From the IMG/VR virus record IMGVR_UViG_3300035670_010208, positions 1-63,037 of that record: 63,037 nucleotides of DNA. One strand, written 5' to 3'. This document shows positions 1 through 63,037 of the stretch, piece by piece. Below the pieces are notes generated by a model that ran no database searches, was not told the origin of the DNA, and saw nothing but the letters and a program-made list of their open reading frames with translations. How positions within the stretch are numbered: position 1 is the first letter of the stretch; the number at the start of each line of letters is the position of its first letter. Both the position numbers and the translations under genes were made by a program. This DNA is from a virus.

Positions 1-435
1 AATATTAGACATGTTTGATTCTTTTATAAACCTAAGAGACTCCCAAACAGAACCTTCTGCGCATTCTCCATCGCTTATTAGACAATAGACTTGTATATCT
101 TTATTATAAAAAGCTCTTCCTGTTGCTATCGTTATCCCAAGACCAAGACTGCCTGTAGAGCAATATATAAAATTTTCTTCGTCTCTATGTGGGTGTCCTC
201 CGTGTTTATTGAACAAATATTCTGCATCGACTCTTTTAAAATGCTCCAACACACAGTAATAAGCAAGTGCGGCATGTCCAGACGATAAAATAAAAATATC
301 TTTATCTTTCATTTTAAGAAAGATTTCATAAATAATTTCTAGGCTTGAAAAATAAGAACCAAGATGAGATAGCTTGTTCTTAAAGGATATATCTAAAATT
401 CTTTTTTTAATTTTTTCTAAGTCTTGTTTTTCCAT
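1..435 (-). CDS. Transketolase N-terminal (thiamine diphosphate) domain, partial
   Basis: The coding frame starts at the ATG at 435 and runs off the left edge after 145 codons, so only the N-terminal part is seen. The translation has the transketolase signatures: a GSYFSSLEI segment, FILSSGHAALAYY, a HGGHP turn, STGSLGLGI, and SDGECAEGSVWES, which corresponds to the GDGE...EG diphosphate/Mg-binding motif. The first G of that motif is replaced by S. Small split transketolases of this type often make or rearrange sugar precursors in surface-polysaccharide clusters. Its location next to six glycosyltransferases fits that role. The start overlaps the end of the upstream glycosyltransferase by 19 bases, so the two are probably cotranscribed. 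Whether the rest of the gene is intact cannot be judged here. Confidence 0.8.
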   Translation of the reverse strand, partial: MEKQDLEKIKKRILDISFKNKLSHLGSYFSSLEIIYEIFLKMKDKDIFILSSGHAALAYYCVLEHFKRVDAEYLFNKHGGHPHRDEENFIYCSTGSLGLGITIATGRAFYNKDIQVYCLISDGECAEGSVWESLRFIKESNMSNI

Positions 436-1154
436 TTATCTTTCCAGTATTCTTGTATCAGAGAGTCGTAATTAATTTCTTCTTTATGCATACCCCATGT
501 ACACTGTTCTTCGTGCCATCTATAGTTGTATCCTAACCAGTTTTGAGAAGGGTATATGAACACTTTGTTATCTGCAAGATTACAATACATATCATAATCA
601 GCAGCGCCAAGATAGAGTTCTGGTTTTGTTTTTAGTAAACCGTTCTCGTACAAATCTCTATTATAGATTACTGTCGGAGTATTCACTACGCATCTCGCTA
701 GAGAGAAATCTCTAAACTCTTGTAAAGAGCGATAGAAGTGTCTTTGAAAACCATCCGGCTTATCATTTTTTATATTCCTAATCGGACTTTGTAATGCTTT
801 TATTTTTTCTGGGGCAGATAAAATCAAATTCATGCAATTTTGAATATAATCATTTTCCAAATAATCATCAGAGCATATAAAAGTTACATATTTTCCTGTT
901 GAAAGTTCAAGCCCTTTAGTTCTTGGCTCGTCCCAAGAATGTCTATAGATATTTGGCGCTGTATCTATTATAAGTGATGGATATCTTTGTTTTAAAGAGA
1001 GAAGCTTGTCAAAAGTTTTATCCTTACTTTCGTTATCTACAGCAATTACTTCTATATTTTTATAAGTTTGAGAAAATACAGATTCTATGCATTGATCTAT
1101 ATATTTTTCAGCATTGTAACAAGGTATGATTATGCTAATTTTAAATTCAGACAT
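417..1154 (-). CDS. Glycosyltransferase family 2 (GT-A fold)
   Basis: The 245-aa protein opens with the classic family 2 N-terminus ISIIIPCYNAEKYI, followed by SVFSQTYKNIEVIAVDNESKD. A SDDYLENDYI segment near residues 95-105 supplies the DxD-like nucleotide-sugar/metal-binding acidic residues. It should transfer a sugar from an activated donor to an unknown acceptor. No membrane segment is visible, so it is likely soluble. It overlaps the upstream gene by 8 bases and the downstream transketolase by 19 bases, which indicates a tight operon. The length is typical for a single catalytic domain. The acceptor could be a virion protein, DNA or a host glycan; the sequence does not say which. Confidence 0.88.
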   Translation of the reverse strand: MSEFKISIIIPCYNAEKYIDQCIESVFSQTYKNIEVIAVDNESKDKTFDKLLSLKQRYPSLIIDTAPNIYRHSWDEPRTKGLELSTGKYVTFICSDDYLENDYIQNCMNLILSAPEKIKALQSPIRNIKNDKPDGFQRHFYRSLQEFRDFSLARCVVNTPTVIYNRDLYENGLLKTKPELYLGAADYDMYCNLADNKVFIYPSQNWLGYNYRWHEEQCTWGMHKEEINYDSLIQEYWKDKWKNKT

Positions 1155-2058
1155 TTACACTCGACATTAGTTGAGATATTCTGTTTTTATAGGTATGAAC
1201 GCTTTTTATGTAGTCAATATTTTTATCTTTTAGATCTAAAAGATGTTTTTTTTCTAGACTACATAGCTCTAATGATCTATCAACCAATTCGTTTAAATTA
1301 TTTGATAAAACTATAGACGCTTCTGGTAGCACCTTCTCTATTTGTAAAATCTTATCACTAACAAGAGTACCATTTAGTCCTAAAGATTTGAAAGTTCTTT
1401 CATTTGTATCTAGTGATAGTTTTTTTTGATATGCATCATGAATGTTTAGGCATAGTTTTGATCTCAGAATTATATTAACCTCTTGATCGTGAGATAAATT
1501 TTTGTCTATAAAAAACCCGCATTTTAAATTAGTTTTTTCAAAAAGCGAAAATGTTTTGTTTATGATTTCAATTTTTTCGTCAAAACCATTATTTGCACGA
1601 CCGCCAATATAACATATATCAAAATCATATTCTTTTATTGGTTTAAAATTATAATTTATATCATCAAATGCAAGTGGTATTGTTGTAGCATTCCATTTTG
1701 AGTAATATTCGTTGTCTGAGTCTACAAAAGTCCACTGTTTTACATTTGATAAATTGTTGATTTTTTCAACAATATCATGATTGCATGATGATATAAAATT
1801 TGGGTGTTCTCCCCATGGTTTAGGAAAGTAATTTGGCTGTACAAAAAGAAATGTTTTAGTTGAGTTTGATAAAATTTCTAGATTTTCATTTTTTAAATCT
1901 GAATCTATTGCCATCAGATAAAAATCTTTTAATTTTTTCAACTGTTTTAGAGAGTCATATAGATAAACATCATATCCGAGCTCTCTCCATGCAGACGCAT
2001 ATCCTGTATAAATCCAAAATCCTGCATGTGCTCTATGTCTTTTTATCAAAACCTTCAT
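1147..2058 (-). CDS. Glycosyltransferase, CgeB/GT-B-like
   Basis: The 303-aa protein begins MKVLIKRHRAHAGFWIYTGY and reads as a GT-B fold. An N-terminal Rossmann half is followed by a CYIGGRANNGFDEK segment and then a C-terminal half with SKLCLNIHDAY and NERTFKSLGLNGTLVSDK. This is the layout of CgeB/YkvP-type transferases, in which a conserved E/R-F-E-A-like stretch binds the nucleotide. The start overlaps the stop of the upstream gene as ATGA, a translational-coupling arrangement. The exact donor and acceptor are unknown. The family assignment is by pattern only. Confidence 0.7.
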   Translation of the reverse strand: MKVLIKRHRAHAGFWIYTGYASAWRELGYDVYLYDSLKQLKKLKDFYLMAIDSDLKNENLEILSNSTKTFLFVQPNYFPKPWGEHPNFISSCNHDIVEKINNLSNVKQWTFVDSDNEYYSKWNATTIPLAFDDINYNFKPIKEYDFDICYIGGRANNGFDEKIEIINKTFSLFEKTNLKCGFFIDKNLSHDQEVNIILRSKLCLNIHDAYQKKLSLDTNERTFKSLGLNGTLVSDKILQIEKVLPEASIVLSNNLNELVDRSLELCSLEKKHLLDLKDKNIDYIKSVHTYKNRISQLMSSVNV

Positions 2059-2969
2059 TTAATTTGCTCCAGAACATTAGATAGCCTAATTTTTGAGTCA
2101 TGATCTTTCATGACTCTATTGTATCCATTTTCTGTTATTTTGTTTAAAGCATTTTTGTTATTCAAATAATATCTAATTTTTGATATCATTTCTTCTGGTG
2201 TTTTAAAAGTACATATTTCTTTTGTTGTATCAAAAAAATTATCAATCCCTTCATGATGCTCTGTCAACAGCATGGTCCCAGCCGCTGGCACTTCAAACAT
2301 TCTAAGTTTCATTTGCGTTTTTTTATGTACGCCATTTTCATTTAGACTAAAATTTATTCCTATTTTTGATAACGAATAAAATGCAAGCATATCTTCGTAA
2401 GAAGAGCCGTATGCGTTTCTGACATCAATTCCAGAATCTTTAATTCTAGTCAACAAAACATTTCTTTGATTGTTTATGTGACCGCAGAACCCAATATCTA
2501 TATTTTTAAATTTTGTTTTTGGGTATATCTCTGTATTTGTATGCCATGTAGCCATAATAATATTATTGTACCCAATATTTTTATATTGTTCAATATAAGA
2601 TGGCTCTGGTGTCGAACAGTAGTTAAACATATTACATATGTTTTTAGAGAACGAATCAAACCTCCACGTATCATCGCAGAACCAATTAAAAGTTAACGTT
2701 CTTCCGGATGCAGTTTCGTTTTTTATCTCTTCTAGAGGTTCGTACGGAGTGACATTTTTGTCTCCAGTTAGGCAACAAAATATTAAATCAGGTTTGAACT
2801 CTTCAAGAATATTTGAAAAATTTTTATTTAAAGGATTTACTGTGTCATAAAAATAAACTTGATATCCAAGTTGTAAAAGAGGAACATATATATTCCAATA
2901 ACCTATATCAAATCTATCTATTCCTGCTCTGTTTAAAGTTTTGTTTGTTACGAGTAGTATTTTTTTCAT
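2055..2969 (-). CDS. Glycosyltransferase, CgeB-like
   Basis: The 304-aa protein shows the CgeB-type pattern more clearly than its downstream neighbour. It has an N-terminal KILLVTNKTLNRAG segment, FNWFCDDTWRFDSF in the middle, GFCGHINNQRNVLL at the domain boundary, and KLRMFEVPAAGTMLLTEHHE in the C-terminal half. The R-x-F/E-V-P-A-x-G motif is the usual nucleotide-sugar site of the family. The two CgeB-like genes here could be an old duplication, although they differ considerably. It ends in an ATGA overlap with the next gene. No signal peptide or membrane helix is visible. Confidence 0.78.
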   Translation of the reverse strand: MKKILLVTNKTLNRAGIDRFDIGYWNIYVPLLQLGYQVYFYDTVNPLNKNFSNILEEFKPDLIFCCLTGDKNVTPYEPLEEIKNETASGRTLTFNWFCDDTWRFDSFSKNICNMFNYCSTPEPSYIEQYKNIGYNNIIMATWHTNTEIYPKTKFKNIDIGFCGHINNQRNVLLTRIKDSGIDVRNAYGSSYEDMLAFYSLSKIGINFSLNENGVHKKTQMKLRMFEVPAAGTMLLTEHHEGIDNFFDTTKEICTFKTPEEMISKIRYYLNNKNALNKITENGYNRVMKDHDSKIRLSNVLEQIK

Positions 2970-2972
2970 GTC

Positions 2973-3815
2973 TTACATATAAGACAGAACTCTATCGCAG
3001 ACAATATGTGGTAAATTTTTCATTAAATTAATTAAATCTACCCCTTTAGTTGTCTTAAAATAATCTTCATGTTTTACTGGAACATTATTGTTGAGCATCA
3101 CAGACATATTAAGCATTCTTGCTTCTAAAGTTATTCTAGAGCATGATTCATAGCATATTGGCATAAAGATTAATTTTTTATAACATGATAAACTTTTTAT
3201 AAAAGTTTCAAAATCTTGATTTGTTTCAACGATTTCATACTCGATACCGTTGTTTATGCAATATTCTACAGTTCTAACTCTACCTTTGTTTAGTTGTTGG
3301 TATCCCACAATTGCACTTTTTTCTTTTTTGTCTTGATTGCAATATTTTTCCAACACTTCGAAACTTTTTTTCGTCCACAGAGAGCCGTTTACTGTTTCAA
3401 AATTTGAGAGTCCTGTTGTCGAACTGTATATTTCTGAATGTTTGGTGGTTTGCAAAAATACACATTTAGCATTATTATAAAAGCTGTAATTAATAACATC
3501 AGTAGATCTTGGATTGCTGTTTTCATATTTTGCGGGATCTCTTAGGGATAAGAATTTATAATCATGTTCATAAATAATATATTTGCATTTTTTAGTAATA
3601 AAATTAACTACATCTTCAGACAGTGTTGCAAAATTTGAAATTATTAGAAAATGATTTATTAAATTATTAATATTATTGTTGTTAACATTTATACATTTTA
3701 TTTTTTGCACTTCAATATTTCTATCTTTAAAAGATTCAAGCAGGGCGTCATCGCTTGCTTCTGCTCCCCCGACAAAATCTTCTATAAAGAAGTCTGACAA
3801 AAATGCTATTTTCAT
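2973..3815 (-). CDS. Glycosyltransferase-like protein (GT-B, family 4-like)
   Basis: The 280-aa protein has an N-terminal IAFLSDFFIEDFVGGAE segment resembling the glycine-rich acceptor-binding loop of family 4 enzymes. Its C-terminal half contains IVGYQQLNKGR and PICYESCSRITLEAR, the latter like the E-x7-E donor-binding region. It is shorter than a standard GT4 enzyme of about 370-410 aa, mainly in the C-terminal domain. It lies between two other transferases with only 1-3 bases of spacing. Functional assignment beyond the fold is inference. Confidence 0.65.
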   Translation of the reverse strand: MKIAFLSDFFIEDFVGGAEASDDALLESFKDRNIEVQKIKCINVNNNNINNLINHFLIISNFATLSEDVVNFITKKCKYIIYEHDYKFLSLRDPAKYENSNPRSTDVINYSFYNNAKCVFLQTTKHSEIYSSTTGLSNFETVNGSLWTKKSFEVLEKYCNQDKKEKSAIVGYQQLNKGRVRTVEYCINNGIEYEIVETNQDFETFIKSLSCYKKLIFMPICYESCSRITLEARMLNMSVMLNNNVPVKHEDYFKTTKGVDLINLMKNLPHIVCDRVLSYM

Positions 3816-3816
3816 A

Positions 3817-5049
3817 TTACTCTATCTCTGATACATCAAAAAATGATGCAAACGATGTAGTTCCAAAAAATTCACTAAACGAATTATTGAATTCATCTGC
3901 TATTTTTTTGGCAGTATATTTTTCCCTAATAATGTTTTTAAGTTCGTTTGCTTGTTTTTTGAATCTTCCATGATCCTTGTATACTTCTGATAACCTATTC
4001 TTGAAACTGTTTTCTTTTGCATATGCCCAATTACTTCCTTCTATAATTATCTTAGGCATAAGAGCTTCTTGTTGTACTGGTTTGATAAGATAATCTACTG
4101 TAGCAAACAAAGCCTTGGGTTTTTTAGAATCTCCAATTTGATGATAAAGAAAATCTTTATATCCAGAATAGTCAGGTGCAATTATCGGCAAGCCGTTATA
4201 CGCAGCTTCGAAAAGAGGAAGTCCATAACCTTCTCCATGGGTGGTAGTTATCAAACAGTTGATATCTGGATGTTTGTATAAGTCATCCATCTCTTGATCT
4301 GTCATCGGTCCATGCAGAAGGTACACAGAACATTTCTTGTTTTTGTAGTTACTTACAAGTTCTTTTAGTCTTTTTTCTGTAAAAAACCTATCTTGTGTAC
4401 AATTATTTGCATAACTTGTTTTTACTACAAGACCAACGTCCTTGTTGTCATGAAATTGTTCAACGAACCACCTAACACACGATTCCATATTTCTTCTTGG
4501 ACAGATTTGCCCAACTGTTAGGAAGTTGAACTTAGTATCAAATTTTAATTTAGATTCAGAGCTAGTACCAAAAACCTTAACAGGATATCCTATATACTCT
4601 ACAGGAACCTCTATTTTTACTTTTTTCCCGTCAACTACATAAGATGTAGATTCAAGTATCTCCTTAGAGAAAGAAGAGGTTGTGATGATTTTATTCATCT
4701 TATTGCAACCTTCAATAAATTCCATAGAGATCTTGTCTGACTCGACACCAGCGGTAACACCTATATTTACAGGAGCAAGCTTCTGGTATTCATTAGGAAC
4801 AGATACTTGTATAGTCACGTCATAAGCTGCATTACCATTCTCCAGCGCTAACTGGTGTTTCTGTAGGCAATATTTAAAAAAACTATGCTCCTCTGTATCT
4901 TCTGAAACTATAGATGTTTTTGCCCATGCGGTTGCTAAAAGGTATAGATCTATATTAGAATTCTTCCTTAGAGCACGCATTACGTTTCGCGCATGTTCTC
5001 CATATCCACTTTGATTAAAGACAGGTCCTATTAAAAGTACTTTCTTCAT
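3817..5049 (-). CDS. Glycosyltransferase family 4 (GT-B)
   Basis: The 410-aa protein has the full GT4 architecture. The N-terminal domain starts KKVLLIGPVFNQSGYGEHAR. The linker holds FLTVGQICPRRNME. The C-terminal donor-binding domain has THGEGYGLPLFEAAYNGLP, in which G-E-G-Y-G-L-P-x-x-E-A is the nucleotide-sugar signature. It should be a soluble cytoplasmic retaining glycosyltransferase. An SD-like AGAGGAAAA lies just before the start, with a 9-base gap from the upstream gene. Confidence 0.88.
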   Translation of the reverse strand: MKKVLLIGPVFNQSGYGEHARNVMRALRKNSNIDLYLLATAWAKTSIVSEDTEEHSFFKYCLQKHQLALENGNAAYDVTIQVSVPNEYQKLAPVNIGVTAGVESDKISMEFIEGCNKMNKIITTSSFSKEILESTSYVVDGKKVKIEVPVEYIGYPVKVFGTSSESKLKFDTKFNFLTVGQICPRRNMESCVRWFVEQFHDNKDVGLVVKTSYANNCTQDRFFTEKRLKELVSNYKNKKCSVYLLHGPMTDQEMDDLYKHPDINCLITTTHGEGYGLPLFEAAYNGLPIIAPDYSGYKDFLYHQIGDSKKPKALFATVDYLIKPVQQEALMPKIIIEGSNWAYAKENSFKNRLSEVYKDHGRFKKQANELKNIIREKYTAKKIADEFNNSFSEFFGTTSFASFFDVSEIE

Positions 5050-5058
5050 TTTTCCTCT

Positions 5059-6300
5059 TTAAATTTTTACTAGATTCTGTGTGCTGAATTCTTTATTTGG
5101 CCAAGAACCACATTCTTCATGAGTTTTCTTTAGGTATTCTGGCCAAAACTTATTATATTCATCCCAATTATAGTCTTTCAACAAGTATTCTCGACCCTTT
5201 CTACCAAGCTCAGATCTTTCTGAGTGAGACATGTTGTACATCTTATCTAGAGCATCAACAACATCATCCATAGCTACACGATCTTCGTAGATAAATGGTA
5301 CTTGCTGAGTACCTACAAGAGTTTTAACTTTTGGTTCGATTCCGATACCAAAAAATTCTTTTCCGTCTGTTACCTGCTCTTGCATTCCACCAGTCATATT
5401 TACAATAACAGGAGTTTCACACAATAAAGATTCAGAAATTGGCATTCCAAATCCTTCTGCATCTGAGATGCTTATAGTAACATCTGCTGCATTATACAAT
5501 AATGATAAGGCTGCATCCGGAAGTTTTTCTGTGGAAAAGAATATTTTTTCATGTAATCCAAAGTGGTTTGCCACTTCTTGAAGATTCGGACCATGAACAT
5601 CAAACGGATCTGTGTGCATCAAAAGAACAGCATTTGGACTCTTTTCGCTAATCCATGTTGCGAATGAATGAATCAGTGTCGCTCCGTGTTTTCTGCCACC
5701 GTTTTTTGCATTCCAGAATACTACAAATTTGTCACCTAGTTTTTCATGAGTTGCTCTAAACTGATTCCTATCTTCTTCCGATACAGATTTATAAACATTG
5801 TAGTTCATACAATGCGGCATTCTTGTTCTCTTTACTTCCGGAACAACTTTTGACATAATATCATCTGTTACTTTGGAAATAGTTACAAGTCTATCTACAG
5901 ACATCCATATCGGCTTGTTGAATGTAGGAAGTGGATAATTGTCCCAAATACAGTACCACACCATAGGAACATTCTTTCTGATTTCATCATCTATTGCCAA
6001 AAGCCATTCATAAAACCTCGGATCGCTCTGAAATAGTAGAATATCAATCTTATTAGACAGCAATACTTCTCGAACAAGTTCTTGTGAACCAAATCCATCA
6101 ACCGGATAAATCGTCCACCTATCCCCCCACTCTTGAGTTCTCATTGGCCTGTAATCTTGATGCTTCATTGCTCCGCCAAGAGAAATTACATCAAATTCGT
6201 TTGAGTTTAAAAGAGAGTTTATAATATCTCTCATGCACTTAGAGACTCCGCCTGGAGCTAATGGGTGATCTCCGATTGTTAAAACCTTAATCCTCTTCAA
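5059..6300 (-). CDS. Glycosyltransferase family 4 (GT-B)
   Basis: The 413-aa protein starts IKVLTIGDHPLAPGGVSKCM, the glycine-rich N-terminal loop of GT4 enzymes. It carries VFWNAKNGGRKHG at the domain junction and SISDAEGFGMPISESLLCETP in the donor-binding domain (E-G-F-G-x-P-x-x-E-x-x). It is the most canonical transferase of the cluster and probably acts first or on the main donor. It overlaps the upstream metallopeptidase-like gene by 14 bases. Donor and acceptor are unknown. Confidence 0.9.
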   Translation of the reverse strand: MKRIKVLTIGDHPLAPGGVSKCMRDIINSLLNSNEFDVISLGGAMKHQDYRPMRTQEWGDRWTIYPVDGFGSQELVREVLLSNKIDILLFQSDPRFYEWLLAIDDEIRKNVPMVWYCIWDNYPLPTFNKPIWMSVDRLVTISKVTDDIMSKVVPEVKRTRMPHCMNYNVYKSVSEEDRNQFRATHEKLGDKFVVFWNAKNGGRKHGATLIHSFATWISEKSPNAVLLMHTDPFDVHGPNLQEVANHFGLHEKIFFSTEKLPDAALSLLYNAADVTISISDAEGFGMPISESLLCETPVIVNMTGGMQEQVTDGKEFFGIGIEPKVKTLVGTQQVPFIYEDRVAMDDVVDALDKMYNMSHSERSELGRKGREYLLKDYNWDEYNKFWPEYLKKTHEECGSWPNKEFSTQNLVKI

Positions 6301-6919
6301 GATTTCCTCCGATACTTTTTATGAATTTAACAGCAAATGGACACATTTTTATTATTACTATTTCATCTCCAAAAAACAACTCTTCTGCACATATTGCAAT
6401 ATATTCTATAAATGAAGTTACAGAATAAGCGCTTGGAAATTTATCTTTTATTATTTTTTTTAATTTATCGTATCCAAAATTTAATAAATATTTATCAAAG
6501 CTATTATTGTAATACAACAGATTGTTATATTTTTCGCCGTCTCCTGTCACATTAGTGACATACTTCTTTTTTTCAAGATACTCTCGTGAAGCTTTTTGAA
6601 AAAAAACATTTTTCTCAAACTCTTTAGAGTGAGAATGAATAACTTCATGAACTATACATTTTAGGAAAGTTTCTTCATCAGATACTTCATCTGATATTAG
6701 TATAGAACCTTCGTTATATACAGATAAATTATTTTTATCTTTTAGATACTGATGGTGTCCATAATAGATTGCGTCTATATTTCCTAGCAAATAATCTATT
6801 TTACTTAATTGTTTTTTTACAAAACTCCAATTAATATTATTTGCTTTGTTTATAAATATAATAATATTTTTATATACAATTTCTTTGTATATAATACCTT
6901 GTTTGTTTGGTGTAATCAT
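6287..6919 (-). CDS. Zincin-like protein with HExxH motif
   Basis: The 210-aa protein contains HEVIHSHSKEF (H91, E92, H95), the zinc-binding and catalytic motif of metallopeptidases. A later segment, IEYIAICAEELFF (about residues 171-183), could provide the third acidic ligand. The N-terminal 85 residues look like a small alpha/beta domain. Several phage proteins of this size carry the same arrangement, with unknown substrates. It has no signal peptide. It lies upstream of the glycosyltransferase run and overlaps it slightly, so it may share its transcript. Proteolytic activity is inferred from the motif only. Confidence 0.65.
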   Translation of the reverse strand: MITPNKQGIIYKEIVYKNIIIFINKANNINWSFVKKQLSKIDYLLGNIDAIYYGHHQYLKDKNNLSVYNEGSILISDEVSDEETFLKCIVHEVIHSHSKEFEKNVFFQKASREYLEKKKYVTNVTGDGEKYNNLLYYNNSFDKYLLNFGYDKLKKIIKDKFPSAYSVTSFIEYIAICAEELFFGDEIVIIKMCPFAVKFIKSIGGNLEED

Positions 6920-6921
6920 TT

Positions 6922-7371
6922 TTACTCTTTGCTTAAATCAATAACATCTTGGAATGATTTTTCAAGATCTTTTTTTTCATCTTCTTGAGCAAATTCTTTT
7001 CCATGTTTAATAAAGTCATAATATTTTAAGACATTATTATCTTTCATTAATTTCTGAAGATCGCTTATAGATAGATTTAAAAATGAAGCTATTTGAGTTT
7101 TTGATCTATAGTTAAAAATAGCGTAATATAAAAATATAGAAGCTACAGCGGAGTAAAAATTTTCAAATATATATAAAGTTATTTTATTATTTAGAAACTT
7201 AGTAGAAAGATGAAGCTTTATGGCAATAAGTTCTTCTAAGGATATGTCTTGTATAAATTCTTCAAATTCTTTAGTTAATTTTTTTTGGTTTTTTAGATGA
7301 CTGTATCCATTTTTTATTTTAAAAAGTTTATCATCTGATACATTATATCTGTTTATATTTTTTTTAAACAT
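6922..7371 (-). CDS. Hypothetical protein with a possible HTH segment
   Basis: The 149-aa protein is lysine-rich and mostly helical by appearance. The stretch RSKTQIASFLNLSISDLQKLM (about residues 90-110) has the spacing of a helix-turn-helix, which suggests a small DNA-associated protein, but the match is weak. I do not recognise a family. Its start overlaps the end of the upstream gene by 8 bases and it is followed after 2 bases by the zincin-like gene. Confidence 0.6.
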   Translation of the reverse strand: MFKKNINRYNVSDDKLFKIKNGYSHLKNQKKLTKEFEEFIQDISLEELIAIKLHLSTKFLNNKITLYIFENFYSAVASIFLYYAIFNYRSKTQIASFLNLSISDLQKLMKDNNVLKYYDFIKHGKEFAQEDEKKDLEKSFQDVIDLSKE

Positions 7372-8053
7372 CTACATTATCTGAAGCTTTTTGCATTTCT
7401 TCTTCCCATGTTTCCATGTAAGAGACTAAGTTTTTTGGCAACCATGTCTTGAATACCGTTCTATCTAGTTTGTTTCTAAGAACGTCATATGTTGCCTCTA
7501 TTTGTTTGGATATTTTATCAAAGATATAGAAAGATTCGTCTCTTCCTGTTTCATCCATCCCTGGAATAGAAAACTCTTTCTTTTTATCTTCTTCACTCTT
7601 TTTTTCTTGCTTTACTTCGTCTTTTTTAAGAATTCCGTCTTCGTCAAAATTAGACTGATCGAAAACAATCTCCATCTGGGCTTTTTCTTGAATAGAGTCT
7701 AGTCCAAGTGACGCATTCATGTTTTGCGAAGCATAGAAATTTTTATCTTTAAGATCTAATAAATTTTCAACAGCATTTATTATATGCTTTTTAAAAGAAT
7801 CTCTTTGCGTCTTGTCTGTTGTTAGAGATTTATAAGATGTTTCTAGCTGATTTAAGATGTTTTTAAGAAGAAGCTCTAGCTTGTTGATTCCAGTTAGAGA
7901 ATTATAAACTATTTTCTTGCCAGCTTCATTAACAACAACATTTTTAATATGTTTTCTTACCAAGAAAATGTCGAAATTATACTTCTCGTATATTTCATTT
8001 ATTTTATTTTTAATAAAAATATTTACATTCTTAATATTTTCATGCCTGTTCAT
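7364..8053 (-). CDS. Hypothetical helical protein
   Basis: The chosen start is the ATG at 8053 (MNRHENIKN), which directly follows the stop of the upstream gene and is preceded by GAGGGAATATGA. The longer frame starting at a TTG at 8083 would overlap the upstream gene and is less likely. The product of 229 aa is charged, with a lysine/glutamate-rich stretch around residues 150-165 (KQEKKSEEDKKKEF) and otherwise helical segments. No known domain is recognised. It sits in a minus-strand group with a head-type protein, so a structural or assembly role is possible but unproven. Confidence 0.65.
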   Translation of the reverse strand: MNRHENIKNVNIFIKNKINEIYEKYNFDIFLVRKHIKNVVVNEAGKKIVYNSLTGINKLELLLKNILNQLETSYKSLTTDKTQRDSFKKHIINAVENLLDLKDKNFYASQNMNASLGLDSIQEKAQMEIVFDQSNFDEDGILKKDEVKQEKKSEEDKKKEFSIPGMDETGRDESFYIFDKISKQIEATYDVLRNKLDRTVFKTWLPKNLVSYMETWEEEMQKASDNVDV

Positions 8054-8054
8054 T

Positions 8055-8684
8055 TCATATTCCCTCAATTTTCTCAACAACACTCGACTTCTTCATTTTT
8101 CTTTTTCCATACTTTTTAAGGGTTTCGTAATTAAGTTTTGAACCAGGACCTTGAACTGCACCACCACCCATTCCAGATGTTTCTACGACATCATCTGGGT
8201 CATCATACACCTGCTGTTCTGGTACACAATTTGGAACTTCTCTTTTGCCCTTTTTCTTCATTCCAACTTGCTCATATCCTGTCCAACACGGATCTGACTT
8301 TTTCTTCTTTTTTCTCTCTTTCACTTCTTCAGAGTCTTCGTCCTCTTCATTTTCGTCATCCTCTTCTGAATCAACATTCTCCATTTCTTCAGACTCTTCT
8401 TCTTCTGATGCTACGGATATAAATGTTTTTACTTTTCTTTGTAGTCTTCTTAGGTCGTCTAGAAGCATGTCTTTTACTCTCTGAGAGCCTGTTGAGTTAC
8501 ATTTTACTCTTTTTGCAGAAGAAAATACGTCGCTAAAAGCCTCATCTATTTCTCTAATATAGTTTGGTAGACTTTTAACAAATTCGTCATGAGTTATTTT
8601 TTTGTCATGATAAGTTTCTTTTTTATCTGCTTCTAAAATTGATTCTATGAAATTTTTATAAACTTCCCTATAAGATTGGGTCAT
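8055..8684 (-). CDS. Head/prohead-type protein with DPCWTGYEQVG module
   Basis: The 209-aa protein has three parts. A helical N-terminal region covers about residues 1-95. A very acidic run (EEEESEEMENVDSEEDDENEE) follows at about 95-120. The C-terminal part carries DPCWTGYEQVGMKKKGK and VPNCVPEQ. From memory, this cysteine-containing short module recurs in structural or prohead-core proteins of T4-like marine phages. The low-complexity acidic linker resembles that of scaffold proteins. The start overlaps the stop of a 47-aa ORF as ATGA, and the downstream start lies 1 base after the stop. Confidence 0.65.
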   Translation of the reverse strand: MTQSYREVYKNFIESILEADKKETYHDKKITHDEFVKSLPNYIREIDEAFSDVFSSAKRVKCNSTGSQRVKDMLLDDLRRLQRKVKTFISVASEEEESEEMENVDSEEDDENEEDEDSEEVKERKKKKKSDPCWTGYEQVGMKKKGKREVPNCVPEQQVYDDPDDVVETSGMGGGAVQGPGSKLNYETLKKYGKRKMKKSSVVEKIEGI

Positions 8685-8824
8685 TTTTTATTTTCCTTAT
8701 CTTTTTTTACATCTTTGGTGTTCAAAAGAGTATTTACATCTTTTCCGTAAGTTTTTGTTTTTATATCTCTATCATTTTTTATTGATTTTTCTAAAAAATC
8801 TTTAAAGTTAAAATCTTCTGACAT
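8681..8824 (-). CDS. Small hypothetical protein, 47 aa
   Basis: A 47-codon frame starts at the ATG at 8824 (MSEDFNFKDFLEKS) with an AAGAGGTAA ribosome-binding site a few bases upstream. It stops in an ATGA overlap with the next gene, which is strong evidence of real translation. The product is charged (17 lysine or aspartate residues), with no membrane segment or cysteine. The function is unknown. Confidence 0.55.
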   Translation of the reverse strand: MSEDFNFKDFLEKSIKNDRDIKTKTYGKDVNTLLNTKDVKKDKENKK

Positions 8825-8848
8825 ATTTACCTCTTGTAAAATTATATT

Positions 8849-9085
8849 TTATTTTTTAGAAGTTTTGGATTTCTTAACAACAACATCCTGCTTCTCTTCT
8901 TGCACTTCCGTTTCAACATCTTCAGTAGAATTTTTGCTTTCTGTTTTTTTAAGATGTTTCTCTATTGCTTCTTTTGCGTTTAAATTTGAATTAGTACCAA
9001 CGGCCAGCAAATAAAGCTCTTTGCTTTGCTCCTTTGATAGACCCTCTTTTTTAGCTTGTTTTTCAAAAAATTTTTTCTTTGACAT
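8849..9085 (-). CDS. Small lysine-rich hypothetical protein
   Basis: The 78-aa protein begins MSKKKFFEKQAKKEG and ends in a lysine/valine/glutamate-rich tail. It has an AGAGGAAC ribosome-binding site. The AT-rich leader upstream of it contains TAATTAT, a motif seen before several genes in this window. No family is recognised. It is highly charged and could bind nucleic acid or a capsid component. Confidence 0.6.
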   Translation of the reverse strand: MSKKKFFEKQAKKEGLSKEQSKELYLLAVGTNSNLNAKEAIEKHLKKTESKNSTEDVETEVQEEKQDVVVKKSKTSKK

Positions 9086-9123
9086 ATTTGTTCCTCTATT
9101 AATAAATAGATAATTATCTATTT

Positions 9124-10755
9124 TTATTTAAAATTATTTATACTTGACGAATATGATAATTTTTTTAAATAGTTTATAATATTTCCAACTATTAAAATGT
9201 TTTGGTTATCTATTTGCAACATCTTGTAGACACCATTTCCTGTGGTTGAGTTTATATTATAAGTCGATCCCGTATAGTTTGAAGTCTTAAATTTTATAAA
9301 TTTATTTGAAGAATAGTTACCAAAAGATGAAGATATAGCTGTATATAAACCTCCAATAAAAATATTATTATCATAAATCAATACATCTTTACACTCTCTG
9401 CTTGCGCTTATTATGTTTGTTGTGACCAAATTCCCTGTTGATTTTTCTATGCTTGCAAAATTAAACCTATTAACTCCTCCAACTGAGTTGAAGTTTCCGC
9501 ATATATAAAACATGGTGCTATAGGGGTAGATAGAGCTTACAGAGCCACCACCAGATCCAGTTATTGTTACATTTGGATTCCATGAAGTAAGATTCGAAGA
9601 AGTGAGATTTACTGCCCCAAGACTGTTTCTTGTAGAGCCAGAAAGACTTGTGAAAGAACCTCCGATATACACAACACTGCCGCTGATATGTATGTCATTA
9701 ACTGTGCTTGAAGAGTTCGGATCCCATGAAAACACATTTCCGTTTGATGGATTTACAGAGGCAATTCTGTTTCTTGTAGTTCCGCTTATTGTAGTAAAAG
9801 TGCCTCCGACATAAATTATATTTTCGTTAACAACTATTGCGTTTATTTGTGTACTGCTTCCTAAATTTGAAACGAATGATGTATCTAGTTGTCCTGTAGA
9901 TTTGTTCAATTTAGCAAATCCGGTTCTAGATGATGAACTTACAGTAGTAAAGCTTCCTCCTATGTATATATGAGATCCGCTAATACATATAGCATTAACT
10001 AGTCCGTTCGATACGTTTCCGCTAAAGGCAGGATCTAAAGAAGATAAATCTGGTTTGATTTTGGCCAATCTTGGTACTGATTGTCCATTTATTGTTGTGA
10101 AATCTCCTGCTATAAAAACACTGCCATCATCATCTTTTACAGCTTTGTATATGCCAGTTCCGCCACCAAATGTGAACACATCAGATACTCTTGTGAAATC
10201 TGAGATAGTTGTATTAGCAAAATAGTTTAAATCGTCTAAATAATTTCCGATTTTATCTCTTGCAAAGAGAGAAAAATAAAAACTTCCGGTATATGAAGAA
10301 TAATCAAATTCAGCAGATAAGCTATCTATTTTTATGCTTGAAGATATTAGAGTCAATCCCGCCTGATATCTTGATGATATTTGAGTAGTAGAAAAGTACA
10401 AATCAAATAGGACGTCTTGCTCTTTTGTCCAGGATGGAAGGTTGCTCGGAGAAGATGATATTACAAATTTACCAGAACTATTGGTCAAAAATGATATATT
10501 TAAAATTATTTCATCTTTATTTGCTTCGTAATATGGGGATTGAGAACCAATAGTTATATATTTTATGTTTGTGGTTGAATTTTTTTGCTCTAAAGCGTTT
10601 CTTGTAGAGAAAATTCCGCTCTTTGTAAAGACTAGAGGCGTTGTAAGAGATTCTCCAAACTCATTTAAAATTCTTTCGTTTCTTATGTTTAGATTTTCAT
10701 CTAGTTTTTTGTTTATTTTACTTTTATATTCTGGTATTGGATCGCTAAAAGCCAT
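9124..10755 (-). CDS. Seven-bladed beta-propeller protein (delta-60/DUF5122-type repeats)
   Basis: The 543-aa protein has an N-terminal region of about 190 residues that looks beta-rich and serine-rich, like virion fibre or adhesin proteins. Seven repeats follow, each about 50 residues and each marked by a motif of the type hydrophobic-I-G-G-S-F-T: FIAGDFT, YIGGSFT, YVGGTFT, YIGGSFT, YICGNFN, FIGGLYT and LIVGNII. Between the marks come SG(S/T)TRN and NP(S/N) turns. This matches delta-60-type propeller repeats. The same seven-repeat domain forms the C-terminus of the protein at 22267-24162. It is probably an exposed virion protein. The start has an AGAGGAC ribosome-binding site. Confidence 0.75.
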   Translation of the reverse strand: MAFSDPIPEYKSKINKKLDENLNIRNERILNEFGESLTTPLVFTKSGIFSTRNALEQKNSTTNIKYITIGSQSPYYEANKDEIILNISFLTNSSGKFVISSSPSNLPSWTKEQDVLFDLYFSTTQISSRYQAGLTLISSSIKIDSLSAEFDYSSYTGSFYFSLFARDKIGNYLDDLNYFANTTISDFTRVSDVFTFGGGTGIYKAVKDDDGSVFIAGDFTTINGQSVPRLAKIKPDLSSLDPAFSGNVSNGLVNAICISGSHIYIGGSFTTVSSSSRTGFAKLNKSTGQLDTSFVSNLGSSTQINAIVVNENIIYVGGTFTTISGTTRNRIASVNPSNGNVFSWDPNSSSTVNDIHISGSVVYIGGSFTSLSGSTRNSLGAVNLTSSNLTSWNPNVTITGSGGGSVSSIYPYSTMFYICGNFNSVGGVNRFNFASIEKSTGNLVTTNIISASRECKDVLIYDNNIFIGGLYTAISSSFGNYSSNKFIKFKTSNYTGSTYNINSTTGNGVYKMLQIDNQNILIVGNIINYLKKLSYSSSINNFK

Positions 10756-10999
10756 TTATTAGTCCTCTATAAATAATTATACTTTTTTTAGATTATAAAC
10801 ACCAGCGACCGATGAATCAAGTGTAGTTTTAGAAATAATTTTTTTTAAAAAAAGTTCTTGACTACCCCCTTGACTGGTTTTAGGGTTGGGGGGAAAAGAA
10901 AAGGGGGGTGAAACTGGATTATAAAGAATTAAAGAGAATAAACAAGATATATAACATGATAAATAATTATATAAGTTAGCTAAAGCTAATATATATAAA
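10756..10999. other. Non-coding interval, 244 bp
   Basis: No convincing gene lies here. A 77-codon minus-strand frame crosses the interval (10777-11010) but starts at TTG without a ribosome-binding site and reads through a G-rich tract, so I do not call it. Its last residues (SSVAGVYNLKKV) look protein-like, so it may be the remnant of a decayed gene. Near the right end TTAGCT-TT-AGCTAA (on the minus strand) is a small palindrome. The left end contains the leader and ribosome-binding site of the propeller gene, including TATAATTA on the minus strand. Confidence 0.5.
10876..10908 (+). repeat. G-rich tract (possible G-quadruplex)
   Basis: In otherwise AT-rich DNA the plus strand has runs of 2, 3, 6 and 6 G's separated by short spacers (TTTTA, TT, AAAAGAAAA). 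The composition is unlike anything else in the window. A two-layer quadruplex is possible, and a three-layer one only if a six-G run is split. It lies downstream of the minus-strand gene ending at 11000 and upstream of the propeller gene. Confidence 0.4.
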
Positions 11000-11440
11000 T
11001 TAAAGATCAATAGAAGTATAAATATATTTATTATCTTTATCTATAACTTTAATATCTGTTAAAGTACATTTATTCTTTATAAACTCTTTACTAGTAATAG
11101 TTATGTTATAAATATTATTTATTATATTAGATAGATCTGTTTTATAGATAGAATTATCTAAAGAATTATAGATATATACAACTCCATAAATATGATCTGA
11201 TGTATTAGATAATACATAACTATGTTTAAGGTATTCTTGAGGTTCAATCTTCAATCTTTTCTTGAATAAATTAAAAGAAATTCCTAGACTATATAGTCTA
11301 GAAGGTTTTTCTACATCATGAATAGAAATATGTATCTTGCTGAACTTTTTATTTACTTTAATAAAAGTAAATGGAGTAAGTATATGTATGTGATTAACTG
11401 ACTGATAAATTAAATATTTTTTAAAAAAGGAATTTTCCAT
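11000..11440 (-). CDS. Hypothetical protein, start overlapping a divergent gene
   Basis: The 146-aa frame is rich in Ile, Asn and Tyr and starts at the ATG at 11440. That ATG lies inside the CATG at 11438-11441 and shares two bases with the ATG of the divergent plus-strand gene. The ribosome-binding region for this direction is weak (CAGAG), whereas the plus-strand gene has AAGGA. There is no alternative ATG. No family is recognised. The clean open frame of 440 bp in AT-rich DNA argues for a real gene, but the codon pattern is less convincing than that of its neighbours. Confidence 0.5.
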   Translation of the reverse strand: MENSFFKKYLIYQSVNHIHILTPFTFIKVNKKFSKIHISIHDVEKPSRLYSLGISFNLFKKRLKIEPQEYLKHSYVLSNTSDHIYGVVYIYNSLDNSIYKTDLSNIINNIYNITITSKEFIKNKCTLTDIKVIDKDNKYIYTSIDL

Positions 11441-11750
11441 GAAAAACTCTGAGTTAGAAATTAACGAAAATGCTGTTTTTGAGATCTGGTATGGTAAAGA
11501 CTACTTTGATCGAGATGTAAATATTGAAGATAGTAATCTTTTAAAGTTTTTATTAGATATGTCTGAGGTTAAAGATGTAGAAGGACATGATAGTGAGTCT
11601 TTTAAGAGACTCTTCGAACACGCCCTAAAAGAACACTATATTCAGCTACCAGATGGTTCTAGATTTGTTAGGAGCTTAGTGTCTGCTAAAGAGAGAGGAT
11701 GGGAAGATATATATCAAACTCTCTCTCTTGCTATAGAGAAACATAAATAA
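11439..11750 (+). CDS. Small acidic hypothetical protein
   Basis: The 103-aa protein has an AAAAAGGAATTTTCC leader with a good ribosome-binding site. It is acidic, and residues 1-45 (NENAVFEIWYGKDYF, DMSEVKDVEGHD) look like a small alpha/beta fold. It is the only plus-strand gene among minus-strand neighbours. Its stop abuts the stop of the converging gene at 11751 with no spacer. The function is unknown. Confidence 0.65.
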   Translation: MKNSELEINENAVFEIWYGKDYFDRDVNIEDSNLLKFLLDMSEVKDVEGHDSESFKRLFEHALKEHYIQLPDGSRFVRSLVSAKERGWEDIYQTLSLAIEKHK

Positions 11751-12353
11751 TTATATTTTCTGCTTAAGTCTTTCCATAATAAATCTGGAAAAACTATCTA
11801 TATTTTTAGCTATCGACTTAGAATCATTAATATCTAGCTTTCTCGATGATCTTTTTTCTGGAGCTGGTATTGATGGTTTTGGCTCTGCTCCTGGTTGTCC
11901 TTCTGTTGGTAGATCTGGTTCTAGTTTTTTGAATCTTGGATCTTTCTTAGTTACACTAGCACCCTCTGACGAAAAGATTTTGACAACACCTTCTTTACCA
12001 TAAAGTTCTTCTGATTCTACGAAGTTCTTTTCAATAAGAATACCATTTTTGTCAAAATTCTCTTTTACCCATTGTTCCGTATCTGCTTGGTTGAATGCAT
12101 AATCATATTTAACTCCATCATTTCCAACTAGATACTCTGAATCTTCTCCAGATACTCCCTCTCCTTGGTTTCTTAGTGCCATTGGAAAATAAAAAGTTTT
12201 ACCTGAGTCATCTTGATCTGAAATTAATTTAAGATGATAACCAGTTCCTTTCCATTGAAATTTATAAGGTTTTCCCTTTTTAGCAGAAGCATCTTCTGCC
12301 TCTTTTATTAGAAGATTTATTTTTTTAAATTTTAGTTTTCCTGATATTTTCAT
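11751..12353 (-). CDS. Hypothetical protein with proline-rich linker
   Basis: The 200-aa protein has an N-terminal basic segment, a compact middle domain (about residues 30-125, with KFQWKGTGYHLKLISD and YLVGNDGVKYDYAFNQ), a linker rich in Pro/Glu/Lys (about 145-170) and a C-terminal helix (IAKNIDSFSRFIMERLKQKI). The KR-x-x-x-K-L-D-I element after the linker resembles elements in the 633-aa neighbour, so the two may bind the same partner. I recognise no family. It has an AAAAGGAAAAG ribosome-binding site. Confidence 0.6.
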   Translation of the reverse strand: MKISGKLKFKKINLLIKEAEDASAKKGKPYKFQWKGTGYHLKLISDQDDSGKTFYFPMALRNQGEGVSGEDSEYLVGNDGVKYDYAFNQADTEQWVKENFDKNGILIEKNFVESEELYGKEGVVKIFSSEGASVTKKDPRFKKLEPDLPTEGQPGAEPKPSIPAPEKRSSRKLDINDSKSIAKNIDSFSRFIMERLKQKI

Positions 12354-12377
12354 TTTCTTTTCCTTTTATTGTTTTGA

Positions 12378-14279
12378 TTATAAGATATCGTCGTCTAAGC
12401 TAATTTCTACACTTGGAGCTTTGGTAGAAATATCTTCTATGTCTATTTTGGATCTAGTTCTTGTAGTAGCTTTTTCAGGATCTTCTGTGAATTGATTTTT
12501 AATTAATCTCAGACCTAAATCATGCCATATGTATGTGTACTTATCTTCGTCTTTAACTACCTCAGATTTAGGGTTTCTTATATAGTCTTCTATTTCTTTT
12601 TGCGAAAATCCATCTTTAACAGCTTTTTCAAATTTATCTTTTATTTCTTTTTGTTTCTGCTGTATGTAATCTTTAAGATTTTTAATAAATCTAATATCTG
12701 ATTCTGAATCAGATGGAGAAGGGGGGTTTAGTTCTAGAGTTCTTTCACGTTGATATATTTCTTTTCTTAGGAGATTGATTTCCCTAGCGTAATCTTTAAT
12801 GCTTTTTTTGTTTTCTACATGTTCAGAAGGTCGTTTGTGTATTACCTCTAGATAAGATCCTGCTCCTAACCCTCCTTTTTTGTAAGGCAAAGATAGTTTG
12901 TTTACAATTTCCTCTGTTCCTGTTATAACTATAGGCTTCTCTATTGGACGATTTGGATCTGATTTATTTTCAATTCTCTGATAAAGTGGTGCGCTCTGAT
13001 TTGGTTGATATCTGTTTACTGGAATATTTCCATTCCATCGTTCCATATTTGATATAAGATCTTTTGCAATAGGTAGATTTTTATTTTTTATATATTCGAA
13101 CGCTCTTTTTCCTACATCTGACGACAGTGGGAAATTTGGCCTATAATATTCTTCGCCACCTTCTCCTTGAAATTGAGTATATTCTTTTATTTTTCCATCT
13201 ACTATTAGTAAGTAATAATAATATTGACCTCCACCTAAATGATGCATTCTTAATCCATCTTTAAATGCTAATATGCAAAAATAACAATCTTTATAAGAAG
13301 TTGGATTACCATTCTTATCACCAGCATACAACACTTCGAATGTACCTTTGCCTGATTCGTTCTCTTTTTTTGTAATATGATCTAGTGCTTGCTCTCCTGG
13401 TTTCGCAGAAAGCTCAGAAGAAACCGTACCTTTGCCAGAAGGTTCTTCTATTTCTAGATTCCTAAATCTTTTTGAAACAGCAGGTGTGCTAGGCGCTGGC
13501 TTTGTTTGTTCTTCTGGTTCGCCCAGATCAAGTCCAGAAAATCTTTTTAGTTTTTGTGCTGGAGTTTCTTTTGGTTTTTGAGAAGGTACTTGTCCTTCTG
13601 GATCTATATCCAGTTTACCAATTTCAGAAATCATAAATAAAATTTTAGAATTTTCTTTTATTACCTTCTTTGCCTTTCTTGAGATTCTTAACCACTCTCC
13701 TAGTCCAAAGATATCCTTTCTTTTTGGTTTGTGTGTAGATATAGAATATCCATCACCTATAGCTCTAAACAAATTAGAGATAGCCGTATTTACATCTGGG
13801 TTTTCTAGTCTTTGTGGTTCTCTCTTTCCAGAAGATATATCTGTCATGATAGATATTATCAAATTTAGTTCGTCTCTTTCGTCTGGATTTACCAATTCCT
13901 TTTTTTTTGCATTTAAATAATTTATAAATCCTGTAGGATTTTCATCATATATTTTGCTGTATTTTTCATAGTCAGAATATATATCTTCTCTTTCCATCCC
14001 TGCATATCTATTTCTTAAATCCTCTGTTGAAAGACCGCTTTTTTCACTTTCTATATATTTGTATAATTTAAAATCTGATTTCGCATCTCCTTCAGGAGAT
14101 GATTTTGCGTACATTATGTTATAGAAGTCCTTTTCTGGAAATCTTGGATTATGAATTCTTGAAGTCTTAACTAGAACATACTCAGTGCCTAATTCTGTAG
14201 GTGGTTCCAGTTTGTAAAGATGAATTTTTTCAAGTTCTGTGTCTTTTATGGTTTTTTCTCTAAAGGCTAAATTTGGCAT
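12378..14279 (-). CDS. Large multidomain hypothetical protein
   Basis: The 633-aa protein has an N-terminal domain (about residues 1-230), a linker rich in Pro, Lys and Glu with two similar elements (KRFSGLDLGEPEE and KRFRNLEIEEPSG), a central domain (about 300-420, with TFEVLYAGDKNGNPTSY and LRMHHLGGGQYYYYLL), a coiled-coil-like stretch (about 500-570) and an acidic C-terminus. The linker-and-element layout suggests a scaffold or virion-internal protein that might be processed at the linkers. No known family is recognised. It is transcribed divergently from the scaffold/capsid operon. Confidence 0.6.
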   Translation of the reverse strand: MPNLAFREKTIKDTELEKIHLYKLEPPTELGTEYVLVKTSRIHNPRFPEKDFYNIMYAKSSPEGDAKSDFKLYKYIESEKSGLSTEDLRNRYAGMEREDIYSDYEKYSKIYDENPTGFINYLNAKKKELVNPDERDELNLIISIMTDISSGKREPQRLENPDVNTAISNLFRAIGDGYSISTHKPKRKDIFGLGEWLRISRKAKKVIKENSKILFMISEIGKLDIDPEGQVPSQKPKETPAQKLKRFSGLDLGEPEEQTKPAPSTPAVSKRFRNLEIEEPSGKGTVSSELSAKPGEQALDHITKKENESGKGTFEVLYAGDKNGNPTSYKDCYFCILAFKDGLRMHHLGGGQYYYYLLIVDGKIKEYTQFQGEGGEEYYRPNFPLSSDVGKRAFEYIKNKNLPIAKDLISNMERWNGNIPVNRYQPNQSAPLYQRIENKSDPNRPIEKPIVITGTEEIVNKLSLPYKKGGLGAGSYLEVIHKRPSEHVENKKSIKDYAREINLLRKEIYQRERTLELNPPSPSDSESDIRFIKNLKDYIQQKQKEIKDKFEKAVKDGFSQKEIEDYIRNPKSEVVKDEDKYTYIWHDLGLRLIKNQFTEDPEKATTRTRSKIDIEDISTKAPSVEISLDDDIL

Positions 14280-14375
14280 TTTTCTTTCCTCTAGCTTAAT
14301 TATTTGAAAAAAATTTAAAATATATTTAATTTTAAAAAATTAACATATAATTAATTTAGATTTTTGGAGATTAAA
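14280..14375. promoter_or_regulatory. Divergent promoter region between minus-strand genes and capsid operon
   Basis: This 96-bp very AT-rich interval separates genes transcribed in opposite directions, so promoters for both must lie here or be read through. On the minus strand AATAATTAAGCTAGAGG precedes the start at 14279. On the plus strand TATAATTAATTTAG lies about 20 bases before the start at 14376. Both contain the TAATTA core seen ahead of several other genes. Exact promoter boxes cannot be fixed by eye. Confidence 0.45.
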
Positions 14376-15500
14376 ATGTCATCTTTAGTACAAGAAGCAA
14401 TCTTAGATGCTAAGAAAATTAGAGAAGCCGCTAAAAAAGTTGCTCTAAACTCTTTGAAAGAAAAGTATTCGTCAGAATTCAAGAAGAATTTTAAAAATCA
14501 GCTAAAAAAAATATCTGAGGCCGATGAAATGCCAAAAGATGAAGGTGAAGATTCCGATCTCTTTTCTGATTTGGATTTTGGAGGAGACGAAGAGTCTGGT
14601 GGTGGCGATAAGTCTCCAGATCCTTTTGCTGATCTATCTGCAAGTGCAGGTGCTCCATCTCAACCAAAACCACAAGATGCAGCTGCTAAATCTGTAATAG
14701 ATGAAGTTCCAACTTCTTTTTCTTCAGATACTTTGAAAGATCAGGTTGTAGAGATAGATCTTGGAGAGATTGTCAACGCGACAGAAAAAGAACTTGAGTC
14801 TGAGGTTGGGACAGAAGATAGAAAGCAGCTAGCAGATGTTGAGCCACCAGTTCAAACAGGTCTTCCTGGAGATTCTTACAAAGAAGACGAAGAAAGTGAT
14901 GAAAAGGATCAGGAAAAAGAAGAGGGAGACGAAGAAGAAGATTTAGATTCTCCTATGTTCGACAAGGAATCGAAAGACGAAGAGGATGATGAAGAGTTTT
15001 CTCTCACTAAAGAGTCTTTAGAGCAGTATCTAGACTTAGAGAGTAAGCTTTCTGAAAAGATTCGTCATTATGAATTTAAAATAAAAACTCAATCTAAGCA
15101 GATGAATAGGGTTGAGAAAGAAAACGAAGTTCTCAAAGAAAGGCTTAGGCTTACAAATGAGACACTTTACAAATCTAATTTGGAAAACGCCAAATTGGTT
15201 TTCAAAAATAAGGTTTTGGTTGATGCATCGTTGAATGATCGTCAAAAAAAATCAATGTTAGAGAGTATTAGTAAATTTAATGAAAGTGAAATAGAAACTT
15301 TGCCAAATCTTTATTCTATTATCAAAGAAGCTGTTGGAGCTGCTGACATCAAGAGTCGCAAAAAAGAATCTTTAACAGAAATTCTTAGTTCTAAGAGTAC
15401 CGCTTATATAGGCGGAAAACAAAAAGAACAAGAAGATAAAGAAGAAGTTAGTGAAGGCTTCAAAAAATGGCAAAAACTTGCTAAACTAATATCAGATTAA
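14376..15500 (+). CDS. Prohead scaffold/core protein
   Basis: The chosen start is the ATG at 14376 (MSSLVQEA), preceded by GGAGA at the right distance. A TTG four codons upstream is unlikely. The 374-aa product has a basic N-terminal helix (about 1-45), a long acidic low-complexity region (about 50-210, rich in Asp, Glu, Ser and Pro) and a coiled-coil region (about 220-310), ending in a basic tail. This composition and its place directly upstream of the major capsid gene, 23 bases apart, fit a scaffold protein like T4 gp22. In T4 the scaffold is degraded by the head protease; the same fate here is inference. Confidence 0.75.
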   Translation: MSSLVQEAILDAKKIREAAKKVALNSLKEKYSSEFKKNFKNQLKKISEADEMPKDEGEDSDLFSDLDFGGDEESGGGDKSPDPFADLSASAGAPSQPKPQDAAAKSVIDEVPTSFSSDTLKDQVVEIDLGEIVNATEKELESEVGTEDRKQLADVEPPVQTGLPGDSYKEDEESDEKDQEKEEGDEEEDLDSPMFDKESKDEEDDEEFSLTKESLEQYLDLESKLSEKIRHYEFKIKTQSKQMNRVEKENEVLKERLRLTNETLYKSNLENAKLVFKNKVLVDASLNDRQKKSMLESISKFNESEIETLPNLYSIIKEAVGAADIKSRKKESLTEILSSKSTAYIGGKQKEQEDKEEVSEGFKKWQKLAKLISD

Positions 15501-15523
15501 AAACAAAGGAGATTTTAAAAACT

Positions 15524-17308
15524 ATGTCAGCAGAAAATGCACTATTTAAATGGATTAACGAATCCTCAAAAAATGAATATGTCTCAAGAAAGCAGGTTGC
15601 AAAACAGCTTGTCAAGAAATGGGAACAGACCGGCCTTCTCGAAGGTATCAAAGATAAAGATAGCCAGCTCGTCAAAACAAACGTTGCTTGCCTTCTCGAA
15701 AACCAGCTAAACAGCACAAGAAAGCAGCTTCTTGCAGAAACTTCAGCACTCGCTTCAGGCGACGTTCAGGGCTTTGCAACTGTTGCATTCCCAATGATTA
15801 GACGTGTTTTCGCAGATATCATTTCAAATGAACTTGTATCTGTACAGCCAATGTCGATGCCAAACGGTCTAATCTTCTTCCTTGACTTCCAGACTCCAAC
15901 AACTAAGGGTGTTGGCGCAACAGCAAACGCATCAGTATATGGTGGAGGCGTTGTTGGTTCACAGATCACAGGCGGTGTTAACTTAACTGGCGTTGATCCT
16001 TTCTCGGCTAGACCAAATCTAAACCTTGAATCAGGATTTTACTCACTAAACTTTGGTTATGGTTCTCCAACTGGATCATCAACTGCAACTCTTACACTCA
16101 TCCTTTCAGGTGTTGTTGGAGCAGGTGACGCAACTAACCCAGGTCAGGCAGCCCTTGATAAAGCTGTAAATTACGATATTGACCTTTCTGGTTCACAGGT
16201 CGGTATTTTCACCGCACCACTTTCTTCTTTCTCACAGCTAAATCAGAGAGGGTTTATTACTCTCACTGACCAGAAAGAATCGGGAAATGGTATTCAGACC
16301 CAGGTAAGAAGACTTACTTCTTTCTCAGGCTCATCAACTTCAGTACTAAAACTTGCTTATGTTCTCACTGGCGCTATTACCCCACAGGCAGCAGCACTAG
16401 CAGACATGACTTCTTCTGCAAGAACCTTTAATTGGGCAATTGTTGACGATTTCCAGAACGTAGGTTCAAGCGCTCTTGGTGCAGTAGTAGGCGACCCAAC
16501 TTGGGGCTTTGAATTCGGTGGAAACATTGGTGAAAACGCTCAGATTCCTGAGATCGACATCAAGATTGACTCCGTTTCAATCACCACTCTAACCAAGAAA
16601 CTCAAAGCAAGATGGACTCCAGAACTTGCTCAGGATCTTGACGCATACCAGAACATGGACGCAGAAGTAGAACTCACTTCAGTAATCACTGAAATTGTCG
16701 GCCTCGAAATCGACGCAGAAATTCTAACTGACCTTGTTCAGAATGCTTATACCAGCGGTGCAGCAACCAGATATTGGTCAGCTCTTCCTGGTAAATTCGT
16801 CAACAAAGCAACTGGCGAAACTCTTGCAGCAACACAGCAGGGTGATTTCACTGGTAACGTCTCTGAATGGTACATGACTCTCCTCATGACCATCAACGAA
16901 GTTTCCGCTGAAATTCACAGACACTGCGTAAGAGGCGGTGCAACCTTCCTTGTAACCTCACCAAACGTTTGTGCAGTTCTCGAATCAACCTCTCTCTGGT
17001 ATGCAGATATCACTGATGATGCTGATAAGGGTGGCGCAGGCACCATGAAGATGGGCAAATTTGGTCCTTCCAAGTGGAAAGTATACTCAACTCCTTACTT
17101 TGGTAGAAATACCATTCTCGTAGGAAGAAAGGGTACACAGACTCTTGAGACTGGTTACATCTATGCACCATATGTTCCACTTCAGACTACTCCAGCCATT
17201 CCTGACCCAGATACCTTCGTTCTTAACAAGGGTATCATGACTCGGTATGGTAAAAAGCTCGTAAATCCAAAACTTTACGGTCTAGTATTCTGCCGAGATC
17301 TAGTCTGA
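15524..17308 (+). CDS. Major capsid protein, gp23-like
   Basis: The 594-aa protein carries the gp23 HK97-fold signatures. One is AFPMIRRVFADIISNELVSVQPMSMPNGLIFFLDF (residues about 85-120, the match to the T4 P-domain/E-loop region). Others are an EIDIKIDSVSI strand, the KARWTPELAQDLDAY region and TSPNVCAVLEST near residue 485. It forms the icosahedral shell. GC content and codon choice (CTC, GGC, CAG) are visibly richer than in neighbouring genes, as expected for the most highly expressed gene. A strong ribosome-binding site AAAGGAGA lies upstream and a strong terminator follows. The T4 protein is about 520 aa, so this one is somewhat long. Confidence 0.95.
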   Translation: MSAENALFKWINESSKNEYVSRKQVAKQLVKKWEQTGLLEGIKDKDSQLVKTNVACLLENQLNSTRKQLLAETSALASGDVQGFATVAFPMIRRVFADIISNELVSVQPMSMPNGLIFFLDFQTPTTKGVGATANASVYGGGVVGSQITGGVNLTGVDPFSARPNLNLESGFYSLNFGYGSPTGSSTATLTLILSGVVGAGDATNPGQAALDKAVNYDIDLSGSQVGIFTAPLSSFSQLNQRGFITLTDQKESGNGIQTQVRRLTSFSGSSTSVLKLAYVLTGAITPQAAALADMTSSARTFNWAIVDDFQNVGSSALGAVVGDPTWGFEFGGNIGENAQIPEIDIKIDSVSITTLTKKLKARWTPELAQDLDAYQNMDAEVELTSVITEIVGLEIDAEILTDLVQNAYTSGAATRYWSALPGKFVNKATGETLAATQQGDFTGNVSEWYMTLLMTINEVSAEIHRHCVRGGATFLVTSPNVCAVLESTSLWYADITDDADKGGAGTMKMGKFGPSKWKVYSTPYFGRNTILVGRKGTQTLETGYIYAPYVPLQTTPAIPDPDTFVLNKGIMTRYGKKLVNPKLYGLVFCRDLV

Positions 17309-17335
17309 GTCTGAGTCCTTAGCTAGTCTTGCAAA

Positions 17336-17369
17336 AAGCCCGCCCTTAAAGCGGGCTTCTTGTTTTTTT
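17336..17369 (+). terminator. Rho-independent terminator after the capsid gene
   Basis: An 8-bp perfect stem AAGCCCGC/GCGGGCTT with a 7-base loop is followed by a run of seven T's. It would end or reduce capsid transcription before the homing endonuclease gene. Confidence 0.9.
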
Positions 17370-17394
17370 AGCATCTGTGCTGTATGTTTGTACG

Positions 17395-18831
17395 ATGGAT
17401 AAGCTTAAAACAATCAAAGATCATCTAGATCAAAAAGATAAAACTCTTTTATCTGAAACATATGATCATAAAAATATTCAAATTAAATGCAATAAATGTG
17501 AAAGCGTGTATAGAAAAACATATGATAAATTGAAGTCATCAAACTACAGATGTCCATATTGCGAAAACACAAATAAACAACTAAATACAGAACAATTTAT
17601 TATAAAAAGCAATGCTATACATTTTGGAAAGTACATTTATGACAAAACATTTTACACAAAAAGCACAAACAGGGTGACGATAACCTGCCCAGTTCATGGA
17701 GATTTTCAACAAATAGCATCAAAACATTTATTTGGACAAGGTTGCATTTTTTGCTCTTATGAACATAAACAAAAAAACAACTCTTCTGATTTACAAGATT
17801 TTATAAAAAAAGCTTCAAATCTTCATAAAAATGAATACGACTATTCTAACGTAATTTACAAAAATAACAAAACAAAAGTATCTATTTTTTGCAAAAAATG
17901 TAAAACAACCTTTGAACAAAGGCCTGACTCTCATTTAATTGGAAAAGGTTGTCCGCGATGTTTATTGTTCGGAACATCTAATCAAGAAGCAGAAATCGTT
18001 GATTTTATAAAATCAATATATAACAAAAAAATAATATGCAATTCAAGAGAGATTATATCACCAAAAGAAATAGACATCTTCTTACCAGAGGACAATTTTG
18101 CTATAGAGTACAATGGACTATATTGGCATAAAGATGATAAGACGACAAACACCTATCATTATGACAAAACAATGCAGTGCTATAAAAATAACATAAAGTT
18201 ATTTCATATATATTCTGATGAATGGCTTGAAAAGAAAGAGATTGTAAAATCTATGATTAGCAGTAGATTAAATTTATCAACATTCAAAATATATGCAAGA
18301 CAATGTGTTTTTGCGAGTGTTGACTCAAAAATAGCAAAAGAATTTTACGAAAAAAATCACATCTCTGGTGGAGATTATTATAAACACAACTTTGCCCTAT
18401 TAAAAGATGAAAAAATAGTATCATGTATTTCTTTTAGAAAGCCGAGGCATATAAAGAAATATGTTTCTCATATAGAAATTGCAAGATTTGCAAATCTATT
18501 AAATCATAATATTCCAGGATCTTTTCAAAAACTTTTAAAAAACGCTATTCATCTTATTTCTCAAAAAGAAAACATATCTGCAATATTATCTTATTGCGAT
18601 CTTAGATTTGGAGATGGTAATGTCTATAAAATTTCAGGTTTTGAAGATTGCGGACACACTGGGTTAGATTATTGGTATACAGATGGAAAAATTAGAATAA
18701 ATAGATTTAAAATGGCGTCAAATAATTTGTGTAAAGAATCTGAAAAATCTAAAAATTTAGGAATGTATAAGATATATGGGTGTGGTTCAAAAATATATAT
18801 AAAGAAAGTATTATCTAATAATTATATTTAA
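17395..18831 (+). CDS. Free-standing EDxHD (Vsr-like) homing endonuclease with zinc ribbons
   Basis: Reading from the ATG at 17395, the 478-aa protein has three zinc-ribbon-like modules with CxxC pairs (NKCE...CPYC, CPVHG...CIFC, CKKC...CPRC, about residues 25-195). A nuclease core follows with the EDxHD pattern: E of QEAEIVDFI, D/E of EIDIFLPEDNFAIEYNGLYWH, and H/D of YHYDKTMQCYKNN and YSDEW. The C-terminal part is about 180 residues and is of the type found in phage homing nucleases. The gene sits between the capsid terminator and the next virion gene, is far more AT-rich than the capsid gene, and has no ribosome-binding site. All of this fits a mobile gene inserted in the late operon. A GTG at 17377 is an alternative start. 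Confidence 0.85.
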   Translation: MDKLKTIKDHLDQKDKTLLSETYDHKNIQIKCNKCESVYRKTYDKLKSSNYRCPYCENTNKQLNTEQFIIKSNAIHFGKYIYDKTFYTKSTNRVTITCPVHGDFQQIASKHLFGQGCIFCSYEHKQKNNSSDLQDFIKKASNLHKNEYDYSNVIYKNNKTKVSIFCKKCKTTFEQRPDSHLIGKGCPRCLLFGTSNQEAEIVDFIKSIYNKKIICNSREIISPKEIDIFLPEDNFAIEYNGLYWHKDDKTTNTYHYDKTMQCYKNNIKLFHIYSDEWLEKKEIVKSMISSRLNLSTFKIYARQCVFASVDSKIAKEFYEKNHISGGDYYKHNFALLKDEKIVSCISFRKPRHIKKYVSHIEIARFANLLNHNIPGSFQKLLKNAIHLISQKENISAILSYCDLRFGDGNVYKISGFEDCGHTGLDYWYTDGKIRINRFKMASNNLCKESEKSKNLGMYKIYGCGSKIYIKKVLSNNYI

Positions 18832-18859
18832 TTCTCTAATTATGCTAGAGGAACTTTAA

Positions 18860-20083
18860 ATGCCACCAAATCTACAACCAATATCACAACTAAGTGCTAA
18901 AATATTGCCATCAACAGGATCTTATACAGAAGTATTGTCATCTTTGGCATTTGGCATCTATTCATCAAATGCTTTTATATCTGGTTGCGTAGATGCTGTT
19001 AGTTATGTTTATCAAAAACTTGGCGGCAACATTCTTGATATAGAACTAGAGACATCAAACGTATACAATGCTTATGAAGATGCTGTTTTAACTTATTCTA
19101 AAATAATAAATACACATCAAGCTAAAAACATACTTTTATCAGCACTTGGTGCATCAACAGGCTCGTTCAATCAAGATGGAGAGTTAACCTCTGGGCAAAG
19201 CATTTCTTTAAAATATCCAAATTTTACACTCGGATATGCTCGAACAATGGCAGAAGGATTTGCAAATGAAGCTGGATTTGGTGGTACATCTCCTATATAT
19301 TCTGCAAGTTTTCAAATAATACCAGGCGTTCAAGATTATAACCTACAGGCGATTATGTCGTCATCCACAGAATTTTCAGGGATTGTTGGAGATAATAGAA
19401 TTATAGTTAGAGATGTGTTTTACAGAACACCACAATCAATGTGGAGATTCTTTGGTTATTATGGTCAGTTTAACGTAATTGGAGCATGGGGTGCTTATGG
19501 ACAATACGCAAACGATAGCACTTTCTTCTTAGCACCTGTATTTCAGACAAAGCTTCAAGCATCTGCTTTTGAAGATGCTTTATGGACAAGAACATCCCAC
19601 TATTCATACGAGATATTGAATAATAACATAAGAATATTTCCAATTCCAACAATTGGCTCTCCTAAAAAGATGTGGTTTAGATTTTCTGTAAAAACAGATC
19701 CATGGTCATCTGGTTCTAATAATTCAAATGAAATAAATGGCGTTAACAACATTAACACGCTTCCATTTGCCAATATTCCTTATGAAAACATAAACTCTAT
19801 GGGTAAACATTTCATAAGAGAATACTGCTTGGCAAACTGTATGGAGACTCTTTCTTTTGTGAGAGGTAAATATGGACAAATACCATTACCAAAAAATCAG
19901 GTAAACCTAAATGCAGCAGATTTAAGAAGCAGATCTGACAAAATGAAAGAAGAATTGATTAAGATGTTAATGGACGATCTTGAACAACTAAAATATTCAG
20001 AATTGACAAAACAAAGAAAGGAAATGGCAGACAACGCTCAAGACTTGTTGCTTAAAATACCATTACCAATCTACTTAAAATAA
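18860..20083 (+). CDS. Virion protein, probable neck/head-completion component
   Basis: The 407-aa protein lies in the first position after the capsid gene and the mobile insert. It begins MPPNLQPISQLSAKIL and has a beta-rich centre with FQIIPGVQDYNLQAI, RDVFYRTPQSMWRFF and FRIFPIPT-like strands. The C-terminal helical segment contains GKYGQIPLPKNQVNLNAADL and ends in KIPLPIYLK. Position and this C-terminal pattern fit a neck protein (gp13-like place in T4 order), but I cannot confirm homology. It has a GCTAGAGGAAC ribosome-binding site and an upstream AATAATTATAT motif. Confidence 0.6.
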   Translation: MPPNLQPISQLSAKILPSTGSYTEVLSSLAFGIYSSNAFISGCVDAVSYVYQKLGGNILDIELETSNVYNAYEDAVLTYSKIINTHQAKNILLSALGASTGSFNQDGELTSGQSISLKYPNFTLGYARTMAEGFANEAGFGGTSPIYSASFQIIPGVQDYNLQAIMSSSTEFSGIVGDNRIIVRDVFYRTPQSMWRFFGYYGQFNVIGAWGAYGQYANDSTFFLAPVFQTKLQASAFEDALWTRTSHYSYEILNNNIRIFPIPTIGSPKKMWFRFSVKTDPWSSGSNNSNEINGVNNINTLPFANIPYENINSMGKHFIREYCLANCMETLSFVRGKYGQIPLPKNQVNLNAADLRSRSDKMKEELIKMLMDDLEQLKYSELTKQRKEMADNAQDLLLKIPLPIYLK

Positions 20084-20094
20084 GGAATGAATAA

Positions 20095-21765
20095 ATGTTA
20101 ATTACAGAAGGCACTAAAAATGATAAGCTTGTTGCAGACATTTCGCGAGCAACATTAGCAAATGTTAAAAAAATATTTATTGAAATAGTAAATGAATTAA
20201 ATCTACAACAAATTCCACCATATATGGCAAAACATACTGTGGCGTTAGTGCTTGCCGGAATTTCTAACGTAATTAGAGAATTTTCTTTTGAAATAGGAGA
20301 TCCTTCTCAGTTTAGTTGGCCAACAGAGCATTCTAAAAAAAGAAATGAGTTTTTAAAAATTAAACAAGTAAAAATACAACTAAATCCAAATATGAATGGC
20401 GATCGCATATCATACGAAGGACATGCAGGGCGACAGCCGGATGATTCCACAAATAAAAAAATAAAAGACATGATTGAAAAAATATTAAAGGAAGAAGAGG
20501 GTAAAAGGAAAAAATTTCAATCTCTTGTTACACAATACAATAACGCCTACTCAACTTTGAGCAAGGATGGAATCCATGCATTGATGTATTACCAAACATA
20601 TTTTGGTCCAGATCAGAATAATGTTACTTACCAAGAAAGAATAGATAAAAAAATAGAGCAAGAGACTAAAAAAATCGAGTCAGAAAACTTTGAAAATCAA
20701 GAAAATTTTCTAAAGATAGAATTTTTAATACCGCCAAGTATGATTTACAAAATCAACGCAAAAACAGGAGTTTATGTTGTTAACAATGAAATATTTTCAA
20801 ATATGTTAAACAGTATTTTTACTGTATTTTCTCATGAAATAAAACACTCTCAACAGTTTCGATTAGCAATAAATAAAAAAAGTATGGATCTTAAAAAAGG
20901 CAGAAATGCCCCAGAGCCAAAAATTTTATCGGATTATTCTAAAGAAGATATACAAGTTTTCTATAATACAGATTCGTCAACTGATATTGAGGATAAATTT
21001 ATTAAAAACCCATTTGGAGATCAGGGAATAGATTGGCTTCAGTTTATACGAAGCGGTACAGACAAATTTCCTTTTCCTAGTAAAGAAAACACAAGAAAGT
21101 TTGCTTTATTAGTAAGTACGTACTATCTCGAAGATGCTGAAATAGAGGCTTTTGCTGAACAGTATTATGTAATTTGCCTTAAACAAAGAAAAGAGAAAAT
21201 AAGAAAATTAATTATAAAAAAACAAAAAGAAAAAGATAAATCAAATATTATAGATATTGATAAAAAAATCGAATTTTACAAAAAAGAAAACTTTGAATCT
21301 TTGTTTATAGATCTTGTCTTGGAAGAGTTTGAAGAACATATAGCTTCTAACCTTAGAAGTTTTGAAAAAGCAGCGATTGCAATCTTTAAAGACAATAAAG
21401 ATCATAATATTTTTGTAAAAAATGATATAAATAGAGACGGCAATTTTTCATCAGATGTATTAAAAAATAACAATTTTTTCACATCAGAATTGGCTAAACA
21501 AAATTTTACAAAAATGTTTGAATCTTTTATTCAAATATTTGCACTTCATTTTATATCCTGTGCAGAATATTTAAACAAAAAACATTTAAATCAACCACTT
21601 TCTAGCAATAAATCTAAAATAATAAATATACAAAAATTAAAAAACATTTTTGATCTCGAAGTGCAACAATATATGAGTGCTGTCGCAAGAATATTTGATG
21701 AACATTACCAATTGTACGGAGAACCAGTTCAGAATAGAAAAAAAAGAATGCTGGAAATAGACTAA
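20095..21765 (+). CDS. Putative zinc metallopeptidase in the neck gene cluster
   Basis: The 556-aa protein contains SHEIKHSQQF (H247, E248, H251), an HExxH zinc motif. About 100 residues later comes AEIEAFAEQYY (E349/E351), which could give the third ligand. Long lysine-rich helical regions flank the core (about 120-205 and 360-420). A second protein in this window (49289-50245) has the same HExxH ... EIEAxA layout, so the two are probably distant relatives. The neck-gene context suggests a virion-associated or assembly protease, but that is inference. It starts 11 bases after the previous gene behind AAGGAATGA. Confidence 0.65.
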   Translation: MLITEGTKNDKLVADISRATLANVKKIFIEIVNELNLQQIPPYMAKHTVALVLAGISNVIREFSFEIGDPSQFSWPTEHSKKRNEFLKIKQVKIQLNPNMNGDRISYEGHAGRQPDDSTNKKIKDMIEKILKEEEGKRKKFQSLVTQYNNAYSTLSKDGIHALMYYQTYFGPDQNNVTYQERIDKKIEQETKKIESENFENQENFLKIEFLIPPSMIYKINAKTGVYVVNNEIFSNMLNSIFTVFSHEIKHSQQFRLAINKKSMDLKKGRNAPEPKILSDYSKEDIQVFYNTDSSTDIEDKFIKNPFGDQGIDWLQFIRSGTDKFPFPSKENTRKFALLVSTYYLEDAEIEAFAEQYYVICLKQRKEKIRKLIIKKQKEKDKSNIIDIDKKIEFYKKENFESLFIDLVLEEFEEHIASNLRSFEKAAIAIFKDNKDHNIFVKNDINRDGNFSSDVLKNNNFFTSELAKQNFTKMFESFIQIFALHFISCAEYLNKKHLNQPLSSNKSKIINIQKLKNIFDLEVQQYMSAVARIFDEHYQLYGEPVQNRKKRMLEID

Positions 21766-21787
21766 TATTTTTTTAAAGGTAAACTAT

Positions 21788-22270
21788 ATGAGCAACGATT
21801 GGACAAGAAATAGCAGCCCGCCACCGCCAACATTTCTAAATAAACCAGAAAGAGATTTTCAAAAACAAATTTCTGATGAAATTTTAGAGAGAGTTATTGG
21901 GCAACAGATCATGTATTTCCCTGTTGATCTAGAATCGACACATATTCATCCCTTGTATAAAGAAAGTATAAACAAGGTATATTTACCAGGGATAAGAGTT
22001 TACGCTCTTGTTGATTTTGAAGATGATGACGTAAAAACTACATCAATAGGAATTGACAGAAAGTCAAAAATTACTGTATATTTTCACAGTAGAAGAATAA
22101 AAGAAGATCAAGAGCTTTATGTAAGAGAGGGCGATGTCGTATTTTACAACAACGAATATCATGAAATAAGAAAAGTAACTGAACCTGATAGACTTTTTGA
22201 TCAAATTGAGTTTAAAGTTCAAGTAAAGGCAGATTGCGTAAAAATAAGAAATGGGATAAATCTTAAATGA
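21788..22270 (+). CDS. Neck/head-tail connector protein, gp14-like
   Basis: The 160-aa protein has a C-terminal pattern REGDVVFYNNEYHEIRKV followed by DQIEFKVQVKADCVKI. This is the E-G-D-hydrophobic-x-x-Y-x-x-x-Y-Y-E-I pattern typical of connector proteins of the gp14/adaptor kind. The N-terminus (NSSPPPPTFLNKPERDF) is proline-rich. Its stop overlaps the start of the gp15-like gene by 4 bases, as expected for adjacent neck and tail-completion genes. A length of 160 aa is shorter than T4 gp14. Confidence 0.6.
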   Translation: MSNDWTRNSSPPPPTFLNKPERDFQKQISDEILERVIGQQIMYFPVDLESTHIHPLYKESINKVYLPGIRVYALVDFEDDDVKTTSIGIDRKSKITVYFHSRRIKEDQELYVREGDVVFYNNEYHEIRKVTEPDRLFDQIEFKVQVKADCVKIRNGINLK

Positions 22271-24162
22271 AAGAAGAGATAAAAGTATACTGTCCAAAAA
22301 TAGAAGATTTTGACTATGTTGTTTACGATTTGGTAAATGAAGATCTTAACATTTTTGCCGACACGCAAACAGGATGGAGAAAAGTTCCTGTTATATTTGC
22401 CTCCCCAGAAGCCTTTGTTTCGTCTAAAGAAGATTTTGATGCCAGAGATCAAAATGGAACCCTTAACTATCCAATAATATCTATTGAAAAAAAATCTGTA
22501 TCAAAACCAAATGCTCATGATGGTAATATGGCTGTCAATCAATTTAACGCACCTGATTATAAGGGTGGAGCTATTCAAATAGCACAAAAGATATCGCAAT
22601 TTTCTAACTCAAAATTTAAAAACAAAAACTCATATAACGAAACAGGATATAAAAATAGAAAACATACACCAAAAAAGGGTGAAAACGATATTTATCAAAT
22701 AATATCAATGCCCCAGCCATCGTTTATCGAAATAAAGTACGAGATACTTGTTGTATCAAACTTTCACCAACAACTAAATCAGATAATTTCTCCATTTATA
22801 ACAAGATATGGAAATATCAATTATTTTTCCAAAACAAGGAATGAGTGGTCTTACGAATTGTTCATACAGGAACAATTTAGCCAAGAAAGTAATGTTGCTG
22901 ATTTCTCTACAGAAGAAAGATTGTTTAAATCTAAAATGGAAATCGTTGTAAAAGGATACATCTTAGAAAAAGAAAATTCAGATTATGCAAATATAACCAT
23001 AAGAGAAACTCCCATTGAGTTCAAATTTAAAAAAGAATATGTGTTAAAAGGCAGTATTGAGGAATATTTATCAAATCCAAATAAATTCAAAGTCACTTTT
23101 GAAAAAAATCCAATAGTAATTTTTGACGCAAAAATTGATGATTTCAACAACTCTAGCAATATAATACCAATTACTATGGCTATATCTGGATCAACTTTAT
23201 ATATTGGAGGATCTTTTACTTATGTAAACGGCGAGAAGAGAAATAGATTAGCTGCTCTGAACAAGTATACCGGAAAACTTTTATCATTTAATCCAGACAT
23301 AAATACAGTATCATCCGGAATATGCAGCGTGAACACAATAGTTTTTTCTGGCACAAACATGTATGTTGGCGGAAACTTCCTGTCATCATCAGGACAGTCA
23401 AGAGGTAATGTTGCTTGTTACGATTCCGAGTCTGGACAAATTAAACCATGGAATCCAAATACTAGTGGTGTAGTAAACACTATATCTTCTTATGGAAACA
23501 ATATATATATTGGCGGTTCTTTTACATCCATTTCTGGGTCTACTAGAAACAGACTTGCCGTTGTAGATAAAACAACCGGAGCATTAGGTTCAGAAAATCC
23601 AAATATGAGCGCTCTTGTTTTGGCAGGAATTATAGATAACAACTTCTATTATGTTGGTGGTACTTTTACAACAGTTGGAGGTGTTTCTAGGAACAGATTG
23701 GCGGCGTTTTCTTTGCCGTCATTCTCTTTGGCCACATGGAACCCAAACGCATCAGTATCTGCTAGACCTTTGTTGGCGTCTGGTTCTTATATTTATGTAG
23801 GAGGAAACTATACAACATTGAATGGAATTTCTGTTAAAACTATTTGTCAAACAGACAAGACAACAGGAACTCCAAATGTCATAAACACTTTTACTTCTGG
23901 AAATGGCAGTAGAAACGCTATAGCTTATGGAAATGATATATTTGTAGTTGGAGATTTTTCCTACTCTAACGCAGGAAAAACAAGAAGTAACTTTGCAGCA
24001 TTTGATTCCACAACAATAACCCTAGACAATACATATAAATACGATTCAGATTTGCAAATATATAACATAATAATAGATGAAGGAAGTATTTACTTATGTG
24101 GAGGATTCTCTACAATAAACGGACAACCAAGATATGGAATATTTAAAGGAATTATATCTTAA
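22267..24162 (+). CDS. gp15-like tail terminator fused to a seven-bladed beta-propeller
   Basis: The 631-aa protein appears to be a fusion. Residues about 1-275 resemble tail-completion/sheath-stabiliser proteins. They include RDQNGTLNYPIISIEKKS, IEIKYEILVVSNFHQQLNQI, PFITRYGNINYFS and EERLFKSKMEIVVKGYILE. Residues about 300-631 hold seven propeller repeats marked YIGGSFT, YVGGNFL, YIGGSFT, YVGGTFT, YVGGNYT, FVVGDFS and YLCGGFS. The gp15 proteins I know lack such a domain. The propeller would project from the head-tail joint if the N-terminal call is right. The same repeat type forms most of the protein at 9124-10755. Confidence 0.65.
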   Translation: MKEEIKVYCPKIEDFDYVVYDLVNEDLNIFADTQTGWRKVPVIFASPEAFVSSKEDFDARDQNGTLNYPIISIEKKSVSKPNAHDGNMAVNQFNAPDYKGGAIQIAQKISQFSNSKFKNKNSYNETGYKNRKHTPKKGENDIYQIISMPQPSFIEIKYEILVVSNFHQQLNQIISPFITRYGNINYFSKTRNEWSYELFIQEQFSQESNVADFSTEERLFKSKMEIVVKGYILEKENSDYANITIRETPIEFKFKKEYVLKGSIEEYLSNPNKFKVTFEKNPIVIFDAKIDDFNNSSNIIPITMAISGSTLYIGGSFTYVNGEKRNRLAALNKYTGKLLSFNPDINTVSSGICSVNTIVFSGTNMYVGGNFLSSSGQSRGNVACYDSESGQIKPWNPNTSGVVNTISSYGNNIYIGGSFTSISGSTRNRLAVVDKTTGALGSENPNMSALVLAGIIDNNFYYVGGTFTTVGGVSRNRLAAFSLPSFSLATWNPNASVSARPLLASGSYIYVGGNYTTLNGISVKTICQTDKTTGTPNVINTFTSGNGSRNAIAYGNDIFVVGDFSYSNAGKTRSNFAAFDSTTITLDNTYKYDSDLQIYNIIIDEGSIYLCGGFSTINGQPRYGIFKGIIS

Positions 24163-24229
24163 TTTAATATAAATTTTTGATCCAATAATTATATTAACTA
24201 ATTAATTTGAGTTTGGGAGTAAAAAATAA

Positions 24230-27106
24230 ATGACCGTTAAAAAATTCAAATTTGTATCTCCAAGCGTAAAAATCGCTGAGATCGACAATTCACAACTTAC
24301 CGCAGTAGGCGGTGACATAGGAACACTTGTAATAGGCAGAGCCAACAGAGGGCCTGCAATGAAGCCAGTAACAGTATCTTCGTTTTCTGAATTTGTAGAA
24401 ACATTCGGAGAGCCAACAGCACAAACAACAAACGGAGACATCTGGAGAGACAACATCGTTGTTGGACCAACTTATGGTGTCTATGCCGCACAAGCAGCAC
24501 TAAGATCTTCAAACGTATTTACTTTCGTAAGACTCCTCGGAACAGAACACTCAGAAGCAGCAACCAATGCTGGTGAAGCAGGATGGAAAGTCGGAGCAGT
24601 AGGTACTGCACAAACTGCCGGTGGCGCTTATGGTCTATTTGTTTTCCCATCTGGTAGCGCACAGTGTACCGGAACATTAGCAGCAGTCTGGTATCTTTCA
24701 GAAGGCTCGGTAGAATTAACCGGAAACGTATATGCAAACAACGGATTAGCACCAACTACAAGTTCTGGTAGCGCTGGCATGTTTGAGTCAGACACAAATA
24801 AGCAGTTCAGAATTAGCATAAAAGATGGAACAGGCGTAGAGGTCGAGAACACAAGATTCGATCTTGATAGATCAAGCGATAAATTTGTAAGAAAAGTATT
24901 TAATACAAATCCAACACTGCTAAATAGCACAGTTTACGTTGCAGCAGACAGAAAGAAATATTTCTTGGGAGAGAGCAACGAAGATTATATCGGTTCTGCT
25001 CCAGAACTATCAGCATTAAGGGCCTCTACAAAATGGGTTGGCTGCATTCTTGCGCTAAAACATAACACAAGTTCAGAAGAACATGCCGATAGAAGAACAG
25101 AATTTACCAACTCACAGACTGGATGGTTTTTCTCACAGGATTTCAATGTTGGTGAGGCAACAGGTTCTTATCAGCCACAGAATATGACAAAACTATTTAA
25201 GCTTCATGCGCTAGATAGTGGTGAATGGAATCAGAACAATATTAAAGTTTCTATCAGAAACATTAAGACTTCTGACAATATTGAGTATAGCCCATATGGT
25301 TCGTTTGATGTCGTTATTAGAAGAATAGATGATTCTGACGATAGACCTGAAATTCTTGAGCAGTTTGTTGGATGCACACTAAATCCAGATGACGCAGACA
25401 ATTATGTCGCTTCAAGAATTGGCGATAAATATACATCATTCGATCACACCGAAAGACTAAACAAAGAAATTGGAGTGTTTGATAATAGATCTAAATATGT
25501 AAGAGTAGAAGTTTCTGACAGGGTTGCAAACAAAGCAGTAGTTCCAGAAAGTCTTCCATTTGGTGTATATGGACCAGTTGTTTATAAATCTTTTGCAATC
25601 GTATCTGGCTCAAGTGGATTTGGAAAATACAAATCACCACTTGTAGCAGAAGCTCCTTTCGTCAAAGGTAACGCTCAGATTGTAAGATCTCTCGGAACTC
25701 TAAACGCAGCAGTTTATATGATGCCAGCAGGTTCTGGAGATTTCACTGGTTCTGTAGTCTTCCCAAGACCTCTTCTCAGAGGAGATACCACAACAGGAAG
25801 TTTGGCAAATGGAAGAAATGCATATTTCGGAGCATTTACAGATACTGTTTCTGGTAAGTTTGCAAAATCAACAAGAGATACACTAAGAAGTCTAGCAGCA
25901 GGAGTAAGCTCTTTTGACGCCTCAGACGCAGCAGCAACAGAACATGCTTGGTACTTTACTCTTGATGATGTAAAATATCTTGGCTCCTCAACATCTGATG
26001 CTCAATATGTTTCAGGCTCAAGAGTTCTCGGAACTTCAATCACAGCAGGCGGAACATATCAGACTCTTCTAAATGCAGGCTTTAACAACTTTACCACTGT
26101 AATGAATGGCGGGTTTGATGGTCTAGACGTTAGAGAGATAGAGCCATTTAGAAACTCTGAACTATCAAACAAGACAGACAAAACTTCTTATGAATACAAT
26201 ACAATTAAGAGAGCAATAGATGTTTGTAGAGACAGAGAAGATGTTAGATTTAACGTAATTTCTGTTCCTGGTCTAACAAATGCAAGTTTGACAAACAGAC
26301 TTTTGACTGTATGTGAAGATAGAGGCGACGCTATTGCAATCATAGATTGCGAGAATGACTTCATTCCAAGAAGCGAAAGCTCTTCAAATCTTGAAGCAAG
26401 AACAATTTCTGTCGCAACCACAGTGTCTTCTATGAAAGATAGATCTCTTAATACCTCATATGGAGCAGCATATTCTACATGGGCAAACATAAGAGATACG
26501 CTGACAAACAACATAGTGCCTGTTCCACCAAGCGTTATTGCAATAGGAACTCTTGCATATAACGATGCTGTAGCAGCTCCATATTATGCACCAGCAGGCT
26601 TCTCAAGAGGTAACGTATCAAACGGAAGCTCTGGACTAAATGTTGTTTCGCTAGTTAAGAGACTAAGAGAGTCAGATAGAGATAAGCTTTATGACGCAAA
26701 AGTTAACTCAATTGCAAACATCTCAACTGCTGGTATAGTCGTATGGGGGCAGAAGACACTTCTTTCGACAAGTTCTGCACTAAACAGAATTAACGTAAGA
26801 AGAGCAATGATTCATATAGAAAGACTTGTAGCAGATGTTGCATATACCATAGTGTTTGATCCAAATGCTAGAGTAACTTGGAACAGATTTGTATCACAGG
26901 TTGAGCCAATTCTAAGGACAATTCTTGCAGATAATGGTATATCAGAATTTAAACTTGTCTTTGATGAGACAACAAATACCCCAGATAATATCGACAACAA
27001 TATTGCATATGGTAAAATCTTCATCAAGCCAAGCAAAGCTATAGAGTTCATCGGTCTAGACTTCTCAATTACACCACAGGGTGCAAATTTCGAAGAACTT
27101 AGCTAA
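24230..27106 (+). CDS. Tail sheath protein, gp18-like
   Basis: The 958-aa protein starts KKFKFVSPSVKIAEIDNSQL, followed by GDIGTLVIGRANRGPAMKPV and SSFSEFVETFGEP, the standard N-terminus of contractile sheath proteins. The C-terminal domain has RINVRRAMIHIERLV and FVSQVEPILRTI, typical of the conserved core that links sheath subunits. It is longer than T4 gp18 (659 aa), so it probably carries extra surface domains in the middle. It forms the contractile outer tail. It is preceded by TTGGGAG and by an AATAATTATATTAAC element 30-45 bases upstream. Confidence 0.95.
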   Translation: MTVKKFKFVSPSVKIAEIDNSQLTAVGGDIGTLVIGRANRGPAMKPVTVSSFSEFVETFGEPTAQTTNGDIWRDNIVVGPTYGVYAAQAALRSSNVFTFVRLLGTEHSEAATNAGEAGWKVGAVGTAQTAGGAYGLFVFPSGSAQCTGTLAAVWYLSEGSVELTGNVYANNGLAPTTSSGSAGMFESDTNKQFRISIKDGTGVEVENTRFDLDRSSDKFVRKVFNTNPTLLNSTVYVAADRKKYFLGESNEDYIGSAPELSALRASTKWVGCILALKHNTSSEEHADRRTEFTNSQTGWFFSQDFNVGEATGSYQPQNMTKLFKLHALDSGEWNQNNIKVSIRNIKTSDNIEYSPYGSFDVVIRRIDDSDDRPEILEQFVGCTLNPDDADNYVASRIGDKYTSFDHTERLNKEIGVFDNRSKYVRVEVSDRVANKAVVPESLPFGVYGPVVYKSFAIVSGSSGFGKYKSPLVAEAPFVKGNAQIVRSLGTLNAAVYMMPAGSGDFTGSVVFPRPLLRGDTTTGSLANGRNAYFGAFTDTVSGKFAKSTRDTLRSLAAGVSSFDASDAAATEHAWYFTLDDVKYLGSSTSDAQYVSGSRVLGTSITAGGTYQTLLNAGFNNFTTVMNGGFDGLDVREIEPFRNSELSNKTDKTSYEYNTIKRAIDVCRDREDVRFNVISVPGLTNASLTNRLLTVCEDRGDAIAIIDCENDFIPRSESSSNLEARTISVATTVSSMKDRSLNTSYGAAYSTWANIRDTLTNNIVPVPPSVIAIGTLAYNDAVAAPYYAPAGFSRGNVSNGSSGLNVVSLVKRLRESDRDKLYDAKVNSIANISTAGIVVWGQKTLLSTSSALNRINVRRAMIHIERLVADVAYTIVFDPNARVTWNRFVSQVEPILRTILADNGISEFKLVFDETTNTPDNIDNNIAYGKIFIKPSKAIEFIGLDFSITPQGANFEELS

Positions 27107-27129
27107 TTAGGTCAAAGGGGAAAATATAA

Positions 27130-27642
27130 ATGGCAGGAAATTTTTGGTCATCAGTAGAATCACAGCCTAAAAGACAGTTTACTTTCGTAGTAGATATGGG
27201 AGATATTCCAAGATTTGCCGTAGCTACAGCAAAAAAACCAAGCCTAACAGTTGAAATGGCAGAAGTGTCTTGGTTGAATCATACTTTTAAATATCCAGGT
27301 AGAGTAAAATGGAACGACATATCTATGACGTTCTATGATCCTATAAATCCAGATGTAGCTAAATCTCTTTATTTGAAGTTAAAGAATTCTGGCTATTATT
27401 GGCCTGAAACACCAGGCACTTTGCAAACTGTGTCAAAAAAAGACGTAACATTAGCGATTGGAAACGTTTTATTATCTCAGCTCGATCATTCTGGAATGGT
27501 TATAGAAACTTGGACATTAAAAAATGCATGGTTCTCGGCATTGAACTTTGGAAACCTTGACTATAAATCAAATGAAGTTATTACTATAGAGATGACACTT
27601 GTTTATGATTGGGCAGAAATAAGCGGCGTAAATAATACATAA
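27130..27642 (+). CDS. Tail tube protein, gp19-like
   Basis: The 170-aa protein has NFWSSVESQPKRQFTFVVD at the start, FKYPGRVKWNDISMTFYDP in the middle and EVITIEMTLVYDWAEI at the end, the pattern of contractile-phage tube proteins. It builds the inner tube that passes through the sheath. Size and position directly after the sheath gene match T4 gp19 (163 aa). A ribosome-binding site AAAGGGGA precedes the ATG. Confidence 0.93.
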   Translation: MAGNFWSSVESQPKRQFTFVVDMGDIPRFAVATAKKPSLTVEMAEVSWLNHTFKYPGRVKWNDISMTFYDPINPDVAKSLYLKLKNSGYYWPETPGTLQTVSKKDVTLAIGNVLLSQLDHSGMVIETWTLKNAWFSALNFGNLDYKSNEVITIEMTLVYDWAEISGVNNT

Positions 27643-27664
27643 AACTAAATCTTAAAGAGGAATA

Positions 27665-28582
27665 ATGTCAGAGAGAAATAATCAAGAAAAATTTAAAGAA
27701 ATTTTAGGGATGGCTGCAGTTAAGCCAGAAAAAAAGGTAAGACAGGCTTCCGTAGAACCTAAAGAACCAGTAGAAGTTAATTTAGATAGTTCTCATCACG
27801 ATTTTACTCTTCCTGTTTACGAAGAACTCGTAGAATTGCCATCTAAAGGATTGTGTTATAAAGAGACACATCCTTTACATGGCAAAACTCATATTGAGAT
27901 TAAACATGTATCAGGAAAAGAAGAAAAGATTCTAACAAACAAAGACTATCTTAAATCTGGTGTTGCACTATCATCGTTTGTTAAGAGTCTCATCTTAGAT
28001 GAAGACTTAAAAAAACAATCAAATTTTGATGAAATTGTTGATGCAGATAGAACTGCAATCATTCTAGCAGCACGAATATCAGCTTTCGGAAACGAATACG
28101 AAGTTGACATTACGTGTCCATCATGTTTTCATAAAGAAGAATACATGTTTGATTTGCTAGAAAATAAAAAGAATACTGGCTTTTTTGATCTTCCAGAAGA
28201 AGAAAAAGAAGGGATTGAGTACGTAGGAGGTGGTCTTTTCAAGTTTACTCTTCCCACTTCTGGCCTATCTGTGACTACTAGAATAAGCACACAGAATATG
28301 GCATCAAAGATTGAAAAAATGACGGCTGCTAATAAGCCAATAGATTTTTGTGTTATTTTTACAGAATTAGTTGAAAAAATTAACGATGTAGAGCTATCAA
28401 AAGAACAGAAATCACAGGTTCATGATGCATTAAAGCTGTCAGATATTTGGGCGTTTAAGAAAATGCTAAAGAAGATATCGCCAGTGTTTTCTCTAGAGCA
28501 AGATTGGAGATGTAGCAATTGCGAACTTGAAGACCAGATGGAGGCTCCAATCACTTCACGTTTTTTATTTCCAAAATTATAA
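27665..28582 (+). CDS. gp26-like baseplate/tail assembly protein (upstream product of a -1 frameshift pair)
   Basis: The 305-aa protein has the T4-baseplate-type pattern YEELVELPSKGLCYKETHPLHGK, followed by ILTNKDYLKSGVALSSFVKSLI. It has two CxxC pairs (CPSC near residue 155 and CSNC near 287) that may bind zinc. T4 gp26 is described as a baseplate hub component or catalyst. Here the gene sits immediately before the tape measure, the position taken by tail assembly chaperones in other phages. A T_TTT_TTA slippery heptamer lies at 28561-28567, in phase, five codons before the stop. A -1 shift would extend the protein to about 393 aa. Confidence 0.8.
   Translation: MSERNNQEKFKEILGMAAVKPEKKVRQASVEPKEPVEVNLDSSHHDFTLPVYEELVELPSKGLCYKETHPLHGKTHIEIKHVSGKEEKILTNKDYLKSGVALSSFVKSLILDEDLKKQSNFDEIVDADRTAIILAARISAFGNEYEVDITCPSCFHKEEYMFDLLENKKNTGFFDLPEEEKEGIEYVGGGLFKFTLPTSGLSVTTRISTQNMASKIEKMTAANKPIDFCVIFTELVEKINDVELSKEQKSQVHDALKLSDIWAFKKMLKKISPVFSLEQDWRCSNCELEDQMEAPITSRFLFPKL
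28561..28567 (+). promoter_or_regulatory. Candidate -1 ribosomal frameshift site T_TTT_TTA
   Basis: The heptamer T TTT TTA is read in the zero frame as ..T TTT TTA, the same slippery sequence as HIV gag-pol. The -1 frame is open from 28531 to 28845. An SD-like GGAGG at 28540-28544 lies 16 bases upstream, somewhat farther than in the bacterial dnaX site. No strong downstream structure is obvious. Confidence 0.65.
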
Positions 28583-28845
28583 GAAAATTTAATCTTGTTC
28601 CAGAAGAAAATGGATCAGAAATATCTTGGTTCTGCACATTCTTCATGAAACAAGATTGGATTCTTCCAATTAGCATCGTTGATGACTATAACGCAAATCT
28701 ACATGAAGCAATAAATGAAATGATATGCGAGCATAATTGGAGGCTCTATGAGATACTAAGTTTGCCAATTGGACTTAGAAATTTTCATAAAAATTGTATA
28801 AACAATAGAGTTCAAAGAAAAAACGATCAAATGTCCGAAAAGTGA
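28567..28845 (+). CDS. 3' extension in the -1 frame (tail assembly chaperone-like)
   Basis: This frame follows the slippery site and runs about 92 codons to 28845. It reads ISKIIRKFNLVPEENG, ISWFCTFFMKQDWILP, then a helical end with ICEHNWRLYEILSLPIGLRNF. The internal ATG at 28645 has no ribosome-binding site, which argues against independent translation. The helical E-x-x-x-L-P pattern at the end resembles the second half of gpG-T-type tail chaperones. The segment is followed by a terminator and then by the tape measure gene, the classic order for such a pair. Confidence 0.65.
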   Translation: MSKIIRKFNLVPEENGSEISWFCTFFMKQDWILPISIVDDYNANLHEAINEMICEHNWRLYEILSLPIGLRNFHKNCINNRVQRKNDQMSEK

Positions 28846-28849
28846 AAAA

Positions 28850-28876
28850 AAACACCCCAGATTTTCTGGGGTTTTT
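28850..28876 (+). terminator. Rho-independent terminator before the tape measure gene
   Basis: A 7-bp stem ACCCCAG/CTGGGGT, extendable by flanking A-T pairs, encloses a 5-base loop (ATTTT) and runs into five T's. It probably lowers transcription into the tape measure gene relative to the tube and sheath genes. Confidence 0.85.
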
Positions 28877-28910
28877 GCTATTTATATTGTAAAATTATAG
28901 GATTTACCAA

Positions 28911-31553
28911 ATGGCAGCTCCACCACCAAATAATGATTACGCTCAAGAAACACAGAAGCTTAAAGAAGTAAATGAATTTATAGAAAAAGCTTTTGAGAAT
29001 ACAGAAAAAATGAGCGAAAAGCTAAAGAATAGCATTAAGGAACTAGCCGAAAGGGCGAAAGAGGCAGGAGCTTTTATAGAAAAAGCAAAATCAGGCTTTC
29101 AGGGTGATGAATTACTAGAAAGAGTTGGAAGAACTGCTCAAAAAGTGCTTGAGGCAGCAACCAAAGAAAACATACAAAAATCACAAGAGTTAATAGAGTT
29201 AGCCAAACAAAGAATAGAGCTTGAAGAAAAAATAGCGACTTTAACCATAGGTAGCAAGGAAAGAGAGGAAGAAGAAAAAGCGTTAGATGATCTTGAAAAA
29301 AATTCAAAAACAAAGAAGGCTGCTTTAGAAGAAAACGAAAAAAAACTTAAAAACCTTCAAGCTCTTTCTGAAAAATATAGCAAAAATGTTTATGGTGTAT
29401 TTCAAAACTATTTAGGGATTAAAGATTTAACTAAAACAGGTTTCACCACTATGTTTCAAAACATAGAAATTGGTGGTGTCAAAATGACAAAATTTAGATT
29501 GCTTTTAAATGAGGCAAAAGATGCTTTTGTTAAGCTGGTAAATCCACTAAATCTCATAAACAACATTTTGAACGTAATGTCTATTAATACATTAAAAGCT
29601 GTCAAACAGTGGGACAGCATGATAAATGAATTCGAAAGAGCTACAGGTATCGTGAATCAATATGATGATTTGTTGTTTTCTCTTTGGAGAAACAATTTAG
29701 ATTTAGGTGTCTCTGCTGAAAAAGCTGGGCAAGCCTACAAAGTTCTTATAAATGAATTTATTGGATTTACTTCTGTTTCTAAGGAAAACAAAGAGAAGAT
29801 GGGTGACATGTTGGTCATCATGGATAGGCTTGGTGTGTCCTTTGAAGATTTTACGAAAACCACATCTTTTATGATGGATGTTTTAGGTCAATCTTTTGAA
29901 TCTGTATCCAAGTTTAGAGGTGAACTAATGGGTCTAGCAGATCAAATGGGTTTACCTCTACAGCAAGTATTCAAAGGTTTTAATGAAGCTGCCCCTAAAT
30001 TAACAAAATGGGGAAATGAAGCCACAGAAGTGTTTAAAAAGCTAATAGTTCAAGCAAAAGGTCTTAGGCTTTCGACAAGTGAACTTTTGGCTGTCGTAGA
30101 AAATTTTGACACCTTCGATGAAGCTGTTCCAAAAGTTGCAAGACTAAACGCTATTTTGGGTGGTCCATATCTAAACACCATCGAAATGATGAAGATGAAA
30201 GAGGACGAGAGAGCAGAGGCTATGATTAAGGCTTTTCATGCTTCTGGTAAAATGTGGGAGACTCTTTCTGCTCAAGAGAAACAAGCTGTTGCGAGAGCTG
30301 CTGGCATTAATGACTTAACTGTTGCACAGAGGATGTTTACGCAATCAATCGAAGAACACAGAAAAGCTCTACAGGGTTCAGCTGTATCAGAAGAAGAGGC
30401 AAAAACAAGAGCAGAGGCTACACTAGCAATTCAGGAAAAACTTGCAAGCATAGCTTCTGCGTTTGCTGTTTTGGTAAGACCAATAGTGGCAGTTATTGAT
30501 CAACTTCTAACTTGGTTCTTACAATTTAATGATTGGGTTGGAGGGTATCTTCCAGAGATATTGCTTGGAGGGCTAACCGCGATATGGTTTTTTACTGGTG
30601 GATTGAAAAAGGCTTTTACATGGTTTAAGGAATTGTTTTCTGGTGGTGGCGAAGAAGGTGGTGGAATATTTAAGAGTATAGGAAATTTCTTTAAAAATAC
30701 TGGAGAGTTAGTTAAAAAAGGTGGCGTTGCAATAATTGATGCGCTTAAAGGAATTGGTGGAAAAGTTACTGAATTTATGAAAAGTTTCGGCCCTAAATTT
30801 GTTGAAGGTGCTGGAAAAATAATAAGTGCAATCGGAAATGTTTTGAAAACAGCAGGAACTGCTTTAATAAACGGTATTGGTGCTGTAGGGAAAGCGTTAG
30901 TTACAAATGCTCCGTATATAATATTAGGTGCTGCTGTTATTGCAGCGTCAATAGCAATATTGGCAGCAGGACTTAAGGCTCTTGCTTGGGGTATTGAAGC
31001 AGTAGATAAAGCATTTTCTGGTGTAGCAAAAGAGCAAGCAAGAGTTGATATGATAAAAGACATGCTTCAGTTTGGCGACGCAGAATCTAGACTAGAAGGT
31101 TTATCAAAAGGTTTAGAAAGTGTTGTAGAAAGTTTTACTAAATTTGGAGATATACCAAGCGACAGCATAGACAATGTGGAATCAATAATGAAATCGTTGA
31201 AAGAAAGTCTGCCAGAGATGGCAACTATGAAAATTGGAGCGCAAGTAATTCCATTCTTAGAATCATTAGGAAATATAGTACAACCACTGTCGGTTTCTTC
31301 AGAAAATACTTCAAAAGTTTTTGAAAACGTAAAGACTCAAATAAAAGAAATTGCAGCAATCAAGCCAGATAAAGAGACAGTGCAGGCCCTTAAAGAACTT
31401 GCATCAATCATGAAAGCCCAAACAGAAGCTAAACCAATGACATTTACAGCAGAAATAAACGATCATATTCTTGCTAAGTTTGTTACAAAAACAATGAATA
31501 GTGCAATCACTCCAAACACTCAAGCAGGAAAGACAATAAATCCAGTTCTATAA
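28911..31553 (+). CDS. Tape measure protein
   Basis: The 880-aa protein has a long charged coiled coil (about residues 10-160), a conserved central part and two strongly hydrophobic segments. These lie at about 540-560 (EILLGGLTAIWFFTGG) and 665-690 (APYIILGAAVIAASIAILAAG), and glycine-rich stretches surround them. Coiled coil plus hydrophobic segments is the usual tape measure composition. The protein sets tail length and is ejected with DNA. The position after the tube/gp26-like genes and before the baseplate genes supports the call. Confidence 0.85.
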   Translation: MAAPPPNNDYAQETQKLKEVNEFIEKAFENTEKMSEKLKNSIKELAERAKEAGAFIEKAKSGFQGDELLERVGRTAQKVLEAATKENIQKSQELIELAKQRIELEEKIATLTIGSKEREEEEKALDDLEKNSKTKKAALEENEKKLKNLQALSEKYSKNVYGVFQNYLGIKDLTKTGFTTMFQNIEIGGVKMTKFRLLLNEAKDAFVKLVNPLNLINNILNVMSINTLKAVKQWDSMINEFERATGIVNQYDDLLFSLWRNNLDLGVSAEKAGQAYKVLINEFIGFTSVSKENKEKMGDMLVIMDRLGVSFEDFTKTTSFMMDVLGQSFESVSKFRGELMGLADQMGLPLQQVFKGFNEAAPKLTKWGNEATEVFKKLIVQAKGLRLSTSELLAVVENFDTFDEAVPKVARLNAILGGPYLNTIEMMKMKEDERAEAMIKAFHASGKMWETLSAQEKQAVARAAGINDLTVAQRMFTQSIEEHRKALQGSAVSEEEAKTRAEATLAIQEKLASIASAFAVLVRPIVAVIDQLLTWFLQFNDWVGGYLPEILLGGLTAIWFFTGGLKKAFTWFKELFSGGGEEGGGIFKSIGNFFKNTGELVKKGGVAIIDALKGIGGKVTEFMKSFGPKFVEGAGKIISAIGNVLKTAGTALINGIGAVGKALVTNAPYIILGAAVIAASIAILAAGLKALAWGIEAVDKAFSGVAKEQARVDMIKDMLQFGDAESRLEGLSKGLESVVESFTKFGDIPSDSIDNVESIMKSLKESLPEMATMKIGAQVIPFLESLGNIVQPLSVSSENTSKVFENVKTQIKEIAAIKPDKETVQALKELASIMKAQTEAKPMTFTAEINDHILAKFVTKTMNSAITPNTQAGKTINPVL

Positions 31554-31566
31554 TAAAGGATAAAAT

Positions 31567-32586
31567 ATGAGCAATTCAGAGCCAGGCTATATTACCACAT
31601 CTAGAGCAAGTGGACTTGTGTTGGAATTTCAATATATGGCAGCTAAAGAGAACACTCAACAAGCTGGAGTTTTAAGGCCTAAATCTGTAAAGTTTTCGGC
31701 AATGTTGAAATCTATCTCAGATCAGTATGAATCTTCATGGGAATCTGAGGATGTCTGGGGCAGGATGGATGGTATTTATAATTATCAAAACACAAAAAGA
31801 AAATACAACCTTACATGGGATATTCCTGCCTGGGATTTAGCTGAAGCAAAAGATAACTTAAGAAATGTTGGCATCCTTGCAAACTTTCTGTACCCAGGAA
31901 TAACATCAAATCTTTTTACAAAACCAAATGGACAGGGTGGTCAACTGTTTAAAGCAAATATAACAGATATAAAGTCGCCACCTATTCTTACATTAAAATA
32001 CGGAAACCTAATAAGAGATGTAAATACAGGTGGAGGGCTTTATGGATTTATTGACGGTGGTTTTTCTGTAAACATGAAAGTAGAACAAGGAATGTTCGCA
32101 GAATCATGGGGAGCAGAAGGGCAACTTGTTAACAAGGGGTTAGAGGCATATCATCAAAGAAGAGACTATCTTAACCTTTATCCAAAAATGATAGAATTAA
32201 GCATTTCATATAGAGTTCTCCATAGCCATAAGTTAGGGTTTGACATTCAGACAAATCAGGTAGATGATCAATCTGTTGATATGTTCCCATATGGTTTTGA
32301 CAGAAATGTTATATTAGATCAGCCACAAGGGGAATTATCAGAAGTGCCAGAAGAAACGTCTCCATTGTTGGAAAGCTTTACTGTTTCTAGCGATTGGGCA
32401 GCTGTAAAAGATTATTCAGGAGATGGTGTTGAAAACAATCAGACTTCCGGTCTTTCCGTAGCAGAGGCTAGAAAACAAGAAGAAGATCTTAAAGCTCTTG
32501 AAATAGACGGCAACAGAAGAACGCTATACAGAACAAATAATGGATTTATGAATGTACCAGTGCAGAATAGACCAAATGGAGAATAA
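31567..32586 (+). CDS. Baseplate/tail-tube junction protein (gp48/54 position)
   Basis: The 339-aa protein starts MSNSEPGYITTSRASG and contains LRPKSVKFSAMLKSISDQY, KRKYNLTWDIPAWDLAEAK and PPILTLKYGNLI, with GAEGQLVNKGLEAYHQRRDY later. The beta-rich pattern resembles tube-fold proteins that cap the baseplate and start tube assembly. I cannot identify it to a single T4 gene. It is translated just downstream of the tape measure with AAAGGAT as ribosome-binding site. The last 70 residues are charged and may be flexible. Confidence 0.6.
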   Translation: MSNSEPGYITTSRASGLVLEFQYMAAKENTQQAGVLRPKSVKFSAMLKSISDQYESSWESEDVWGRMDGIYNYQNTKRKYNLTWDIPAWDLAEAKDNLRNVGILANFLYPGITSNLFTKPNGQGGQLFKANITDIKSPPILTLKYGNLIRDVNTGGGLYGFIDGGFSVNMKVEQGMFAESWGAEGQLVNKGLEAYHQRRDYLNLYPKMIELSISYRVLHSHKLGFDIQTNQVDDQSVDMFPYGFDRNVILDQPQGELSEVPEETSPLLESFTVSSDWAAVKDYSGDGVENNQTSGLSVAEARKQEEDLKALEIDGNRRTLYRTNNGFMNVPVQNRPNGE

Positions 32587-32588
32587 CA

Positions 32589-32927
32589 ATGTCAAGAGAT
32601 TCATCCAGAAAAGTTTCGCAAATAAACATAGATACATATCAAGAAATGCTTCAAAACAGAAGCATAAAAAGTGCAAATATTTATGAGTCCATGGAGCTTT
32701 ATTACCCAACTAAGTCGCAGCTAAAAAACGTAACAATGATACAAGAAACATGGAAAGATGGAGATAGATTTTATAAATATGCAAATATATATTACTCAGA
32801 TCCGTCTTTATGGTACATAATTGCCTTCATTAACAACGCTCCAACAGATTCTCATGTGGTGCTTGGGCAAAATATACTAATACCAACACCAGCAGAACTT
32901 GTACTGAAGTACATACACAACAAATAA
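32589..32927 (+). CDS. Baseplate protein with LysM-like end, gp53-like
   Basis: The 112-aa protein ends SDPSLWYIIAFINNAPTDSHVVLGQNILIPTPAEL. The pattern W-Y-I-I-A-x-x-N...G-x-x-I-x-I-P is the LysM-like element found in gp53-type wedge proteins and tail protein X. The upstream TWKDGDRFYKYANIYY segment matches the usual lead-in. It begins 2 bases after the stop of the previous gene. A baseplate role follows from family and position. Confidence 0.7.
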   Translation: MSRDSSRKVSQINIDTYQEMLQNRSIKSANIYESMELYYPTKSQLKNVTMIQETWKDGDRFYKYANIYYSDPSLWYIIAFINNAPTDSHVVLGQNILIPTPAELVLKYIHNK

Positions 32928-32938
32928 GGAATTTAAAA

Positions 32939-33253
32939 ATGTCTAAATTTAATATTATTTTTGAAAATGTTGATTTAACTTTGCCAAATGCAGAATGGAT
33001 AAATATGTTTGGTGATTTTGTCAAAAAATATGTTACAGGAGAACAAACTGACTTACAAAATAAAGCAAAAATAAAAGGAACAAGAGATCAGATTAATTCA
33101 TTCATGGAAGCTCTAAAACAAGAAAGGAAATATTTCCTACTTGCTCAAAAAGAAGGCGCTATGAGCAGAGATCTAATGGAGCAAGAAAATGTTGTTAAGA
33201 AAGCTGTAGAAACTTTTGAGCAAATTACAAAGATACCATGGCCAATTAGGTAA
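32939..33253 (+). CDS. Small hypothetical baseplate-region protein
   Basis: The 104-aa protein starts MSKFNIIFENVDLTLPNAEW and is helical and charged thereafter. It lies between the gp53-like gene and a large baseplate-type gene with 5-11 base gaps, so it is almost certainly part of the tail operon. I recognise no family. It could be a small baseplate subunit or chaperone. Confidence 0.6.
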   Translation: MSKFNIIFENVDLTLPNAEWINMFGDFVKKYVTGEQTDLQNKAKIKGTRDQINSFMEALKQERKYFLLAQKEGAMSRDLMEQENVVKKAVETFEQITKIPWPIR

Positions 33254-33258
33254 AAAAA

Positions 33259-35793
33259 ATGTCAGCAAACGTAGCGTTAAATGAAACAAAACAAAATATC
33301 TTATTAAGAAACTGTAAAAAAATTTCAGACTTCTTAAACAGAAGAGGTGCGGACGCAACGTCCAGAGTTCAATCAAGAGGGTTTTATACCTTACAAATAA
33401 ACGAACCAGAGCTTGCTATAAATAAAATTACAGGAATAGATCCTAAGTATGCTGCTAGATTTATAAATATGAAAAATCTAGAAAGAAATTTTCTAGTGCC
33501 CATATTAGAAATATCAAGAGTTGCATCTGATGGAATAGAAACGCCAATTCAATTTACTGGACATTTTACTGAAGAATATGTCAATTTTATGCAAGATCCA
33601 AAAATTGATGTACTTTCTCAAGATGGTGCGCCTGTATCTGGTTGCGGCATAAAAAGACTTACAATAGAAGAAAGACCAGAGAACTTAGCGGACGTAAACA
33701 TAAAAGCAACAATGGAACTTGTTTTTGAGAACGCAGCAGCGCTACTTCAATCGAACATCAGAGAGCTAATAACAGTTCCAAAAAAAATGACAAAAGAAGA
33801 TCCTCTAGACTATAGACTAAGAGTGAGAGTGGGATGGAGGGTCCCAGAGGATGTATCTGGATATATAGATGATGAATTTAAGGAAGCTATTGATAAATGT
33901 AATAAGTTGTACTTGTTTGAATTAATTGGACACAATCTTTCATTTAAATCAAATGGTAAAATAAGTTTAACTATAAACTATCAGGGTGCGCTTGAGGCGG
34001 CATTCGAATCAGAAAGAGCTGATATTTTAAGTTTGGACAATTTTGAATATAGATTTTATACTCTAACAAAAGATGTTTTTGTTGCTTTAGAAAACTACAA
34101 AAAAGAGAAAAAAGAACTTGAAGATCTTTTGAAAAAAAAGGATGAAATATACACTAATAGCAGTCAATTTGAAATTGAAAGAAAAGTCAAAGAAATTGAC
34201 TCTAAAATTAAAACAAAAGAAGAAGAAATTCAAAAATCAAAGAAAACTTTATTAAACTTTACTTATTCAAAATTTTTAAATAAACTGTATAAAAATAGTT
34301 TTCTTTATACTATAGAAATTGAAGAAGAATGGTTTAAAACGCAACCTTTCAAAAGCCTTAATGATCTTGCGCAAACGCTTATTTCTGCTACAAACTTTGG
34401 TCTTGAGGCAGCTGGTAGCACCTCTACATACAGTCTTCTAGATCTAGCAATACCAGGAGCAACATCTCAGGACTTCTTGACAAAAGATCCAGAGGTAGAG
34501 AAAAGACCGATTGGAGATATTCGTCCAGAAAATGGGCAAGCGACACCAAATGTTGTAAGTGTAACTGATTCAGAAATAGAGTTTAACGGCACAGATCCTG
34601 ATGGCACAGGAGAAGAGCCAGATCCTGACGAAGACGAGGTTGATGAAGATAAAGTAAAAATAGCTTTTTTTACATACGGCGACCTAATTGAAAGCATAGT
34701 AGATACATTGTTAGTTGGAAATTTAGAGCAATATAAAATTGTATTAGGTTCTATAAGATATTACAATAACAAAGATCAGACAACTTCTCTGATAAATTTA
34801 GCTGATATTCCAATATCTGTCGATCTTTTTAATCAATGGTTTTTTAACACTGTTATAAAAGAAAGAAGAGAGACAATGTTTTTAAAACAGTTTATAATAG
34901 AAAGTTTGCAAACTCTGATAACTCCACTACTTGGATTTAAGAACTCAGCAGGGCAGCCATTGTTTGGAAACTTTGCACCAGATATTACAATCATCACATC
35001 TACAGAAAATATTTCTCTGAGAAACTTTGATTCAAAAGTGTTATCAGAAACCGATCTTAAAAATATTATAAGAACATCAGAAAAAGATATAAAAAAATCA
35101 CAAAAAACATATCAATATATGATTGTAAATTTATTGTGGCCTCCTCCGGGTACATTAAAAGGAAAATTTGAAGACGATTTAGAAAATGGCATACAGCATA
35201 TAAGGCTTGGACAAACAGATGGTATACTTAGAAATATATCTTTTGAAAAAACAGATTTCTCTGAATATCGTTCTGCAAGAATGGTAGGAGATCAACTAAA
35301 TACAGCTGGTCAAATACTAAGAGAACAATATGACTGCACTGTTAACGTCATAGGGAATCCTTTGTTTCATAACGGATCTTATTTTTATGTAGACTCTGTG
35401 TACATGGGAGATATAGGAAGAGCCGCACAGAACATATTAGGAGTTGGTGGTTATTATTTGATAAACGGAATAGAAACAACTATTTATCCGCATAAGTATG
35501 ACATGACAGTAAAAGGTTTCTGGCAATTTGCTGGGACTGAGTTTTATGGAACACAGGCAGATATGATAAACGGACAAGAAGGAAGGGGTGCCGTAAGAAC
35601 AGACCTTAAGAGACAAATTGGAAATATTGATAATGCTGTAACTTCTGCACAAACACCAGTTCAAGCGATAGAAAACACACAGCCACCACCTGTTACTATT
35701 GTGCCTGGTCGGTTTGAACAACAAGGACCACTTACCGAACAAGAGAAAGAGCAGCAAAAATTAGATGACGCTCAAGCCGCTGCGATTTTTTAA
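33259..35793 (+). CDS. Large baseplate-type virion protein
   Basis: The 844-aa protein has a beta-rich N-terminal part (about residues 1-265), a coiled coil (about 275-340, lysine/glutamate heptads), an acidic linker (EEPDPDEDEVDEDK at about 455-470) and a C-terminal domain containing YFYVDSVYMGDIGRAAQNIL and GGYYLINGIETTIYPHKYDM. The latter resembles hub-like tail proteins. The C-terminal tail is Gln-rich. Length and order suggest a baseplate hub or central protein. No lysozyme domain is seen. Confidence 0.6.
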   Translation: MSANVALNETKQNILLRNCKKISDFLNRRGADATSRVQSRGFYTLQINEPELAINKITGIDPKYAARFINMKNLERNFLVPILEISRVASDGIETPIQFTGHFTEEYVNFMQDPKIDVLSQDGAPVSGCGIKRLTIEERPENLADVNIKATMELVFENAAALLQSNIRELITVPKKMTKEDPLDYRLRVRVGWRVPEDVSGYIDDEFKEAIDKCNKLYLFELIGHNLSFKSNGKISLTINYQGALEAAFESERADILSLDNFEYRFYTLTKDVFVALENYKKEKKELEDLLKKKDEIYTNSSQFEIERKVKEIDSKIKTKEEEIQKSKKTLLNFTYSKFLNKLYKNSFLYTIEIEEEWFKTQPFKSLNDLAQTLISATNFGLEAAGSTSTYSLLDLAIPGATSQDFLTKDPEVEKRPIGDIRPENGQATPNVVSVTDSEIEFNGTDPDGTGEEPDPDEDEVDEDKVKIAFFTYGDLIESIVDTLLVGNLEQYKIVLGSIRYYNNKDQTTSLINLADIPISVDLFNQWFFNTVIKERRETMFLKQFIIESLQTLITPLLGFKNSAGQPLFGNFAPDITIITSTENISLRNFDSKVLSETDLKNIIRTSEKDIKKSQKTYQYMIVNLLWPPPGTLKGKFEDDLENGIQHIRLGQTDGILRNISFEKTDFSEYRSARMVGDQLNTAGQILREQYDCTVNVIGNPLFHNGSYFYVDSVYMGDIGRAAQNILGVGGYYLINGIETTIYPHKYDMTVKGFWQFAGTEFYGTQADMINGQEGRGAVRTDLKRQIGNIDNAVTSAQTPVQAIENTQPPPVTIVPGRFEQQGPLTEQEKEQQKLDDAQAAAIF

Positions 35794-35802
35794 AAATAAA
35801 TT

Positions 35803-36768
35803 ATGTTAAAAGATTTTTTTGAACAACAAATAGTATACGATGCTCTAGGAAGAACTAGAGATAACATTTTTGACTTTTCTAGGTTTTTAGAATACGGAAA
35901 GGTCAACGATTACAGTTATTATGTTCCAAAAAGAGAAGATATAACAAAGTTTCCTTCTTTTGGAGAGCAATCTGCTTTAAAGTTTGTTGTTTCTGATTTT
36001 GAAAAACTTTTATCCGATCTAAACTATTCTTGTTTTATTGGAAATATACCAAACGAGAGCTTGTTTCATATAAACAACATAGATATTAAAAAATCTTATA
36101 TGAATCCATATGTTCAATATTATAATTATCTTTTTGGACACTTTAAGGTGTATCTGTATCTTGGAAAAGATGATGTAACATGCGCTGGCATGATTAAAAA
36201 CTTTCTTGAATTTATTAAATTAAATAATTATAAATTTACAATATATCACGCTCTAGAGACAGGAATCTGTGATATATTTACATCTGGTTTGGCTATAGCT
36301 TATACAGACAATAATGTGGAAAAAAAAGATATATACGAAGATCTTTCGTTTAGTTATTTTCTAAATTTGTGCAAAAAGCACAATTTTTATGTCCATAAAA
36401 ACAAACCAACTATTATGGTATATAAAATTAATCCTTCTTATGATTTCTCATCGCATGTTCAAGCAGACGATGACAAGTTATTTAGTTTCTATAAGATTTT
36501 CTTTGAAAAATGTTGGGAACTATATAGAGAAGTTTATAAAAACAATATAGATGCAAGAAATAACTATTTTCAAATAGACAATAATCATTTTTTTAGCTTC
36601 CTAACTGAGAGAAGATTATTTGAAAAAAAATTACCAGTTGAAGGGATGCTTTCTGCAATTACTGATCTACAACAAAGACTAGGGTACGCAGAAGCGATGA
36701 AGGTCTTAAACTCATCAAGATTAAAAGATGATACCAATTCACCCATCCCAGAAATACAACTTATGTGA
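35803..36768 (+). CDS. Hypothetical protein upstream of the DNA polymerase
   Basis: The 321-aa protein is rich in Phe, Tyr, Asn and Lys. Segments such as YNYLFGHFKVYLYLGKDD and TIYHALETGICDIFTSGLAIAY suggest a globular alpha/beta fold. No catalytic motif is recognised. It overlaps the polymerase gene by 41 bases, so the two are translationally linked. It could be the last tail gene or the first replication gene. It does not contain recognisable 3'-5' exonuclease motifs that would complement the short polymerase. Confidence 0.6.
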   Translation: MLKDFFEQQIVYDALGRTRDNIFDFSRFLEYGKVNDYSYYVPKREDITKFPSFGEQSALKFVVSDFEKLLSDLNYSCFIGNIPNESLFHINNIDIKKSYMNPYVQYYNYLFGHFKVYLYLGKDDVTCAGMIKNFLEFIKLNNYKFTIYHALETGICDIFTSGLAIAYTDNNVEKKDIYEDLSFSYFLNLCKKHNFYVHKNKPTIMVYKINPSYDFSSHVQADDDKLFSFYKIFFEKCWELYREVYKNNIDARNNYFQIDNNHFFSFLTERRLFEKKLPVEGMLSAITDLQQRLGYAEAMKVLNSSRLKDDTNSPIPEIQLM

Positions 36769-37816
36769 TACAGAATCTTACTGTACATGGAACTTTAATC
36801 CAGCAATAGACGAAATAAATATTGAATACTGTTGCATATACGCGAATACTCCTTATATAAACGAAGTCTCTACGCTAGAGAAAAAAGATAACGCTATATT
36901 GTCAAAGCTTTTTTCGAACATTAAAGCTATTGAAAATTCTAAAATAAATGTATTAAATGTAAATATATATGACTATATACCTTCTCATATAGTTTCTGAA
37001 TATGTAGAGTATCATAATGCTGTATGTCAGCACGTACTTTCTAATTTTGAAAAACCAGCCGACTATGATATAGTTAAAATGCTATTAAAAAGCTTGTATA
37101 AAATATCCAGCAGAAGCTTAAGTGTATCAAGCAACGATATGAGAGAAAAATACGGAAATCAAATTTGTCTACACCCATTTACCAAAACAGGAAGGTTGGG
37201 CGTAGTTCATAAAACATTTCCAATACTTTCTTTGAAAAAAGATGATAGAAAATTTTTAACTCCAAAAAATGATTATTTTCTTGAATTAGATCACAATGGA
37301 GCAGAGATCAGAACGCTGATGTATCTTTGTGGCATGGAACAACCAGACACAGATGTTTATATGTTCATAAACAAAGAGTGTTACAAAAACTCTCTAACAA
37401 GAGAAGAGATTAAAAAAAATATAATTACAACGCTATATTCTGGGACTGATAATATTGGCAGCCTATCAAACATTTTTGACATAAAATCTCTAAAAGATAA
37501 GTATTTTATTGACAATTATGTAGTAACGCCATTTGGTAAAAAAATAAAGAGCGACGATTATCATTTTTTGAACTACCTATGTCAGTCAACATTTTCTTAT
37601 GTGTTTTATTTTCAAATGATGAACATGCAAGAGTTTTTAAAAAACAAAAAAAGTTATGTTGCGTTTCCTATGCACGATAGTTTGATTATAGATTTAGCAG
37701 AAGAAGATGTTTCTTGTGCGAGAGAAATAGTTTCTCTTTATTCAAATACTGTTTTTGGTAAATTTTTAGTCAATAAAAAGCTAGGAATAAACTATTTAGA
37801 TATGGTAAAGGTATGA
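36728..37816 (+). CDS. Minimal family A DNA polymerase
   Basis: The 362-aa protein carries the complete family A active site. KTGRLG (154-156 = TGR) is the conserved lead-in and ELDHNGAEIRTL is motif A (D188). REEIKKNIITTLYSG (R225, K229, Y237, G239) is motif B with the usual R-x3-K-x7-Y spacing. The helix NYLCQSTFSYVF matches the conserved Q segment. MHDSLIID is motif C (H316, D317). There is no 3'-5' or 5'-3' exonuclease domain, and the N-terminal 150 residues can form only a small thumb. Typical phage family A polymerases are about 600-700 aa. It is followed at a 4-base overlap by the next gene. Confidence 0.85.
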   Translation: MIPIHPSQKYNLCDTESYCTWNFNPAIDEINIEYCCIYANTPYINEVSTLEKKDNAILSKLFSNIKAIENSKINVLNVNIYDYIPSHIVSEYVEYHNAVCQHVLSNFEKPADYDIVKMLLKSLYKISSRSLSVSSNDMREKYGNQICLHPFTKTGRLGVVHKTFPILSLKKDDRKFLTPKNDYFLELDHNGAEIRTLMYLCGMEQPDTDVYMFINKECYKNSLTREEIKKNIITTLYSGTDNIGSLSNIFDIKSLKDKYFIDNYVVTPFGKKIKSDDYHFLNYLCQSTFSYVFYFQMMNMQEFLKNKKSYVAFPMHDSLIIDLAEEDVSCAREIVSLYSNTVFGKFLVNKKLGINYLDMVKV

Positions 37817-38610
37817 TTTTAACTGTTTCTGACTATTTGTCACTAGAAGATAGTTATCTTATTTCTTCTTCTACTAAATCAAAAATAAAAACTCCTAAAT
37901 TTAAAAATTTAGAAGAGTGTGAAAATTGGTTTATCGAAAACAACATTGACTTAGAAATAAGTGACAAAAACATCACACTTGTTTTGATGGGTGGCGATAG
38001 CTTGTGCGGATCAGCCTTATATTTGTGTGAAAATTTAACAAAAAAATCAAATAAAATCAACATCGTGTATTTTATACAAGAACAATCTAGACTATCTTTA
38101 AACGAAAAGACTAATAACAAAATTGCGGGAAATGTTCTTCAAGAATATGCAAGATCTGGTTTGATAGAATCAATTTGTCTAATTGACCTATCTGTAATAA
38201 ATAGAATTTATGAAAACATTCCTATTCTGAGATATAAACAATATGAAAATCTAGTCGTTAGTGATATAGTTAATTTTATTGACTGGACAAGCACTAACCC
38301 AGAACCAATTTATGGAAAAAATATTGAAAATTCAGCCATAAATAGGATAAAGACTGTATCGTATGTGTTTTTACAAAATGCACAGAAAATAGATTTCTTT
38401 AACCTAGAAATGTCATCACTTGCTGAGAAAAATTTTTATTTTTTGATGTCTGATACAGAGCTTGACAGCAACGCATCCGCTCTTAGCATCATCAAGACAA
38501 TAGTGGGCGATGACAACAACTCTAGCTTTGCAGTTTATAACATAGGGAGTTCTGTCAGGGCTAATCATTTTTGTATAAACTCTACCAATCTGGTAAAACA
38601 AATAAATTAA
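37813..38610 (+). CDS. Hypothetical protein, possible Rossmann-like or tubulin-like core
   Basis: The 265-aa protein overlaps the polymerase stop by 4 bases (ATGA). Residues about 52-85 (NITLVLMGGDSLCGSALYL then NKINIVYFIQEQ) form a beta-loop-alpha-beta unit with a Gly-Ser-rich loop. The following order (SRLSLNEKTNNKIAGN, GLIESICLIDL, YENLVVSDIVNFIDW) is faintly like the middle of FtsZ/tubulin, but the N-terminal GGxG nucleotide loop is absent. I treat it as unknown. Operon context suggests a link to replication. Confidence 0.5.
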   Translation: MILTVSDYLSLEDSYLISSSTKSKIKTPKFKNLEECENWFIENNIDLEISDKNITLVLMGGDSLCGSALYLCENLTKKSNKINIVYFIQEQSRLSLNEKTNNKIAGNVLQEYARSGLIESICLIDLSVINRIYENIPILRYKQYENLVVSDIVNFIDWTSTNPEPIYGKNIENSAINRIKTVSYVFLQNAQKIDFFNLEMSSLAEKNFYFLMSDTELDSNASALSIIKTIVGDDNNSSFAVYNIGSSVRANHFCINSTNLVKQIN

Positions 38611-38623
38611 AAAGGTGGTAAAT

Positions 38624-39568
38624 ATGAATCTACAAGATCTACTAAACAAAACAAAACTAAATCTAAATCAGCTAAAAAACAAAGATACAGAAACAGATAA
38701 GAAGGAGCTTTCTCCTGCAAGATGGCTTCCTGATGTCGGTTCTTATTTCGTGAGGTTTCTAACGTCAGATGAGGACGCAGATCTCAAGAAGGATATGTGG
38801 TTCCGTAAATTTGATGTTCACTTCTTTGAAAAGAAGGCTTTCATTTGTCCAAAATCTTTCGGACACAAGTGCCCACTCTGTGAATACGGGTGGGGTCTTT
38901 TCCAGCAACTAAAGGAAAAAAACTCCAAGCTAGAAAAGGATAAAAAGGATAGGAGTTACGCTCCATTTCTCCCAACGCAGAGATATGTTGTGAAACTACT
39001 AGTTCGACAGTTTGAAGATCTAAAAGGCGAAAAGCTTAACTTCGAAGAAGTGGAGCTGAAAAACGTAGGAGCTCCTATCGTAAGACTTTTCGATCTATCT
39101 GCGACAGCTATTGAAGATATCAATAAAGTAATCTTTGATCCAGAATATGGAGATATTACAAATATTCTTGAGGGTTTTGATTTCCGTCTAACAAAAGACA
39201 AAAAGAAAGAGGGTGATAAATCTATGCAGTCAACTATTTCTTTTACTGTACGACGAAATCCAAGTCCTGTCTTTAGCAAGGAGCTTCTTCCTGCTACAAA
39301 AGAAGAAAAGTTCATTGAGACTTACACAAAGATGATGGACTCTTCTCCAAGAATGCAAGAAAGGTTTGATAATCTATCAAGCGCAGATATTATCTCTCTG
39401 CTTGAAACCCATCTTTCAAAGATGAAGAATGCAGATTCTGAAACTGTTAAGTTCGACGGAGCCTCAGCAAAAGAAAAAGAACCTGAGCAGACTCAAGACG
39501 CTTTTCAGGAAAGCAGGGCTTCTAAATTTTCTGCTGCTGTATCAAAATTTGGATTTAGCTCAGACTGA
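38624..39568 (+). CDS. Single-stranded DNA-binding protein, gp32-like
   Basis: The chosen start is the ATG at 38624 with an AAAGGTGGT ribosome-binding site. The 314-aa protein has the gp32 layout: a short N-terminal cooperativity segment, an OB core with a zinc site (H66, C75, C83, C86 in FEKKAFICPKSFGHKCPLC) and an acidic flexible C-terminus that recruits partner proteins. T4 gp32 is 301 aa with an H-C-C-C site, so length and ligands agree. It protects and organises single-stranded DNA in replication and recombination. A terminator follows. Confidence 0.92.
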   Translation: MNLQDLLNKTKLNLNQLKNKDTETDKKELSPARWLPDVGSYFVRFLTSDEDADLKKDMWFRKFDVHFFEKKAFICPKSFGHKCPLCEYGWGLFQQLKEKNSKLEKDKKDRSYAPFLPTQRYVVKLLVRQFEDLKGEKLNFEEVELKNVGAPIVRLFDLSATAIEDINKVIFDPEYGDITNILEGFDFRLTKDKKKEGDKSMQSTISFTVRRNPSPVFSKELLPATKEEKFIETYTKMMDSSPRMQERFDNLSSADIISLLETHLSKMKNADSETVKFDGASAKEKEPEQTQDAFQESRASKFSAAVSKFGFSSD

Positions 39569-39590
39569 TCTGGTGCTTATGGTATGAACG

Positions 39591-39628
39591 AACGGGGATG
39601 CTCGAACAAAGCTCCCCGTTTGTTTTAT
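39591..39628 (+). terminator. Rho-independent terminator after the SSB gene
   Basis: An AACGGGGA/TCCCCGTT stem, extended inwards by GCT/AGC, is followed by TGTTTTATT. It separates the SSB gene from the recombinase gene and may keep SSB output high relative to downstream genes. Confidence 0.8.
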
Positions 39629-39650
39629 TATAAAATATAAGGTGGTAAAA

Positions 39651-40751
39651 ATGTCAGTAAGAGAAGATATTAAACAATTAGATACAGATGATATTAAAAA
39701 TCTAATCAACAAAAAAGCTGGAAGGAATGTAGCGGCATCTTTCAAGGAAAGTAAGATGCTAGAAACTCCATATTGGATTTCCACTGGATCTAGATGGCTA
39801 GATTCAATTATTTGCAAAGGAAAAATTGCAGGAATTCCTGGAGGACATATCACAGAAATTGCGTCACAACAGGGTGGCGGTAAATCGTTTTTGGCTCTGA
39901 TGATTGCTAAAAACGCTATCGATCTTGGCTTGACTGTTGTATATTTTGATTCTGAGGGCGGTGTAGAAAAAGATTTCGTACAAAAATGTGGAATCGATCT
40001 TTCAAAGATTATCCATATCGTAGTTCCTTCTATGGAAAAAATGTTTGATACCGTAGACAATCTTCTGAGCAATACACAGAATAGATATCTTTTTATTTGG
40101 GATTCATACGCTGCAACGCCTTCTGAATCTGAAATGGTGGGTGACTATAATCCATCATCTCAAATGGCATCTGCTCCACGAGTAGCAAATCTTGCAATGA
40201 AGAAGCTTCTTGTTCCTCTTCTTGAAAGGCAGTCTACTCTTGTTGTACTGAATCAAGTTCGAGATAATATTGGAGCAGACAAGTGGACTCTTCTTAAGGA
40301 GCCATTTAAAACTCCTGGAGGCAGATCTCTGCAACACGCATACATGTTAAGAATCTGGATGTTTGTCGGTGCATCAAAAGATGATGCACTAATGAACGAA
40401 TCTGATCTTAAAATTGGACATCAAGTTTCCGCAAGAATCAAGAAGTCGAGATATGGCTCAGAAAGTAGAAGGTGCAAGTTGGCTTTTGTATGGGGTTCAG
40501 CAGAGAACCGAATTGCAGATGAAGAGTCTTGGCTAGAGGCACTAGAGGGTTGTGATAAACTAAAGAAGGGTGCGTGGTGCAAGCTCGTAATGGAAGACGG
40601 TAAAGAAGTTCCGTTCAGAGCAACTGAATGGGTTGAGAAATTAAAAGATCCAACATTCAAAAAAAGAGTTTTACAGATTTTAGACGAACACCTACTTAGC
40701 TATGATGACTCGAATAGCAAAAACGGAGATTCGTTTGAAGTACAGGATTGA
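39651..40751 (+). CDS. uvsX: UvsX/RecA-type recombinase
   Basis: Reading from the ATG at 39651, the 366-aa protein has a Walker A loop ASQQGGGKS (71-79) after the conserved ITEIASQQ strand. It also has TVVYFDSEGGVEKDF (the catalytic Glu region), and YLFIWDSYAAT (Walker B) with LVVLNQVRDNIG (L2-like). It should form ATP-dependent filaments on single-stranded DNA and drive strand exchange and repair. Size matches T4 UvsX (391 aa). The leader (AAGGTGGTAAAA) is nearly identical to that of the SSB gene, suggesting shared translational control. Confidence 0.92.
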   Translation: MSVREDIKQLDTDDIKNLINKKAGRNVAASFKESKMLETPYWISTGSRWLDSIICKGKIAGIPGGHITEIASQQGGGKSFLALMIAKNAIDLGLTVVYFDSEGGVEKDFVQKCGIDLSKIIHIVVPSMEKMFDTVDNLLSNTQNRYLFIWDSYAATPSESEMVGDYNPSSQMASAPRVANLAMKKLLVPLLERQSTLVVLNQVRDNIGADKWTLLKEPFKTPGGRSLQHAYMLRIWMFVGASKDDALMNESDLKIGHQVSARIKKSRYGSESRRCKLAFVWGSAENRIADEESWLEALEGCDKLKKGAWCKLVMEDGKEVPFRATEWVEKLKDPTFKKRVLQILDEHLLSYDDSNSKNGDSFEVQD

Positions 40752-40753
40752 AA

Positions 40754-41734
40754 ATGAGACAAAAAATAGTTTTAATAGACGCTAATAATTTATTTTTTGC
40801 TTGTTATTGCGCAGATCCGACAATAAACAAAGACAATGCTCACATAGGAGGTATATCTTCTTCTCTAAAGTCTTTGCAGAAAGTTTGTACAGAGATTAAG
40901 CCACACAAAATAATATTTGTATGGGACGGCAAAGGTTCTTCTTCCTCTAGAAGAAAGATGGTGGAATCTTATAAAGAAGGAAGAAAGGCTCCTAAGCCGC
41001 TAAATCTTAACAGATATCATCAGGCAGAGTCTCCAGAAAAAGAAGCTGAAAATAGAAGATGGCAACAGGCAAGATTTATAGAAATTCTTAATTATTGTCC
41101 AGTTGTACAGATATGCGAAGCTGGCGTTGAAGCAGATGATGTCATTTCTCATCTTGTAAAAAATTACAAACACGATGACATAAAAGTAATTATGTCCAAC
41201 GATAAAGACTATCTGCAGCTTGTAGAGGAAAATGTAATTTTATACAGATTCTCTTCAAAGAGATTCTTCTCAAAGAAAGATGTTGTTGACGAATATGGGG
41301 TGCTTCCAAGTAATATGGCTCTAGCAAGGGCTGTTGAGGGAGATAAATCAGATAATCTTCCAGGCGTCCCAAAAGTTGGAATCAAGACTGTATTGAAATA
41401 TTTTCCACAATTTGCAAAAAAAGAAAATATACTAATAGATGAATTTTATGATTTAATTCATGAAAAATTGCAAGAAAAAAAACTTGCAAAATCTCTAATT
41501 AGCATGTCTTCAGAGAGGCAGGTTGTAGAAAATAATTATAAAGTAATGCAGCTTTATTCTCCATTAATTGATGCAAAGACAGCGCTTCAGATTGAATCAA
41601 TAATAGATTCAAAAGAGTATGATTTTAACGTGACAAATTTCAATTTTCAAATCATGAAAGATGGCATGTACTACTCTGAATTCATGAATCTTGTTGACCA
41701 TTTCGTAAAGATTCAAAACTTCAATAAAAAATAA
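40754..41734 (+). CDS. 5'-3' exonuclease/RNase H (FEN/PIN family)
   Basis: The ATG at 40754 follows an AGGA and the stop of the recombinase gene. The 326-aa protein has KIVLIDANNLFF (first catalytic Asp), IIFVWDGKGSSSSRRK, EAGVEADDVISHL (Glu/Asp cluster), VIMSNDKDYLQLV (Asp pair) and VEGDKSDNLPGVPKVGIKTV (helix-3-turn with Asp and H2TH). These are the standard FEN-family metal ligands in order. It would remove RNA primers and flaps during lagging-strand synthesis, as T4 RNase H does. Confidence 0.9.
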   Translation: MRQKIVLIDANNLFFACYCADPTINKDNAHIGGISSSLKSLQKVCTEIKPHKIIFVWDGKGSSSSRRKMVESYKEGRKAPKPLNLNRYHQAESPEKEAENRRWQQARFIEILNYCPVVQICEAGVEADDVISHLVKNYKHDDIKVIMSNDKDYLQLVEENVILYRFSSKRFFSKKDVVDEYGVLPSNMALARAVEGDKSDNLPGVPKVGIKTVLKYFPQFAKKENILIDEFYDLIHEKLQEKKLAKSLISMSSERQVVENNYKVMQLYSPLIDAKTALQIESIIDSKEYDFNVTNFNFQIMKDGMYYSEFMNLVDHFVKIQNFNKK

Positions 41735-41755
41735 TTGAAAATATATTCTTGCTTT

Positions 41756-41781
41756 TAGCCTGAGAAATTCAGGCTATTTTT
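41756..41781 (+). terminator. Rho-independent terminator after the exonuclease gene
   Basis: An 8-bp perfect stem TAGCCTGA/TCAGGCTA with a GAAAT loop is followed by five T's. It lies 18 bases before the helicase start. Confidence 0.8.
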
Positions 41782-41798
41782 GTCTTAAGGAAAACTGA

Positions 41799-43145
41799 AT
41801 GAAAACAGAAAAACAAACATTCTCAAAATACGGTTTATCTTTTCAGGAAAATTTGCTAAAAATTCTTGTGCTTGAAAAGCAATTTTGCGATCAAATGATG
41901 GAAGTTCTTGACTATTCTTATTTCGAAACAGAACAGTTTAGAACTTTTTGGAAAATACTCTCTAAATACAAAAATGAATATAAAACTCATCCTACAATTT
42001 CTACTTTAGAAACAATTGTAAACACTAAAGCAAATATAGAAAATATTTCTGTATCTACACAGATAAAAGCTTTTCTATCCGAGCTTTCGAGAGTTGAAGA
42101 GATTAGAGATTCTGAATTTATAAAGCAAAAATCTATTGAATTCTGTAAAAAACAGAAAATCAAAGAAGCGATGCTTGATTCTATTAAAGATTTAGAGAAT
42201 GATGACTTTGATTCTGCTCACTCAAAAATAGATGAAAGTTTTAAGCTTGGTTTAGATAATGATGTTGGTCATGATTTCATGGACGACATTGATTACCGAT
42301 ATTCTCCTACTGCTCGAATTGCTATTCCTTATCCATGGGACTGCATGAATAGTATTACAAAAGGAGGAATCGGACAGTCTGAAGTTCATGTGGTTTTAGC
42401 GGGTACAGGTGTGGGTAAATCAATTACGCTTGTAAACTTTGCCGCAAATGCTGCAAAACTTGGCTACAATATAGTATATTATACTTTTGAAAACCCAGAT
42501 TTTGACATTGGACAACGCATGGACGCTTATCTTACAAGAATTCCAATGGAAAAACTACATAATCATAAAGATCAGATTAAAGAGGTTTCAAAAACTGTTA
42601 AGGGTAAACTTATCATCAAATCTTACCCAATGCATACTCACACCATTAGAACTGTAGAGAATCATCTAAACAGACTTAGGGCAAAAGGTATTAAGATTGA
42701 TGCTGTAGTAATTGATTATGCAGAATTGATGCTTCCCTCTGACGGAGGAACAGGATTAGATGGAGAGGTAAAGGTAATGTACGACACAGTATCTTTTGCC
42801 CAAAGAATGAATATTCCTGTCATGACAGCAGCCCAAGGAAATCGAGATGCTATTGATGAAGATGTCGTCACCATGAAACATGTTCAGGGAGCTTATAAAA
42901 AATATGGACCAATACACTTTGTACTTACATTATCTCAGGCTGGTAACGCATTCTCGGCAAAAAACCGTATCGGCAAATCAGACTTGACTTTTCCGTTTAC
43001 TAAAAACGGAGACATCATGACTATAGATATCAGAACAGGATACTCTGAAGGATTCTCTGACATCAAGAAAGAGATTGATCCAAAAGAAGAACTTCAAAGA
43101 TTTATTGAAAAACAAAAGCGTGGAAATAAAAAAAATGATTATTGA
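41799..43145 (+). CDS. Replicative DNA helicase, DnaB/gp41-like
   Basis: The 448-aa protein has an N-terminal helical domain (about 1-150) and a RecA-like C-terminal domain. That domain has Walker A AGTGVGKS (201-208), the H1a-type YYTFENPDFDIGQRM, Walker B AVVIDYAELM and an SQAGNAF segment near residue 380. It should be the hexameric helicase of the phage replisome. No primase or zinc domain is fused. Length is close to T4 gp41 (475 aa). It follows a terminator, so it probably has its own promoter or depends on read-through. Confidence 0.92.
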   Translation: MKTEKQTFSKYGLSFQENLLKILVLEKQFCDQMMEVLDYSYFETEQFRTFWKILSKYKNEYKTHPTISTLETIVNTKANIENISVSTQIKAFLSELSRVEEIRDSEFIKQKSIEFCKKQKIKEAMLDSIKDLENDDFDSAHSKIDESFKLGLDNDVGHDFMDDIDYRYSPTARIAIPYPWDCMNSITKGGIGQSEVHVVLAGTGVGKSITLVNFAANAAKLGYNIVYYTFENPDFDIGQRMDAYLTRIPMEKLHNHKDQIKEVSKTVKGKLIIKSYPMHTHTIRTVENHLNRLRAKGIKIDAVVIDYAELMLPSDGGTGLDGEVKVMYDTVSFAQRMNIPVMTAAQGNRDAIDEDVVTMKHVQGAYKKYGPIHFVLTLSQAGNAFSAKNRIGKSDLTFPFTKNGDIMTIDIRTGYSEGFSDIKKEIDPKEELQRFIEKQKRGNKKNDY

Positions 43146-43164
43146 TTAAAAAAAGGGGAAAAGT

Positions 43165-46100
43165 ATGAGCGTAAATGAAAAAACAAAAAAGATTGAATCG
43201 GATTATTCAAAGTATATTGCAATGTCTAGATATGCCAGGTATCAGGATGGTCTAGATCGAAGAGAAACATGGAAAGAAACCGTAACGAGGCTTTGTTCTT
43301 TTTGGAAAGAAAAATATCCAGATTTATTTCCATACGAAGAAATGCATAAGCATATTGAATCTATGGATGATATGCCCTCTATGCGTTCTCTTATGACAGC
43401 AGGAAAGGCATTAGATCGTGATCAAGTTTCTGGTTACAATCCTGTTGTGGGTTCTACCCGTGTTGTCACTAGAGAATTTGGAAACGTCGCCATTTCATCT
43501 TTGAAAGATAAAACCGCGACAGTTTTGAATATTGACGGTAAATGGACTCAAGCGTTCTTTAGAAGCTATGGTTGCCAGAATATATTTTCTGTAAATACGA
43601 AATTAAATTCTAATACGGAAAAAACTGTAGGTTGTACAGGTAATCATCGGTGGGTATTACAAGACGGTACTGTAAAATCAACCTCAGAGCTAAAAGCCGG
43701 AGATAGAATTAAATTTGTTTCTGCGCAAAAACCTGAATTAGATGAAGATTATGAACTCGGCGTTAGACATGGTATAATATATGGAGATGGAACTGCTACA
43801 AAAACTTGCGAAAGAGTAAAAGGATATCACATAAGACTATGTGGCGACTCTAAAGAGTTGATTTCATGGTTTTCAGAATATCCAGTAGCGTACCCTCCAA
43901 GCGCAAACGGCGATCCTGTTATAATGATGTATGATGCATTTGCAGCTACTCATTCACTGAAACAGTTGCCACCAGAAACAGAAAGCGATAGTTATTTACT
44001 AGGGTTTATTAGAGGATGGATGGCGGCAGATGGATCTGTGACAAAAACTTCTCAAGTTTCACTTTGCACGTCAGATTCCGGGCTGGAATGGCTACAGAAT
44101 AATGGAGAGCGTCTCGGATTTGTAATTCAAAGAGTTTACAAGCAATCGTCAGAAACAAATTACGGAAAGAGGCGACAGAACAGTTATGTTATTTACATAA
44201 GTCGTTCTTCTTGTACAAAAGAAGATTTTCTTTGTTCGTGGAAAAGAAATAACTTTCAAGAACTAAATTCTCATTTCGTCGTTTCTTCAGTTGAAGAAAC
44301 ACAAAATGTAGAAGAAGTGTTTTGTGCAGAAGTGCCAGAAACAAATACATTTGTTATTGAAGGAGGGATGGTAACAGGAAACTGTTCATATTTGCCAATC
44401 AATGATCCAAGATGTTTTGATGAGGCGATGTATATCCTCATGTGCGGAACTGGCGTAGGCTTTTCTGTAGAGAGACAAGAAGTATGCAAATTACCATCAA
44501 TTCCAGATGAACTTTTTGAATCAGAAACAGTTATCAAAGTAAAAGATTCAAAAATTGGATGGTGTACTGGTCTTAGAGAATTGATTTCATTACTTTATGC
44601 AGGAAAAATCCCAAAATGGGATCTGTCAGGACTTAGACCAGCAGGCTCTAGGCTCAAAACATTTGGCGGTAGATCAAGTGGTCCACAGCCTTTAAATGAT
44701 GTATATTCTTTTATTGTTTCAATATTCAAGAGAGCGGCAGGAAGAAAACTCACTTCTATTGAATGCCATGATATTGTATGTAAAATAGCAGAATGTGTTG
44801 TGGTCGGTGGTGTTAGAAGAAGCGCCCTGATTTCGCTTAGCAATCTTTCTGACGAGAGAATGCGAGACGCAAAGACAGGACAGTGGTGGGAAAAAGATGT
44901 ACAGCGTGCATTGGCAAATAATTCTGTTGCATATACAGAAAAGCCAGAAATAGGCATCTTTATGAAAGAATGGCTATCTCTTTACAATTCAAAATCTGGC
45001 GAGAGAGGAATTGTAAATAGACATTCTGCAAAGAAAAATGCGGTTAACACAGGAAGAAGAGATCCTAATCATGATTTTGGAACAAATCCATGTCTTACTT
45101 CTGATACATGGATCTTTACTGACTCTGGTGCAAAGCAAGTAAAAGATCTTGTCGGTATTCCATTTACTGCAATACTTGATGGCAAAAAGTATCCTTCTAC
45201 ATCACAAGGATTTTTCTCATCTGGCATAAAACAAGTTTATCAAGTCAAATTAAAGAATGGAATGTCTATTAAATGCACAGGAAACCACAAATTTTTGACC
45301 AAAAATGGCTGGAAAAAAGTGGAAGAGATGGGTTCCGATGAGCATATTATTCTTGATAACAATCAAGGATTACATACATCTTGGGGTTCGAAACGTGGTG
45401 ATTTCGAAAAGGGATGGCTTCTTGGTTCGCTATATGGTGATGGAAATATAGCAAAAGATACTGCAAATCTTGATTTTTGGGGAGACAATAGATATGAAAT
45501 GCAGAATCTTTCTAAGATGTACTTAACTGAATTCCTTGTATGCAGAACAGATTGCGGAACAGGCATTGGACAACCAGAACATGACAGAGTAAGAATTGGT
45601 TCTCTATCTCTAAGAGAACACGCAATTGCATATGATATGTATGACTTTGACACAAAATCAAAGAAGATATCTGAACTTGTAGAAAAAGAATCTTCAGATT
45701 TTACAAGAGGATTTTTATGCGGTTGGTTTGATGCAGACGGAAGTGTGCAGGGAAATCATAAGAAAGGAATTAGTGTTAGACTCTCATCTTCTGATCTCAA
45801 AGCACTTCAGTATGCACAGAGATCACTTTCTAGACTAGGAATTGTTTCCAAGATATACGAAAATAGGCATGATGCTGGATACAGACTGCTTCCAGACGGA
45901 AATGGCGGATATAGAGAATATCATTGTAATGCAACACACGAACTTGTTGTATCCAACAAGAGCGTTCAAGCGTATTCAGAAATTGTTGGATTCAAGGATT
46001 CTAATAAGAATTCAAGACTGATGAATTATCTCTCTTCATATAAGAGAGAAATGAATTGTGATAAATTCTCTAGCAAAATAAAATCAATTATAGCAATTGG

Positions 46101-47094
46101 AGAGCAAGAAGTATTTGACTGTCAGATTCCTGAAAAGAATGCGTTCAGTGCAAACGGACTTGTGTCTCATAACTGTGGCGAAATCTCCCTTAGACCATTT
46201 GGATTCTGCAACCTTTCTGAAGTTATTGTAAGAGAAGATGATACTTTAGAATCACTTCTGAACAAAGTTAGAGTTGCTACAATTATTGGAACATTTCAGT
46301 CTACTCTTGTTAATTTTAGATATCTAAGAAGCATATGGAAAAAGAATGCAGAAGAAGAAAGGCTCCTAGGTGTTTCTCTAACAGGTATCATGGATCATCC
46401 CACGATGTCTGGAAAAGACGGCAAAGAAATATTAGAAGCATGGCTTGCAAAGCTAAAGCAGTGTGCTATTGATACAAATAAAGAGTGGGCAGAGAAACTC
46501 GGTATTAATCAGTCTGCCTCTATTACTTGTGTCAAGCCTAGCGGCACAGTATCTCAGCTTGTAAATTCATCTTCAGGTATTCATCCAAGATATTCAAAGT
46601 ATTATATAAGAACTGTCAGAGCAGATAAAACAGATCCTTTGGCTTTATTTTTGATGATTCAGGGTGTTCCTTGTGAAGATGATGTAACAAAACCAAACAG
46701 CACATATGTATTTAGTTTTCCAATGAAATCTCCTGACAATGCTGTCACCGCTCCAGAAATATCGGCTATCGAACAACTAGAGCTATATCTTACATATCAG
46801 AGATATTGGACAGAACACAATGTTTCAATTACAGTTTATGTAAGAGAACATGAGTGGATGGAAGTAGGAGCATGGGTTTATAAACATTTTGATGAAATTG
46901 GTGGAGTATCTTTTCTACCATATTCAGATCATGTTTACAAGCAGGCTCCATATCAACCAATCTCAAAAGAGCAATATGAAAAATTGGCTCTAGAGTTTCC
47001 AGATATAAATTGGGAACAGTTTATTGAATCTGGAGATACCACCAAGGGTGCTCAAGAGTATGCTTGTGTTAGCGGGATGTGTGAGCTTATCTGA
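43165..47094 (+). CDS. nrdJ: Adenosylcobalamin-dependent (class II) ribonucleotide reductase with two inteins
   Basis: The 1309-aa precursor holds three extein pieces: residues 1-92, 407-642 and 1004-1309. They join into a 634-aa reductase. Extein marks are CSYLPINDPRCFDEAMYILM, GTGVGFSVERQ, FGTNP|CGEISLRPFGFCNLSE (N-x-C-x-E radical site) and the C-terminal redox pair ACVSGMCEL. This pattern is of the monomeric or dimeric B12-dependent type, so no separate radical subunit is needed. It reduces nucleotides for phage DNA synthesis. Both inteins carry LAGLIDADG endonucleases and must be removed for activity. Spliced length is below many class II enzymes, with a short N-terminus. A ribosome-binding site AAAAGGGGAAA is present. 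Confidence 0.92.
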   Translation: MSVNEKTKKIESDYSKYIAMSRYARYQDGLDRRETWKETVTRLCSFWKEKYPDLFPYEEMHKHIESMDDMPSMRSLMTAGKALDRDQVSGYNPVVGSTRVVTREFGNVAISSLKDKTATVLNIDGKWTQAFFRSYGCQNIFSVNTKLNSNTEKTVGCTGNHRWVLQDGTVKSTSELKAGDRIKFVSAQKPELDEDYELGVRHGIIYGDGTATKTCERVKGYHIRLCGDSKELISWFSEYPVAYPPSANGDPVIMMYDAFAATHSLKQLPPETESDSYLLGFIRGWMAADGSVTKTSQVSLCTSDSGLEWLQNNGERLGFVIQRVYKQSSETNYGKRRQNSYVIYISRSSCTKEDFLCSWKRNNFQELNSHFVVSSVEETQNVEEVFCAEVPETNTFVIEGGMVTGNCSYLPINDPRCFDEAMYILMCGTGVGFSVERQEVCKLPSIPDELFESETVIKVKDSKIGWCTGLRELISLLYAGKIPKWDLSGLRPAGSRLKTFGGRSSGPQPLNDVYSFIVSIFKRAAGRKLTSIECHDIVCKIAECVVVGGVRRSALISLSNLSDERMRDAKTGQWWEKDVQRALANNSVAYTEKPEIGIFMKEWLSLYNSKSGERGIVNRHSAKKNAVNTGRRDPNHDFGTNPCLTSDTWIFTDSGAKQVKDLVGIPFTAILDGKKYPSTSQGFFSSGIKQVYQVKLKNGMSIKCTGNHKFLTKNGWKKVEEMGSDEHIILDNNQGLHTSWGSKRGDFEKGWLLGSLYGDGNIAKDTANLDFWGDNRYEMQNLSKMYLTEFLVCRTDCGTGIGQPEHDRVRIGSLSLREHAIAYDMYDFDTKSKKISELVEKESSDFTRGFLCGWFDADGSVQGNHKKGISVRLSSSDLKALQYAQRSLSRLGIVSKIYENRHDAGYRLLPDGNGGYREYHCNATHELVVSNKSVQAYSEIVGFKDSNKNSRLMNYLSSYKREMNCDKFSSKIKSIIAIGEQEVFDCQIPEKNAFSANGLVSHNCGEISLRPFGFCNLSEVIVREDDTLESLLNKVRVATIIGTFQSTLVNFRYLRSIWKKNAEEERLLGVSLTGIMDHPTMSGKDGKEILEAWLAKLKQCAIDTNKEWAEKLGINQSASITCVKPSGTVSQLVNSSSGIHPRYSKYYIRTVRADKTDPLALFLMIQGVPCEDDVTKPNSTYVFSFPMKSPDNAVTAPEISAIEQLELYLTYQRYWTEHNVSITVYVREHEWMEVGAWVYKHFDEIGGVSFLPYSDHVYKQAPYQPISKEQYEKLALEFPDINWEQFIESGDTTKGAQEYACVSGMCELI
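43441..44382 (+). mobile_element. Intein 1 in nrdJ: class 3-type with Pro1 and Trp/Cys/Thr triad
   Basis: The 314-aa intein lies between extein GYN and CSYLP. It begins PVVGSTRVVTREFG, so position 1 is Pro, not Cys or Ser. In block B the TGNHRW stretch puts His at B:10 and Trp at B:12 (W71). In block F, EEVFCAEVPETNTF puts Cys at F:4 (C295), where Asp is usual. In block G, GGMVTGN|C puts Thr at G:5 (T312) and Gly in place of the penultimate His. This is the WCT triad of class 3 inteins, in which the block F Cys is the first nucleophile. A LAGLIDADG nuclease is inserted (YGDGT near residue 115 and FIRGWMAADGS near 190). Confidence 0.85.
45091..46173 (+). mobile_element. Intein 2 in nrdJ: class 1 with LAGLIDADG endonuclease
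   Basis: The 361-aa intein lies between extein FGTNP and CGEIS, that is directly before the radical-site cysteine. It starts CLTSDTWIFTDSG (Cys1) and has block B SIKCTGNHKFLTKNGW. Its nuclease has two LAGLIDADG helices (GWLLGSLYGDGN and FLCGWFDADGS), block F is QEVFDCQIPEKNAF and the C-terminal end is NGLVSHN|C with His-Asn. This is a standard class 1 set of splicing residues. The insertion site is a known hotspot in ribonucleotide reductases. Confidence 0.93.
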
Positions 47095-47123
47095 TATTTA
47101 GAATAATAAACGATATGTTCTTG

Positions 47124-47160
47124 ACAAGGGCCAGAGAAATCTGGCCCTTGTTTCGTTTTG
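47124..47160 (+). terminator. Rho-independent terminator after nrdJ
   Basis: A 12-bp perfect stem (ACAAGGGCCAGA paired with its complement) capped by a GAAA tetraloop is followed by TTTCGTTTT. It is the longest stem among the terminators in this window. Confidence 0.88.
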
Positions 47161-47181
47161 TGTCGTGATTAATATGTATAT

Positions 47182-47436
47182 ATGCACGGAATTCCTGACA
47201 AATCACAATTTACATGGTTCAATAAAAATACAATGGCTGTTTATAGAACAGAGGTATTTACTTATACTCTTTGGCAACATAAAGATGATACATGGGGTTG
47301 TTCAATAGATATGAAACTTGATTATGGCCTTGCCAACGCTATAGGAACAGGAAGAGGAAACTCATGGGAAGAAGCGTTACGAGAAGCAAGAATGAACACT
47401 ATGATCAAGCTAATGTCTTTGTATAATAAAGTATAA
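47182..47436 (+). CDS. Small hypothetical protein
   Basis: The 84-aa frame starts at 47182 (MHGIPDKSQF) without a clear ribosome-binding site. A second ATG at 47233 (MAVYRTEV) is possible but also lacks one. The sequence has aromatic-rich beta strands (VFTYTLWQHKDDTWGCSI) and a C-terminal helix (SWEEALREARMNTMIKLM), which looks like a small folded domain. No family is recognised. It follows the nrdJ terminator. Confidence 0.55.
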   Translation: MHGIPDKSQFTWFNKNTMAVYRTEVFTYTLWQHKDDTWGCSIDMKLDYGLANAIGTGRGNSWEEALREARMNTMIKLMSLYNKV

Positions 47437-47445
47437 AGAGAAATA

Positions 47446-47625
47446 ATGATAAAGTTTTTTAAAACATTTAGAATATGGAAAGAAAGACCTGGAGCTATAT
47501 CTCCTGGTTCGTGTTGGTGTGCTTCTTATTTTGGATGTTATCTTCATGTCCGAGAATCATTTCTAGGTCTTCTATGGGAACTAATTACACAGTTTCGACA
47601 CGAACGACATATTGTGGGGCACTAA
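47446..47625 (+). CDS. Small cysteine/tryptophan-rich hypothetical protein, 59 aa
   Basis: A 59-codon frame starts at the ATG at 47446 behind AAAGAGAAATA and stops exactly before the ATG of the methyltransferase gene. The product (MIKFFKTFRIWKERPG...) has a central run rich in Gly, Ser, Cys and Trp and a basic C-terminus. The tight packing against the next gene supports translation. It might associate with membrane, but no clear transmembrane helix is present. Confidence 0.45.
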   Translation: MIKFFKTFRIWKERPGAISPGSCWCASYFGCYLHVRESFLGLLWELITQFRHERHIVGH

Positions 47626-48156
47626 ATGACATCTCCTGTTGTACATAATTCTAAAAATAATGAATGGTACACTCCATCAAATATATTAGATTTGGCTAGA
47701 TTGTTTCTGGTAGAAATAGATTTAGATGTAGCTTCTTGTGAAACCTCAAATATAAACGTAAAAGCTAAAAACTATTTCGATTTAAATAACGACGCATTGT
47801 CTAAAAATTGGAATGCTAAAACTGTATGGATGAATCCGCCGTATAGCAAAGACCTTTTTGATAAATTTATAAACAAATTTATTCAAGAATTTGAGAACAA
47901 ATCCTTTCAAAAAGGTGTTGTGATAACAAACAATAATACAGAGACAAAAGCTGGACAGATGCTTTTAAAAAATTGTAGCTTTGCACTTTTCTTCTCTAAA
48001 AGAATTAAGTTTCTAAACAAAAATCTAAAACCAGCCAATACCCCAACACAAGGTCAGGTGTTATATTTCTTTGGAGCAAGCAAGGATGATTTTGTGCTTC
48101 TTGAAAAAGAAATAGAGAAACATGGAACTATTTTGTTTAATTATAAAAATATGTAA
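47626..48156 (+). CDS. dam: Phage N6-adenine DNA methyltransferase (Dam-like)
   Basis: The 176-aa protein has the phage Dam pattern: NNEWYTPSNILDLARLFL near the start, EIDLDVASCETSN, and TVWMNPPYSKDLF with the NPPY catalytic motif at about residues 69-72. It would methylate adenine in host or phage DNA and may protect against restriction. The start follows the stop of the 59-aa frame directly. Length and motif order match the short DNA N-6-adenine-methyltransferase family. The recognition site cannot be read from sequence. Confidence 0.88.
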   Translation: MTSPVVHNSKNNEWYTPSNILDLARLFLVEIDLDVASCETSNINVKAKNYFDLNNDALSKNWNAKTVWMNPPYSKDLFDKFINKFIQEFENKSFQKGVVITNNNTETKAGQMLLKNCSFALFFSKRIKFLNKNLKPANTPTQGQVLYFFGASKDDFVLLEKEIEKHGTILFNYKNM

Positions 48157-48165
48157 GGAGTAAAA

Positions 48166-48516
48166 ATGCCTAAAAAACTAGATGACGATGTGCTTGATGC
48201 GTTGATTGAGAAAGTATGTACATTCTCTTTGGGGGCTGTTGAGACAACTTGCGACAGTTCTTTACCACAAGATGAAAAAATACAATATTTATGTAGAGCT
48301 TTTACTGAAATCCTTGGGGTTCTAATAATTTCTAGTCCGAAAAATGAACTAGAAACTGTACATAAAAATGTTATTGGCTGGCTAAATAGCGTTGTCGCCT
48401 ATAATGCTAAAATGTCTGAACTTTCTGGAATAGATGTTCTACAATCTTATCCCTCTCTTGAAACTATTTTCAGGGATATGATGTTTATATCGCCAGAGAA
48501 AAAAGTAAAAGCATAA
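48166..48516 (+). CDS. Hypothetical helical protein
   Basis: The 116-aa protein is mostly helical (DDVLDALIEKVCTFSLGAVE, LCRAFTEILGVLII), with two N-terminal-half cysteines besides one at residue 44. It has a clear ribosome-binding site (AAGGAG) and lies in the plus-strand operon after the methyltransferase. No family is recognised. It ends just before a strong terminator. Confidence 0.6.
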   Translation: MPKKLDDDVLDALIEKVCTFSLGAVETTCDSSLPQDEKIQYLCRAFTEILGVLIISSPKNELETVHKNVIGWLNSVVAYNAKMSELSGIDVLQSYPSLETIFRDMMFISPEKKVKA

Positions 48517-48538
48517 AACCAAATGAACTTTAAATGAC

Positions 48539-48565
48539 AAGGGGAGCAGAAGCTCCCCTTTTTTA
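48539..48565 (+). terminator. Rho-independent terminator at a convergent gene junction
   Basis: A 9-bp stem AAGGGGAGC/GCTCCCCTT with an AGAA loop runs into six T's. It ends the plus-strand block. The minus-strand gene stops two bases before its end, so it may also slow transcription from the other side. Confidence 0.88.
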
Positions 48566-49273
48566 TTTTATTAGACTGCCTAATAGTCGAAGATATCTTT
48601 CTTCTACTTTTTTAAGTTTTTTATAATAATTAAAATCCTCTCCAAGATGATCTCTTGCTATTTCTTTTGCAATCCTAATACTTGATGTATGTTCTAGTTC
48701 TTTTTTTGAACCTGCTTTTATTCTTTTTACAACTTCTTTTGTAGATACAGAATATTTCTCAGCAAGCTCTTTTACTGTTGGCGTTTTTTTGTCTAGATAT
48801 TCTTTTCTTTTTTTTCTTTTTGCTTCATTGATAGATTCATTTCTTGTGTCGAAAAATTTAACGACAACTGGTATCTTGGTATTGGATGGATATCCAAGTT
48901 TTTTAAGAGTCATTATTCTATGATTTCCTTCTCCGACATATGGTTTTCTATCTTTATTTTTGTCAACTATAACAAACATTGGTTTTTCAAAATCATACCC
49001 TTTTGATTTTATTGATTTGTATAGCTCTTCATTTTCTTCTGGAGTATTTGCAGGATATACACTTCTGTCCCATTCTTTTATAGAATCCAAATCTTTCAAT
49101 GTCATATACATGTGAAAACCTTCTTCTTCGTATAGTTTATAACCTTTTATCCACTGATTCTGGATGTCAAAAATGTCTACTGATCTTTTTAAGAAATCCT
49201 CAAGTTCAAAGAGTTCATAGTAGTAAGTGAATCTAGGGATATCTTCAAATTTTTTTATATTTCTATCTGACAT
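48563..49273 (-). CDS. ParB/Srx-like domain protein with HTH and phage C-terminal motif
   Basis: The 236-aa protein has a ParB/Srx-like core around PMFVIVDKNKDRKPYVGEGNHRIMTL (about residues 96-120). G-E-G-N-H-R-I is the active-site-type motif of this fold. Residues about 163-185 (TVKELAEKYSVSTKEVVKRI) form a helix-turn-helix. The C-terminus (SIRIAKEIARDHLGEDFNYYKKL) is a short motif common at the ends of phage proteins of this kind. Biochemical role is unknown; nuclease or nucleotide binding are possibilities. A second ParB-like protein is two genes upstream. Confidence 0.65.
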   Translation of the reverse strand: MSDRNIKKFEDIPRFTYYYELFELEDFLKRSVDIFDIQNQWIKGYKLYEEEGFHMYMTLKDLDSIKEWDRSVYPANTPEENEELYKSIKSKGYDFEKPMFVIVDKNKDRKPYVGEGNHRIMTLKKLGYPSNTKIPVVVKFFDTRNESINEAKRKKRKEYLDKKTPTVKELAEKYSVSTKEVVKRIKAGSKKELEHTSSIRIAKEIARDHLGEDFNYYKKLKKVEERYLRLLGSLIK

Positions 49274-49288
49274 TTTTTATTTCCTATA

Positions 49289-50245
49289 TCATAAATATAA
49301 ATTTAATTCTGTTTGATTGTAAGTTTTTTTAAGATACTCCAAACCTTTGTCAAAACCTTTCATGTCTGCATTTGGATATGTATTTTTAATATATCTACAA
49401 ACAAAAAGATAAAAGAATATCCTTAGTTCGTTTTCTATTTCATATTCCGTAGCGCTTCTTGCTAAAAAGAGGCATAAATCTCTCTCTGTCTTTCTGGATA
49501 TTATATATGACCTATATAAACTTTTGGCATATGCTTCTATTTCGAATAAAGATAAGTAAAAATGCGAGTCATCACTCTGTGGAACTAAAACATATTTATC
49601 AAATACATCTTTTTCTTCATTTGATTTAGGAGCAATTTTATTATATATAAGCTCGTGACGCCTGCTTATCTCGCTATTTCCTAATAGTTTTGATTTTTTG
49701 GTTATATCTAAATCAGATCCTTGTTTAAGATGAGCTAATTCGTGCTCTACGGCTGAATAGATTTCTTTTTTAATATCGTTATATTTTCTTCTAAAAAAAT
49801 TTATATCTGCTTGCTTGTTTTCTGTAAAAAATAAATTTACTGTTATGTTTAGGTTAAAAATTAATTTCTCTTTATTTTCTCGTAAAGAGCTATTCATAAA
49901 CCCTCCCACTTGAAAAGTAGGATAGTCTTCTTTTTCTTTTATATTTATAGTGTAATATAATTTAGAAGTTACTTTTTTATACTTTTTAAGTAGTTTGTTA
50001 TAGATTTTTTCTTTTTGCGGTAAATCTACATCTTCTGTTTTTTCTTTTGAAAATATTTTAAGAGCATCAAGGCCTATTAGTTCTATAAATTTCTTAAAAA
50101 AAGATTTTTTTACAATTTTTCCCTGCGACTCTATCTTGTTCTTTACGTCTGAAAATATAGCATTAGCATACTCTCTTATTATCTGTTTGTTTTGTCCAGA
50201 TAGAGCCTCATTTATGTTGAAAAGAATTATCTTCACATCAGTCAT
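49289..50245 (-). CDS. Putative zinc metallopeptidase
   Basis: The 318-aa protein contains VEHELAHLKQGSD (H168, E169, H172), an HExxH zinc motif, and FEIEAYAKSLYRSY (E235/E237) about 65 residues later as the likely third ligand. The arrangement matches that of the 556-aa protein in the neck cluster, which has HEIKH and EIEAFAEQ. It lies between two ParB-like genes and overlaps the upstream one by 8 bases. No signal peptide is seen. Activity and substrate are inferred or unknown. Confidence 0.65.
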   Translation of the reverse strand: MTDVKIILFNINEALSGQNKQIIREYANAIFSDVKNKIESQGKIVKKSFFKKFIELIGLDALKIFSKEKTEDVDLPQKEKIYNKLLKKYKKVTSKLYYTINIKEKEDYPTFQVGGFMNSSLRENKEKLIFNLNITVNLFFTENKQADINFFRRKYNDIKKEIYSAVEHELAHLKQGSDLDITKKSKLLGNSEISRRHELIYNKIAPKSNEEKDVFDKYVLVPQSDDSHFYLSLFEIEAYAKSLYRSYIISRKTERDLCLFLARSATEYEIENELRIFFYLFVCRYIKNTYPNADMKGFDKGLEYLKKTYNQTELNLYL

Positions 50246-50687
50246 CCCACTTGAGAAATAGAGCTTTTGGCCTGATATGTAATATCTTACAAACCATTAG
50301 CCTGGTATTGCCAGATACCAATTCGTATTCTCCCTCTTTTTTAATTACAACTGGGGCATCTACATATTTTTCTTCAATTATAGCTTTTAATATTTTTTTG
50401 TAATCTTTTTTATAATACTCAGAAATCTCTACAACCTTCTTGAAAGAATCTACTTTCCAAGAATCTGTATTTTTCAATTGCATCCAAATATAGTCGCTTA
50501 GCTCTCTCATGTTTGAATACTTAAATTGCTCTTTATAGTCTTCAAAATCATCATCAGATAATCTATCTTTTTTTAATTCTTTTTTAAGATATCTTTTTAT
50601 TTCTTCATATTCTTTTGAGAAAGATGGAAGTTGCCATCTAATCTGTAGCATTGACTCTAAAAGAGGTATAGAGAGCCTTAGTTTCAT
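50238..50687 (-). CDS. ParB/Srx-like protein
   Basis: The 149-aa protein ends with VDAPVVIKKEGEYELVSGNTRLMVCKIL. The pattern P-V-V-I...Y-E-L-V-S-G-N-T-R-L is the ParB-like core seen in many phage proteins. The N-terminal 70 residues are helical and charged. It is short and has no HTH, unlike the protein at 48563. Its function in phages is not established; the motif could bind nucleotide or DNA. Confidence 0.65.
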   Translation of the reverse strand: MKLRLSIPLLESMLQIRWQLPSFSKEYEEIKRYLKKELKKDRLSDDDFEDYKEQFKYSNMRELSDYIWMQLKNTDSWKVDSFKKVVEISEYYKKDYKKILKAIIEEKYVDAPVVIKKEGEYELVSGNTRLMVCKILHIRPKALFLKWDD

Positions 50688-50691
50688 ATCA

Positions 50692-50928
50692 TTATCCTTT
50701 TATTAGAACTTTAGATTTAGTTCTATTTATATATTCTGTTAAAATATTTACATCAACAAACTTTGTGCCAGTTGATACTTCAATAATTTCAATTTGTTTA
50801 TTAGAAGTGTTTCCTGCTGAAATAAAATATTTTTCACCAAAAGAGTCAAGAATGTTTTTTATGTTTTCAACTTTTCTATAATCTTTATTGTAATCGCAAT
50901 AAGTTATTCTAAACATTTTGTTCTCCAA
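50692..50928 (-). CDS. Small hypothetical protein
   Basis: The 78-aa protein begins MENKMFRITYCDYNKDYRKV and looks like a small alpha/beta domain (ISAGNTSNKQIEIIEVSTG). It starts directly after the GroEL stop and ends 4 bases before the ParB-like gene. It has a TTGGAGAAC ribosome-binding site within the end of groEL. I recognise no family, and it does not look like GroES. Confidence 0.6.
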   Translation of the reverse strand: MENKMFRITYCDYNKDYRKVENIKNILDSFGEKYFISAGNTSNKQIEIIEVSTGTKFVDVNILTEYINRTKSKVLIKG

Positions 50929-52479
50929 TTAATTATCTTCTTTTTGATATTCGTATATACAAGCATCTGAAAGAACTAGCATTTTAACAACATTTGCAGC
51001 ATTCTCTACAGCATTAGAAAGACACATATGAACGTCAATAATCCCACTATCAAACGCATCTACTAGTTCTCCTGTTTTAAGGTTTAGTGCAAAACCTTTA
51101 GATGGCGATTTTCCGCCATGGTCAATATTAGCATTGCTGCACAGCCTATCAAAAGGTGCGAACAAGGCGTGTTTCCAGCTATCTAAGCTATTCTGCTCGC
51201 TCATACATGCTAGGGTACTGCCACCGCCTGCAACAATGCCAGATTTTATTGCAGACGCACAAGCAGAGATTGCATCTTCCGCCCTGTGTTTCCTTTCTAC
51301 TCTATCAAGTTCGTTATTTCCGCCTACATAAAGATACACTGCTGTTGATGACATGTTTGTGATTCTATTATGTAGCTTAATTTTCTCTACCTCATCTTCT
51401 GACGACTCTAGCTCTGCTCTTAGCTGAGATATCTTTAGTTCGATTGAGCCTTCTTTTGAATTTCCATTTACAACAAGACATTTCTGTTTTGTCATTTCAA
51501 GCTTTGAACAGAATCCTAAATCCTCAAGTTTGAAACTTTCTGGAATTGGTGTGTTTATAGCTTTGCCAAACTGTCTTGCGCCACAGAAAACACTAAGATC
51601 TTCAACAGCATCTGTCTTGTCTTTTCCAAAGAGAGATGTTTGAATTGGTATAAATTTGTTCTTGTATTTATCATCAGTTGATAACTGAAGTATCGTAGAG
51701 AGAACTTTGTCATCAAACTCATGAGCAAATAGAATTACGCTTCCTGGAATTGCTAACATAGATTTTAACATTGCCATGAATGGAGTTGAATGATTCAATA
51801 CGTCGTTGTGAATAAATATATGACAATTCTCTAGTACCAAAGAATTCTGATTTAGTGGAATCAATTTGCTGCTTGCAAGGCCGCCATTGAATCTAAAGCC
51901 ATCAAGAGTTTCTGTGTAAGAGAGAGCATTTGGTGTATCTTTGATTTGAATCATACCATCAGCTCCAACCTGTTCTATTGCGTCTGCAATAAGATTTGAT
52001 AAAAATTCATCTCCATTTGTAGATATTTTTGCAACATTATAAAGCTCTTCTTTTGTTTCAATGTTCTTTACATGTTTTACAACTTCAGATTTAAAAGTTT
52101 CTAAAAATTTATCAATCTTCTTTGCGATTTCAACTGGATGTTGACCTTCCTCTTTCATTTTCATGCAAGATTCTAGAAATTTGTATGCTAAAATTGTTGT
52201 GGTTGTTGTTCCATCGCCTGCAATTGTTGCTGTCTTCTTGGCAGAATTTCTAACGAAATCAACGCCAATTTTCTCAACCTCATCTTCTACATCAAAAAAT
52301 TTTGCTACGGTATAACCATCTTTTGTTACAATAGGTAGTTGTCCTGGCTGTTTAAGAATTACAGTTCTACCATTGGGGCCAAATGTTTTAGAAACTACAT
52401 CATGTAGTTTTTTGACTCCCGACAACACTTTTTTGTCAAAATCTGATTCTGATACTGTCTCTTTTTTTGTTTTAATCAC
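50929..52479 (-). CDS. groEL: GroEL-type chaperonin
   Basis: The 516-aa protein follows GroEL along its length. It has the equatorial KTFGPNGRTVIL (about 31-42), KDGYTVAKFFDVEDE, AGDGTTTTTILAYKFLE (the ATP-binding D-G-T-T-T motif near residue 90), an apical DGFRFNGGLASSKLIP and an AIKSGIVAGGGSTLACM equatorial return. It lacks the GGM tail of bacterial GroEL, and no GroES gene is visible in the window. Phage GroEL homologues are known in a few jumbo phages, where they can work as single rings without a co-chaperonin. It probably folds phage structural or enzyme proteins. Confidence 0.95.
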   Translation of the reverse strand: MIKTKKETVSESDFDKKVLSGVKKLHDVVSKTFGPNGRTVILKQPGQLPIVTKDGYTVAKFFDVEDEVEKIGVDFVRNSAKKTATIAGDGTTTTTILAYKFLESCMKMKEEGQHPVEIAKKIDKFLETFKSEVVKHVKNIETKEELYNVAKISTNGDEFLSNLIADAIEQVGADGMIQIKDTPNALSYTETLDGFRFNGGLASSKLIPLNQNSLVLENCHIFIHNDVLNHSTPFMAMLKSMLAIPGSVILFAHEFDDKVLSTILQLSTDDKYKNKFIPIQTSLFGKDKTDAVEDLSVFCGARQFGKAINTPIPESFKLEDLGFCSKLEMTKQKCLVVNGNSKEGSIELKISQLRAELESSEDEVEKIKLHNRITNMSSTAVYLYVGGNNELDRVERKHRAEDAISACASAIKSGIVAGGGSTLACMSEQNSLDSWKHALFAPFDRLCSNANIDHGGKSPSKGFALNLKTGELVDAFDSGIIDVHMCLSNAVENAANVVKMLVLSDACIYEYQKEDN

Positions 52480-53460
52480 TTAAATCCCCTCTGTTTTTAT
52501 GATGTCTAGTTTCGAGATTAGTTCATCTAGAAGCTTCATTGAGTAATATTGGTTACTGTTTAGTAAAAAGTCAAATTTATCTGTTCCTGTTTTTTCTTTT
52601 ATTGATTTAATAGTTTTATCAGACACTTGTCTCTTGTCCCAAATAGATTTTCTGTGTGGTTCAATATAATCAGTCATTGTAACATGGAAAGAGTTTTCGT
52701 ACTCATCTATATCTGGTTGATACATGAATAGTTTGTAGCCAGATGTTCCACAATAACAAGGAACAGCATCGATGCAATAAATGTTACTATCTTCTGCTGC
52801 GAAAATTATTCTTGCGACATATTTGTCGTTGTAGTCGAAATTTTGACTGACATATTCATCATGGTCATGAAGTTCAAGATCTTCAAGATAACTGTAGAAC
52901 ATTTCGGCAGCTTTATCTCTTGATATTTTACCTTTAGCTTGCTCTTCTGAAAAAAGTATTCCTAGATACACAAAGGAGTCTAATGTAATAGTTATATCTT
53001 CTAATGTGTCATCATTCGCATAAAATTTTATTCTTACATCAATTTCGTTATCTGTGAAATCTCCCGAATATCTGTACCACTCAATATCATATTTAGACAA
53101 CACTCTAGCTATGTTAGCTACATTTATTGCAGCTTCTATTGATTCAAATATCATAGACATATCAGATTCGTCTTCAATAAAGAATTCGAAAGGGTTGTCA
53201 GAAAATTCGCTTTCAAACCTGAATATAAAACCATTATCTTCTTCGTATAGTCTTACTAAAGCCACATCTCTATCTTCTATTGCCAGTCTGCCTTTATATT
53301 CACTAGATGATTCGTCATACTGTATTCCATTGTGATAAAAATAGTCCTTTTCTTTCAAAAAATCTAAAAGATGTTTAAGATAATCATGAATTGGCTTGTA
53401 ATATAAAATTTTTTTTGATGAGAAAATATTTTTTATTATTTTTGAAACATCTAGTCTCAT
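52480..53460 (-). CDS. Acidic hypothetical protein
   Basis: The 326-aa protein is acidic and rich in Tyr, Asp and Glu. Recurrent beta-type segments include GFIFRFESEFSDNPFEFFI and NEIDVRIKFYANDD, then a CIDAVPCYCGTSGYKLF region with three cysteines near 232-245. No catalytic motif is recognised. It starts immediately upstream of groEL (no spacer), so the two share a transcript and may be functionally linked, for instance as a client or regulator. That is inference. Confidence 0.6.
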   Translation of the reverse strand: MRLDVSKIIKNIFSSKKILYYKPIHDYLKHLLDFLKEKDYFYHNGIQYDESSSEYKGRLAIEDRDVALVRLYEEDNGFIFRFESEFSDNPFEFFIEDESDMSMIFESIEAAINVANIARVLSKYDIEWYRYSGDFTDNEIDVRIKFYANDDTLEDITITLDSFVYLGILFSEEQAKGKISRDKAAEMFYSYLEDLELHDHDEYVSQNFDYNDKYVARIIFAAEDSNIYCIDAVPCYCGTSGYKLFMYQPDIDEYENSFHVTMTDYIEPHRKSIWDKRQVSDKTIKSIKEKTGTDKFDFLLNSNQYYSMKLLDELISKLDIIKTEGI

Positions 53461-53475
53461 TTTATAAGTTTCCTT

Positions 53476-54072
53476 TTATTTCTTTTTATCTAAAGCTTTT
53501 TTCGCTACAGACTTCTGGTGTTTTTCCGCCTCTTTTCTTACTGTGCTGTACAAAAACTTTAGAACTCTTTTTGACATGCAAGCATCTAAATGCTTACATC
53601 CAATGCCTTGTAGTGTAGGGTTAGTGATTGGAGATGGTATTTTTTGTAAGTAAGTTCCGGCTCCTTTTTGGCTCGCTGCGTAAGAATAATGATACCAAAA
53701 AGAAGGGCACGTACAAAAAACACCTAAATCTCCATTGTACAAAAAGTCTGTTATTTCTTTTGAGGATTTATCATTTTGAACAAGATTGACAACTTCTGGC
53801 CAAGTTAGAAATTTGATATATACATCATAAGTACGTTCACTGGTTTTTAGCCATTCTCCAGAAGATTCATGTTTGAACTTAAACATTCCATTTTTAAAGC
53901 TTTCGAAGCTAGGAAACTTATCAGCTTTTTTCTGCATGTAATCTACATGATCGCCATGGTTATAGAATCTTGTGGCCCTCTGAGTTTTGAAAAGATCAAT
54001 AATGTCATCATGTTTCAATTCTTTTATAAGCTTTTCCATTTCTTCAAAAATTAGGTTGTCAATCTTGTTCAT
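53476..54072 (-). CDS. SWIM-type zinc-finger protein
   Basis: The 198-aa protein has a CxC...CxH arrangement. FCTCPSFWYHYSY supplies C120 and C122, and GIGCKHLDACM supplies C159 and H161. This is the SWIM zinc-finger pattern, associated with DNA or protein binding. The N-terminal half (MNKIDNLIFEEMEKLIKEL) is helical and the middle has WLKTSERTYDVYIKFL. The C-terminus is lysine-rich. It has a GGGGAATATAAC leader. Partner and role are unknown. Confidence 0.7.
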   Translation of the reverse strand: MNKIDNLIFEEMEKLIKELKHDDIIDLFKTQRATRFYNHGDHVDYMQKKADKFPSFESFKNGMFKFKHESSGEWLKTSERTYDVYIKFLTWPEVVNLVQNDKSSKEITDFLYNGDLGVFCTCPSFWYHYSYAASQKGAGTYLQKIPSPITNPTLQGIGCKHLDACMSKRVLKFLYSTVRKEAEKHQKSVAKKALDKKK

Positions 54073-54092
54073 GTTATATTCCCCAATAATTA

Positions 54093-55487
54093 TTATCTAT
54101 TATAGAACCATTCACAAAACATTCCACTTTCTTTATCTACGCAATAAAAAGTTAAACCTTTGTTTGATGAGGTAAACCCATTTAATTCATGCCATCTATC
54201 TGCACCTGCTACAGATGGAACTTGAATCTGCATTACTCCATAATAGTCTTGAATGTGTTTATGGTGTTTGTGTCCTACAAAGAAATATGTGTATTTTGTA
54301 TCTGCCCATAATTCTCTTGCCTCTTGTGGAATGAGTAGTGGCATGTTTTTTGGAGCGGCTCCATCTCCATGAGAGAAGCAAAGTAATGAATTTCCATATT
54401 TTTCATAATGCCTGCTTTTGATTTGAATTTTTAAGTCTTCAAAAGAGCAAACGCCACTAATGTCTCCGAATAGAGTCTCTACTCTTGGATTATTTCTAAA
54501 CCAAAAAGCAACCATACAATAAAGAGATATGCTTGTATCTTTATCGTGGTTGCCTGGAGTTGGAATCAATTTAACTTTTTCTGAAAGCAACAATAGTCTA
54601 TCTACCATATTGATTGCCTCAAATACGCCAGAAACAATCATATGAGAGTACGAAGATTCAGAGTCTTGTGGAGTACCTCTAGTCGTTGTGTTTTTAGAAC
54701 TGTCAATATGTAAGAAATCGCCGCCTAAAGTAAAATATATCTTTTCTGGGTTTCCATTTTTTACAATCTTATCTTCCAAAAAATCAAACGCATTTTTAAC
54801 AGCATTTTTTAAAATGTCATAATTGTGCTCATTCTTGTCGCCTACATCAATCTTTTTAGAAAGTTTACCCCAATGAAAGTCCTGCAAAGGAAAGATTAGA
54901 GAGTAAGGCTTATAGCTTCTTGTAAAGTTATGAACTTTTGGAGGTTCATAGTTTTTACAATTTCCAGCAATAGTTGTAAGGATTGAGTCGAGTACAGTTT
55001 TCTTGAAATTCCTCCACTTTTTAGACTCTTCTTTTACTAGAGCATATTCTTTTTCTTGTACTGATTGATTTAATCTTATCTCTCTTAACTCATCTACGAT
55101 TTCAAATAGCTTATCAGATGTAAGCTCCTTCTTTTCGTGAATTGTTACTGGTATACTTTCATGAGTTAGATCATTCTCTTTTAAAAATTTTCTAACAGTC
55201 TCTTTTGGAATGTTTAACTTTGTTGATATTTTAAATATTGATTTAGGAGAACCGTGATGACTAGAGTAGAGAGCCAGGATTGTCTTTTTTTGCTCTTCTG
55301 ACAGCAAAAATTCAAAATTAGAATCGTCTATATAATGACTTGGAGGATGAAGGGAGTATTTCTGAAATTTCTTTCTAAGAGTTCTCTCGTTCATGCTTAG
55401 TTTTTGTGCAGCTTGAGATACTGATTTGCTTTCTCTGAGAGTTTTGATTGCTTTTTCTACAAAAGAGTTTAGTTTATTTTTTGTCAT
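54093..55487 (-). CDS. Calcineurin-like metallophosphoesterase with N-terminal HTH domains
   Basis: The chosen ATG at 55487 has GGGAG a few bases upstream. A longer frame to 55544 would overlap the amidase further. The 464-aa protein has two helix-turn-helix segments (about 18-45 with VSQAAQKLSMNERTLRKKF, and about 85-105 with IFKISTKLNIPKETVRKFL). They are followed by a phosphoesterase core: DFHWG (D203, H205), GGDFLH (D257), GNHD (313-315), SHGDG and GHKHHKH. All metal ligands appear present. HTH plus phosphoesterase suggests a nuclease or regulator acting at DNA ends. It overlaps the amidase gene by 14 bases. Confidence 0.82.
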   Translation of the reverse strand: MTKNKLNSFVEKAIKTLRESKSVSQAAQKLSMNERTLRKKFQKYSLHPPSHYIDDSNFEFLLSEEQKKTILALYSSHHGSPKSIFKISTKLNIPKETVRKFLKENDLTHESIPVTIHEKKELTSDKLFEIVDELREIRLNQSVQEKEYALVKEESKKWRNFKKTVLDSILTTIAGNCKNYEPPKVHNFTRSYKPYSLIFPLQDFHWGKLSKKIDVGDKNEHNYDILKNAVKNAFDFLEDKIVKNGNPEKIYFTLGGDFLHIDSSKNTTTRGTPQDSESSYSHMIVSGVFEAINMVDRLLLLSEKVKLIPTPGNHDKDTSISLYCMVAFWFRNNPRVETLFGDISGVCSFEDLKIQIKSRHYEKYGNSLLCFSHGDGAAPKNMPLLIPQEARELWADTKYTYFFVGHKHHKHIQDYYGVMQIQVPSVAGADRWHELNGFTSSNKGLTFYCVDKESGMFCEWFYNR

Positions 55488-56280
55488 TATTGCTCCCTTT
55501 GATTGATTTTGTAATTGATTCCAAATCAAGACCAGCACAATCAATCTTATTTGGTGTCAAATGATAATGACAAATAACTCCTTTAAAAGACCCTGTTGCG
55601 CATTTTTCGTCCCATTTATCTTTATTTGGGTGCTCTACTGGTATATTGTAAAATTTGGTTAAAAAATTAACTAGCTTCTTGTAGCTCTCTATTTGCTTTG
55701 GATAATATCCAAGATGAGTGTTTTTCGATCCCTGACACACAGAGGTTATTACTGGCCTCTCTTCTCCAACATTTTTCTTGTACCAATCTTGATACTTAAG
55801 ATAATAAGCGTTTGAGAAATCAATACCGATAGAATCATCATTCCAAGAAACACCTCTTGGAATTTTTACACCTCTTTTAGACAAAAGATCTCTATCTACT
55901 GTAGTGGGACCAGCGTGCCACGAGATATCATTACAATCTACAAGCTGATAGATGTGTCCGTCATTATCAATACTAAAATGTGTAGAAATACCTCTTGAAG
56001 CCAACACTCTAAAGCAACTATCAGAAGAAAGTGTAGCGTCCCAGTGCGTAACAATGTATTTTGGAGTTCTTATTGTTTTTACTTTTTTATAACATTTGTC
56101 CGGTAGACCTTTCCATGTCACATCAAAATCTACTTCGACTGTTTTTCCAGAAATAAATATATAATTTTTTTTAGCTGGCTGAGACTCTTCTATTTTAGAT
56201 ATAGTAAAATCGTGGTCTTCTGCTTTGTTGTTTTTTTGTGGTACAAAATTAAAAATATTTTTTAAGAACGAAAATCCCAT
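55474..56280 (-). CDS. N-acetylmuramoyl-L-alanine amidase (endolysin)
   Basis: The 268-aa protein has an amidase_2/PGRP domain: YIVTHWDATLSS (H79), ISWHAGPT (H122), WNDDSIGIDFSN and CHYHLTPNKIDC (H240, C248). H and C are eight residues apart, as in T7 lysozyme (H122, C130). These are the zinc ligands that cleave the amide bond between N-acetylmuramate and L-alanine in peptidoglycan. About 65 residues precede the domain, with no signal peptide, so export would need a holin. It lies between clpP and the phosphoesterase gene. Confidence 0.9.
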   Translation of the reverse strand: MGFSFLKNIFNFVPQKNNKAEDHDFTISKIEESQPAKKNYIFISGKTVEVDFDVTWKGLPDKCYKKVKTIRTPKYIVTHWDATLSSDSCFRVLASRGISTHFSIDNDGHIYQLVDCNDISWHAGPTTVDRDLLSKRGVKIPRGVSWNDDSIGIDFSNAYYLKYQDWYKKNVGEERPVITSVCQGSKNTHLGYYPKQIESYKKLVNFLTKFYNIPVEHPNKDKWDEKCATGSFKGVICHYHLTPNKIDCAGLDLESITKSIKGSNNDKK

Positions 56281-56283
56281 GTT

Positions 56284-56922
56284 TTATCCCCCTATGATAT
56301 CATCAATAATGCCATATTTTTTAGCTTCTTCTGCGGTGAAGTAGTGATGATGTCCGCCTTCAATTAGTTTAAGAATCTTTTTTTCTGTTAATTTTGTGTT
56401 AGCGGCTATACTCTTTACATACATATCTTGTATATATTTTGCCTCATTGAATTCGTGATTGTTATAGGAAGTTGAGCCGCCTCCTGAATCAAAAACAACT
56501 TCGTGAATCATAAATCTCGTGTTCTTAGTAGAAAATCTCTTCTTTTTGGTGCCAGAACAGGCCAGTAAAACTCCAGCGCTCATAGTTTTTCCAATGCAAA
56601 TTATTTTTATATCTCTTTCTGTTTTTATTAAATTCATAACATCGATCATGGCAAACATGTCATCCGTGTTTCCACCACTTGTGCTAATATATACTTCGAT
56701 CTCTAAACCTTTTTCTAGCCTGTCATGAAGCGTTATTAGGTTTGCAATAAAATCAGAAGATGTCTTTTCGTTTACTGGACCATAAAACATAACTTTATTT
56801 ATGATTTCATCATCTTCTTGTCCTAAAGGTAAAAATTGAAAATTTATATTTTCTTTTTTATCTTCCGTTGTTTCTTCTGTATCTACCTCATCTTCTTCTA
56901 TTTTCTTCTTCTTTGTTGTCAT
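56284..56922 (-). CDS. clpP: ClpP-family serine protease
   Basis: The chosen ATG at 56922 has an unusually strong ribosome-binding site (AAGGAGGTGA). The 212-aa protein has an acidic N-terminal extension (about 1-35), then the ClpP core: VMFYGPVNEK, EVYISTSGGNTDDMF, CIGKTMSAGVLLACSG (Ser115) and TRFMIHEV (His140). The Ser-His distance of 25 equals that of E. coli ClpP. A plausible catalytic Asp lies in the C-terminal third. It may process capsid or scaffold proteins or modify host proteolysis. A hairpin with a T tract directly precedes its ribosome-binding site. Confidence 0.88.
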   Translation of the reverse strand: MTTKKKKIEEDEVDTEETTEDKKENINFQFLPLGQEDDEIINKVMFYGPVNEKTSSDFIANLITLHDRLEKGLEIEVYISTSGGNTDDMFAMIDVMNLIKTERDIKIICIGKTMSAGVLLACSGTKKKRFSTKNTRFMIHEVVFDSGGGSTSYNNHEFNEAKYIQDMYVKSIAANTKLTEKKILKLIEGGHHHYFTAEEAKKYGIIDDIIGG

Positions 56923-56940
56923 GCTCACCTCCTTTTTTGT

Positions 56941-57023
56941 AAAAAAAAACCTCTAAACTACTATTCGTAAGATTCTCGTCAAAACATAATGACGGAATAA
57001 ATTACGAAAATGCAATTTAGAGG
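56941..57023 (-). promoter_or_regulatory. Interrupted long hairpin with T tract before clpP (possible attenuator)
   Basis: Three nested inverted repeats line up in one structure: CCTCTAAA (56950-56957) with TTTAGAGG (57016-57023), TTCGTAA (56964-56970) with TTACGAA (57002-57008), and CGTCA (56977-56981) with TGACG (56990-56994). On the minus strand the outer stem is followed at once by nine T's, then ACAAAAAAGGAGG, the clpP ribosome-binding site. It may be a terminator/attenuator or an RNA processing or regulatory element. Confidence 0.7.
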
Positions 57024-57046
57024 GGTATTATAAAAAATATTTTAGA

Positions 57047-59089
57047 TTAAAAGTCTACACGATCTGCTAATTGTGCTAGTCTTGATTTTACATCATTCAA
57101 TTGAGCAAAAGTTGATTTGTCGTTTAGTTTGTTTATATCTGTTACTAGCTTCATGTAATCTTTTGCCAAGGCATCTCTCATGCCTTTTTCTGCTGCTTTT
57201 GCAGCAATTTCTTTTGCAGCTCTTTTGTATGCCTCTATTGTAGCCATTGCTTTATTGTTTCTTGGTTCATTGGCCGCTTTACCGATAAAAGAATCTAAAT
57301 TTTTATTCTCGTACATATTTCTGTCTGGCTCTTCTAGATCTTCTTCTGAATCTGAACATAGATAATCTGCTACTGTAGATAGATAGTTTGCAGCGAGAGT
57401 TAATTTGGACTGTACCCATGATTCCATTTCGCCCTCACCATTTTTTACATGTTTGTATATTTTTTTAGCAGCTCTTACAGCAGTTTTGAGTTGGTTTCTT
57501 GCCATATCATATTCATGATCTGGTTCTCGCTCTTCGTTTTCGTAATCTGAATATTTCATTTCTTTTATAATCCTTTTGTGACTAAATTTTCTGTTTTCGC
57601 TCATAAAGTCTCCTCCAACTTTTCTTTGTAGTACGGACGGATCAACGACTTCTCTTGCGCCTGTTTCTTTTTCAAAAAATTCTGAAAATACGTTTATAAC
57701 AATTTCATCGACTTTTTCCAAAGCTGTTTCGATCTCTGAATCCGATTTGTTAATATCTTCGCAAAACTCATCAAACTTAGTTTGAATAATTGAAAAGAAC
57801 TTTTCTGCAGCCTGTTGTGCTAGTATTGGTAATTTTTTTGTATTGAATAGATTGGCCTGATCGCTTAAGCTTTTTGGTTCTTGATATCCTGCCAACTTGA
57901 AATATTTGTTGGCTTTTGCTCTAAGCTCTTTTTCTATATTTTCTTTTGTATTTTCATCTGCATGGCACAGTTGTCTAACAAGAGCAGCAAGCTCTCTTTT
58001 TATAGAGTTTATTTCTTTTTCCCTAGGTGAACTTGTTGATATTTGCGAACCACCCACAGCATTTTTCGAAAGTTTATCATAAACTCTGTTGATTACGTTC
58101 AAGTATTTTGTCTCTTGTTCTCTTTCAAGCTTTAGTTTTAATATAGCGTCTTGAAGATTTCTTTTCTTTTGTATTTGTTCTTGATTTTTTGTAGAATAAC
58201 TAATTTTGTCAATTTCTAATTGTAATGATGTTATCTTTTCTTTTATTTTTTCTATTTTTTGTTGAGATTCTAGTAAATCTTGCTTTACTAAATTTAAAAT
58301 TTCTGATTTTCTTTTTTCTAATTTTTGTTTTGTTAACTGTATCTCGTCTTTTAGATTGTAATATTCTGCTTTTTTATCTCTAAGTTCTTCTCTCTTCCGA
58401 TCGTAAAGATCTTTTCTTTTTTCAAATTTTAGCTCTTGAATCTCTATGTTTAGTTCGTCAATCTCTTTTGAAAGAGATGAGAGTTTGAATAATTGTGTTT
58501 CGTATTTAGCTCTTAAAGCTTCGCCAGCCTTCGTACCAGATGCAGCTTCTATTTCTTCAAGATAGTATTTTTCTAATTCTTCTTTTGTTTTTGTAGGTTC
58601 TTGTTGTACAAGATATTGTGTAGAAACTGGAACTGAAACATTTTGTACAACAGGTTTCTGCGAAACATCTTTACCTAGATATGCATCTAGAACATCTAAA
58701 TAATCTATCCTCTTTCTTTTTCCGTATTTTTTTTCTTTTTGTGGTGCTGAACTGACAGAAGGAGGTGAGGGCTCTTTTGGTAAAGAAGGTTTATCTATAA
58801 CTGTTTCCGCTTTTGCAGGAGTTTGTTGTTCAGGTTTTTTTCCAACGGGTGCTCCTGGAGGAGTATCATCTGCTGAGGAAACTGTCTTATTTTTCGCAGA
58901 ACTTTTGTTAAGGTATGCCCTCACTTCTTTTTCAGTTGGTTCTCTTTTTAAAGAATTTTTTAAAACATCAACTGCATTGATGTAATCATCGTAACTAACT
59001 TTTGCCTCATTTGTGATCCTTAAGTTAAGTTTAAAACCCAAAGAACCTGGCACAAATCCAAGATTTTTTATTTTTTTATTTGTATCCAT
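57047..59089 (-). CDS. Coiled-coil head/core-type protein with WVQSK module
   Basis: The chosen start is the ATG at 59089 (MDTNKKIKN), 19 bases after the upstream stop with AAAGGAACC before it. The longer frame to 59170 is unlikely. The 680-aa protein has an N-terminal domain, a proline-rich linker (about 100-140), a long charged coiled coil (about 190-335) and a C-terminal region. That region has MARNQLKTAVRAAKKIYKH and GEMESWVQSKLTLAANYL. The W-V-Q-S-K module recurs in structural/core proteins of T4-like marine phages, as I recall. It is probably a prohead-core or internal head protein. Confidence 0.62.
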   Translation of the reverse strand: MDTNKKIKNLGFVPGSLGFKLNLRITNEAKVSYDDYINAVDVLKNSLKREPTEKEVRAYLNKSSAKNKTVSSADDTPPGAPVGKKPEQQTPAKAETVIDKPSLPKEPSPPSVSSAPQKEKKYGKRKRIDYLDVLDAYLGKDVSQKPVVQNVSVPVSTQYLVQQEPTKTKEELEKYYLEEIEAASGTKAGEALRAKYETQLFKLSSLSKEIDELNIEIQELKFEKRKDLYDRKREELRDKKAEYYNLKDEIQLTKQKLEKRKSEILNLVKQDLLESQQKIEKIKEKITSLQLEIDKISYSTKNQEQIQKKRNLQDAILKLKLEREQETKYLNVINRVYDKLSKNAVGGSQISTSSPREKEINSIKRELAALVRQLCHADENTKENIEKELRAKANKYFKLAGYQEPKSLSDQANLFNTKKLPILAQQAAEKFFSIIQTKFDEFCEDINKSDSEIETALEKVDEIVINVFSEFFEKETGAREVVDPSVLQRKVGGDFMSENRKFSHKRIIKEMKYSDYENEEREPDHEYDMARNQLKTAVRAAKKIYKHVKNGEGEMESWVQSKLTLAANYLSTVADYLCSDSEEDLEEPDRNMYENKNLDSFIGKAANEPRNNKAMATIEAYKRAAKEIAAKAAEKGMRDALAKDYMKLVTDINKLNDKSTFAQLNDVKSRLAQLADRVDF

Positions 59090-59108
59090 ACCAGGTTCCT
59101 TTGTTTGA

Positions 59109-60404
59109 TTAGTAAGTTTTCTTTTCAAAAGATTTTGTTGCTTTACTAAGTTCTCTGGCGATATTTTCAACAGGCAATTTTGTCTTTCCGCGCTCGGCAG
59201 CAGTTTTCATTTTTTTCAAAATAAGTTTGAAATCACCCATCTTCCATTCTTTATATTTGTTTCTTTTCTCTGCGCAGAGGTTTTTCAGATCGTTTGGTAA
59301 TTGAAATCTATGATCGGCATTCACTGAGCATAGGTAGATCGCTTTTAGATCTTTCTTTTGATCTTCCGGCTCTTTTTTGAGAAACTCATTGACATATTTT
59401 TGTCTTTGTGCTTCTGTGCTGACTCTTCCGAGTCCCGCCCCTTCTGCTGATACAAGATCGCTACCATAATCAGCACCTGTACCTGTTAAACCACGGTCAT
59501 TCGCAATTGCTGAATCGTAAGCTGCATGTCTTTCATCTCTTGTGTAAGGCTTTCTTGAGCGCTCTATTTGCTCACGATCATCTGTATGAAGACCTTTATC
59601 TTTAGCCTCTTCTAGATCGCCAAGTCCAAACTTTCTTTTCCTCATTATATAAGAATCATCTAATTCTTTTTTGTCTTTAGACCTGTCAGAGTTAGATGAT
59701 CCCTTTTTGCTCATCTTTACAGGTTTTTCATCTTTTTTAGATTTTTTTTTTACAACACCCTTTTTCTTTAGACTCTCAAACACTGACTGTGCAATTTTTC
59801 TTGAAAGAAGTTCTGATACGACTGACTCTTTTAGTTCTGGACCTTCAAGATCTTCGTCTTCATCTTCCATATCGAAATCTTCGTCTTCCATGCCAAGATC
59901 TTCGTCTTCATCTTCCATATCGAGATCATCTAGTGGAGAATAGTCCTTTAGCTTTACAACGTCTCCAAGAGATTTAGTTAGTGCAGCTACAATATCTTTT
60001 ACAAGTTTCTCTGCGTCAACTTGTACTACACTATCTTTGCCCATCGAAGGAGATTCTTCTTCTCCGCCAACTTCTTCTACATCAAAATCATCTTCTAGAT
60101 CGCCAAATCTATCGTCTGACTCTACTGAACCTTCGTCGTCCATTTCATCTTCGTCACCCTCTACTTCCATTTCGTCTTCATCGCCCTCATATTCTAGTTC
60201 TGCATCTTCTGCATCATGAAGAACTTCACCTTCCTCTTCCTCTTCTTCACATACAGCCTCTTTCTTTGGTGAGCGACCATATGGCTTCTTCTTGTCGTCT
60301 TTTTTTGACTTATTTTTCTTTGCTTCTGTAATAAATCTATCTGAGTAATCTGAGTTACCAGCTAGAGTCATCATTCTTTTAACAAAACTTTCATTTAATT
60401 TCAT
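59109..60404 (-). CDS. Acidic scaffold-like protein
   Basis: The 431-aa protein starts MKLNESFVKRMMTLAGNSDY and has an acidic low-complexity region (about residues 45-205) with repeated E-G-D-E-D-E-M and D-M-E-D-E-D-E-D-L units. After a basic linker comes a conserved-looking C-terminal region with NDRGLTGTGADYG and YLCSVNADHRFQLP. The composition resembles prohead scaffold proteins and the plus-strand scaffold at 14376. It could be a second core component. A ribosome-binding site AAAAAAGGAAAA lies before the start, and a 9-bp hairpin lies in its leader. Confidence 0.6.
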   Translation of the reverse strand: MKLNESFVKRMMTLAGNSDYSDRFITEAKKNKSKKDDKKKPYGRSPKKEAVCEEEEEEGEVLHDAEDAELEYEGDEDEMEVEGDEDEMDDEGSVESDDRFGDLEDDFDVEEVGGEEESPSMGKDSVVQVDAEKLVKDIVAALTKSLGDVVKLKDYSPLDDLDMEDEDEDLGMEDEDFDMEDEDEDLEGPELKESVVSELLSRKIAQSVFESLKKKGVVKKKSKKDEKPVKMSKKGSSNSDRSKDKKELDDSYIMRKRKFGLGDLEEAKDKGLHTDDREQIERSRKPYTRDERHAAYDSAIANDRGLTGTGADYGSDLVSAEGAGLGRVSTEAQRQKYVNEFLKKEPEDQKKDLKAIYLCSVNADHRFQLPNDLKNLCAEKRNKYKEWKMGDFKLILKKMKTAAERGKTKLPVENIARELSKATKSFEKKTY

Positions 60405-60428
60405 ATTTTTTTCCTTTTTTTAGATATT

Positions 60429-60451
60429 AAACGATTTATATCAAATCGTTT
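60429..60451 (-). promoter_or_regulatory. Leader hairpin upstream of the acidic scaffold-like gene
   Basis: A perfect 9-bp inverted repeat, AAACGATTT/AAATCGTTT, with a 5-base loop sits 25 bases before the start at 60404 on the minus strand. There is no T tract, so it is not a terminator. It could be an mRNA stability, processing or translational control element. Confidence 0.5.
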
Positions 60452-60458
60452 TAAATAG

Positions 60459-61076
60459 TTAAGACACAAAAATTTTAGAAAACTGTTTTTGCAGAATGGC
60501 AGATTCAACACAAGTAACTATCTCTTGAGTAGAAACGCCAGAGTTCAATTTGTCTCCAAACATCTCTTCGAATACATCGGCTATTGCATCTGCAAGTCTC
60601 ATAGCAAAATCAGCAACATCAACTGTTATCTCTTCTTGTCCACCATAATAATCTTCTTTGAAGCCAGAATCTACATGTTCTTCTGGTCTGTATTCATCAT
60701 ATATTTTACCGCTATCTCCGTAATAATCAAAGTAAGGGAAGTTATTCATATGGCTTTCATTGAGCTTCAATGCTGAGATTAAACTATTGACTGTTCTGTC
60801 CAATGAATCTTCCACCTTTTTGCCTGCACGCCACTGTCTACATGACCAATATCTAGCCGATAGTTTGTCTTTTGCTGTATTGCATTTATGTCGTTTGTTA
60901 AAAGACTTTCTTCGCTTTGGGTTGTCTCTCTTGATTTCGAGATTTGCATCACCATATCTGATTGTTTTTGTTTTGTCCCCAGATTTAGCTAGAACAACAA
61001 ATTTTTTCTTACCGTAACCAGGTTCACCCTTTTTAATTCTTCTTGGTTTGTTTACAGGTCCCTTATTTTTTTTACT
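60459..61076 (-). CDS. Conserved KKGEPGYGKKKF-domain segment in the -1 frame, reached by a putative frameshift
   Basis: This frame is open from 61106 down to 60459 but has no ATG, GTG or TTG before the GTG at 60815, which lies inside the conserved region. The segment upstream of 60815 encodes KPRRIKKGEPGYGKKKF, then AKSGDKTKTIRYGDANLEIK and RDNPKRRKSFNKRHKC, then ARYWSCRQWRAGKK. I recall this domain as widely conserved in T4-like marine phages. The rest (60459-60815) has an acidic DVADFAMRLADAIADVFEEMFGD helix. The upstream gene must supply the start, by a -1 shift in the A tracts at 61067-61085. The fusion would be about 440 aa. A one-base sequencing loss in the A tract is the alternative. 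Confidence 0.65.
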   Translation of the reverse strand, partial: SKKNKGPVNKPRRIKKGEPGYGKKKFVVLAKSGDKTKTIRYGDANLEIKRDNPKRRKSFNKRHKCNTAKDKLSARYWSCRQWRAGKKVEDSLDRTVNSLISALKLNESHMNNFPYFDYYGDSGKIYDEYRPEEHVDSGFKEDYYGGQEEITVDVADFAMRLADAIADVFEEMFGDKLNSGVSTQEIVTCVESAILQKQFSKIFVS

Positions 61077-61780
61077 TTTTTTTTTGATTCCAACATGTTT
61101 TTTGATTCATTTGCTGAATGCTGTAGGTTTACGTTATTATCTTCTTTTTTAGGAGCGTTATATCCTGGGTTTGTAGCTAAAATTTGTGTAATTGTCTGTT
61201 TTACCCATTGTGCAAAACCAGAATCTCCCTTTTGTTTATACACTTTTAAAACATTCTGCCAATTGTTCTTAATTGTGCTCTTGTATGAATTACAAAGTTT
61301 GCCTAGTCTAAACTGATCGTCACTATTCAAAGATTCACCGCTCTCGCCCCTCATACTCAACATCAGTTTTTTACAAACTTCAGTAATATTTTTTTCTGCC
61401 ACACGTTCAAAAGCGTCGATTCCATGTCGTTTTTTATAATCTTCACGCTGACTATTGTTCATTCCGCCAGCTCCACTATCTCCTGCTCCTGGTTGAATTT
61501 CGACTGGTCTATATTTTTGAGCTTCTTGTTTAGAAAATCCACCGTAATTAACAAGATCGTACCAATCATTAGTTTGAATTATTGCGTATTCAATAGTGGC
61601 TCTTGCTAATTCTTTATCTAGATCGACATCTTTCTGAGATCTTGATTGTGAAGATTGGTGCCTTGGAAAATCAAAACCATCGCCTTCTTTTACCATTCTT
61701 TTATCGAAAGATTCCTTTAGGTGATCAATCTTTGCGATTCTCATGAACTTTTCTACTAATAATTTATCAACTTTTGACAT
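61052..61780 (-). CDS. Hypothetical protein, zero-frame product upstream of the putative frameshift
   Basis: The chosen ATG at 61780 (MSKVDKLLVEKFMRIA) has GGAGAGGG upstream. The longer frame from 61798 adds six residues that overlap this ribosome-binding site. The 242-aa zero-frame protein has a helical N-terminus (MRIAKIDHLKESFDKRM), a glycine/serine-rich middle (GAGDSGAGGMNNSQRED) and a helical C-terminal part with QFRLGKLCNSYKSTIKNNW. It ends in a lysine-rich run at the slippery A tracts. With the shift it joins the conserved domain at 60459-61076. Its place among head-type genes suggests a head protein. Confidence 0.65.
   Translation of the reverse strand: MSKVDKLLVEKFMRIAKIDHLKESFDKRMVKEGDGFDFPRHQSSQSRSQKDVDLDKELARATIEYAIIQTNDWYDLVNYGGFSKQEAQKYRPVEIQPGAGDSGAGGMNNSQREDYKKRHGIDAFERVAEKNITEVCKKLMLSMRGESGESLNSDDQFRLGKLCNSYKSTIKNNWQNVLKVYKQKGDSGFAQWVKQTITQILATNPGYNAPKKEDNNVNLQHSANESKNMLESKKKVKKIRDL
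61067..61085 (-). promoter_or_regulatory. Candidate -1 frameshift site in A tracts (A_AAA_AAA)
   Basis: On the minus strand the zero frame reads TCA AAA AAA AAA GTA AAA AAA ATA AGG GAC CTG TAA. A_AAA_AAA heptamers occur at 61085-61079, 61082-61076 and 61073-61067. All are in phase for a -1 shift into the start-less conserved frame. The zero-frame stop follows 12-20 bases later. Confidence 0.55.
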
Positions 61781-61837
61781 TTGTAATTCCCTCTCCATTT
61801 AATTATTATAATTTATAACATAATTAAATATAATTAT

Positions 61838-62131
61838 CTAATCTTTGACATTTTCTTCAATATCTGGTATAAAGTTGCCTTTTTCTTTTAGATGAGCAAC
61901 CAAACTACATTTTTTATAATCCTCTTCCATTGCAATAGTATATCTTCTTTTTTCATTTTCTAAAAACAATTTCATTAATTCTTCTGCATGAGGAGAATAG
62001 TTAGAAAATTGTTCCATCATAAATGCTACAAATTTAGTTGGTTGGACTTTATAATAATTACAACGAGAAAAGAACTTAATAAATAAGTTCTTTTGAAAAG
62101 ATAAATATGTTTTAGAAGAAAAGTCAGACAT
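61838..62131 (-). CDS. Small hypothetical protein
   Basis: The 97-aa protein begins MSDFSSKTYLSFQKNLFIKF and is helical and charged, with FVAFMMEQFSNYSPHAEELM in the middle and an acidic end. Its start overlaps the end of the IMPDH-family gene by 8 bases, so it is cotranscribed with that gene. No family is recognised. Confidence 0.6.
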   Translation of the reverse strand: MSDFSSKTYLSFQKNLFIKFFSRCNYYKVQPTKFVAFMMEQFSNYSPHAEELMKLFLENEKRRYTIAMEEDYKKCSLVAHLKEKGNFIPDIEENVKD

Positions 62132-63037
62132 GATGAGGTCTGCTCTGAATTAGCGAAGAATGAGAGACTTTGGTGAACCTGACGTTTTTCTGATATTCGC
62201 TAAGATTTCTGGCGTCAACATAAGAAAAAGCTGACTGTAGACCATGTTCTATTTGGCTAATTACTTTCTCTACTTTTCCTTTATATGGAATTAGCATCGA
62301 AACACCTTCTTCTCTAATCCTGGATTGACCTCTGTCTTTCTGAGAAGATGCTGAAGCCATTCCTCTATAGCTTTTCATCCATTTACCATCTACATCAATC
62401 TTTTCACCAGGGGCAGCTTTTGTTCCGGCCAACATTGAGCCAAGAATTACGGCATCACAACCGCAAGCTAATGCTTTTGCAATATCTCCTGGGTTTCTTA
62501 GTCCACCGTCTGCGAAATATTGCTTCTTATGGACATCTCTCACATTAGGAGTCACAGCGATCTCGAAACATCCTTGGAAACTATTATATCCAACACCAGT
62601 TTCTACTGATGTTTTACACGCTGCTCCGCTTCCAATTCCAACACGAACTGAGTCAACAAGCTCATCAGGCATATATATAAAATTGTTTACGCTTCCAATT
62701 GTTCCAACAATAAAATGAACATCATCTGGAATAATCTGTCTAACATTTTTGGCAGCTTCAATCGCTTGAGATGTACAAGCATTCGCAACATCAACACAGA
62801 TAATATTACATCCAGCTTCGATTAGGGCGTAAGTTCTTTCTAGGTAATCTCCATTAATTCCAATAGCCCCACCGCAGTTAAATTTGTTTGAATGCTTTTC
62901 TGGAAGAGATTCAAAAATCTTTCTTGCTTCTTTGACTAAAGAATTCTGTGTAGCAATAGAGTTAAATCTATGAATAATTCCAACAGCACCTATAGCAGAA
63001 AGACGGCCAGCCATTTCGCTCTCACAAACAGTGTCCA
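62124..63037 (-). CDS. IMP dehydrogenase / GMP reductase family protein, partial
   Basis: The frame runs off the right edge. Beyond the in-frame ATG at 63014 the upstream codons read DTVCESE, matching the conserved DTVTE-E-M segment, so the true start is outside the window. The visible 304 residues include IICVDVANACTSQ, RVGIGSGAACKTSVETGVGY (the catalytic cysteine loop), DGGLRNPGDIAKALACGCDAVILG, KSYRGMAS, and YKGKVEKVISQIEHGL near the C-terminus. It is a purine nucleotide enzyme; whether it is an oxidising dehydrogenase or a reductase cannot be settled here, though VDVAN favours GMP reductase. No CBS domain is seen. Confidence 0.88.
   Translation of the reverse strand, partial: DTVCESEMAGRLSAIGAVGIIHRFNSIATQNSLVKEARKIFESLPEKHSNKFNCGGAIGINGDYLERTYALIEAGCNIICVDVANACTSQAIEAAKNVRQIIPDDVHFIVGTIGSVNNFIYMPDELVDSVRVGIGSGAACKTSVETGVGYNSFQGCFEIAVTPNVRDVHKKQYFADGGLRNPGDIAKALACGCDAVILGSMLAGTKAAPGEKIDVDGKWMKSYRGMASASSQKDRGQSRIREEGVSMLIPYKGKVEKVISQIEHGLQSAFSYVDARNLSEYQKNVRFTKVSHSSLIQSRPHHV

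Follow-up and report, generated by a model that had tools for sequence, protein, structure and literature searches.

A probable T4-type tail assembly chaperone locus with a predicted -1 frameshift fusion, and candidate recoding sites among its relatives

Among the described systems close to the locus studied here is phage lambda gpG/gpGT, which lies before the tape measure gene and yields a short and an extended product through a -1 shift near the 3' end; G-T frameshifting is described there as widely conserved in long-tailed phages, with T4 excepted (PMC5009743). For some T4-like phages, one short and one longer fused gene have been described instead of frameshifting, a statement drawn from Vladimirov et al. 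2022 (PMC10885494), and poly-T -1 signals in the TAC-N genes of T4-like phages have been mentioned with reference to the same work (PMC12846349). T4 gp26 and gp51 are listed as hub assembly chaperones (PMC3004832), and cyanophage gp51 is described as about 20% as long as its T4 counterpart, whose C-terminal part it resembles (PMC3037559). Because Vladimirov et al. 2022, as cited in these sources, already names T4-like tail assembly chaperones, their identity as such is not new; new here is the window as a further member carrying T_TTT_TTA and, possibly, the finding that among the best 80 of 590 loci this extension is placed in the +1 frame, at YTT_TGG.

The window, a 63-kb IMG/VR virus record with a GC content of 33%, contains at 27665-28845 what is very probably, judging from sequence, modelling and analogy, the locus for the tail assembly chaperones of a contractile-tailed phage of the T4 type, encoding a short TAC-N and a predicted -1 fusion, TAC-NC (Table 1). 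The gene order is sheath, tube, gp26-like gene, extension, hairpin and tape measure gene, and the contig of a diverged relative (L002) has ORFs of matching length in the same order. Tail assembly chaperone genes classically lie between the tail tube and tape measure genes, the slot that the gp26-like gene occupies here. Most ribosomes would stop at 28582 and release the short chaperone, while a minority would slip back one base on the heptamer, pass the zero-frame stop and produce a fusion of about 395 aa with a helical extension at its C-terminus. If lambda gpG/gpGT is a guide, the short form would coat the product of the adjacent tape measure gene, the extension would serve to bring in tail tube subunits, and both forms would leave before the tail is complete. 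The shifting itself, its frequency and the binding partners of the products are inferred. The likeness to lambda is one of layout; as a point of difference, the gp26 domain of the window carries two CxxC pairs (residues 151, 154, 283 and 286), invariant in a 40-row alignment, which likely form a zinc-binding site.

Table 1. Features of the predicted chaperone locus and its neighbours in the window.
Feature	Position	Strand	Basis or remark
Tail sheath gene	24230..27106	+	phrog_23 6.3e-62
Tail tube gene	27130..27642	+	phrog_4542 1.9e-29; PF06841 6e-9
gp26-like ORF, 305 aa, putative short tail assembly chaperone (TAC-N)	27665..28582	+	PF12322, phrog_150, predicted fold
-1 open frame	28531..28845	+	read from window sequence
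GGAGG	28540..28544	+	16 nt 5' of heptamer; probably incidental
Candidate slippery heptamer T_TTT_TTA	28561..28567	+	in phase with zero frame; identical in L002
Predicted 92-aa 3' extension reached by the shift (T-like domain in TAC-NC)	28567..28845	+	coding-type substitutions against L002; profile match to +1-clade extensions, E 5.8e-9
Zero-frame stop TAA, end of short product	28580..28582	+	read from window sequence
Internal ATG, rival start of 66-aa product	28645..28647	+	kept in L002
Terminator-like hairpin then T run	28854..28872	+	between extension and tape measure gene; conserved in L002
Tape measure gene, 880 aa	28911..31553	+	phrog_167 2.4e-9

The gp26-like ORF matches PF12322 (T4_baseplate) at 2.2e-12, with 47.6 bits against a gathering score of 24.5, and phrog_150 (baseplate hub) at 7e-11; T4 gp26 and T4 gp51 both match the same Pfam family (8.8e-64 and 3.9e-52, respectively). 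A tblastn search with the gp26-like protein gave 18 phage records at E of at most 0.01, all below 60% identity. Its AlphaFold model (pLDDT 87.3, pTM 0.80) was compared with 763 chains using VIA-align 2, and the best matches were 3fgx (Z 6.4, rmsd 3.7, 86 aligned), 2ob9, the HK97 tail assembly chaperone (Z 5.8, rmsd 6.0, 88 aligned), and 3klu, YqbN (Z 5.4, rmsd 6.3, 93 aligned). In all, 17 chains reached a Z of at least 2, and the row after these three is at 3.5; the three Z values are moderate, and values below 8 can reflect a common arrangement. All three structures are described as tail assembly chaperones (PMC9603447). Foldseek alone gave no significant match to the gp26-like model (2ob9 at E 0.73), and a PDB sequence search with the gp26-like and gp51 alignments returned nothing significant, while a viral structure library gave 55 matches at E of at most 0.001, many of them named baseplate hub proteins. 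The predicted fold of the N-terminal domain thus resembles, at moderate Z, that of chaperones with known structure such as HK97 gp13. The extension was modelled as helical, with low confidence (pLDDT 72.4, pTM 0.45). An earlier note on this DNA had suggested that a T4-type baseplate gene is here tied to the chaperone system of other phages; the comparisons favour such a link, to the lambda-type system, although it was already in print, and they support placing the T4-type "baseplate hub" genes 26 and 51 with the lambda-like tail assembly chaperones.

The same note had placed the heptamer in zero-frame phase with the gp26-like ORF, and the codon reading bears this out, the ORF ending in ...TCA CGT TTT TTA TTT CCA AAA TTA TAA. 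It had also described a -1 frame open across the junction for about 92 codons, and this frame indeed opens after TGA at 28528-28530 and closes at TGA 28843-28845, spanning 104 codons, 92 of them past the heptamer. From base composition (33% GC), the chance of 92 open codons in the -1 frame is about 0.0009. Some in-phase X_XXY_YYZ is found within the last 20 codons of 10 of the 62 window ORFs of at least 100 aa, and 4 of the 62 combine an in-phase heptamer with at least 60 open -1 codons past their own stop; therefore, the single-sequence pattern is not significant and suggestive at most, and the case beyond chance rests on conservation in relatives.

Close relatives of the gp26-like gene are present on the IMG/VR contigs L001 (protein 100% identical) and L002 (78%). 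An amino-acid-level pattern in which the slippery codons were not prescribed, scanned over the viral contigs, gave nothing beyond these two, and a scan with the extension returned the same two contigs and no further relative; a genome-contig scan with A4 gave no relative, and tblastn of the window extension in phages gave no match. In the viral-contig scan, L002 was the one diverged relative with the exact heptamer T_TTT_TTA, and the check proposed beforehand, for the same heptamer and an open -1 frame in a related genome, found both kept there. Identity between the two sequences is 76% over the 1,178 nt compared, and 27 nt are identical from 28556 with the heptamer inside (P 0.0003 at the named place, 0.07 anywhere in the gene); longer identical runs occur at 27674 (35 nt) and 28793 (34 nt). 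Over the 92-codon extension there is no indel, dN is 0.187 and dS 2.53 in the -1 frame, and 36 of the 68 differences fall at third positions (P 0.0007), a pattern indicating that the extension evolves as a protein, under purifying selection. At the sequence level, heptamer and open frame are conserved and the extension behaves as coding sequence. Such selection speaks against the idea that the extension is a decayed remnant of a T4 gp51-type fusion, broken by a frameshift mutation and left with a productless second frame, for which the in-frame fusion of T4 gp51 may be cited; the same out-of-frame layout is moreover present throughout whole branches (the best 80 of 591 and the best 80 of 590 loci described below), and we give this idea almost no credence.

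The internal ATG at 28645 requires closer attention. It had been noted to lack a ribosome-binding site, and this holds, as it is preceded by ATATCTTGGTTCTGCACATTCTTC, which contains no Shine-Dalgarno-like run; yet L002 retains this ATG, and only a few residues separate it from the conserved part of the extension, so that separate initiation is a live rival. In such a scheme the extension would be a separate 66-aa protein made by re-initiation or internal initiation at this ATG, and the heptamer would simply result from an AT-rich genome encoding a conserved Phe-Leu-Phe-Pro end. Besides the missing Shine-Dalgarno-like sequence, the 20 codons that separate the zero-frame stop from the ATG, and that only a shift product would include, count against it, as they look coding: between the window and L002 their dN is 0.389 and dS 2.28, dN exceeds dS in their other two phases, and 12 of 23 differences are at third positions, a marginal excess (P 0.048). 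After the ATG, dN is 0.136 and dS 2.64. From the heptamer up to ATG 28645, the -1 frame is free of ATG, GTG and TTG codons.

Further evidence on both readings comes from cyanophages. A scan with Sf-FS3 gp26 gave 591 metagenomic loci, and all of the best 80 have an in-phase T_TTT_TTC near the gp26 end together with a -1 extension; in L032 and L051 the contig stops before the extension does. These best 80 of 591 loci plus Sf-FS3 comprise 61 distinct 400-nt tails, every one of which reads xxT TTT TTC at the site, with AGT, TCT, GAT or AAT as the preceding codon; outside the site, these loci hold 157 distinct Phe-Phe contexts, of which 16 use TTT TTC and 5 have the full T_TTT_TTC, and kinship inflates these counts, yet the preceding codon varies while its last T stays. 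The codon choice at the cyanophage site thus goes beyond amino-acid needs, which argues against separate initiation. In favour of the latter, an ATG lies just past the zero-frame stop in 47 of these 61 tails (best 80 of 591 loci plus Sf-FS3), and the counterpart of the extension is annotated as its own gene in some public cyanophage records; in the other 14 tails a TTG overlaps the stop, and 59 of the 61 have no Shine-Dalgarno-like trinucleotide at a usable distance before the start. The annotated starts in related cyanophages are, however, variable or missing, and in several public genomes the "gp51" counterpart is annotated separately with inconsistent starts or left out. Start codons were also examined in 12 named records with the heptamer (PA5oct and MIJ3 were left out), and six have no start before the conserved part, the first one lying 39-51 nt past the stop and inside that part (ACG-2014d, S-RIM2, S-B64, metaG-MbCM1, phiAS5 and IC12). 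With these observations in hand, we regard a separately initiated extension as unlikely. A -1 fusion product, conversely, offers a reason for the truncated look of cyanophage "gp51", which on this view would represent the half of a fusion that lies out of frame.

Kyanoviridae gp26 with its short "gp51" (phrog_634) resembles the window in having an in-phase poly-T heptamer at the gp26 3' end and a -1 extension, and differs from it in the heptamer itself (T_TTT_TTC, not T_TTT_TTA), in the GGAGG found 10 nt 5' of it in 50 of the 61 distinct tails (best 80 of 591 loci plus Sf-FS3), and, for Sf-FS3, in having no tape measure gene next to the extension. The 10-nt spacing corresponds to that of dnaX, whose type of bacterial -1 cassette is stimulated by a Shine-Dalgarno-like sequence some 10 nt before the site and by a stem-loop after it. 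Neither element is conserved for the window. The GGAGG to which the earlier note had pointed is present 16 nt before the heptamer, where it encodes part of Met-Glu-Ala in the gp26-like protein, but it is not conserved, L002 carrying GGAAG, and it was rejected as a stimulator; downstream RNA structure was rejected likewise, as the predicted folds (z -3.10 in the window, -2.42 in L002) are not the same, and of the 40 pairs in the window fold L002 breaks 16.

Among named records, T_TTT_TTC in phase with a -1 extension was found in 13, namely PA5oct, MIJ3, Sf-FS3, IC12, phiAS5, VH7D, Bellamy, ACG-2014d, S-RIM2, S-B64, S-H34, AsFcp_1 and metaG-MbCM1, and T_TTT_TTG in RHph_Y68 (1 of 14 named records); the uncultured record LR756511 also has a -1 extension with heptamer. 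Six named records have a -1 extension and no in-phase heptamer (Cygsa01, PhiSH19, Dickeya RC-2014, Serratia 3M, Vibrio K369 and Klebsiella XDRKpn-1). The heptamer-less -1 loci belong to Ackermannviridae (L102, L103, L104 and L107), Vibrio K369 (L106) and Pseudomonas Cygsa01 (L014), and they need another explanation, as no in-phase heptamer is found there. They read ATT, GTT or CTT followed by TTC at the site, with TAATG, TAATT or TGATC at the overlap; the extension is unannotated in PhiSH19, 3M and XDRKpn-1.

In the environmental and isolate phages whose gp26 domain and extension are closest to those of the window, the extension lies in the opposite frame. These relatives are L003-L005 and a set (L108-L187) formed by the best 80 of 590 loci from a scan with five gp26-like proteins, including that of the window; in one of them, the Flavobacterium phage L005, the tape measure gene follows as in the window. 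They differ from it in that the extension lies in the +1/-2 frame, not -1 (at YTT_TGG in L108-L187), and is without a linker of about 33 residues. All of the best 80 of 590 loci have the +1 (equally -2) frame open past the stop, and 77 have complete extensions, the others (L116, L144 and L151) leaving the contig while still open, L151 after 18 nt. The junction in the 77 distinct tails (best 80 of 590 loci) is TTT (74) or CTT (3), then TGG, and TTT TTT precedes TGG in 72 of the 77, as against 25 of 168 Phe-Phe sites elsewhere. We take CTT_T to recall the prfB +1 site, and YTT_TGG in L108-L187 (best 80 of 590 loci) is a candidate +1 recoding site of a whole branch; a -2 shift may apply in general but is unlikely by base pairing at TTC_TTT_TGG (L116 and L156) and TTC_CTT_TGG (L141 and L144). 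The extension is also in +1 in Mel-JY01, in Flavobacterium phage immuto 3-5A, with the site TTT_CTT_TGG, and in the uncultured LR756508. A partial literature search found no paper on the +1 layout, which does not prove absence.

Both sets of sites bear on an alternative in which RNA polymerase, not the ribosome, joins the frames by slipping on the T run. Polymerase slippage needs a T run, as does the ribosomal shift. The run in the window, T6, is short for slippage to be efficient; what the -1 branches conserve is the heptamer in its phase, and in 3 of the 77 +1-clade tails (best 80 of 590 loci) the site is CTT_TGG, where the T run before the G of TGG is only 3 long. We therefore hold slippage by the polymerase to be very unlikely.

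The C-terminal piece of T4 gp51, which consists of a gp26-type domain followed by this piece, matches phrog_634 ("baseplate hub assembly catalyst") over residues 147-246. The same profile is matched by the extensions of Sf-FS3 (4.2e-26), the cyanophage-type L063 (9.8e-29), VH7D (3.5e-21), IC12 (3.9e-8), phiAS5 (3e-15) and Cygsa01 (9.1e-12); the +1-clade extensions L108 and L123 gave no match to it, and a PHROG search with the window extension gave no match. Profile comparisons connected the window extension with the +1-clade extensions (5.8e-9, probability 95.9), these with the cyanophage extensions (7.7e-6, probability 84.0), and the latter with the T4 gp51 C-terminus (3e-7, probability 93.2), while direct comparisons between window and cyanophage, window and gp51 C-terminus, and +1 clade and gp51 were not significant. 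A link of the window extension to cyanophage "gp51" and the C-terminal part of T4 gp51 is thereby suggested, in steps only. T4 resembles the window in the family of its main domain, with the C-terminal part of gp51 connected through these profile steps, and differs in having two separate genes on opposite strands, gp51 being fused in frame, and in a gp26 gene with TTC TTT, which is not slippery, and no extension behind; Stupor, like T4, pairs a fused gp51 with a gp26 that has neither heptamer nor extension.

Comparison of these loci supports the proposal of the earlier note that the gp26-like gene and its extension are a -1-shift chaperone pair before the tape measure gene. Beyond this, we moderately favour the view of one homologous chaperone locus with opposite recoding by branch: -1 on T_TTT_TTA or T_TTT_TTC in the window, cyanophages, Vibrio VH7D and PA5oct, +1 at YTT_TGG (prfB-like CTT_T or TTT_T) in the environmental group, and a second fused gene instead in T4, so that the need for two isoforms would be fixed and the means swapped repeatedly. 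With the -1 branch of the window sister to or inside the +1 group, the direction of recoding would have changed at least once. A position of the window lineage inside the +1 clade, as sister of L109, was suggested by a 52-row tree (92/96, not starred) but was absent from a 30-row tree, and a single +1 clade was not rejected (AU p 0.472). One gene family with candidate slip sites of opposite direction constitutes a directly testable set.

Downstream of the extension, the region of the terminator-like hairpin (28840-28890) has a predicted folding energy of -15.3 kcal/mol (z -3.47), and 0 of 200 shuffles were as low. At 28879, just before the tape measure gene, the window has TATTTATA, the reverse complement of the T4-late-type box TATAAATA; counts over the + strand of the whole window are 9 for TATAAATA and 5 for TATTTATA.

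Follow-up and report, generated by a model that had tools for sequence, protein, structure and literature searches.

How does an intein that begins with proline start splicing, and from which inteins does it descend? These questions are raised by the nrdJ gene of a 63,037-base viral contig (hereafter the window, that is, the whole stretch of DNA analyzed), in which the first of two inteins, intein 1, carries Pro1. Because Pro1 has no side-chain nucleophile, the first step of class 1 splicing is impossible for this intein. We favor the reading that Cys1 was lost independently in a lineage that already possessed the Trp-Cys-Thr (W-C-T) triad and that Cys295 now starts splicing, to which, judging from sequence comparisons, we assign a probability of roughly 0.7.

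Two inteins in a phage ribonucleotide reductase

The window derives from a tailed phage with a contractile tail and encodes a major head protein, tape measure, tail sheath, DnaB-like helicase, and UvsX-like recombinase. A search with 23 kb of it (positions 20000–43000) against a phage collection returned no close relative. It also carries a phage-borne Cpn60/TCP-1 chaperonin at 50929–52479 on the minus strand (Pfam PF00118, E 6e-44) and, directly 3′ of the major head protein gene, a 484-aa HNH or homing endonuclease-like protein at 17377–18831 on the plus strand (PHROG 559). The features of nrdJ are as follows.

43165–47094 (+): nrdJ, two-intein precursor of 1309 aa, monomeric B12-dependent (class II) ribonucleoside-triphosphate reductase, from TIGR02505 and 1l1l matches
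43165–43440 (+): N-extein, C-terminal end ...VSGYN, from translation and empty sites
43441–44382 (+): intein 1, 314 aa, with Pro1, the W-C-T signature, and a TGN end, from translation, Pfam, the Pro1 alignment, and empty sites
43441–43443 (+): Pro1, codon CCT, at the Cys1 position; Pro in each of the 11 related nrdJ inteins (the sister group has Cys)
43636–43653 (+): block B, TGNHRW, with T66 (B:7), H69 (B:10), and W71 (B:12)
43726–44247 (+): LAGLIDADG (DOD) homing-endonuclease region (residues 96–269, bounds drawn by eye), from Pfam LAGLIDADG_3, a dN/dS of 0.11, and fold matches
about 43768–43797 and 44008–44040 (+): LAGLIDADG motifs HGIIYGDGTA and IRGWMAADGSV
44323–44325 (+): Cys295, block F:4, proposed first nucleophile, from its position in E-E-V-F-C295
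44374–44382 (+): block G, with Thr312 (G:5), Gly313 (G:6), and Asn314 (G:7)
44383–44385 (+): Cys+1 of the C-extein, from translation and empty sites
44383–45090 (+): extein segment separating the two inteins, end ...GTNP
45091–46173 (+): intein 2, 361 aa, LAGLIDADG, with a class 1 signature (Cys1, TGNHKF, Asp at F:4, and SHN before Cys)
46174–47094 (+): C-terminal extein with CGEISLRPFGFCNL, the C-terminal cysteine pair CVSGMC, and the stop codon

The nrdJ reading frame is open across all 1309 aa. The precursor matches TIGR02505 with E 2e-81, under the curated cut-off of the model because of the inteins or of divergence, and the spliced extein matches the Lactobacillus leichmannii RTPR (PDB 1l1l) with E 3.8e-49. 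Intein 1 is inserted at ...VSGYN^CSYLPI and intein 2 at ...GTNP^CGEISL, the latter directly before the active-site Cys of NPCGEI, which aligned with C408 of 1l1l. By position, we take the Cys+1 that follows intein 1 to be the N-terminal conserved redox Cys of RTPR (C119, L. leichmannii numbering), in a stretch that lies outside the HMMER alignment with 1l1l. Since both inteins precede catalytic cysteines, the unspliced reductase should be inactive.

The translation of intein 1 reads PVVGSTRVVT...TGNHRW...EEVFCAEVPETNTFVIEGGMVTGN, followed by CSYLPI, and bears out residue by residue what the original prediction had read: Pro1, W71 in TGNHRW, C295 at F:4, T312 at G:5, and Gly-Asn before the extein Cys. 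The Pfam intein-splicing and LAGLIDADG_3 models both match, the splicing match scoring below its curated cut-off with the intein alone and above it with the whole protein. Both ends are fixed by inteinless nrdJ homologues that read through (Y/F)N^C, a sequence found without insert in 75 of 80 related phage nrdJ loci. We considered a wrong N-terminal boundary and rejected it: with the start shifted by one residue (there is an Asn both before the intein and at its end), the intein would end in Gly and block A would fall out of register, so Pro1 stands.

The AlphaFold model of intein 1 with five flanking residues per side, whose input rows came from viral contigs only, had a mean pLDDT of 91.8, and Foldseek matched it to endonuclease-bearing inteins (TliVMA, PI-PfuI, and PI-SceI). 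With two LAGLIDADG motifs containing acidic residues and the DOD fold, intein 1 has the features of LAGLIDADG intein homing endonucleases. A phmmer search of the PDB with the sequence alone gave nothing meaningful; profiles of the intein 1 family matched mostly class 1 inteins, DnaE, and DnaB, and AceL NrdHF was not among the PDB chains matched.

The second intein of the gene carries the class 1 signatures listed above, as had been predicted, and M. smegmatis DnaB provides a precedent for two mechanistic intein classes within one precursor (PMC6195587). The NP^CGE site holds different inteins in different phages: the LAGLIDADG class 1 intein in the window and an apparent HNH-type intein in the related locus L021.

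Conservation and selection in the Pro1 inteins

Searches of viral contigs with intein 1 recovered ten further distinct Pro1 nrdJ inteins at the same site (L009, L014, L015, L016, L018, L019, L021, L137, L141, and L143), a count made without L022 (a near copy of L021), L020 (a copy of L019), and L010 (partial, start absent). Pro1, encoded by CCT, CCA, or CCC, is thus shared by 11 of 11 phage nrdJ inteins in this set, window included, and identity to the intein of the window is about 51–73%. The bacterial and archaeal genome collection that we searched yielded no relatives of intein 1. P1, H69, W71, C295, T312, G313, and N314 are invariant in a nine-row alignment of Pro1 inteins, and the same splicing positions are kept in three Pro1 loci found later; His B:10, Trp B:12, Cys F:4, T-G-N, and Cys+1 are present in all the relatives. 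Position F:13 (residue 302) is Asn in nearly all Pro1 inteins, Ser in L141, and His in many Cys1 relatives. The Asn at F:13 may compensate for lost helpers of Asn cyclization in the Pro1 clade.

The loss of Cys1 could have crippled intein 1, leaving it dead or able only to cleave, so that no RNR is made. Class 1 inteins are blocked when Cys1 is removed by experiment (PMC3196547), and the class 3-like intein Arsp-FB24 is a pseudogene. All splicing residues are nevertheless kept in the eleven Pro1 loci, the frame is open, and the catalytic cysteines of the extein are retained. Comparison of the window with L009 gave a dN/dS of about 0.16 for the intein (0.11 for its endonuclease part and 0.23 for its splicing part) and 0.05 for the extein, values that are rough because dS (1.26 for the intein) is close to saturation. 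The Pro1 inteins are under purifying selection, and these values, together with the residue conservation, indicate a maintained lineage and not a decaying copy. We therefore rejected a degenerate copy, and we consider the crippled intein very unlikely. We infer that intein 1 splices.

Cys1 relatives and the position of the Pro1 clade

Among 50,697 phage records, tblastn with intein 1 found RNR inteins in eleven records only, while a canonical class 3 fragment matched 454. The phage RNR inteins that were read through all have Cys1, and nearly all of them have the W-C-T triad. They lie in nrdJ of Thermobifida phage P318, in nrdD of fecal, Vibrio, Morganella, and Klebsiella phages, and in Vibrio phage nrdA, where one of two inteins has Phe at B:12. 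A scan of viral contigs with the nrdD set added 56 inspected relatives, all with Cys1, TxxHxW, Cys F:4, and Cys+1 and nearly all with T-G-N, many of them in nrdJ at the site of intein 1. The closest Cys1 sisters of the Pro1 clade, L149–L153, are 40–44% identical, and in four of these loci the nrdJ flanks are the same; the flanks AGEALKRENVAGYN^CSYVAV enclose a Cys1 intein in L151 and a Pro1 intein in L016. Some of the search patterns include NHRW or the block F WC and are biased toward W or C. L149–L152 plainly lack CTxNHRW and must therefore have been recovered via the endonuclease motif, L153 has ATPDHRW, and the tblastn matches among phages were not selected by motif.

The Cys1 inteins with the triad (P318 nrdJ, Morganella phage MP1 nrdD, and L149–L153) resemble the Pro1 inteins in TxxHxW, Cys F:4, a TGN or TGQ end, Cys+1, and LAGLIDADG, and many share the nrdJ site; they differ in keeping Cys1 and at F:13, which in most of them is His or some other residue and in the Pro1 clade is usually Asn. 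Penultimate Gly, which had been singled out as unusual in intein 1, is the norm in the Cys1/Pro1 family. The literature that we searched contained no experimental work on the Cys1 members. The family is large and lies mostly in RNR genes (nrdJ and nrdD). By eye, Cys1 inteins of the same family also occur beyond RNR genes, in apparent sigma-factor-like and DNA polymerase exteins (L023, L056, L159, and others). In the L080 nrdJ, upstream of the intein match at 2501, two inteins lie about 15 residues apart, with stops in the downstream frame: a canonical class 3 intein (ALEDSTPIKTKKGW...DEHLW...THN before SMQ) and a Cys1 W-C-T intein ending in TGN before Cys at the site of the Pro1 intein of the window.

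Canonical class 3 inteins (mycobacteriophage Bethlehem DnaB, M. smegmatis DnaBi1, and M. chimaera DnaB1) share with intein 1 the absence of a residue-1 nucleophile and the presence of His B:10, Trp B:12, Cys F:4, and Thr G:5, but they form a separate clade, with DxxH in block B of many, THN, and Ser or Thr at +1 (PMC6195587 and PMC5222942). Our reference set of 11 to 12 such inteins was assembled from phage records that tblastn matched to a mycobacterial DnaB intein fragment, plus the one in the L080 nrdJ. We masked positions 1, B:12, and G:5–G:7 in a 75-row full-length alignment, leaving F:4 unmasked. In the resulting tree, the support values were 100/99 for the Pro1 clade, 100/95 for Pro1 plus the five Cys1 sisters, and 100/99 for the Cys1 family plus Pro1, with canonical class 3 (100/100) on the opposite side. 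Constraint tests used clades named after earlier trees had been seen. Forcing Pro1 and canonical class 3 together in full-length data cost 51–53 log-likelihood units (AU p 0.0005; p 0.003 with another alignment), and forcing the Cys1 family to exclude Pro1 was rejected (p 0.011); the block B mask of L149 and L153 was correct in the p 0.003 and p 0.011 tests and misplaced in the 75-row tree and the p 0.0005 test.

These results bear on the possibility that intein 1 is a canonical class 3 clade member, of single origin, whose endonuclease was exchanged with the RNR family. Its W-C-T triad and lack of a residue-1 nucleophile would fit such a history. With the 122 splicing-domain columns only, the grouping of Pro1 with canonical class 3 was not rejected (AU p 0.40), nor was one origin rejected in early trees that lacked the five Cys1 sisters (p 0.41, 0.35, and 0.19), so the trees draw much of their signal from the endonuclease region, whose history could be a separate one. 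The profile scores of the splicing domain, however, are far higher with the Cys1 family than with canonical class 3 for either half. In HMM comparisons, blocks A+B of the Pro1 inteins gave 72–93 bits to the Cys1 family versus 0–13 to canonical class 3 (still 66–88 bits with the five sisters left out of the Cys1 profile), and blocks F+G gave 41–56 bits versus −1.5 to 5.5; in profile–profile comparison, E was 1.6e-57 with the Cys1 family versus 1.5e-7 with canonical class 3. Intein 1 has TxxH and not DxxH, its TGN precedes Cys where the canonical THN precedes Ser or Thr, and its block F–G spacing is that of the Cys1 family. The splicing-domain profile scores agree with the full-length tree and make a recombinant with a canonical splicing domain unlikely. 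Given the full-length AU values as well, we regard canonical membership as quite unlikely.

On this sequence evidence (nesting in the tree, profile E values, and the exclusion test), the Pro1 inteins share descent with the phage RNR family that combines Cys1, W-C-T, and TGN before Cys. The Cys1 family and canonical class 3 may share an old common root. Of the active class 3 intein that the original prediction saw in a phage nrdJ, the full W-C-T signature with Pro1, purifying selection, and probable activity hold; membership in the class 3 group of proposed single phage origin is not supported, since full-length trees nest intein 1 among Cys1 inteins and the full-length AU tests reject the grouping. 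A firm place among class 1 inteins with a triad arisen by chance had been named as one outcome that would overturn the prediction. The full-length trees do place the Pro1 clade among Cys1 inteins, as foreseen there, but we rejected chance as the source of the triad, which is invariant in the Pro1 inteins and carried by their Cys1 relatives.

Proposed splicing route and origin of the signature

Class 3 inteins are marked by the lack of Cys, Ser, or Thr at position 1, and all 11 inteins have Pro there, and by Trp B:12, Cys F:4, and Thr G:5, which are W71, C295, and T312 in intein 1. The usual, though not absolute, class 3 traits of Ser or Thr at +1 and a penultimate His are replaced in intein 1 by Cys+1 and Gly313, and exceptions to both have been published (PMC5222942 and PMC7891396). 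In class 1 inteins the first nucleophile is Cys or Ser at position 1, where intein 1 has Pro; class 2 is characterized by Asp F:4 and a KlbA extein, where intein 1 has Cys F:4 and an RNR extein.

A class 2-like route deserves attention nonetheless, in which the direct attack on the Asn-Pro1 bond would come from Cys+1, as it does in KlbA inteins, with Cys295 only assisting, like the Asp F:4 of classes 1 and 2. The +1 residue is invariant and a cysteine, as in KlbA, Pro1 is incapable of acting as a nucleophile, and block B of nearly all Pro1 inteins has the TxxH motif of classes 1 and 2 (PMC4031507). In class 2 inteins, though, which so far comprise just the orthologues of KlbA, the F:4 residue is Asp (PMC4031507); in the Pro1 inteins Cys F:4 is invariant, together with W and T; and in the B. 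vietnamiensis IcmO intein, Cys F:4 could not be replaced by Cys+1 (PMC5222942). We judge this route unlikely. Should intein 1 be active, it is quite likely that Cys295 acts first.

In the class 3 route, Cys F:4 attacks the N-junction amide, the N-extein passes to the +1 residue, and Asn cyclization follows (PMC4031507 and PMC5222942). Cys295, His69, and Thr312 occupy the block positions of the Cys-His-Thr triad of M. chimaera DnaB1 (PMC7664689). In the proposed mechanism, Cys295, with His69 and Thr312, would attack the Asn(-1)-Pro1 bond directly, giving a branched thioester; the N-extein would then move from Cys295 to Cys+1, Asn314 would cyclize unaided by any penultimate His, and the exteins would be joined in front of the catalytic cysteine by an S-to-N shift.

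Three known inteins are informative by comparison. The AceL NrdHF split intein, from a phage-like RNR and class 3 by experiment, resembles intein 1 in its RNR extein, in the use of Cys F:4, and in lacking His at F:13 and G:6; it differs in having Ala1 and Met at B:12, in being split, and in its class Ib small subunit extein (PMC7891396). Because AceL NrdHF splices within minutes without either His (PMC7891396), the missing penultimate and F:13 His are compatible with activity of intein 1. The B. vietnamiensis IcmO intein is likewise class 3 with Cys+1 but is a mini-intein in an IcmO gene (PMC5222942). The mycobacteriophage Bethlehem RDF intein has a natural penultimate Gly, yet splices; unlike intein 1, it is a class 1 intein with another extein (PMC5050341).

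The trees are most simply read as a loss of Cys1 after the triad was in place: in a single nrdJ lineage, Cys1 would have changed to Pro, and class 3 chemistry would have been reached independently of the canonical class 3 clade. The codon path from Cys (TGT) through Ser (TCT) to Pro (CCT) consists of single-base steps; this is codon arithmetic and not evidence that the path was used. We also entertain, at slightly less than even odds, the idea that the whole Cys1 W-C-T phage family already splices via Cys F:4, or via either cysteine, so that Cys1 was dispensable before its loss. Tori and Perler (2011) reportedly found that the class 3 route is used by certain inteins that possess both the triad and a nucleophile at residue 1. 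A Ser1 intein lies inside the canonical class 3 clade in L030, a mycobacteriophage gene. This gene may be an orthologue of Catera Gp206, which Tori and Perler reportedly studied.

According to reviews, class 3 is monophyletic, with a single origin in a phage (PMC4031507 and PMC3196547), and a structural study concluded that class 3 could not evolve directly from class 1, because a W-C-T graft onto a class 1 intein failed (PMC7664689). The nrdJ site presents a natural series in which the triad is complete throughout, with Cys1 in some inteins and Pro1 in others. Should the Pro1 inteins use Cys295, there would be at least two origins of class 3 chemistry, with intermediates extant, and the 1701 members counted under the definition "no Cys1, Cys at F:4" (PMC7891396) may include lineages that are unrelated. 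If the whole Cys1 family uses Cys F:4 or either cysteine, class 3 chemistry would have emerged two or more times by way of two-cysteine intermediates that were themselves functional. This would answer the objection that class 1 cannot become class 3 stepwise. The protein ligation toolbox would also gain from inteins that combine Cys+1 with a proline at the N-junction. The Pro1 W-C-T inteins thereby call the single origin of class 3 into question and would supply natural intermediates.

Follow-up and report, generated by a model that had tools for sequence, protein, structure and literature searches.

How is a conserved protein domain produced when its reading frame has no start codon in front of it? 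This question is raised by a locus near one end of the window, that is, the whole 63,037-nucleotide stretch of phage DNA analyzed here (IMG/VR record IMGVR_UViG_3300035670_010208). Two frames on the minus strand overlap in an A-rich stretch, and the downstream frame is offset by -1 relative to the upstream ORF. The features of the locus are as follows.

61052-61780, minus strand: upstream (zero) frame, the N-terminal part of 242 aa; an ORF with coding signal and a Shine-Dalgarno-like GAGAGGGA before ATG 61780.
61076-61085, minus strand: A10 homopolymer, part of the Lys-rich linker and probable site of a slip or indel; contains two in-phase A_AAA_AAA.
61066-61073, minus strand: A8 homopolymer with a third in-phase A_AAA_AAA.
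61052-61054, minus strand: zero-frame stop TAA.
60459-61106, minus strand: -1 frame, open for 215 codons, without a standard start upstream of 60815.
60831-61052, minus strand: conserved phage domain phrog_7595 (residues 13-86 of the frame's translation, P0001), assigned by profile match and relatives.
60462-60815, minus strand: C-terminal part from the first standard start (GTG 60815), with coding signal.

The downstream frame extends from 61106 to the TAA at 60461-60459 and reads IKKHVGIKKKSKKNKGPVNKPRRIKKGEPGYGKKKF... Its first ATG, GTG or TTG is GTG 60815, and a start there would omit the domain because this codon lies just past the domain end. The upstream ORF terminates with the codons TCA AAA AAA AAA GTA AAA AAA ATA AGG GAC CTG TAA, and the in-phase A_AAA_AAA heptamers are found at its codons 232, 233, and 236. 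An earlier note on this DNA had described the open -1 frame without a start before GTG 60815, and re-examination of the ORFs confirmed both this frame and its coordinates. The three in-phase heptamers, the -1 offset, and the end of the zero frame within the A-rich stretch were likewise all found as claimed. Read in the downstream frame, the A-rich stretch gives a natural linker, KKKSKKNKGPVNKPRR, which resembles VVKKKSKKDEKPV of the neighboring gene (59109-60404). The joined product of the two frames, computed from the sequence, would be about 440 aa. Peptides specific to such a fusion would span SKKNKGPVNKPRR, as opposed to the C-terminal peptides of the 242-aa form.

The neighboring gene (59109-60404, minus strand) encodes a 431-aa protein whose first half is highly acidic. 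It has an in-frame A10 at 59742-59751 and a Lys-rich linker resembling the one in the split gene. Related-looking short motifs (MKLNESFVKRMMTLAG, LKLNESHMNNFP, and LKESFDKRMV) recur in 59109-60404, 60459-61106, and 61052-61798, all on the minus strand. They may represent segments of virion proteins with a targeting or propeptide-like role.

Coding potential was followed along both frames with a codon-usage score trained on the other genes of the phage. The signal stays positive over almost the whole upstream ORF, then changes frame at the A stretch. In the downstream frame it is positive over most of the length and weak only at about 60960-60750. In a six-frame scan of the contig, a long coding stretch (97 codons, log-odds +18.3) precedes the first start of this frame, and no other strong coding frame has one there; the other genes have a start codon at or near the beginning of their frames. 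The remaining high values in the scan come from shadow frames, short and low in score, that lie opposite real genes or overlap them. The broken frame is more than chance.

The downstream frame had been claimed to encode a conserved phage domain, and this holds. Residues 3-86 of P0001 match positions 8-96 of the 96-position phrog_7595 profile (E = 1.5e-15; annotated function unknown), and the region ahead of the GTG is the conserved core of the family. The domain spans residues 13-86 (NKPRRIKKGEPGYG...RYWSCRQW). Pfam DUF5754 (PF19058) was rejected as a candidate, its 11.3 bits being far under the curated cut-off of 27.4 bits. A pattern scan of IMG/VR gave 457 related stretches and two further scans each list at least about 600; the domain is present in hundreds of aquatic phage contigs. 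It is also found in 44 phage records, including Pelagibacter, Roseobacter, Methylophilales, Synechococcus, and Flavobacterium phages. The window shares this conserved domain with phrog_7595 proteins such as AGE60465.1 of Pelagibacter phage HTVC008M and gp67 of Roseobacter phage CRP-901, the latter annotated as 'HVA1 family protein'. Across 22 diverse copies 28 positions are invariant. For the domain AlphaFold predicts, with fair confidence, two strands followed by helices, and the model is of no use outside it (mean pLDDT 56 over 209 residues; blocks of residues 11-90 at 66-91). A PDB search with the predicted model gave no significant match, and the significant structure matches are viral models only, covering the same domain. 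In three relatives (L037, L061, and L075) the domain gene lies within a few kb of a major capsid protein gene similar to that of the window, a hint of a head-related role for the domain.

How is the domain encoded in its relatives? After removal of duplicates, 170 distinct domain loci were compared. All 170 have a standard in-frame start codon. Most of them encode the domain as a stand-alone protein with about 3-45 extra residues at the N-terminus; in 30 of the 170 the N-terminal part exceeds 45 residues and can reach several hundred. In L182, L189, L190, L191, and L197, the domain is joined in one frame through a Lys-rich linker. In L190 and L191, for example, DEKKKKKKSAKDRMKC is followed by NSSRRIRKGEAG, with similar linkers in L182, L189, and L197; in fused relatives DEKKKKKKSAKDRMKC leads into NSSRRIRKGE. 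Fusion of the domain behind an in-frame Lys-rich linker is therefore a normal architecture. This bears out the view of the earlier note that the two frames are one gene with the A stretch as its junction. In the comparison of related genomes that it had proposed, the domain stands in a single frame in 170 of 170 loci, and a shared break is found in none. The linkers of the relatives have A-runs of at most 7 because AAA and AAG codons are mixed, whereas the linker of the split gene consists almost entirely of AAA. To judge from these sequences, the frame break appears to be private to this contig; none of the 170 domain loci shares it, and no homologue of the whole gene was found for comparison.

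The same five fused relatives carry the domain at the end of a multi-part basic protein with several small domains, in which short amphipathic stretches (such as LEEIVKEELEAVLDE) and poly-Lys linkers are repeated. All PHROG matches of L190 are of unknown function. The N-terminal parts of the fused relatives have no resemblance to the upstream ORF of the window (best phmmer E = 0.36). In the phrog_7595 relatives examined, the domain has its own start or is part of a one-frame fusion; the window has in addition N- and C-terminal parts for which no relatives are known. For the upstream 242-aa ORF, peptide patterns, which reach close relatives only, found none in IMG/VR; there are none in INPHARED by tblastn, and none in PHROGs, Pfam, or NCBIfam. 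The C-terminal part likewise has no IMG/VR relatives by peptide patterns, with the same reach. An exact-flank scan found no second copy of the locus in the collection that could show another run length, as a phase-variable locus (slipped-strand mispairing) would, and the collections searched may omit records very near the window's own. Kin of the phage were sought through the neighboring 707-aa protein and the major capsid protein, and no IMG/VR locus was found; isolates with a similar capsid protein are far removed, at about 26-47% identity for the best of the matches listed.

Several other genes of the contig can be assigned. A GroEL-like chaperonin (phrog_5725; Pfam Cpn60_TCP1) is encoded at 50929-52479 on the minus strand, and a ClpP-like protease, with further matches to head maturation protease families, at 56284-56928 on the minus strand. 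An IMP dehydrogenase/GMP reductase-type enzyme is found at the contig edge (62124-63014, minus strand). phrog_5490 is matched by two proteins (22267-24162, plus strand, and 9124-10755, minus strand), the former of which also matches the beta-propeller domain DUF5122.

The A-runs of the phage were examined with synonymous shuffles within genes (50 genes of at least 100 aa, the split gene left out). A-runs of 9 or more inside genes number 2, against 8.9 +/- 2.1 expected, and none of 1000 shuffles is as low; runs of 5-8 are as frequent as expected or more so. There are not enough T-runs for a control of this test. The scarcity of long runs fits slippage of DNA or RNA polymerase at such tracts, and the depletion is read as selection against slippage at the DNA or RNA level. 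The other intragenic A-runs of 8 or more lie in intact frames, including the second A10 at 59742-59751 in the next gene.

The best explanation of the locus, with a probability of roughly 0.55, is an indel in a slip-prone A-tract, either an error of the assembled consensus or a real length variant in this phage. This figure and the grades of the other readings are judgements and not computed probabilities. There would be one gene encoding one protein of about 440 aa, with an N-terminal region without known relatives, a Lys-rich linker, the conserved basic domain, and a C-terminal region without known relatives, in this order. The ancestral gene would have been in one frame, and the length of the tract would have been altered by slippage. 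This gene would be split where one base was gained or lost in the A-rich linker, the A10 being the most likely site; the change would be either a consensus error or a real, probably recent, length variant of the slip-prone tract. With a genuine A10 in the phage, polymerase slippage would still be expected to give some mRNA in the correct frame. The break falls precisely within a tract of the kind most prone to slip and is shared by no relative, and frame breaks that are not clustered are usually indels or sequencing errors (PMC3711429). Against an indel, there is no other comparable break among the strong coding frames of the 63-kb contig, and in both halves the coding signal is strong and shows no decay. 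Apart from this locus the contig is clean, and its other long intragenic A-runs lie in intact frames; therefore a random assembly error is not especially likely. The one-base error in A-run length, which the earlier note had given as its own alternative, remains the leading single reading.

That note preferred a programmed -1 shift of the ribosome at the three A_AAA_AAA heptamers, which would yield both the 242-aa protein and a fusion product of about 440 aa. The locus does share an in-phase slippery heptamer, a -1 offset, and overlapping frames with the A_AAA_AAG-type -1 frameshifting of IS elements (PMC4066793), and the zero-frame stop follows soon after the three heptamers in the overlap. 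Unlike the IS-type cases, it lacks a stimulatory structure and a Shine-Dalgarno-like element, and shows no conserved frame pairing in the relatives examined. Many unshifted genes of the phage contain the heptamer as well. In phase, A_AAA_AAA has 39 copies in 23 of the 50 other genes, about equal to the 38 and 30 copies in the other two phases. With this gene included, the in-phase number (42) is only slightly lower than in synonymous shuffles (52.5). The heptamers are ordinary in this phage. In the RNA directly downstream no stimulatory structure is found; it is less stable than shuffled sequences (z = +1.75 and +1.30). No Rfam element matches at the locus, and no suitably spaced Shine-Dalgarno-like stimulator is found, only a GGA directly adjoining the tract. 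In E. coli, heptamers without stimulators are weak, shifting at no more than about 10 times a background of 0.055% (PMC4066793). With no relative among the 170 requiring a shift, and no sign of conservation, the claim that A_AAA_AAA acts here as an efficient programmed -1 signal is not supported. The locus is probably not a conserved programmed ribosomal frameshift, and programmed ribosomal frameshifting as such is improbable.

The main rival of an indel is functional transcriptional slippage, which fits the sequence better than ribosomal frameshifting. The A10 would be fixed in the genome and RNA polymerase would add or drop A's, so that some mRNAs reach the domain and the rest yield the 242-aa protein. 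The A10 (61085-61076) has the run length of a transcriptional slippage gene (about 9 or more before a zero-frame stop), and by the precedent of spa13 and tssM1 its length suffices. It is reported that spa13 has an A10 (PMC6260861) and slips at 55% (PMC4256274) or 25-30% (review, PMC5009743), and that tssM1 with its A11 slips at about 20-25% (PMC4256274). Such A10 and A11 tracts slip at tens of percent without stimulators (PMC4256274, PMC6260861, PMC5009743). The window resembles tssM1 of Citrobacter rodentium (PMC4256274), a gene cut by a stop soon after a long A-run: the missing domain is intact in another frame and ribosomal stimulators, which slippage does not need, are absent. For tssM1, slippage is documented by RNA mass spectrometry, by reporters, and at the protein level (PMC4256274). 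The avoidance of A-runs of 9 or more in the other genes, the absence of comparable breaks from the rest of the contig, and the coding signal kept in both frames are also in favor. On the other side, slippage is also found in Yersinia tssM3 (PMC4256274), but no relative shares the split of the window, where an assembly indel may be the cause. In addition, a second A10 is in frame in the next gene, so an A10 per se marks no switch. Functional slippage is a tentative reading, less likely than the indel. It is more doubtful still that polymerase slippage at the A10 sets a fixed ratio of short and fusion proteins, with A-runs of 9 or more avoided elsewhere because they are slip-prone.

Could the two frames be separate genes? 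The second would begin at a non-standard codon (such as ATC) in the overlap, or by re-initiation near the upstream stop, and in most relatives the domain is indeed a stand-alone protein with a short N-terminus. The stretch needed has no ATG, GTG or TTG, however, and the candidate ATC codons lack a well-placed Shine-Dalgarno-like sequence. Since there is no ribosome-binding site and every relative examined uses a standard start, non-AUG initiation is set aside, and two separate genes are very improbable.

Whether an indel in the A-tract or slippage of the polymerase is at work, the phenomenon is of a known kind. If the tract is real and used, this would be a phage case of transcriptional slippage giving two forms of one protein; the known cases come mainly from secretion systems, insertion sequences, and endosymbionts. 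If the preferred indel is the cause, gene callers would hide such joined genes in metagenomic phages, and long A-runs would be weak points of AT-rich phage genomes. The test for scarcity of long A-runs (9 or more) can be extended to many phages.
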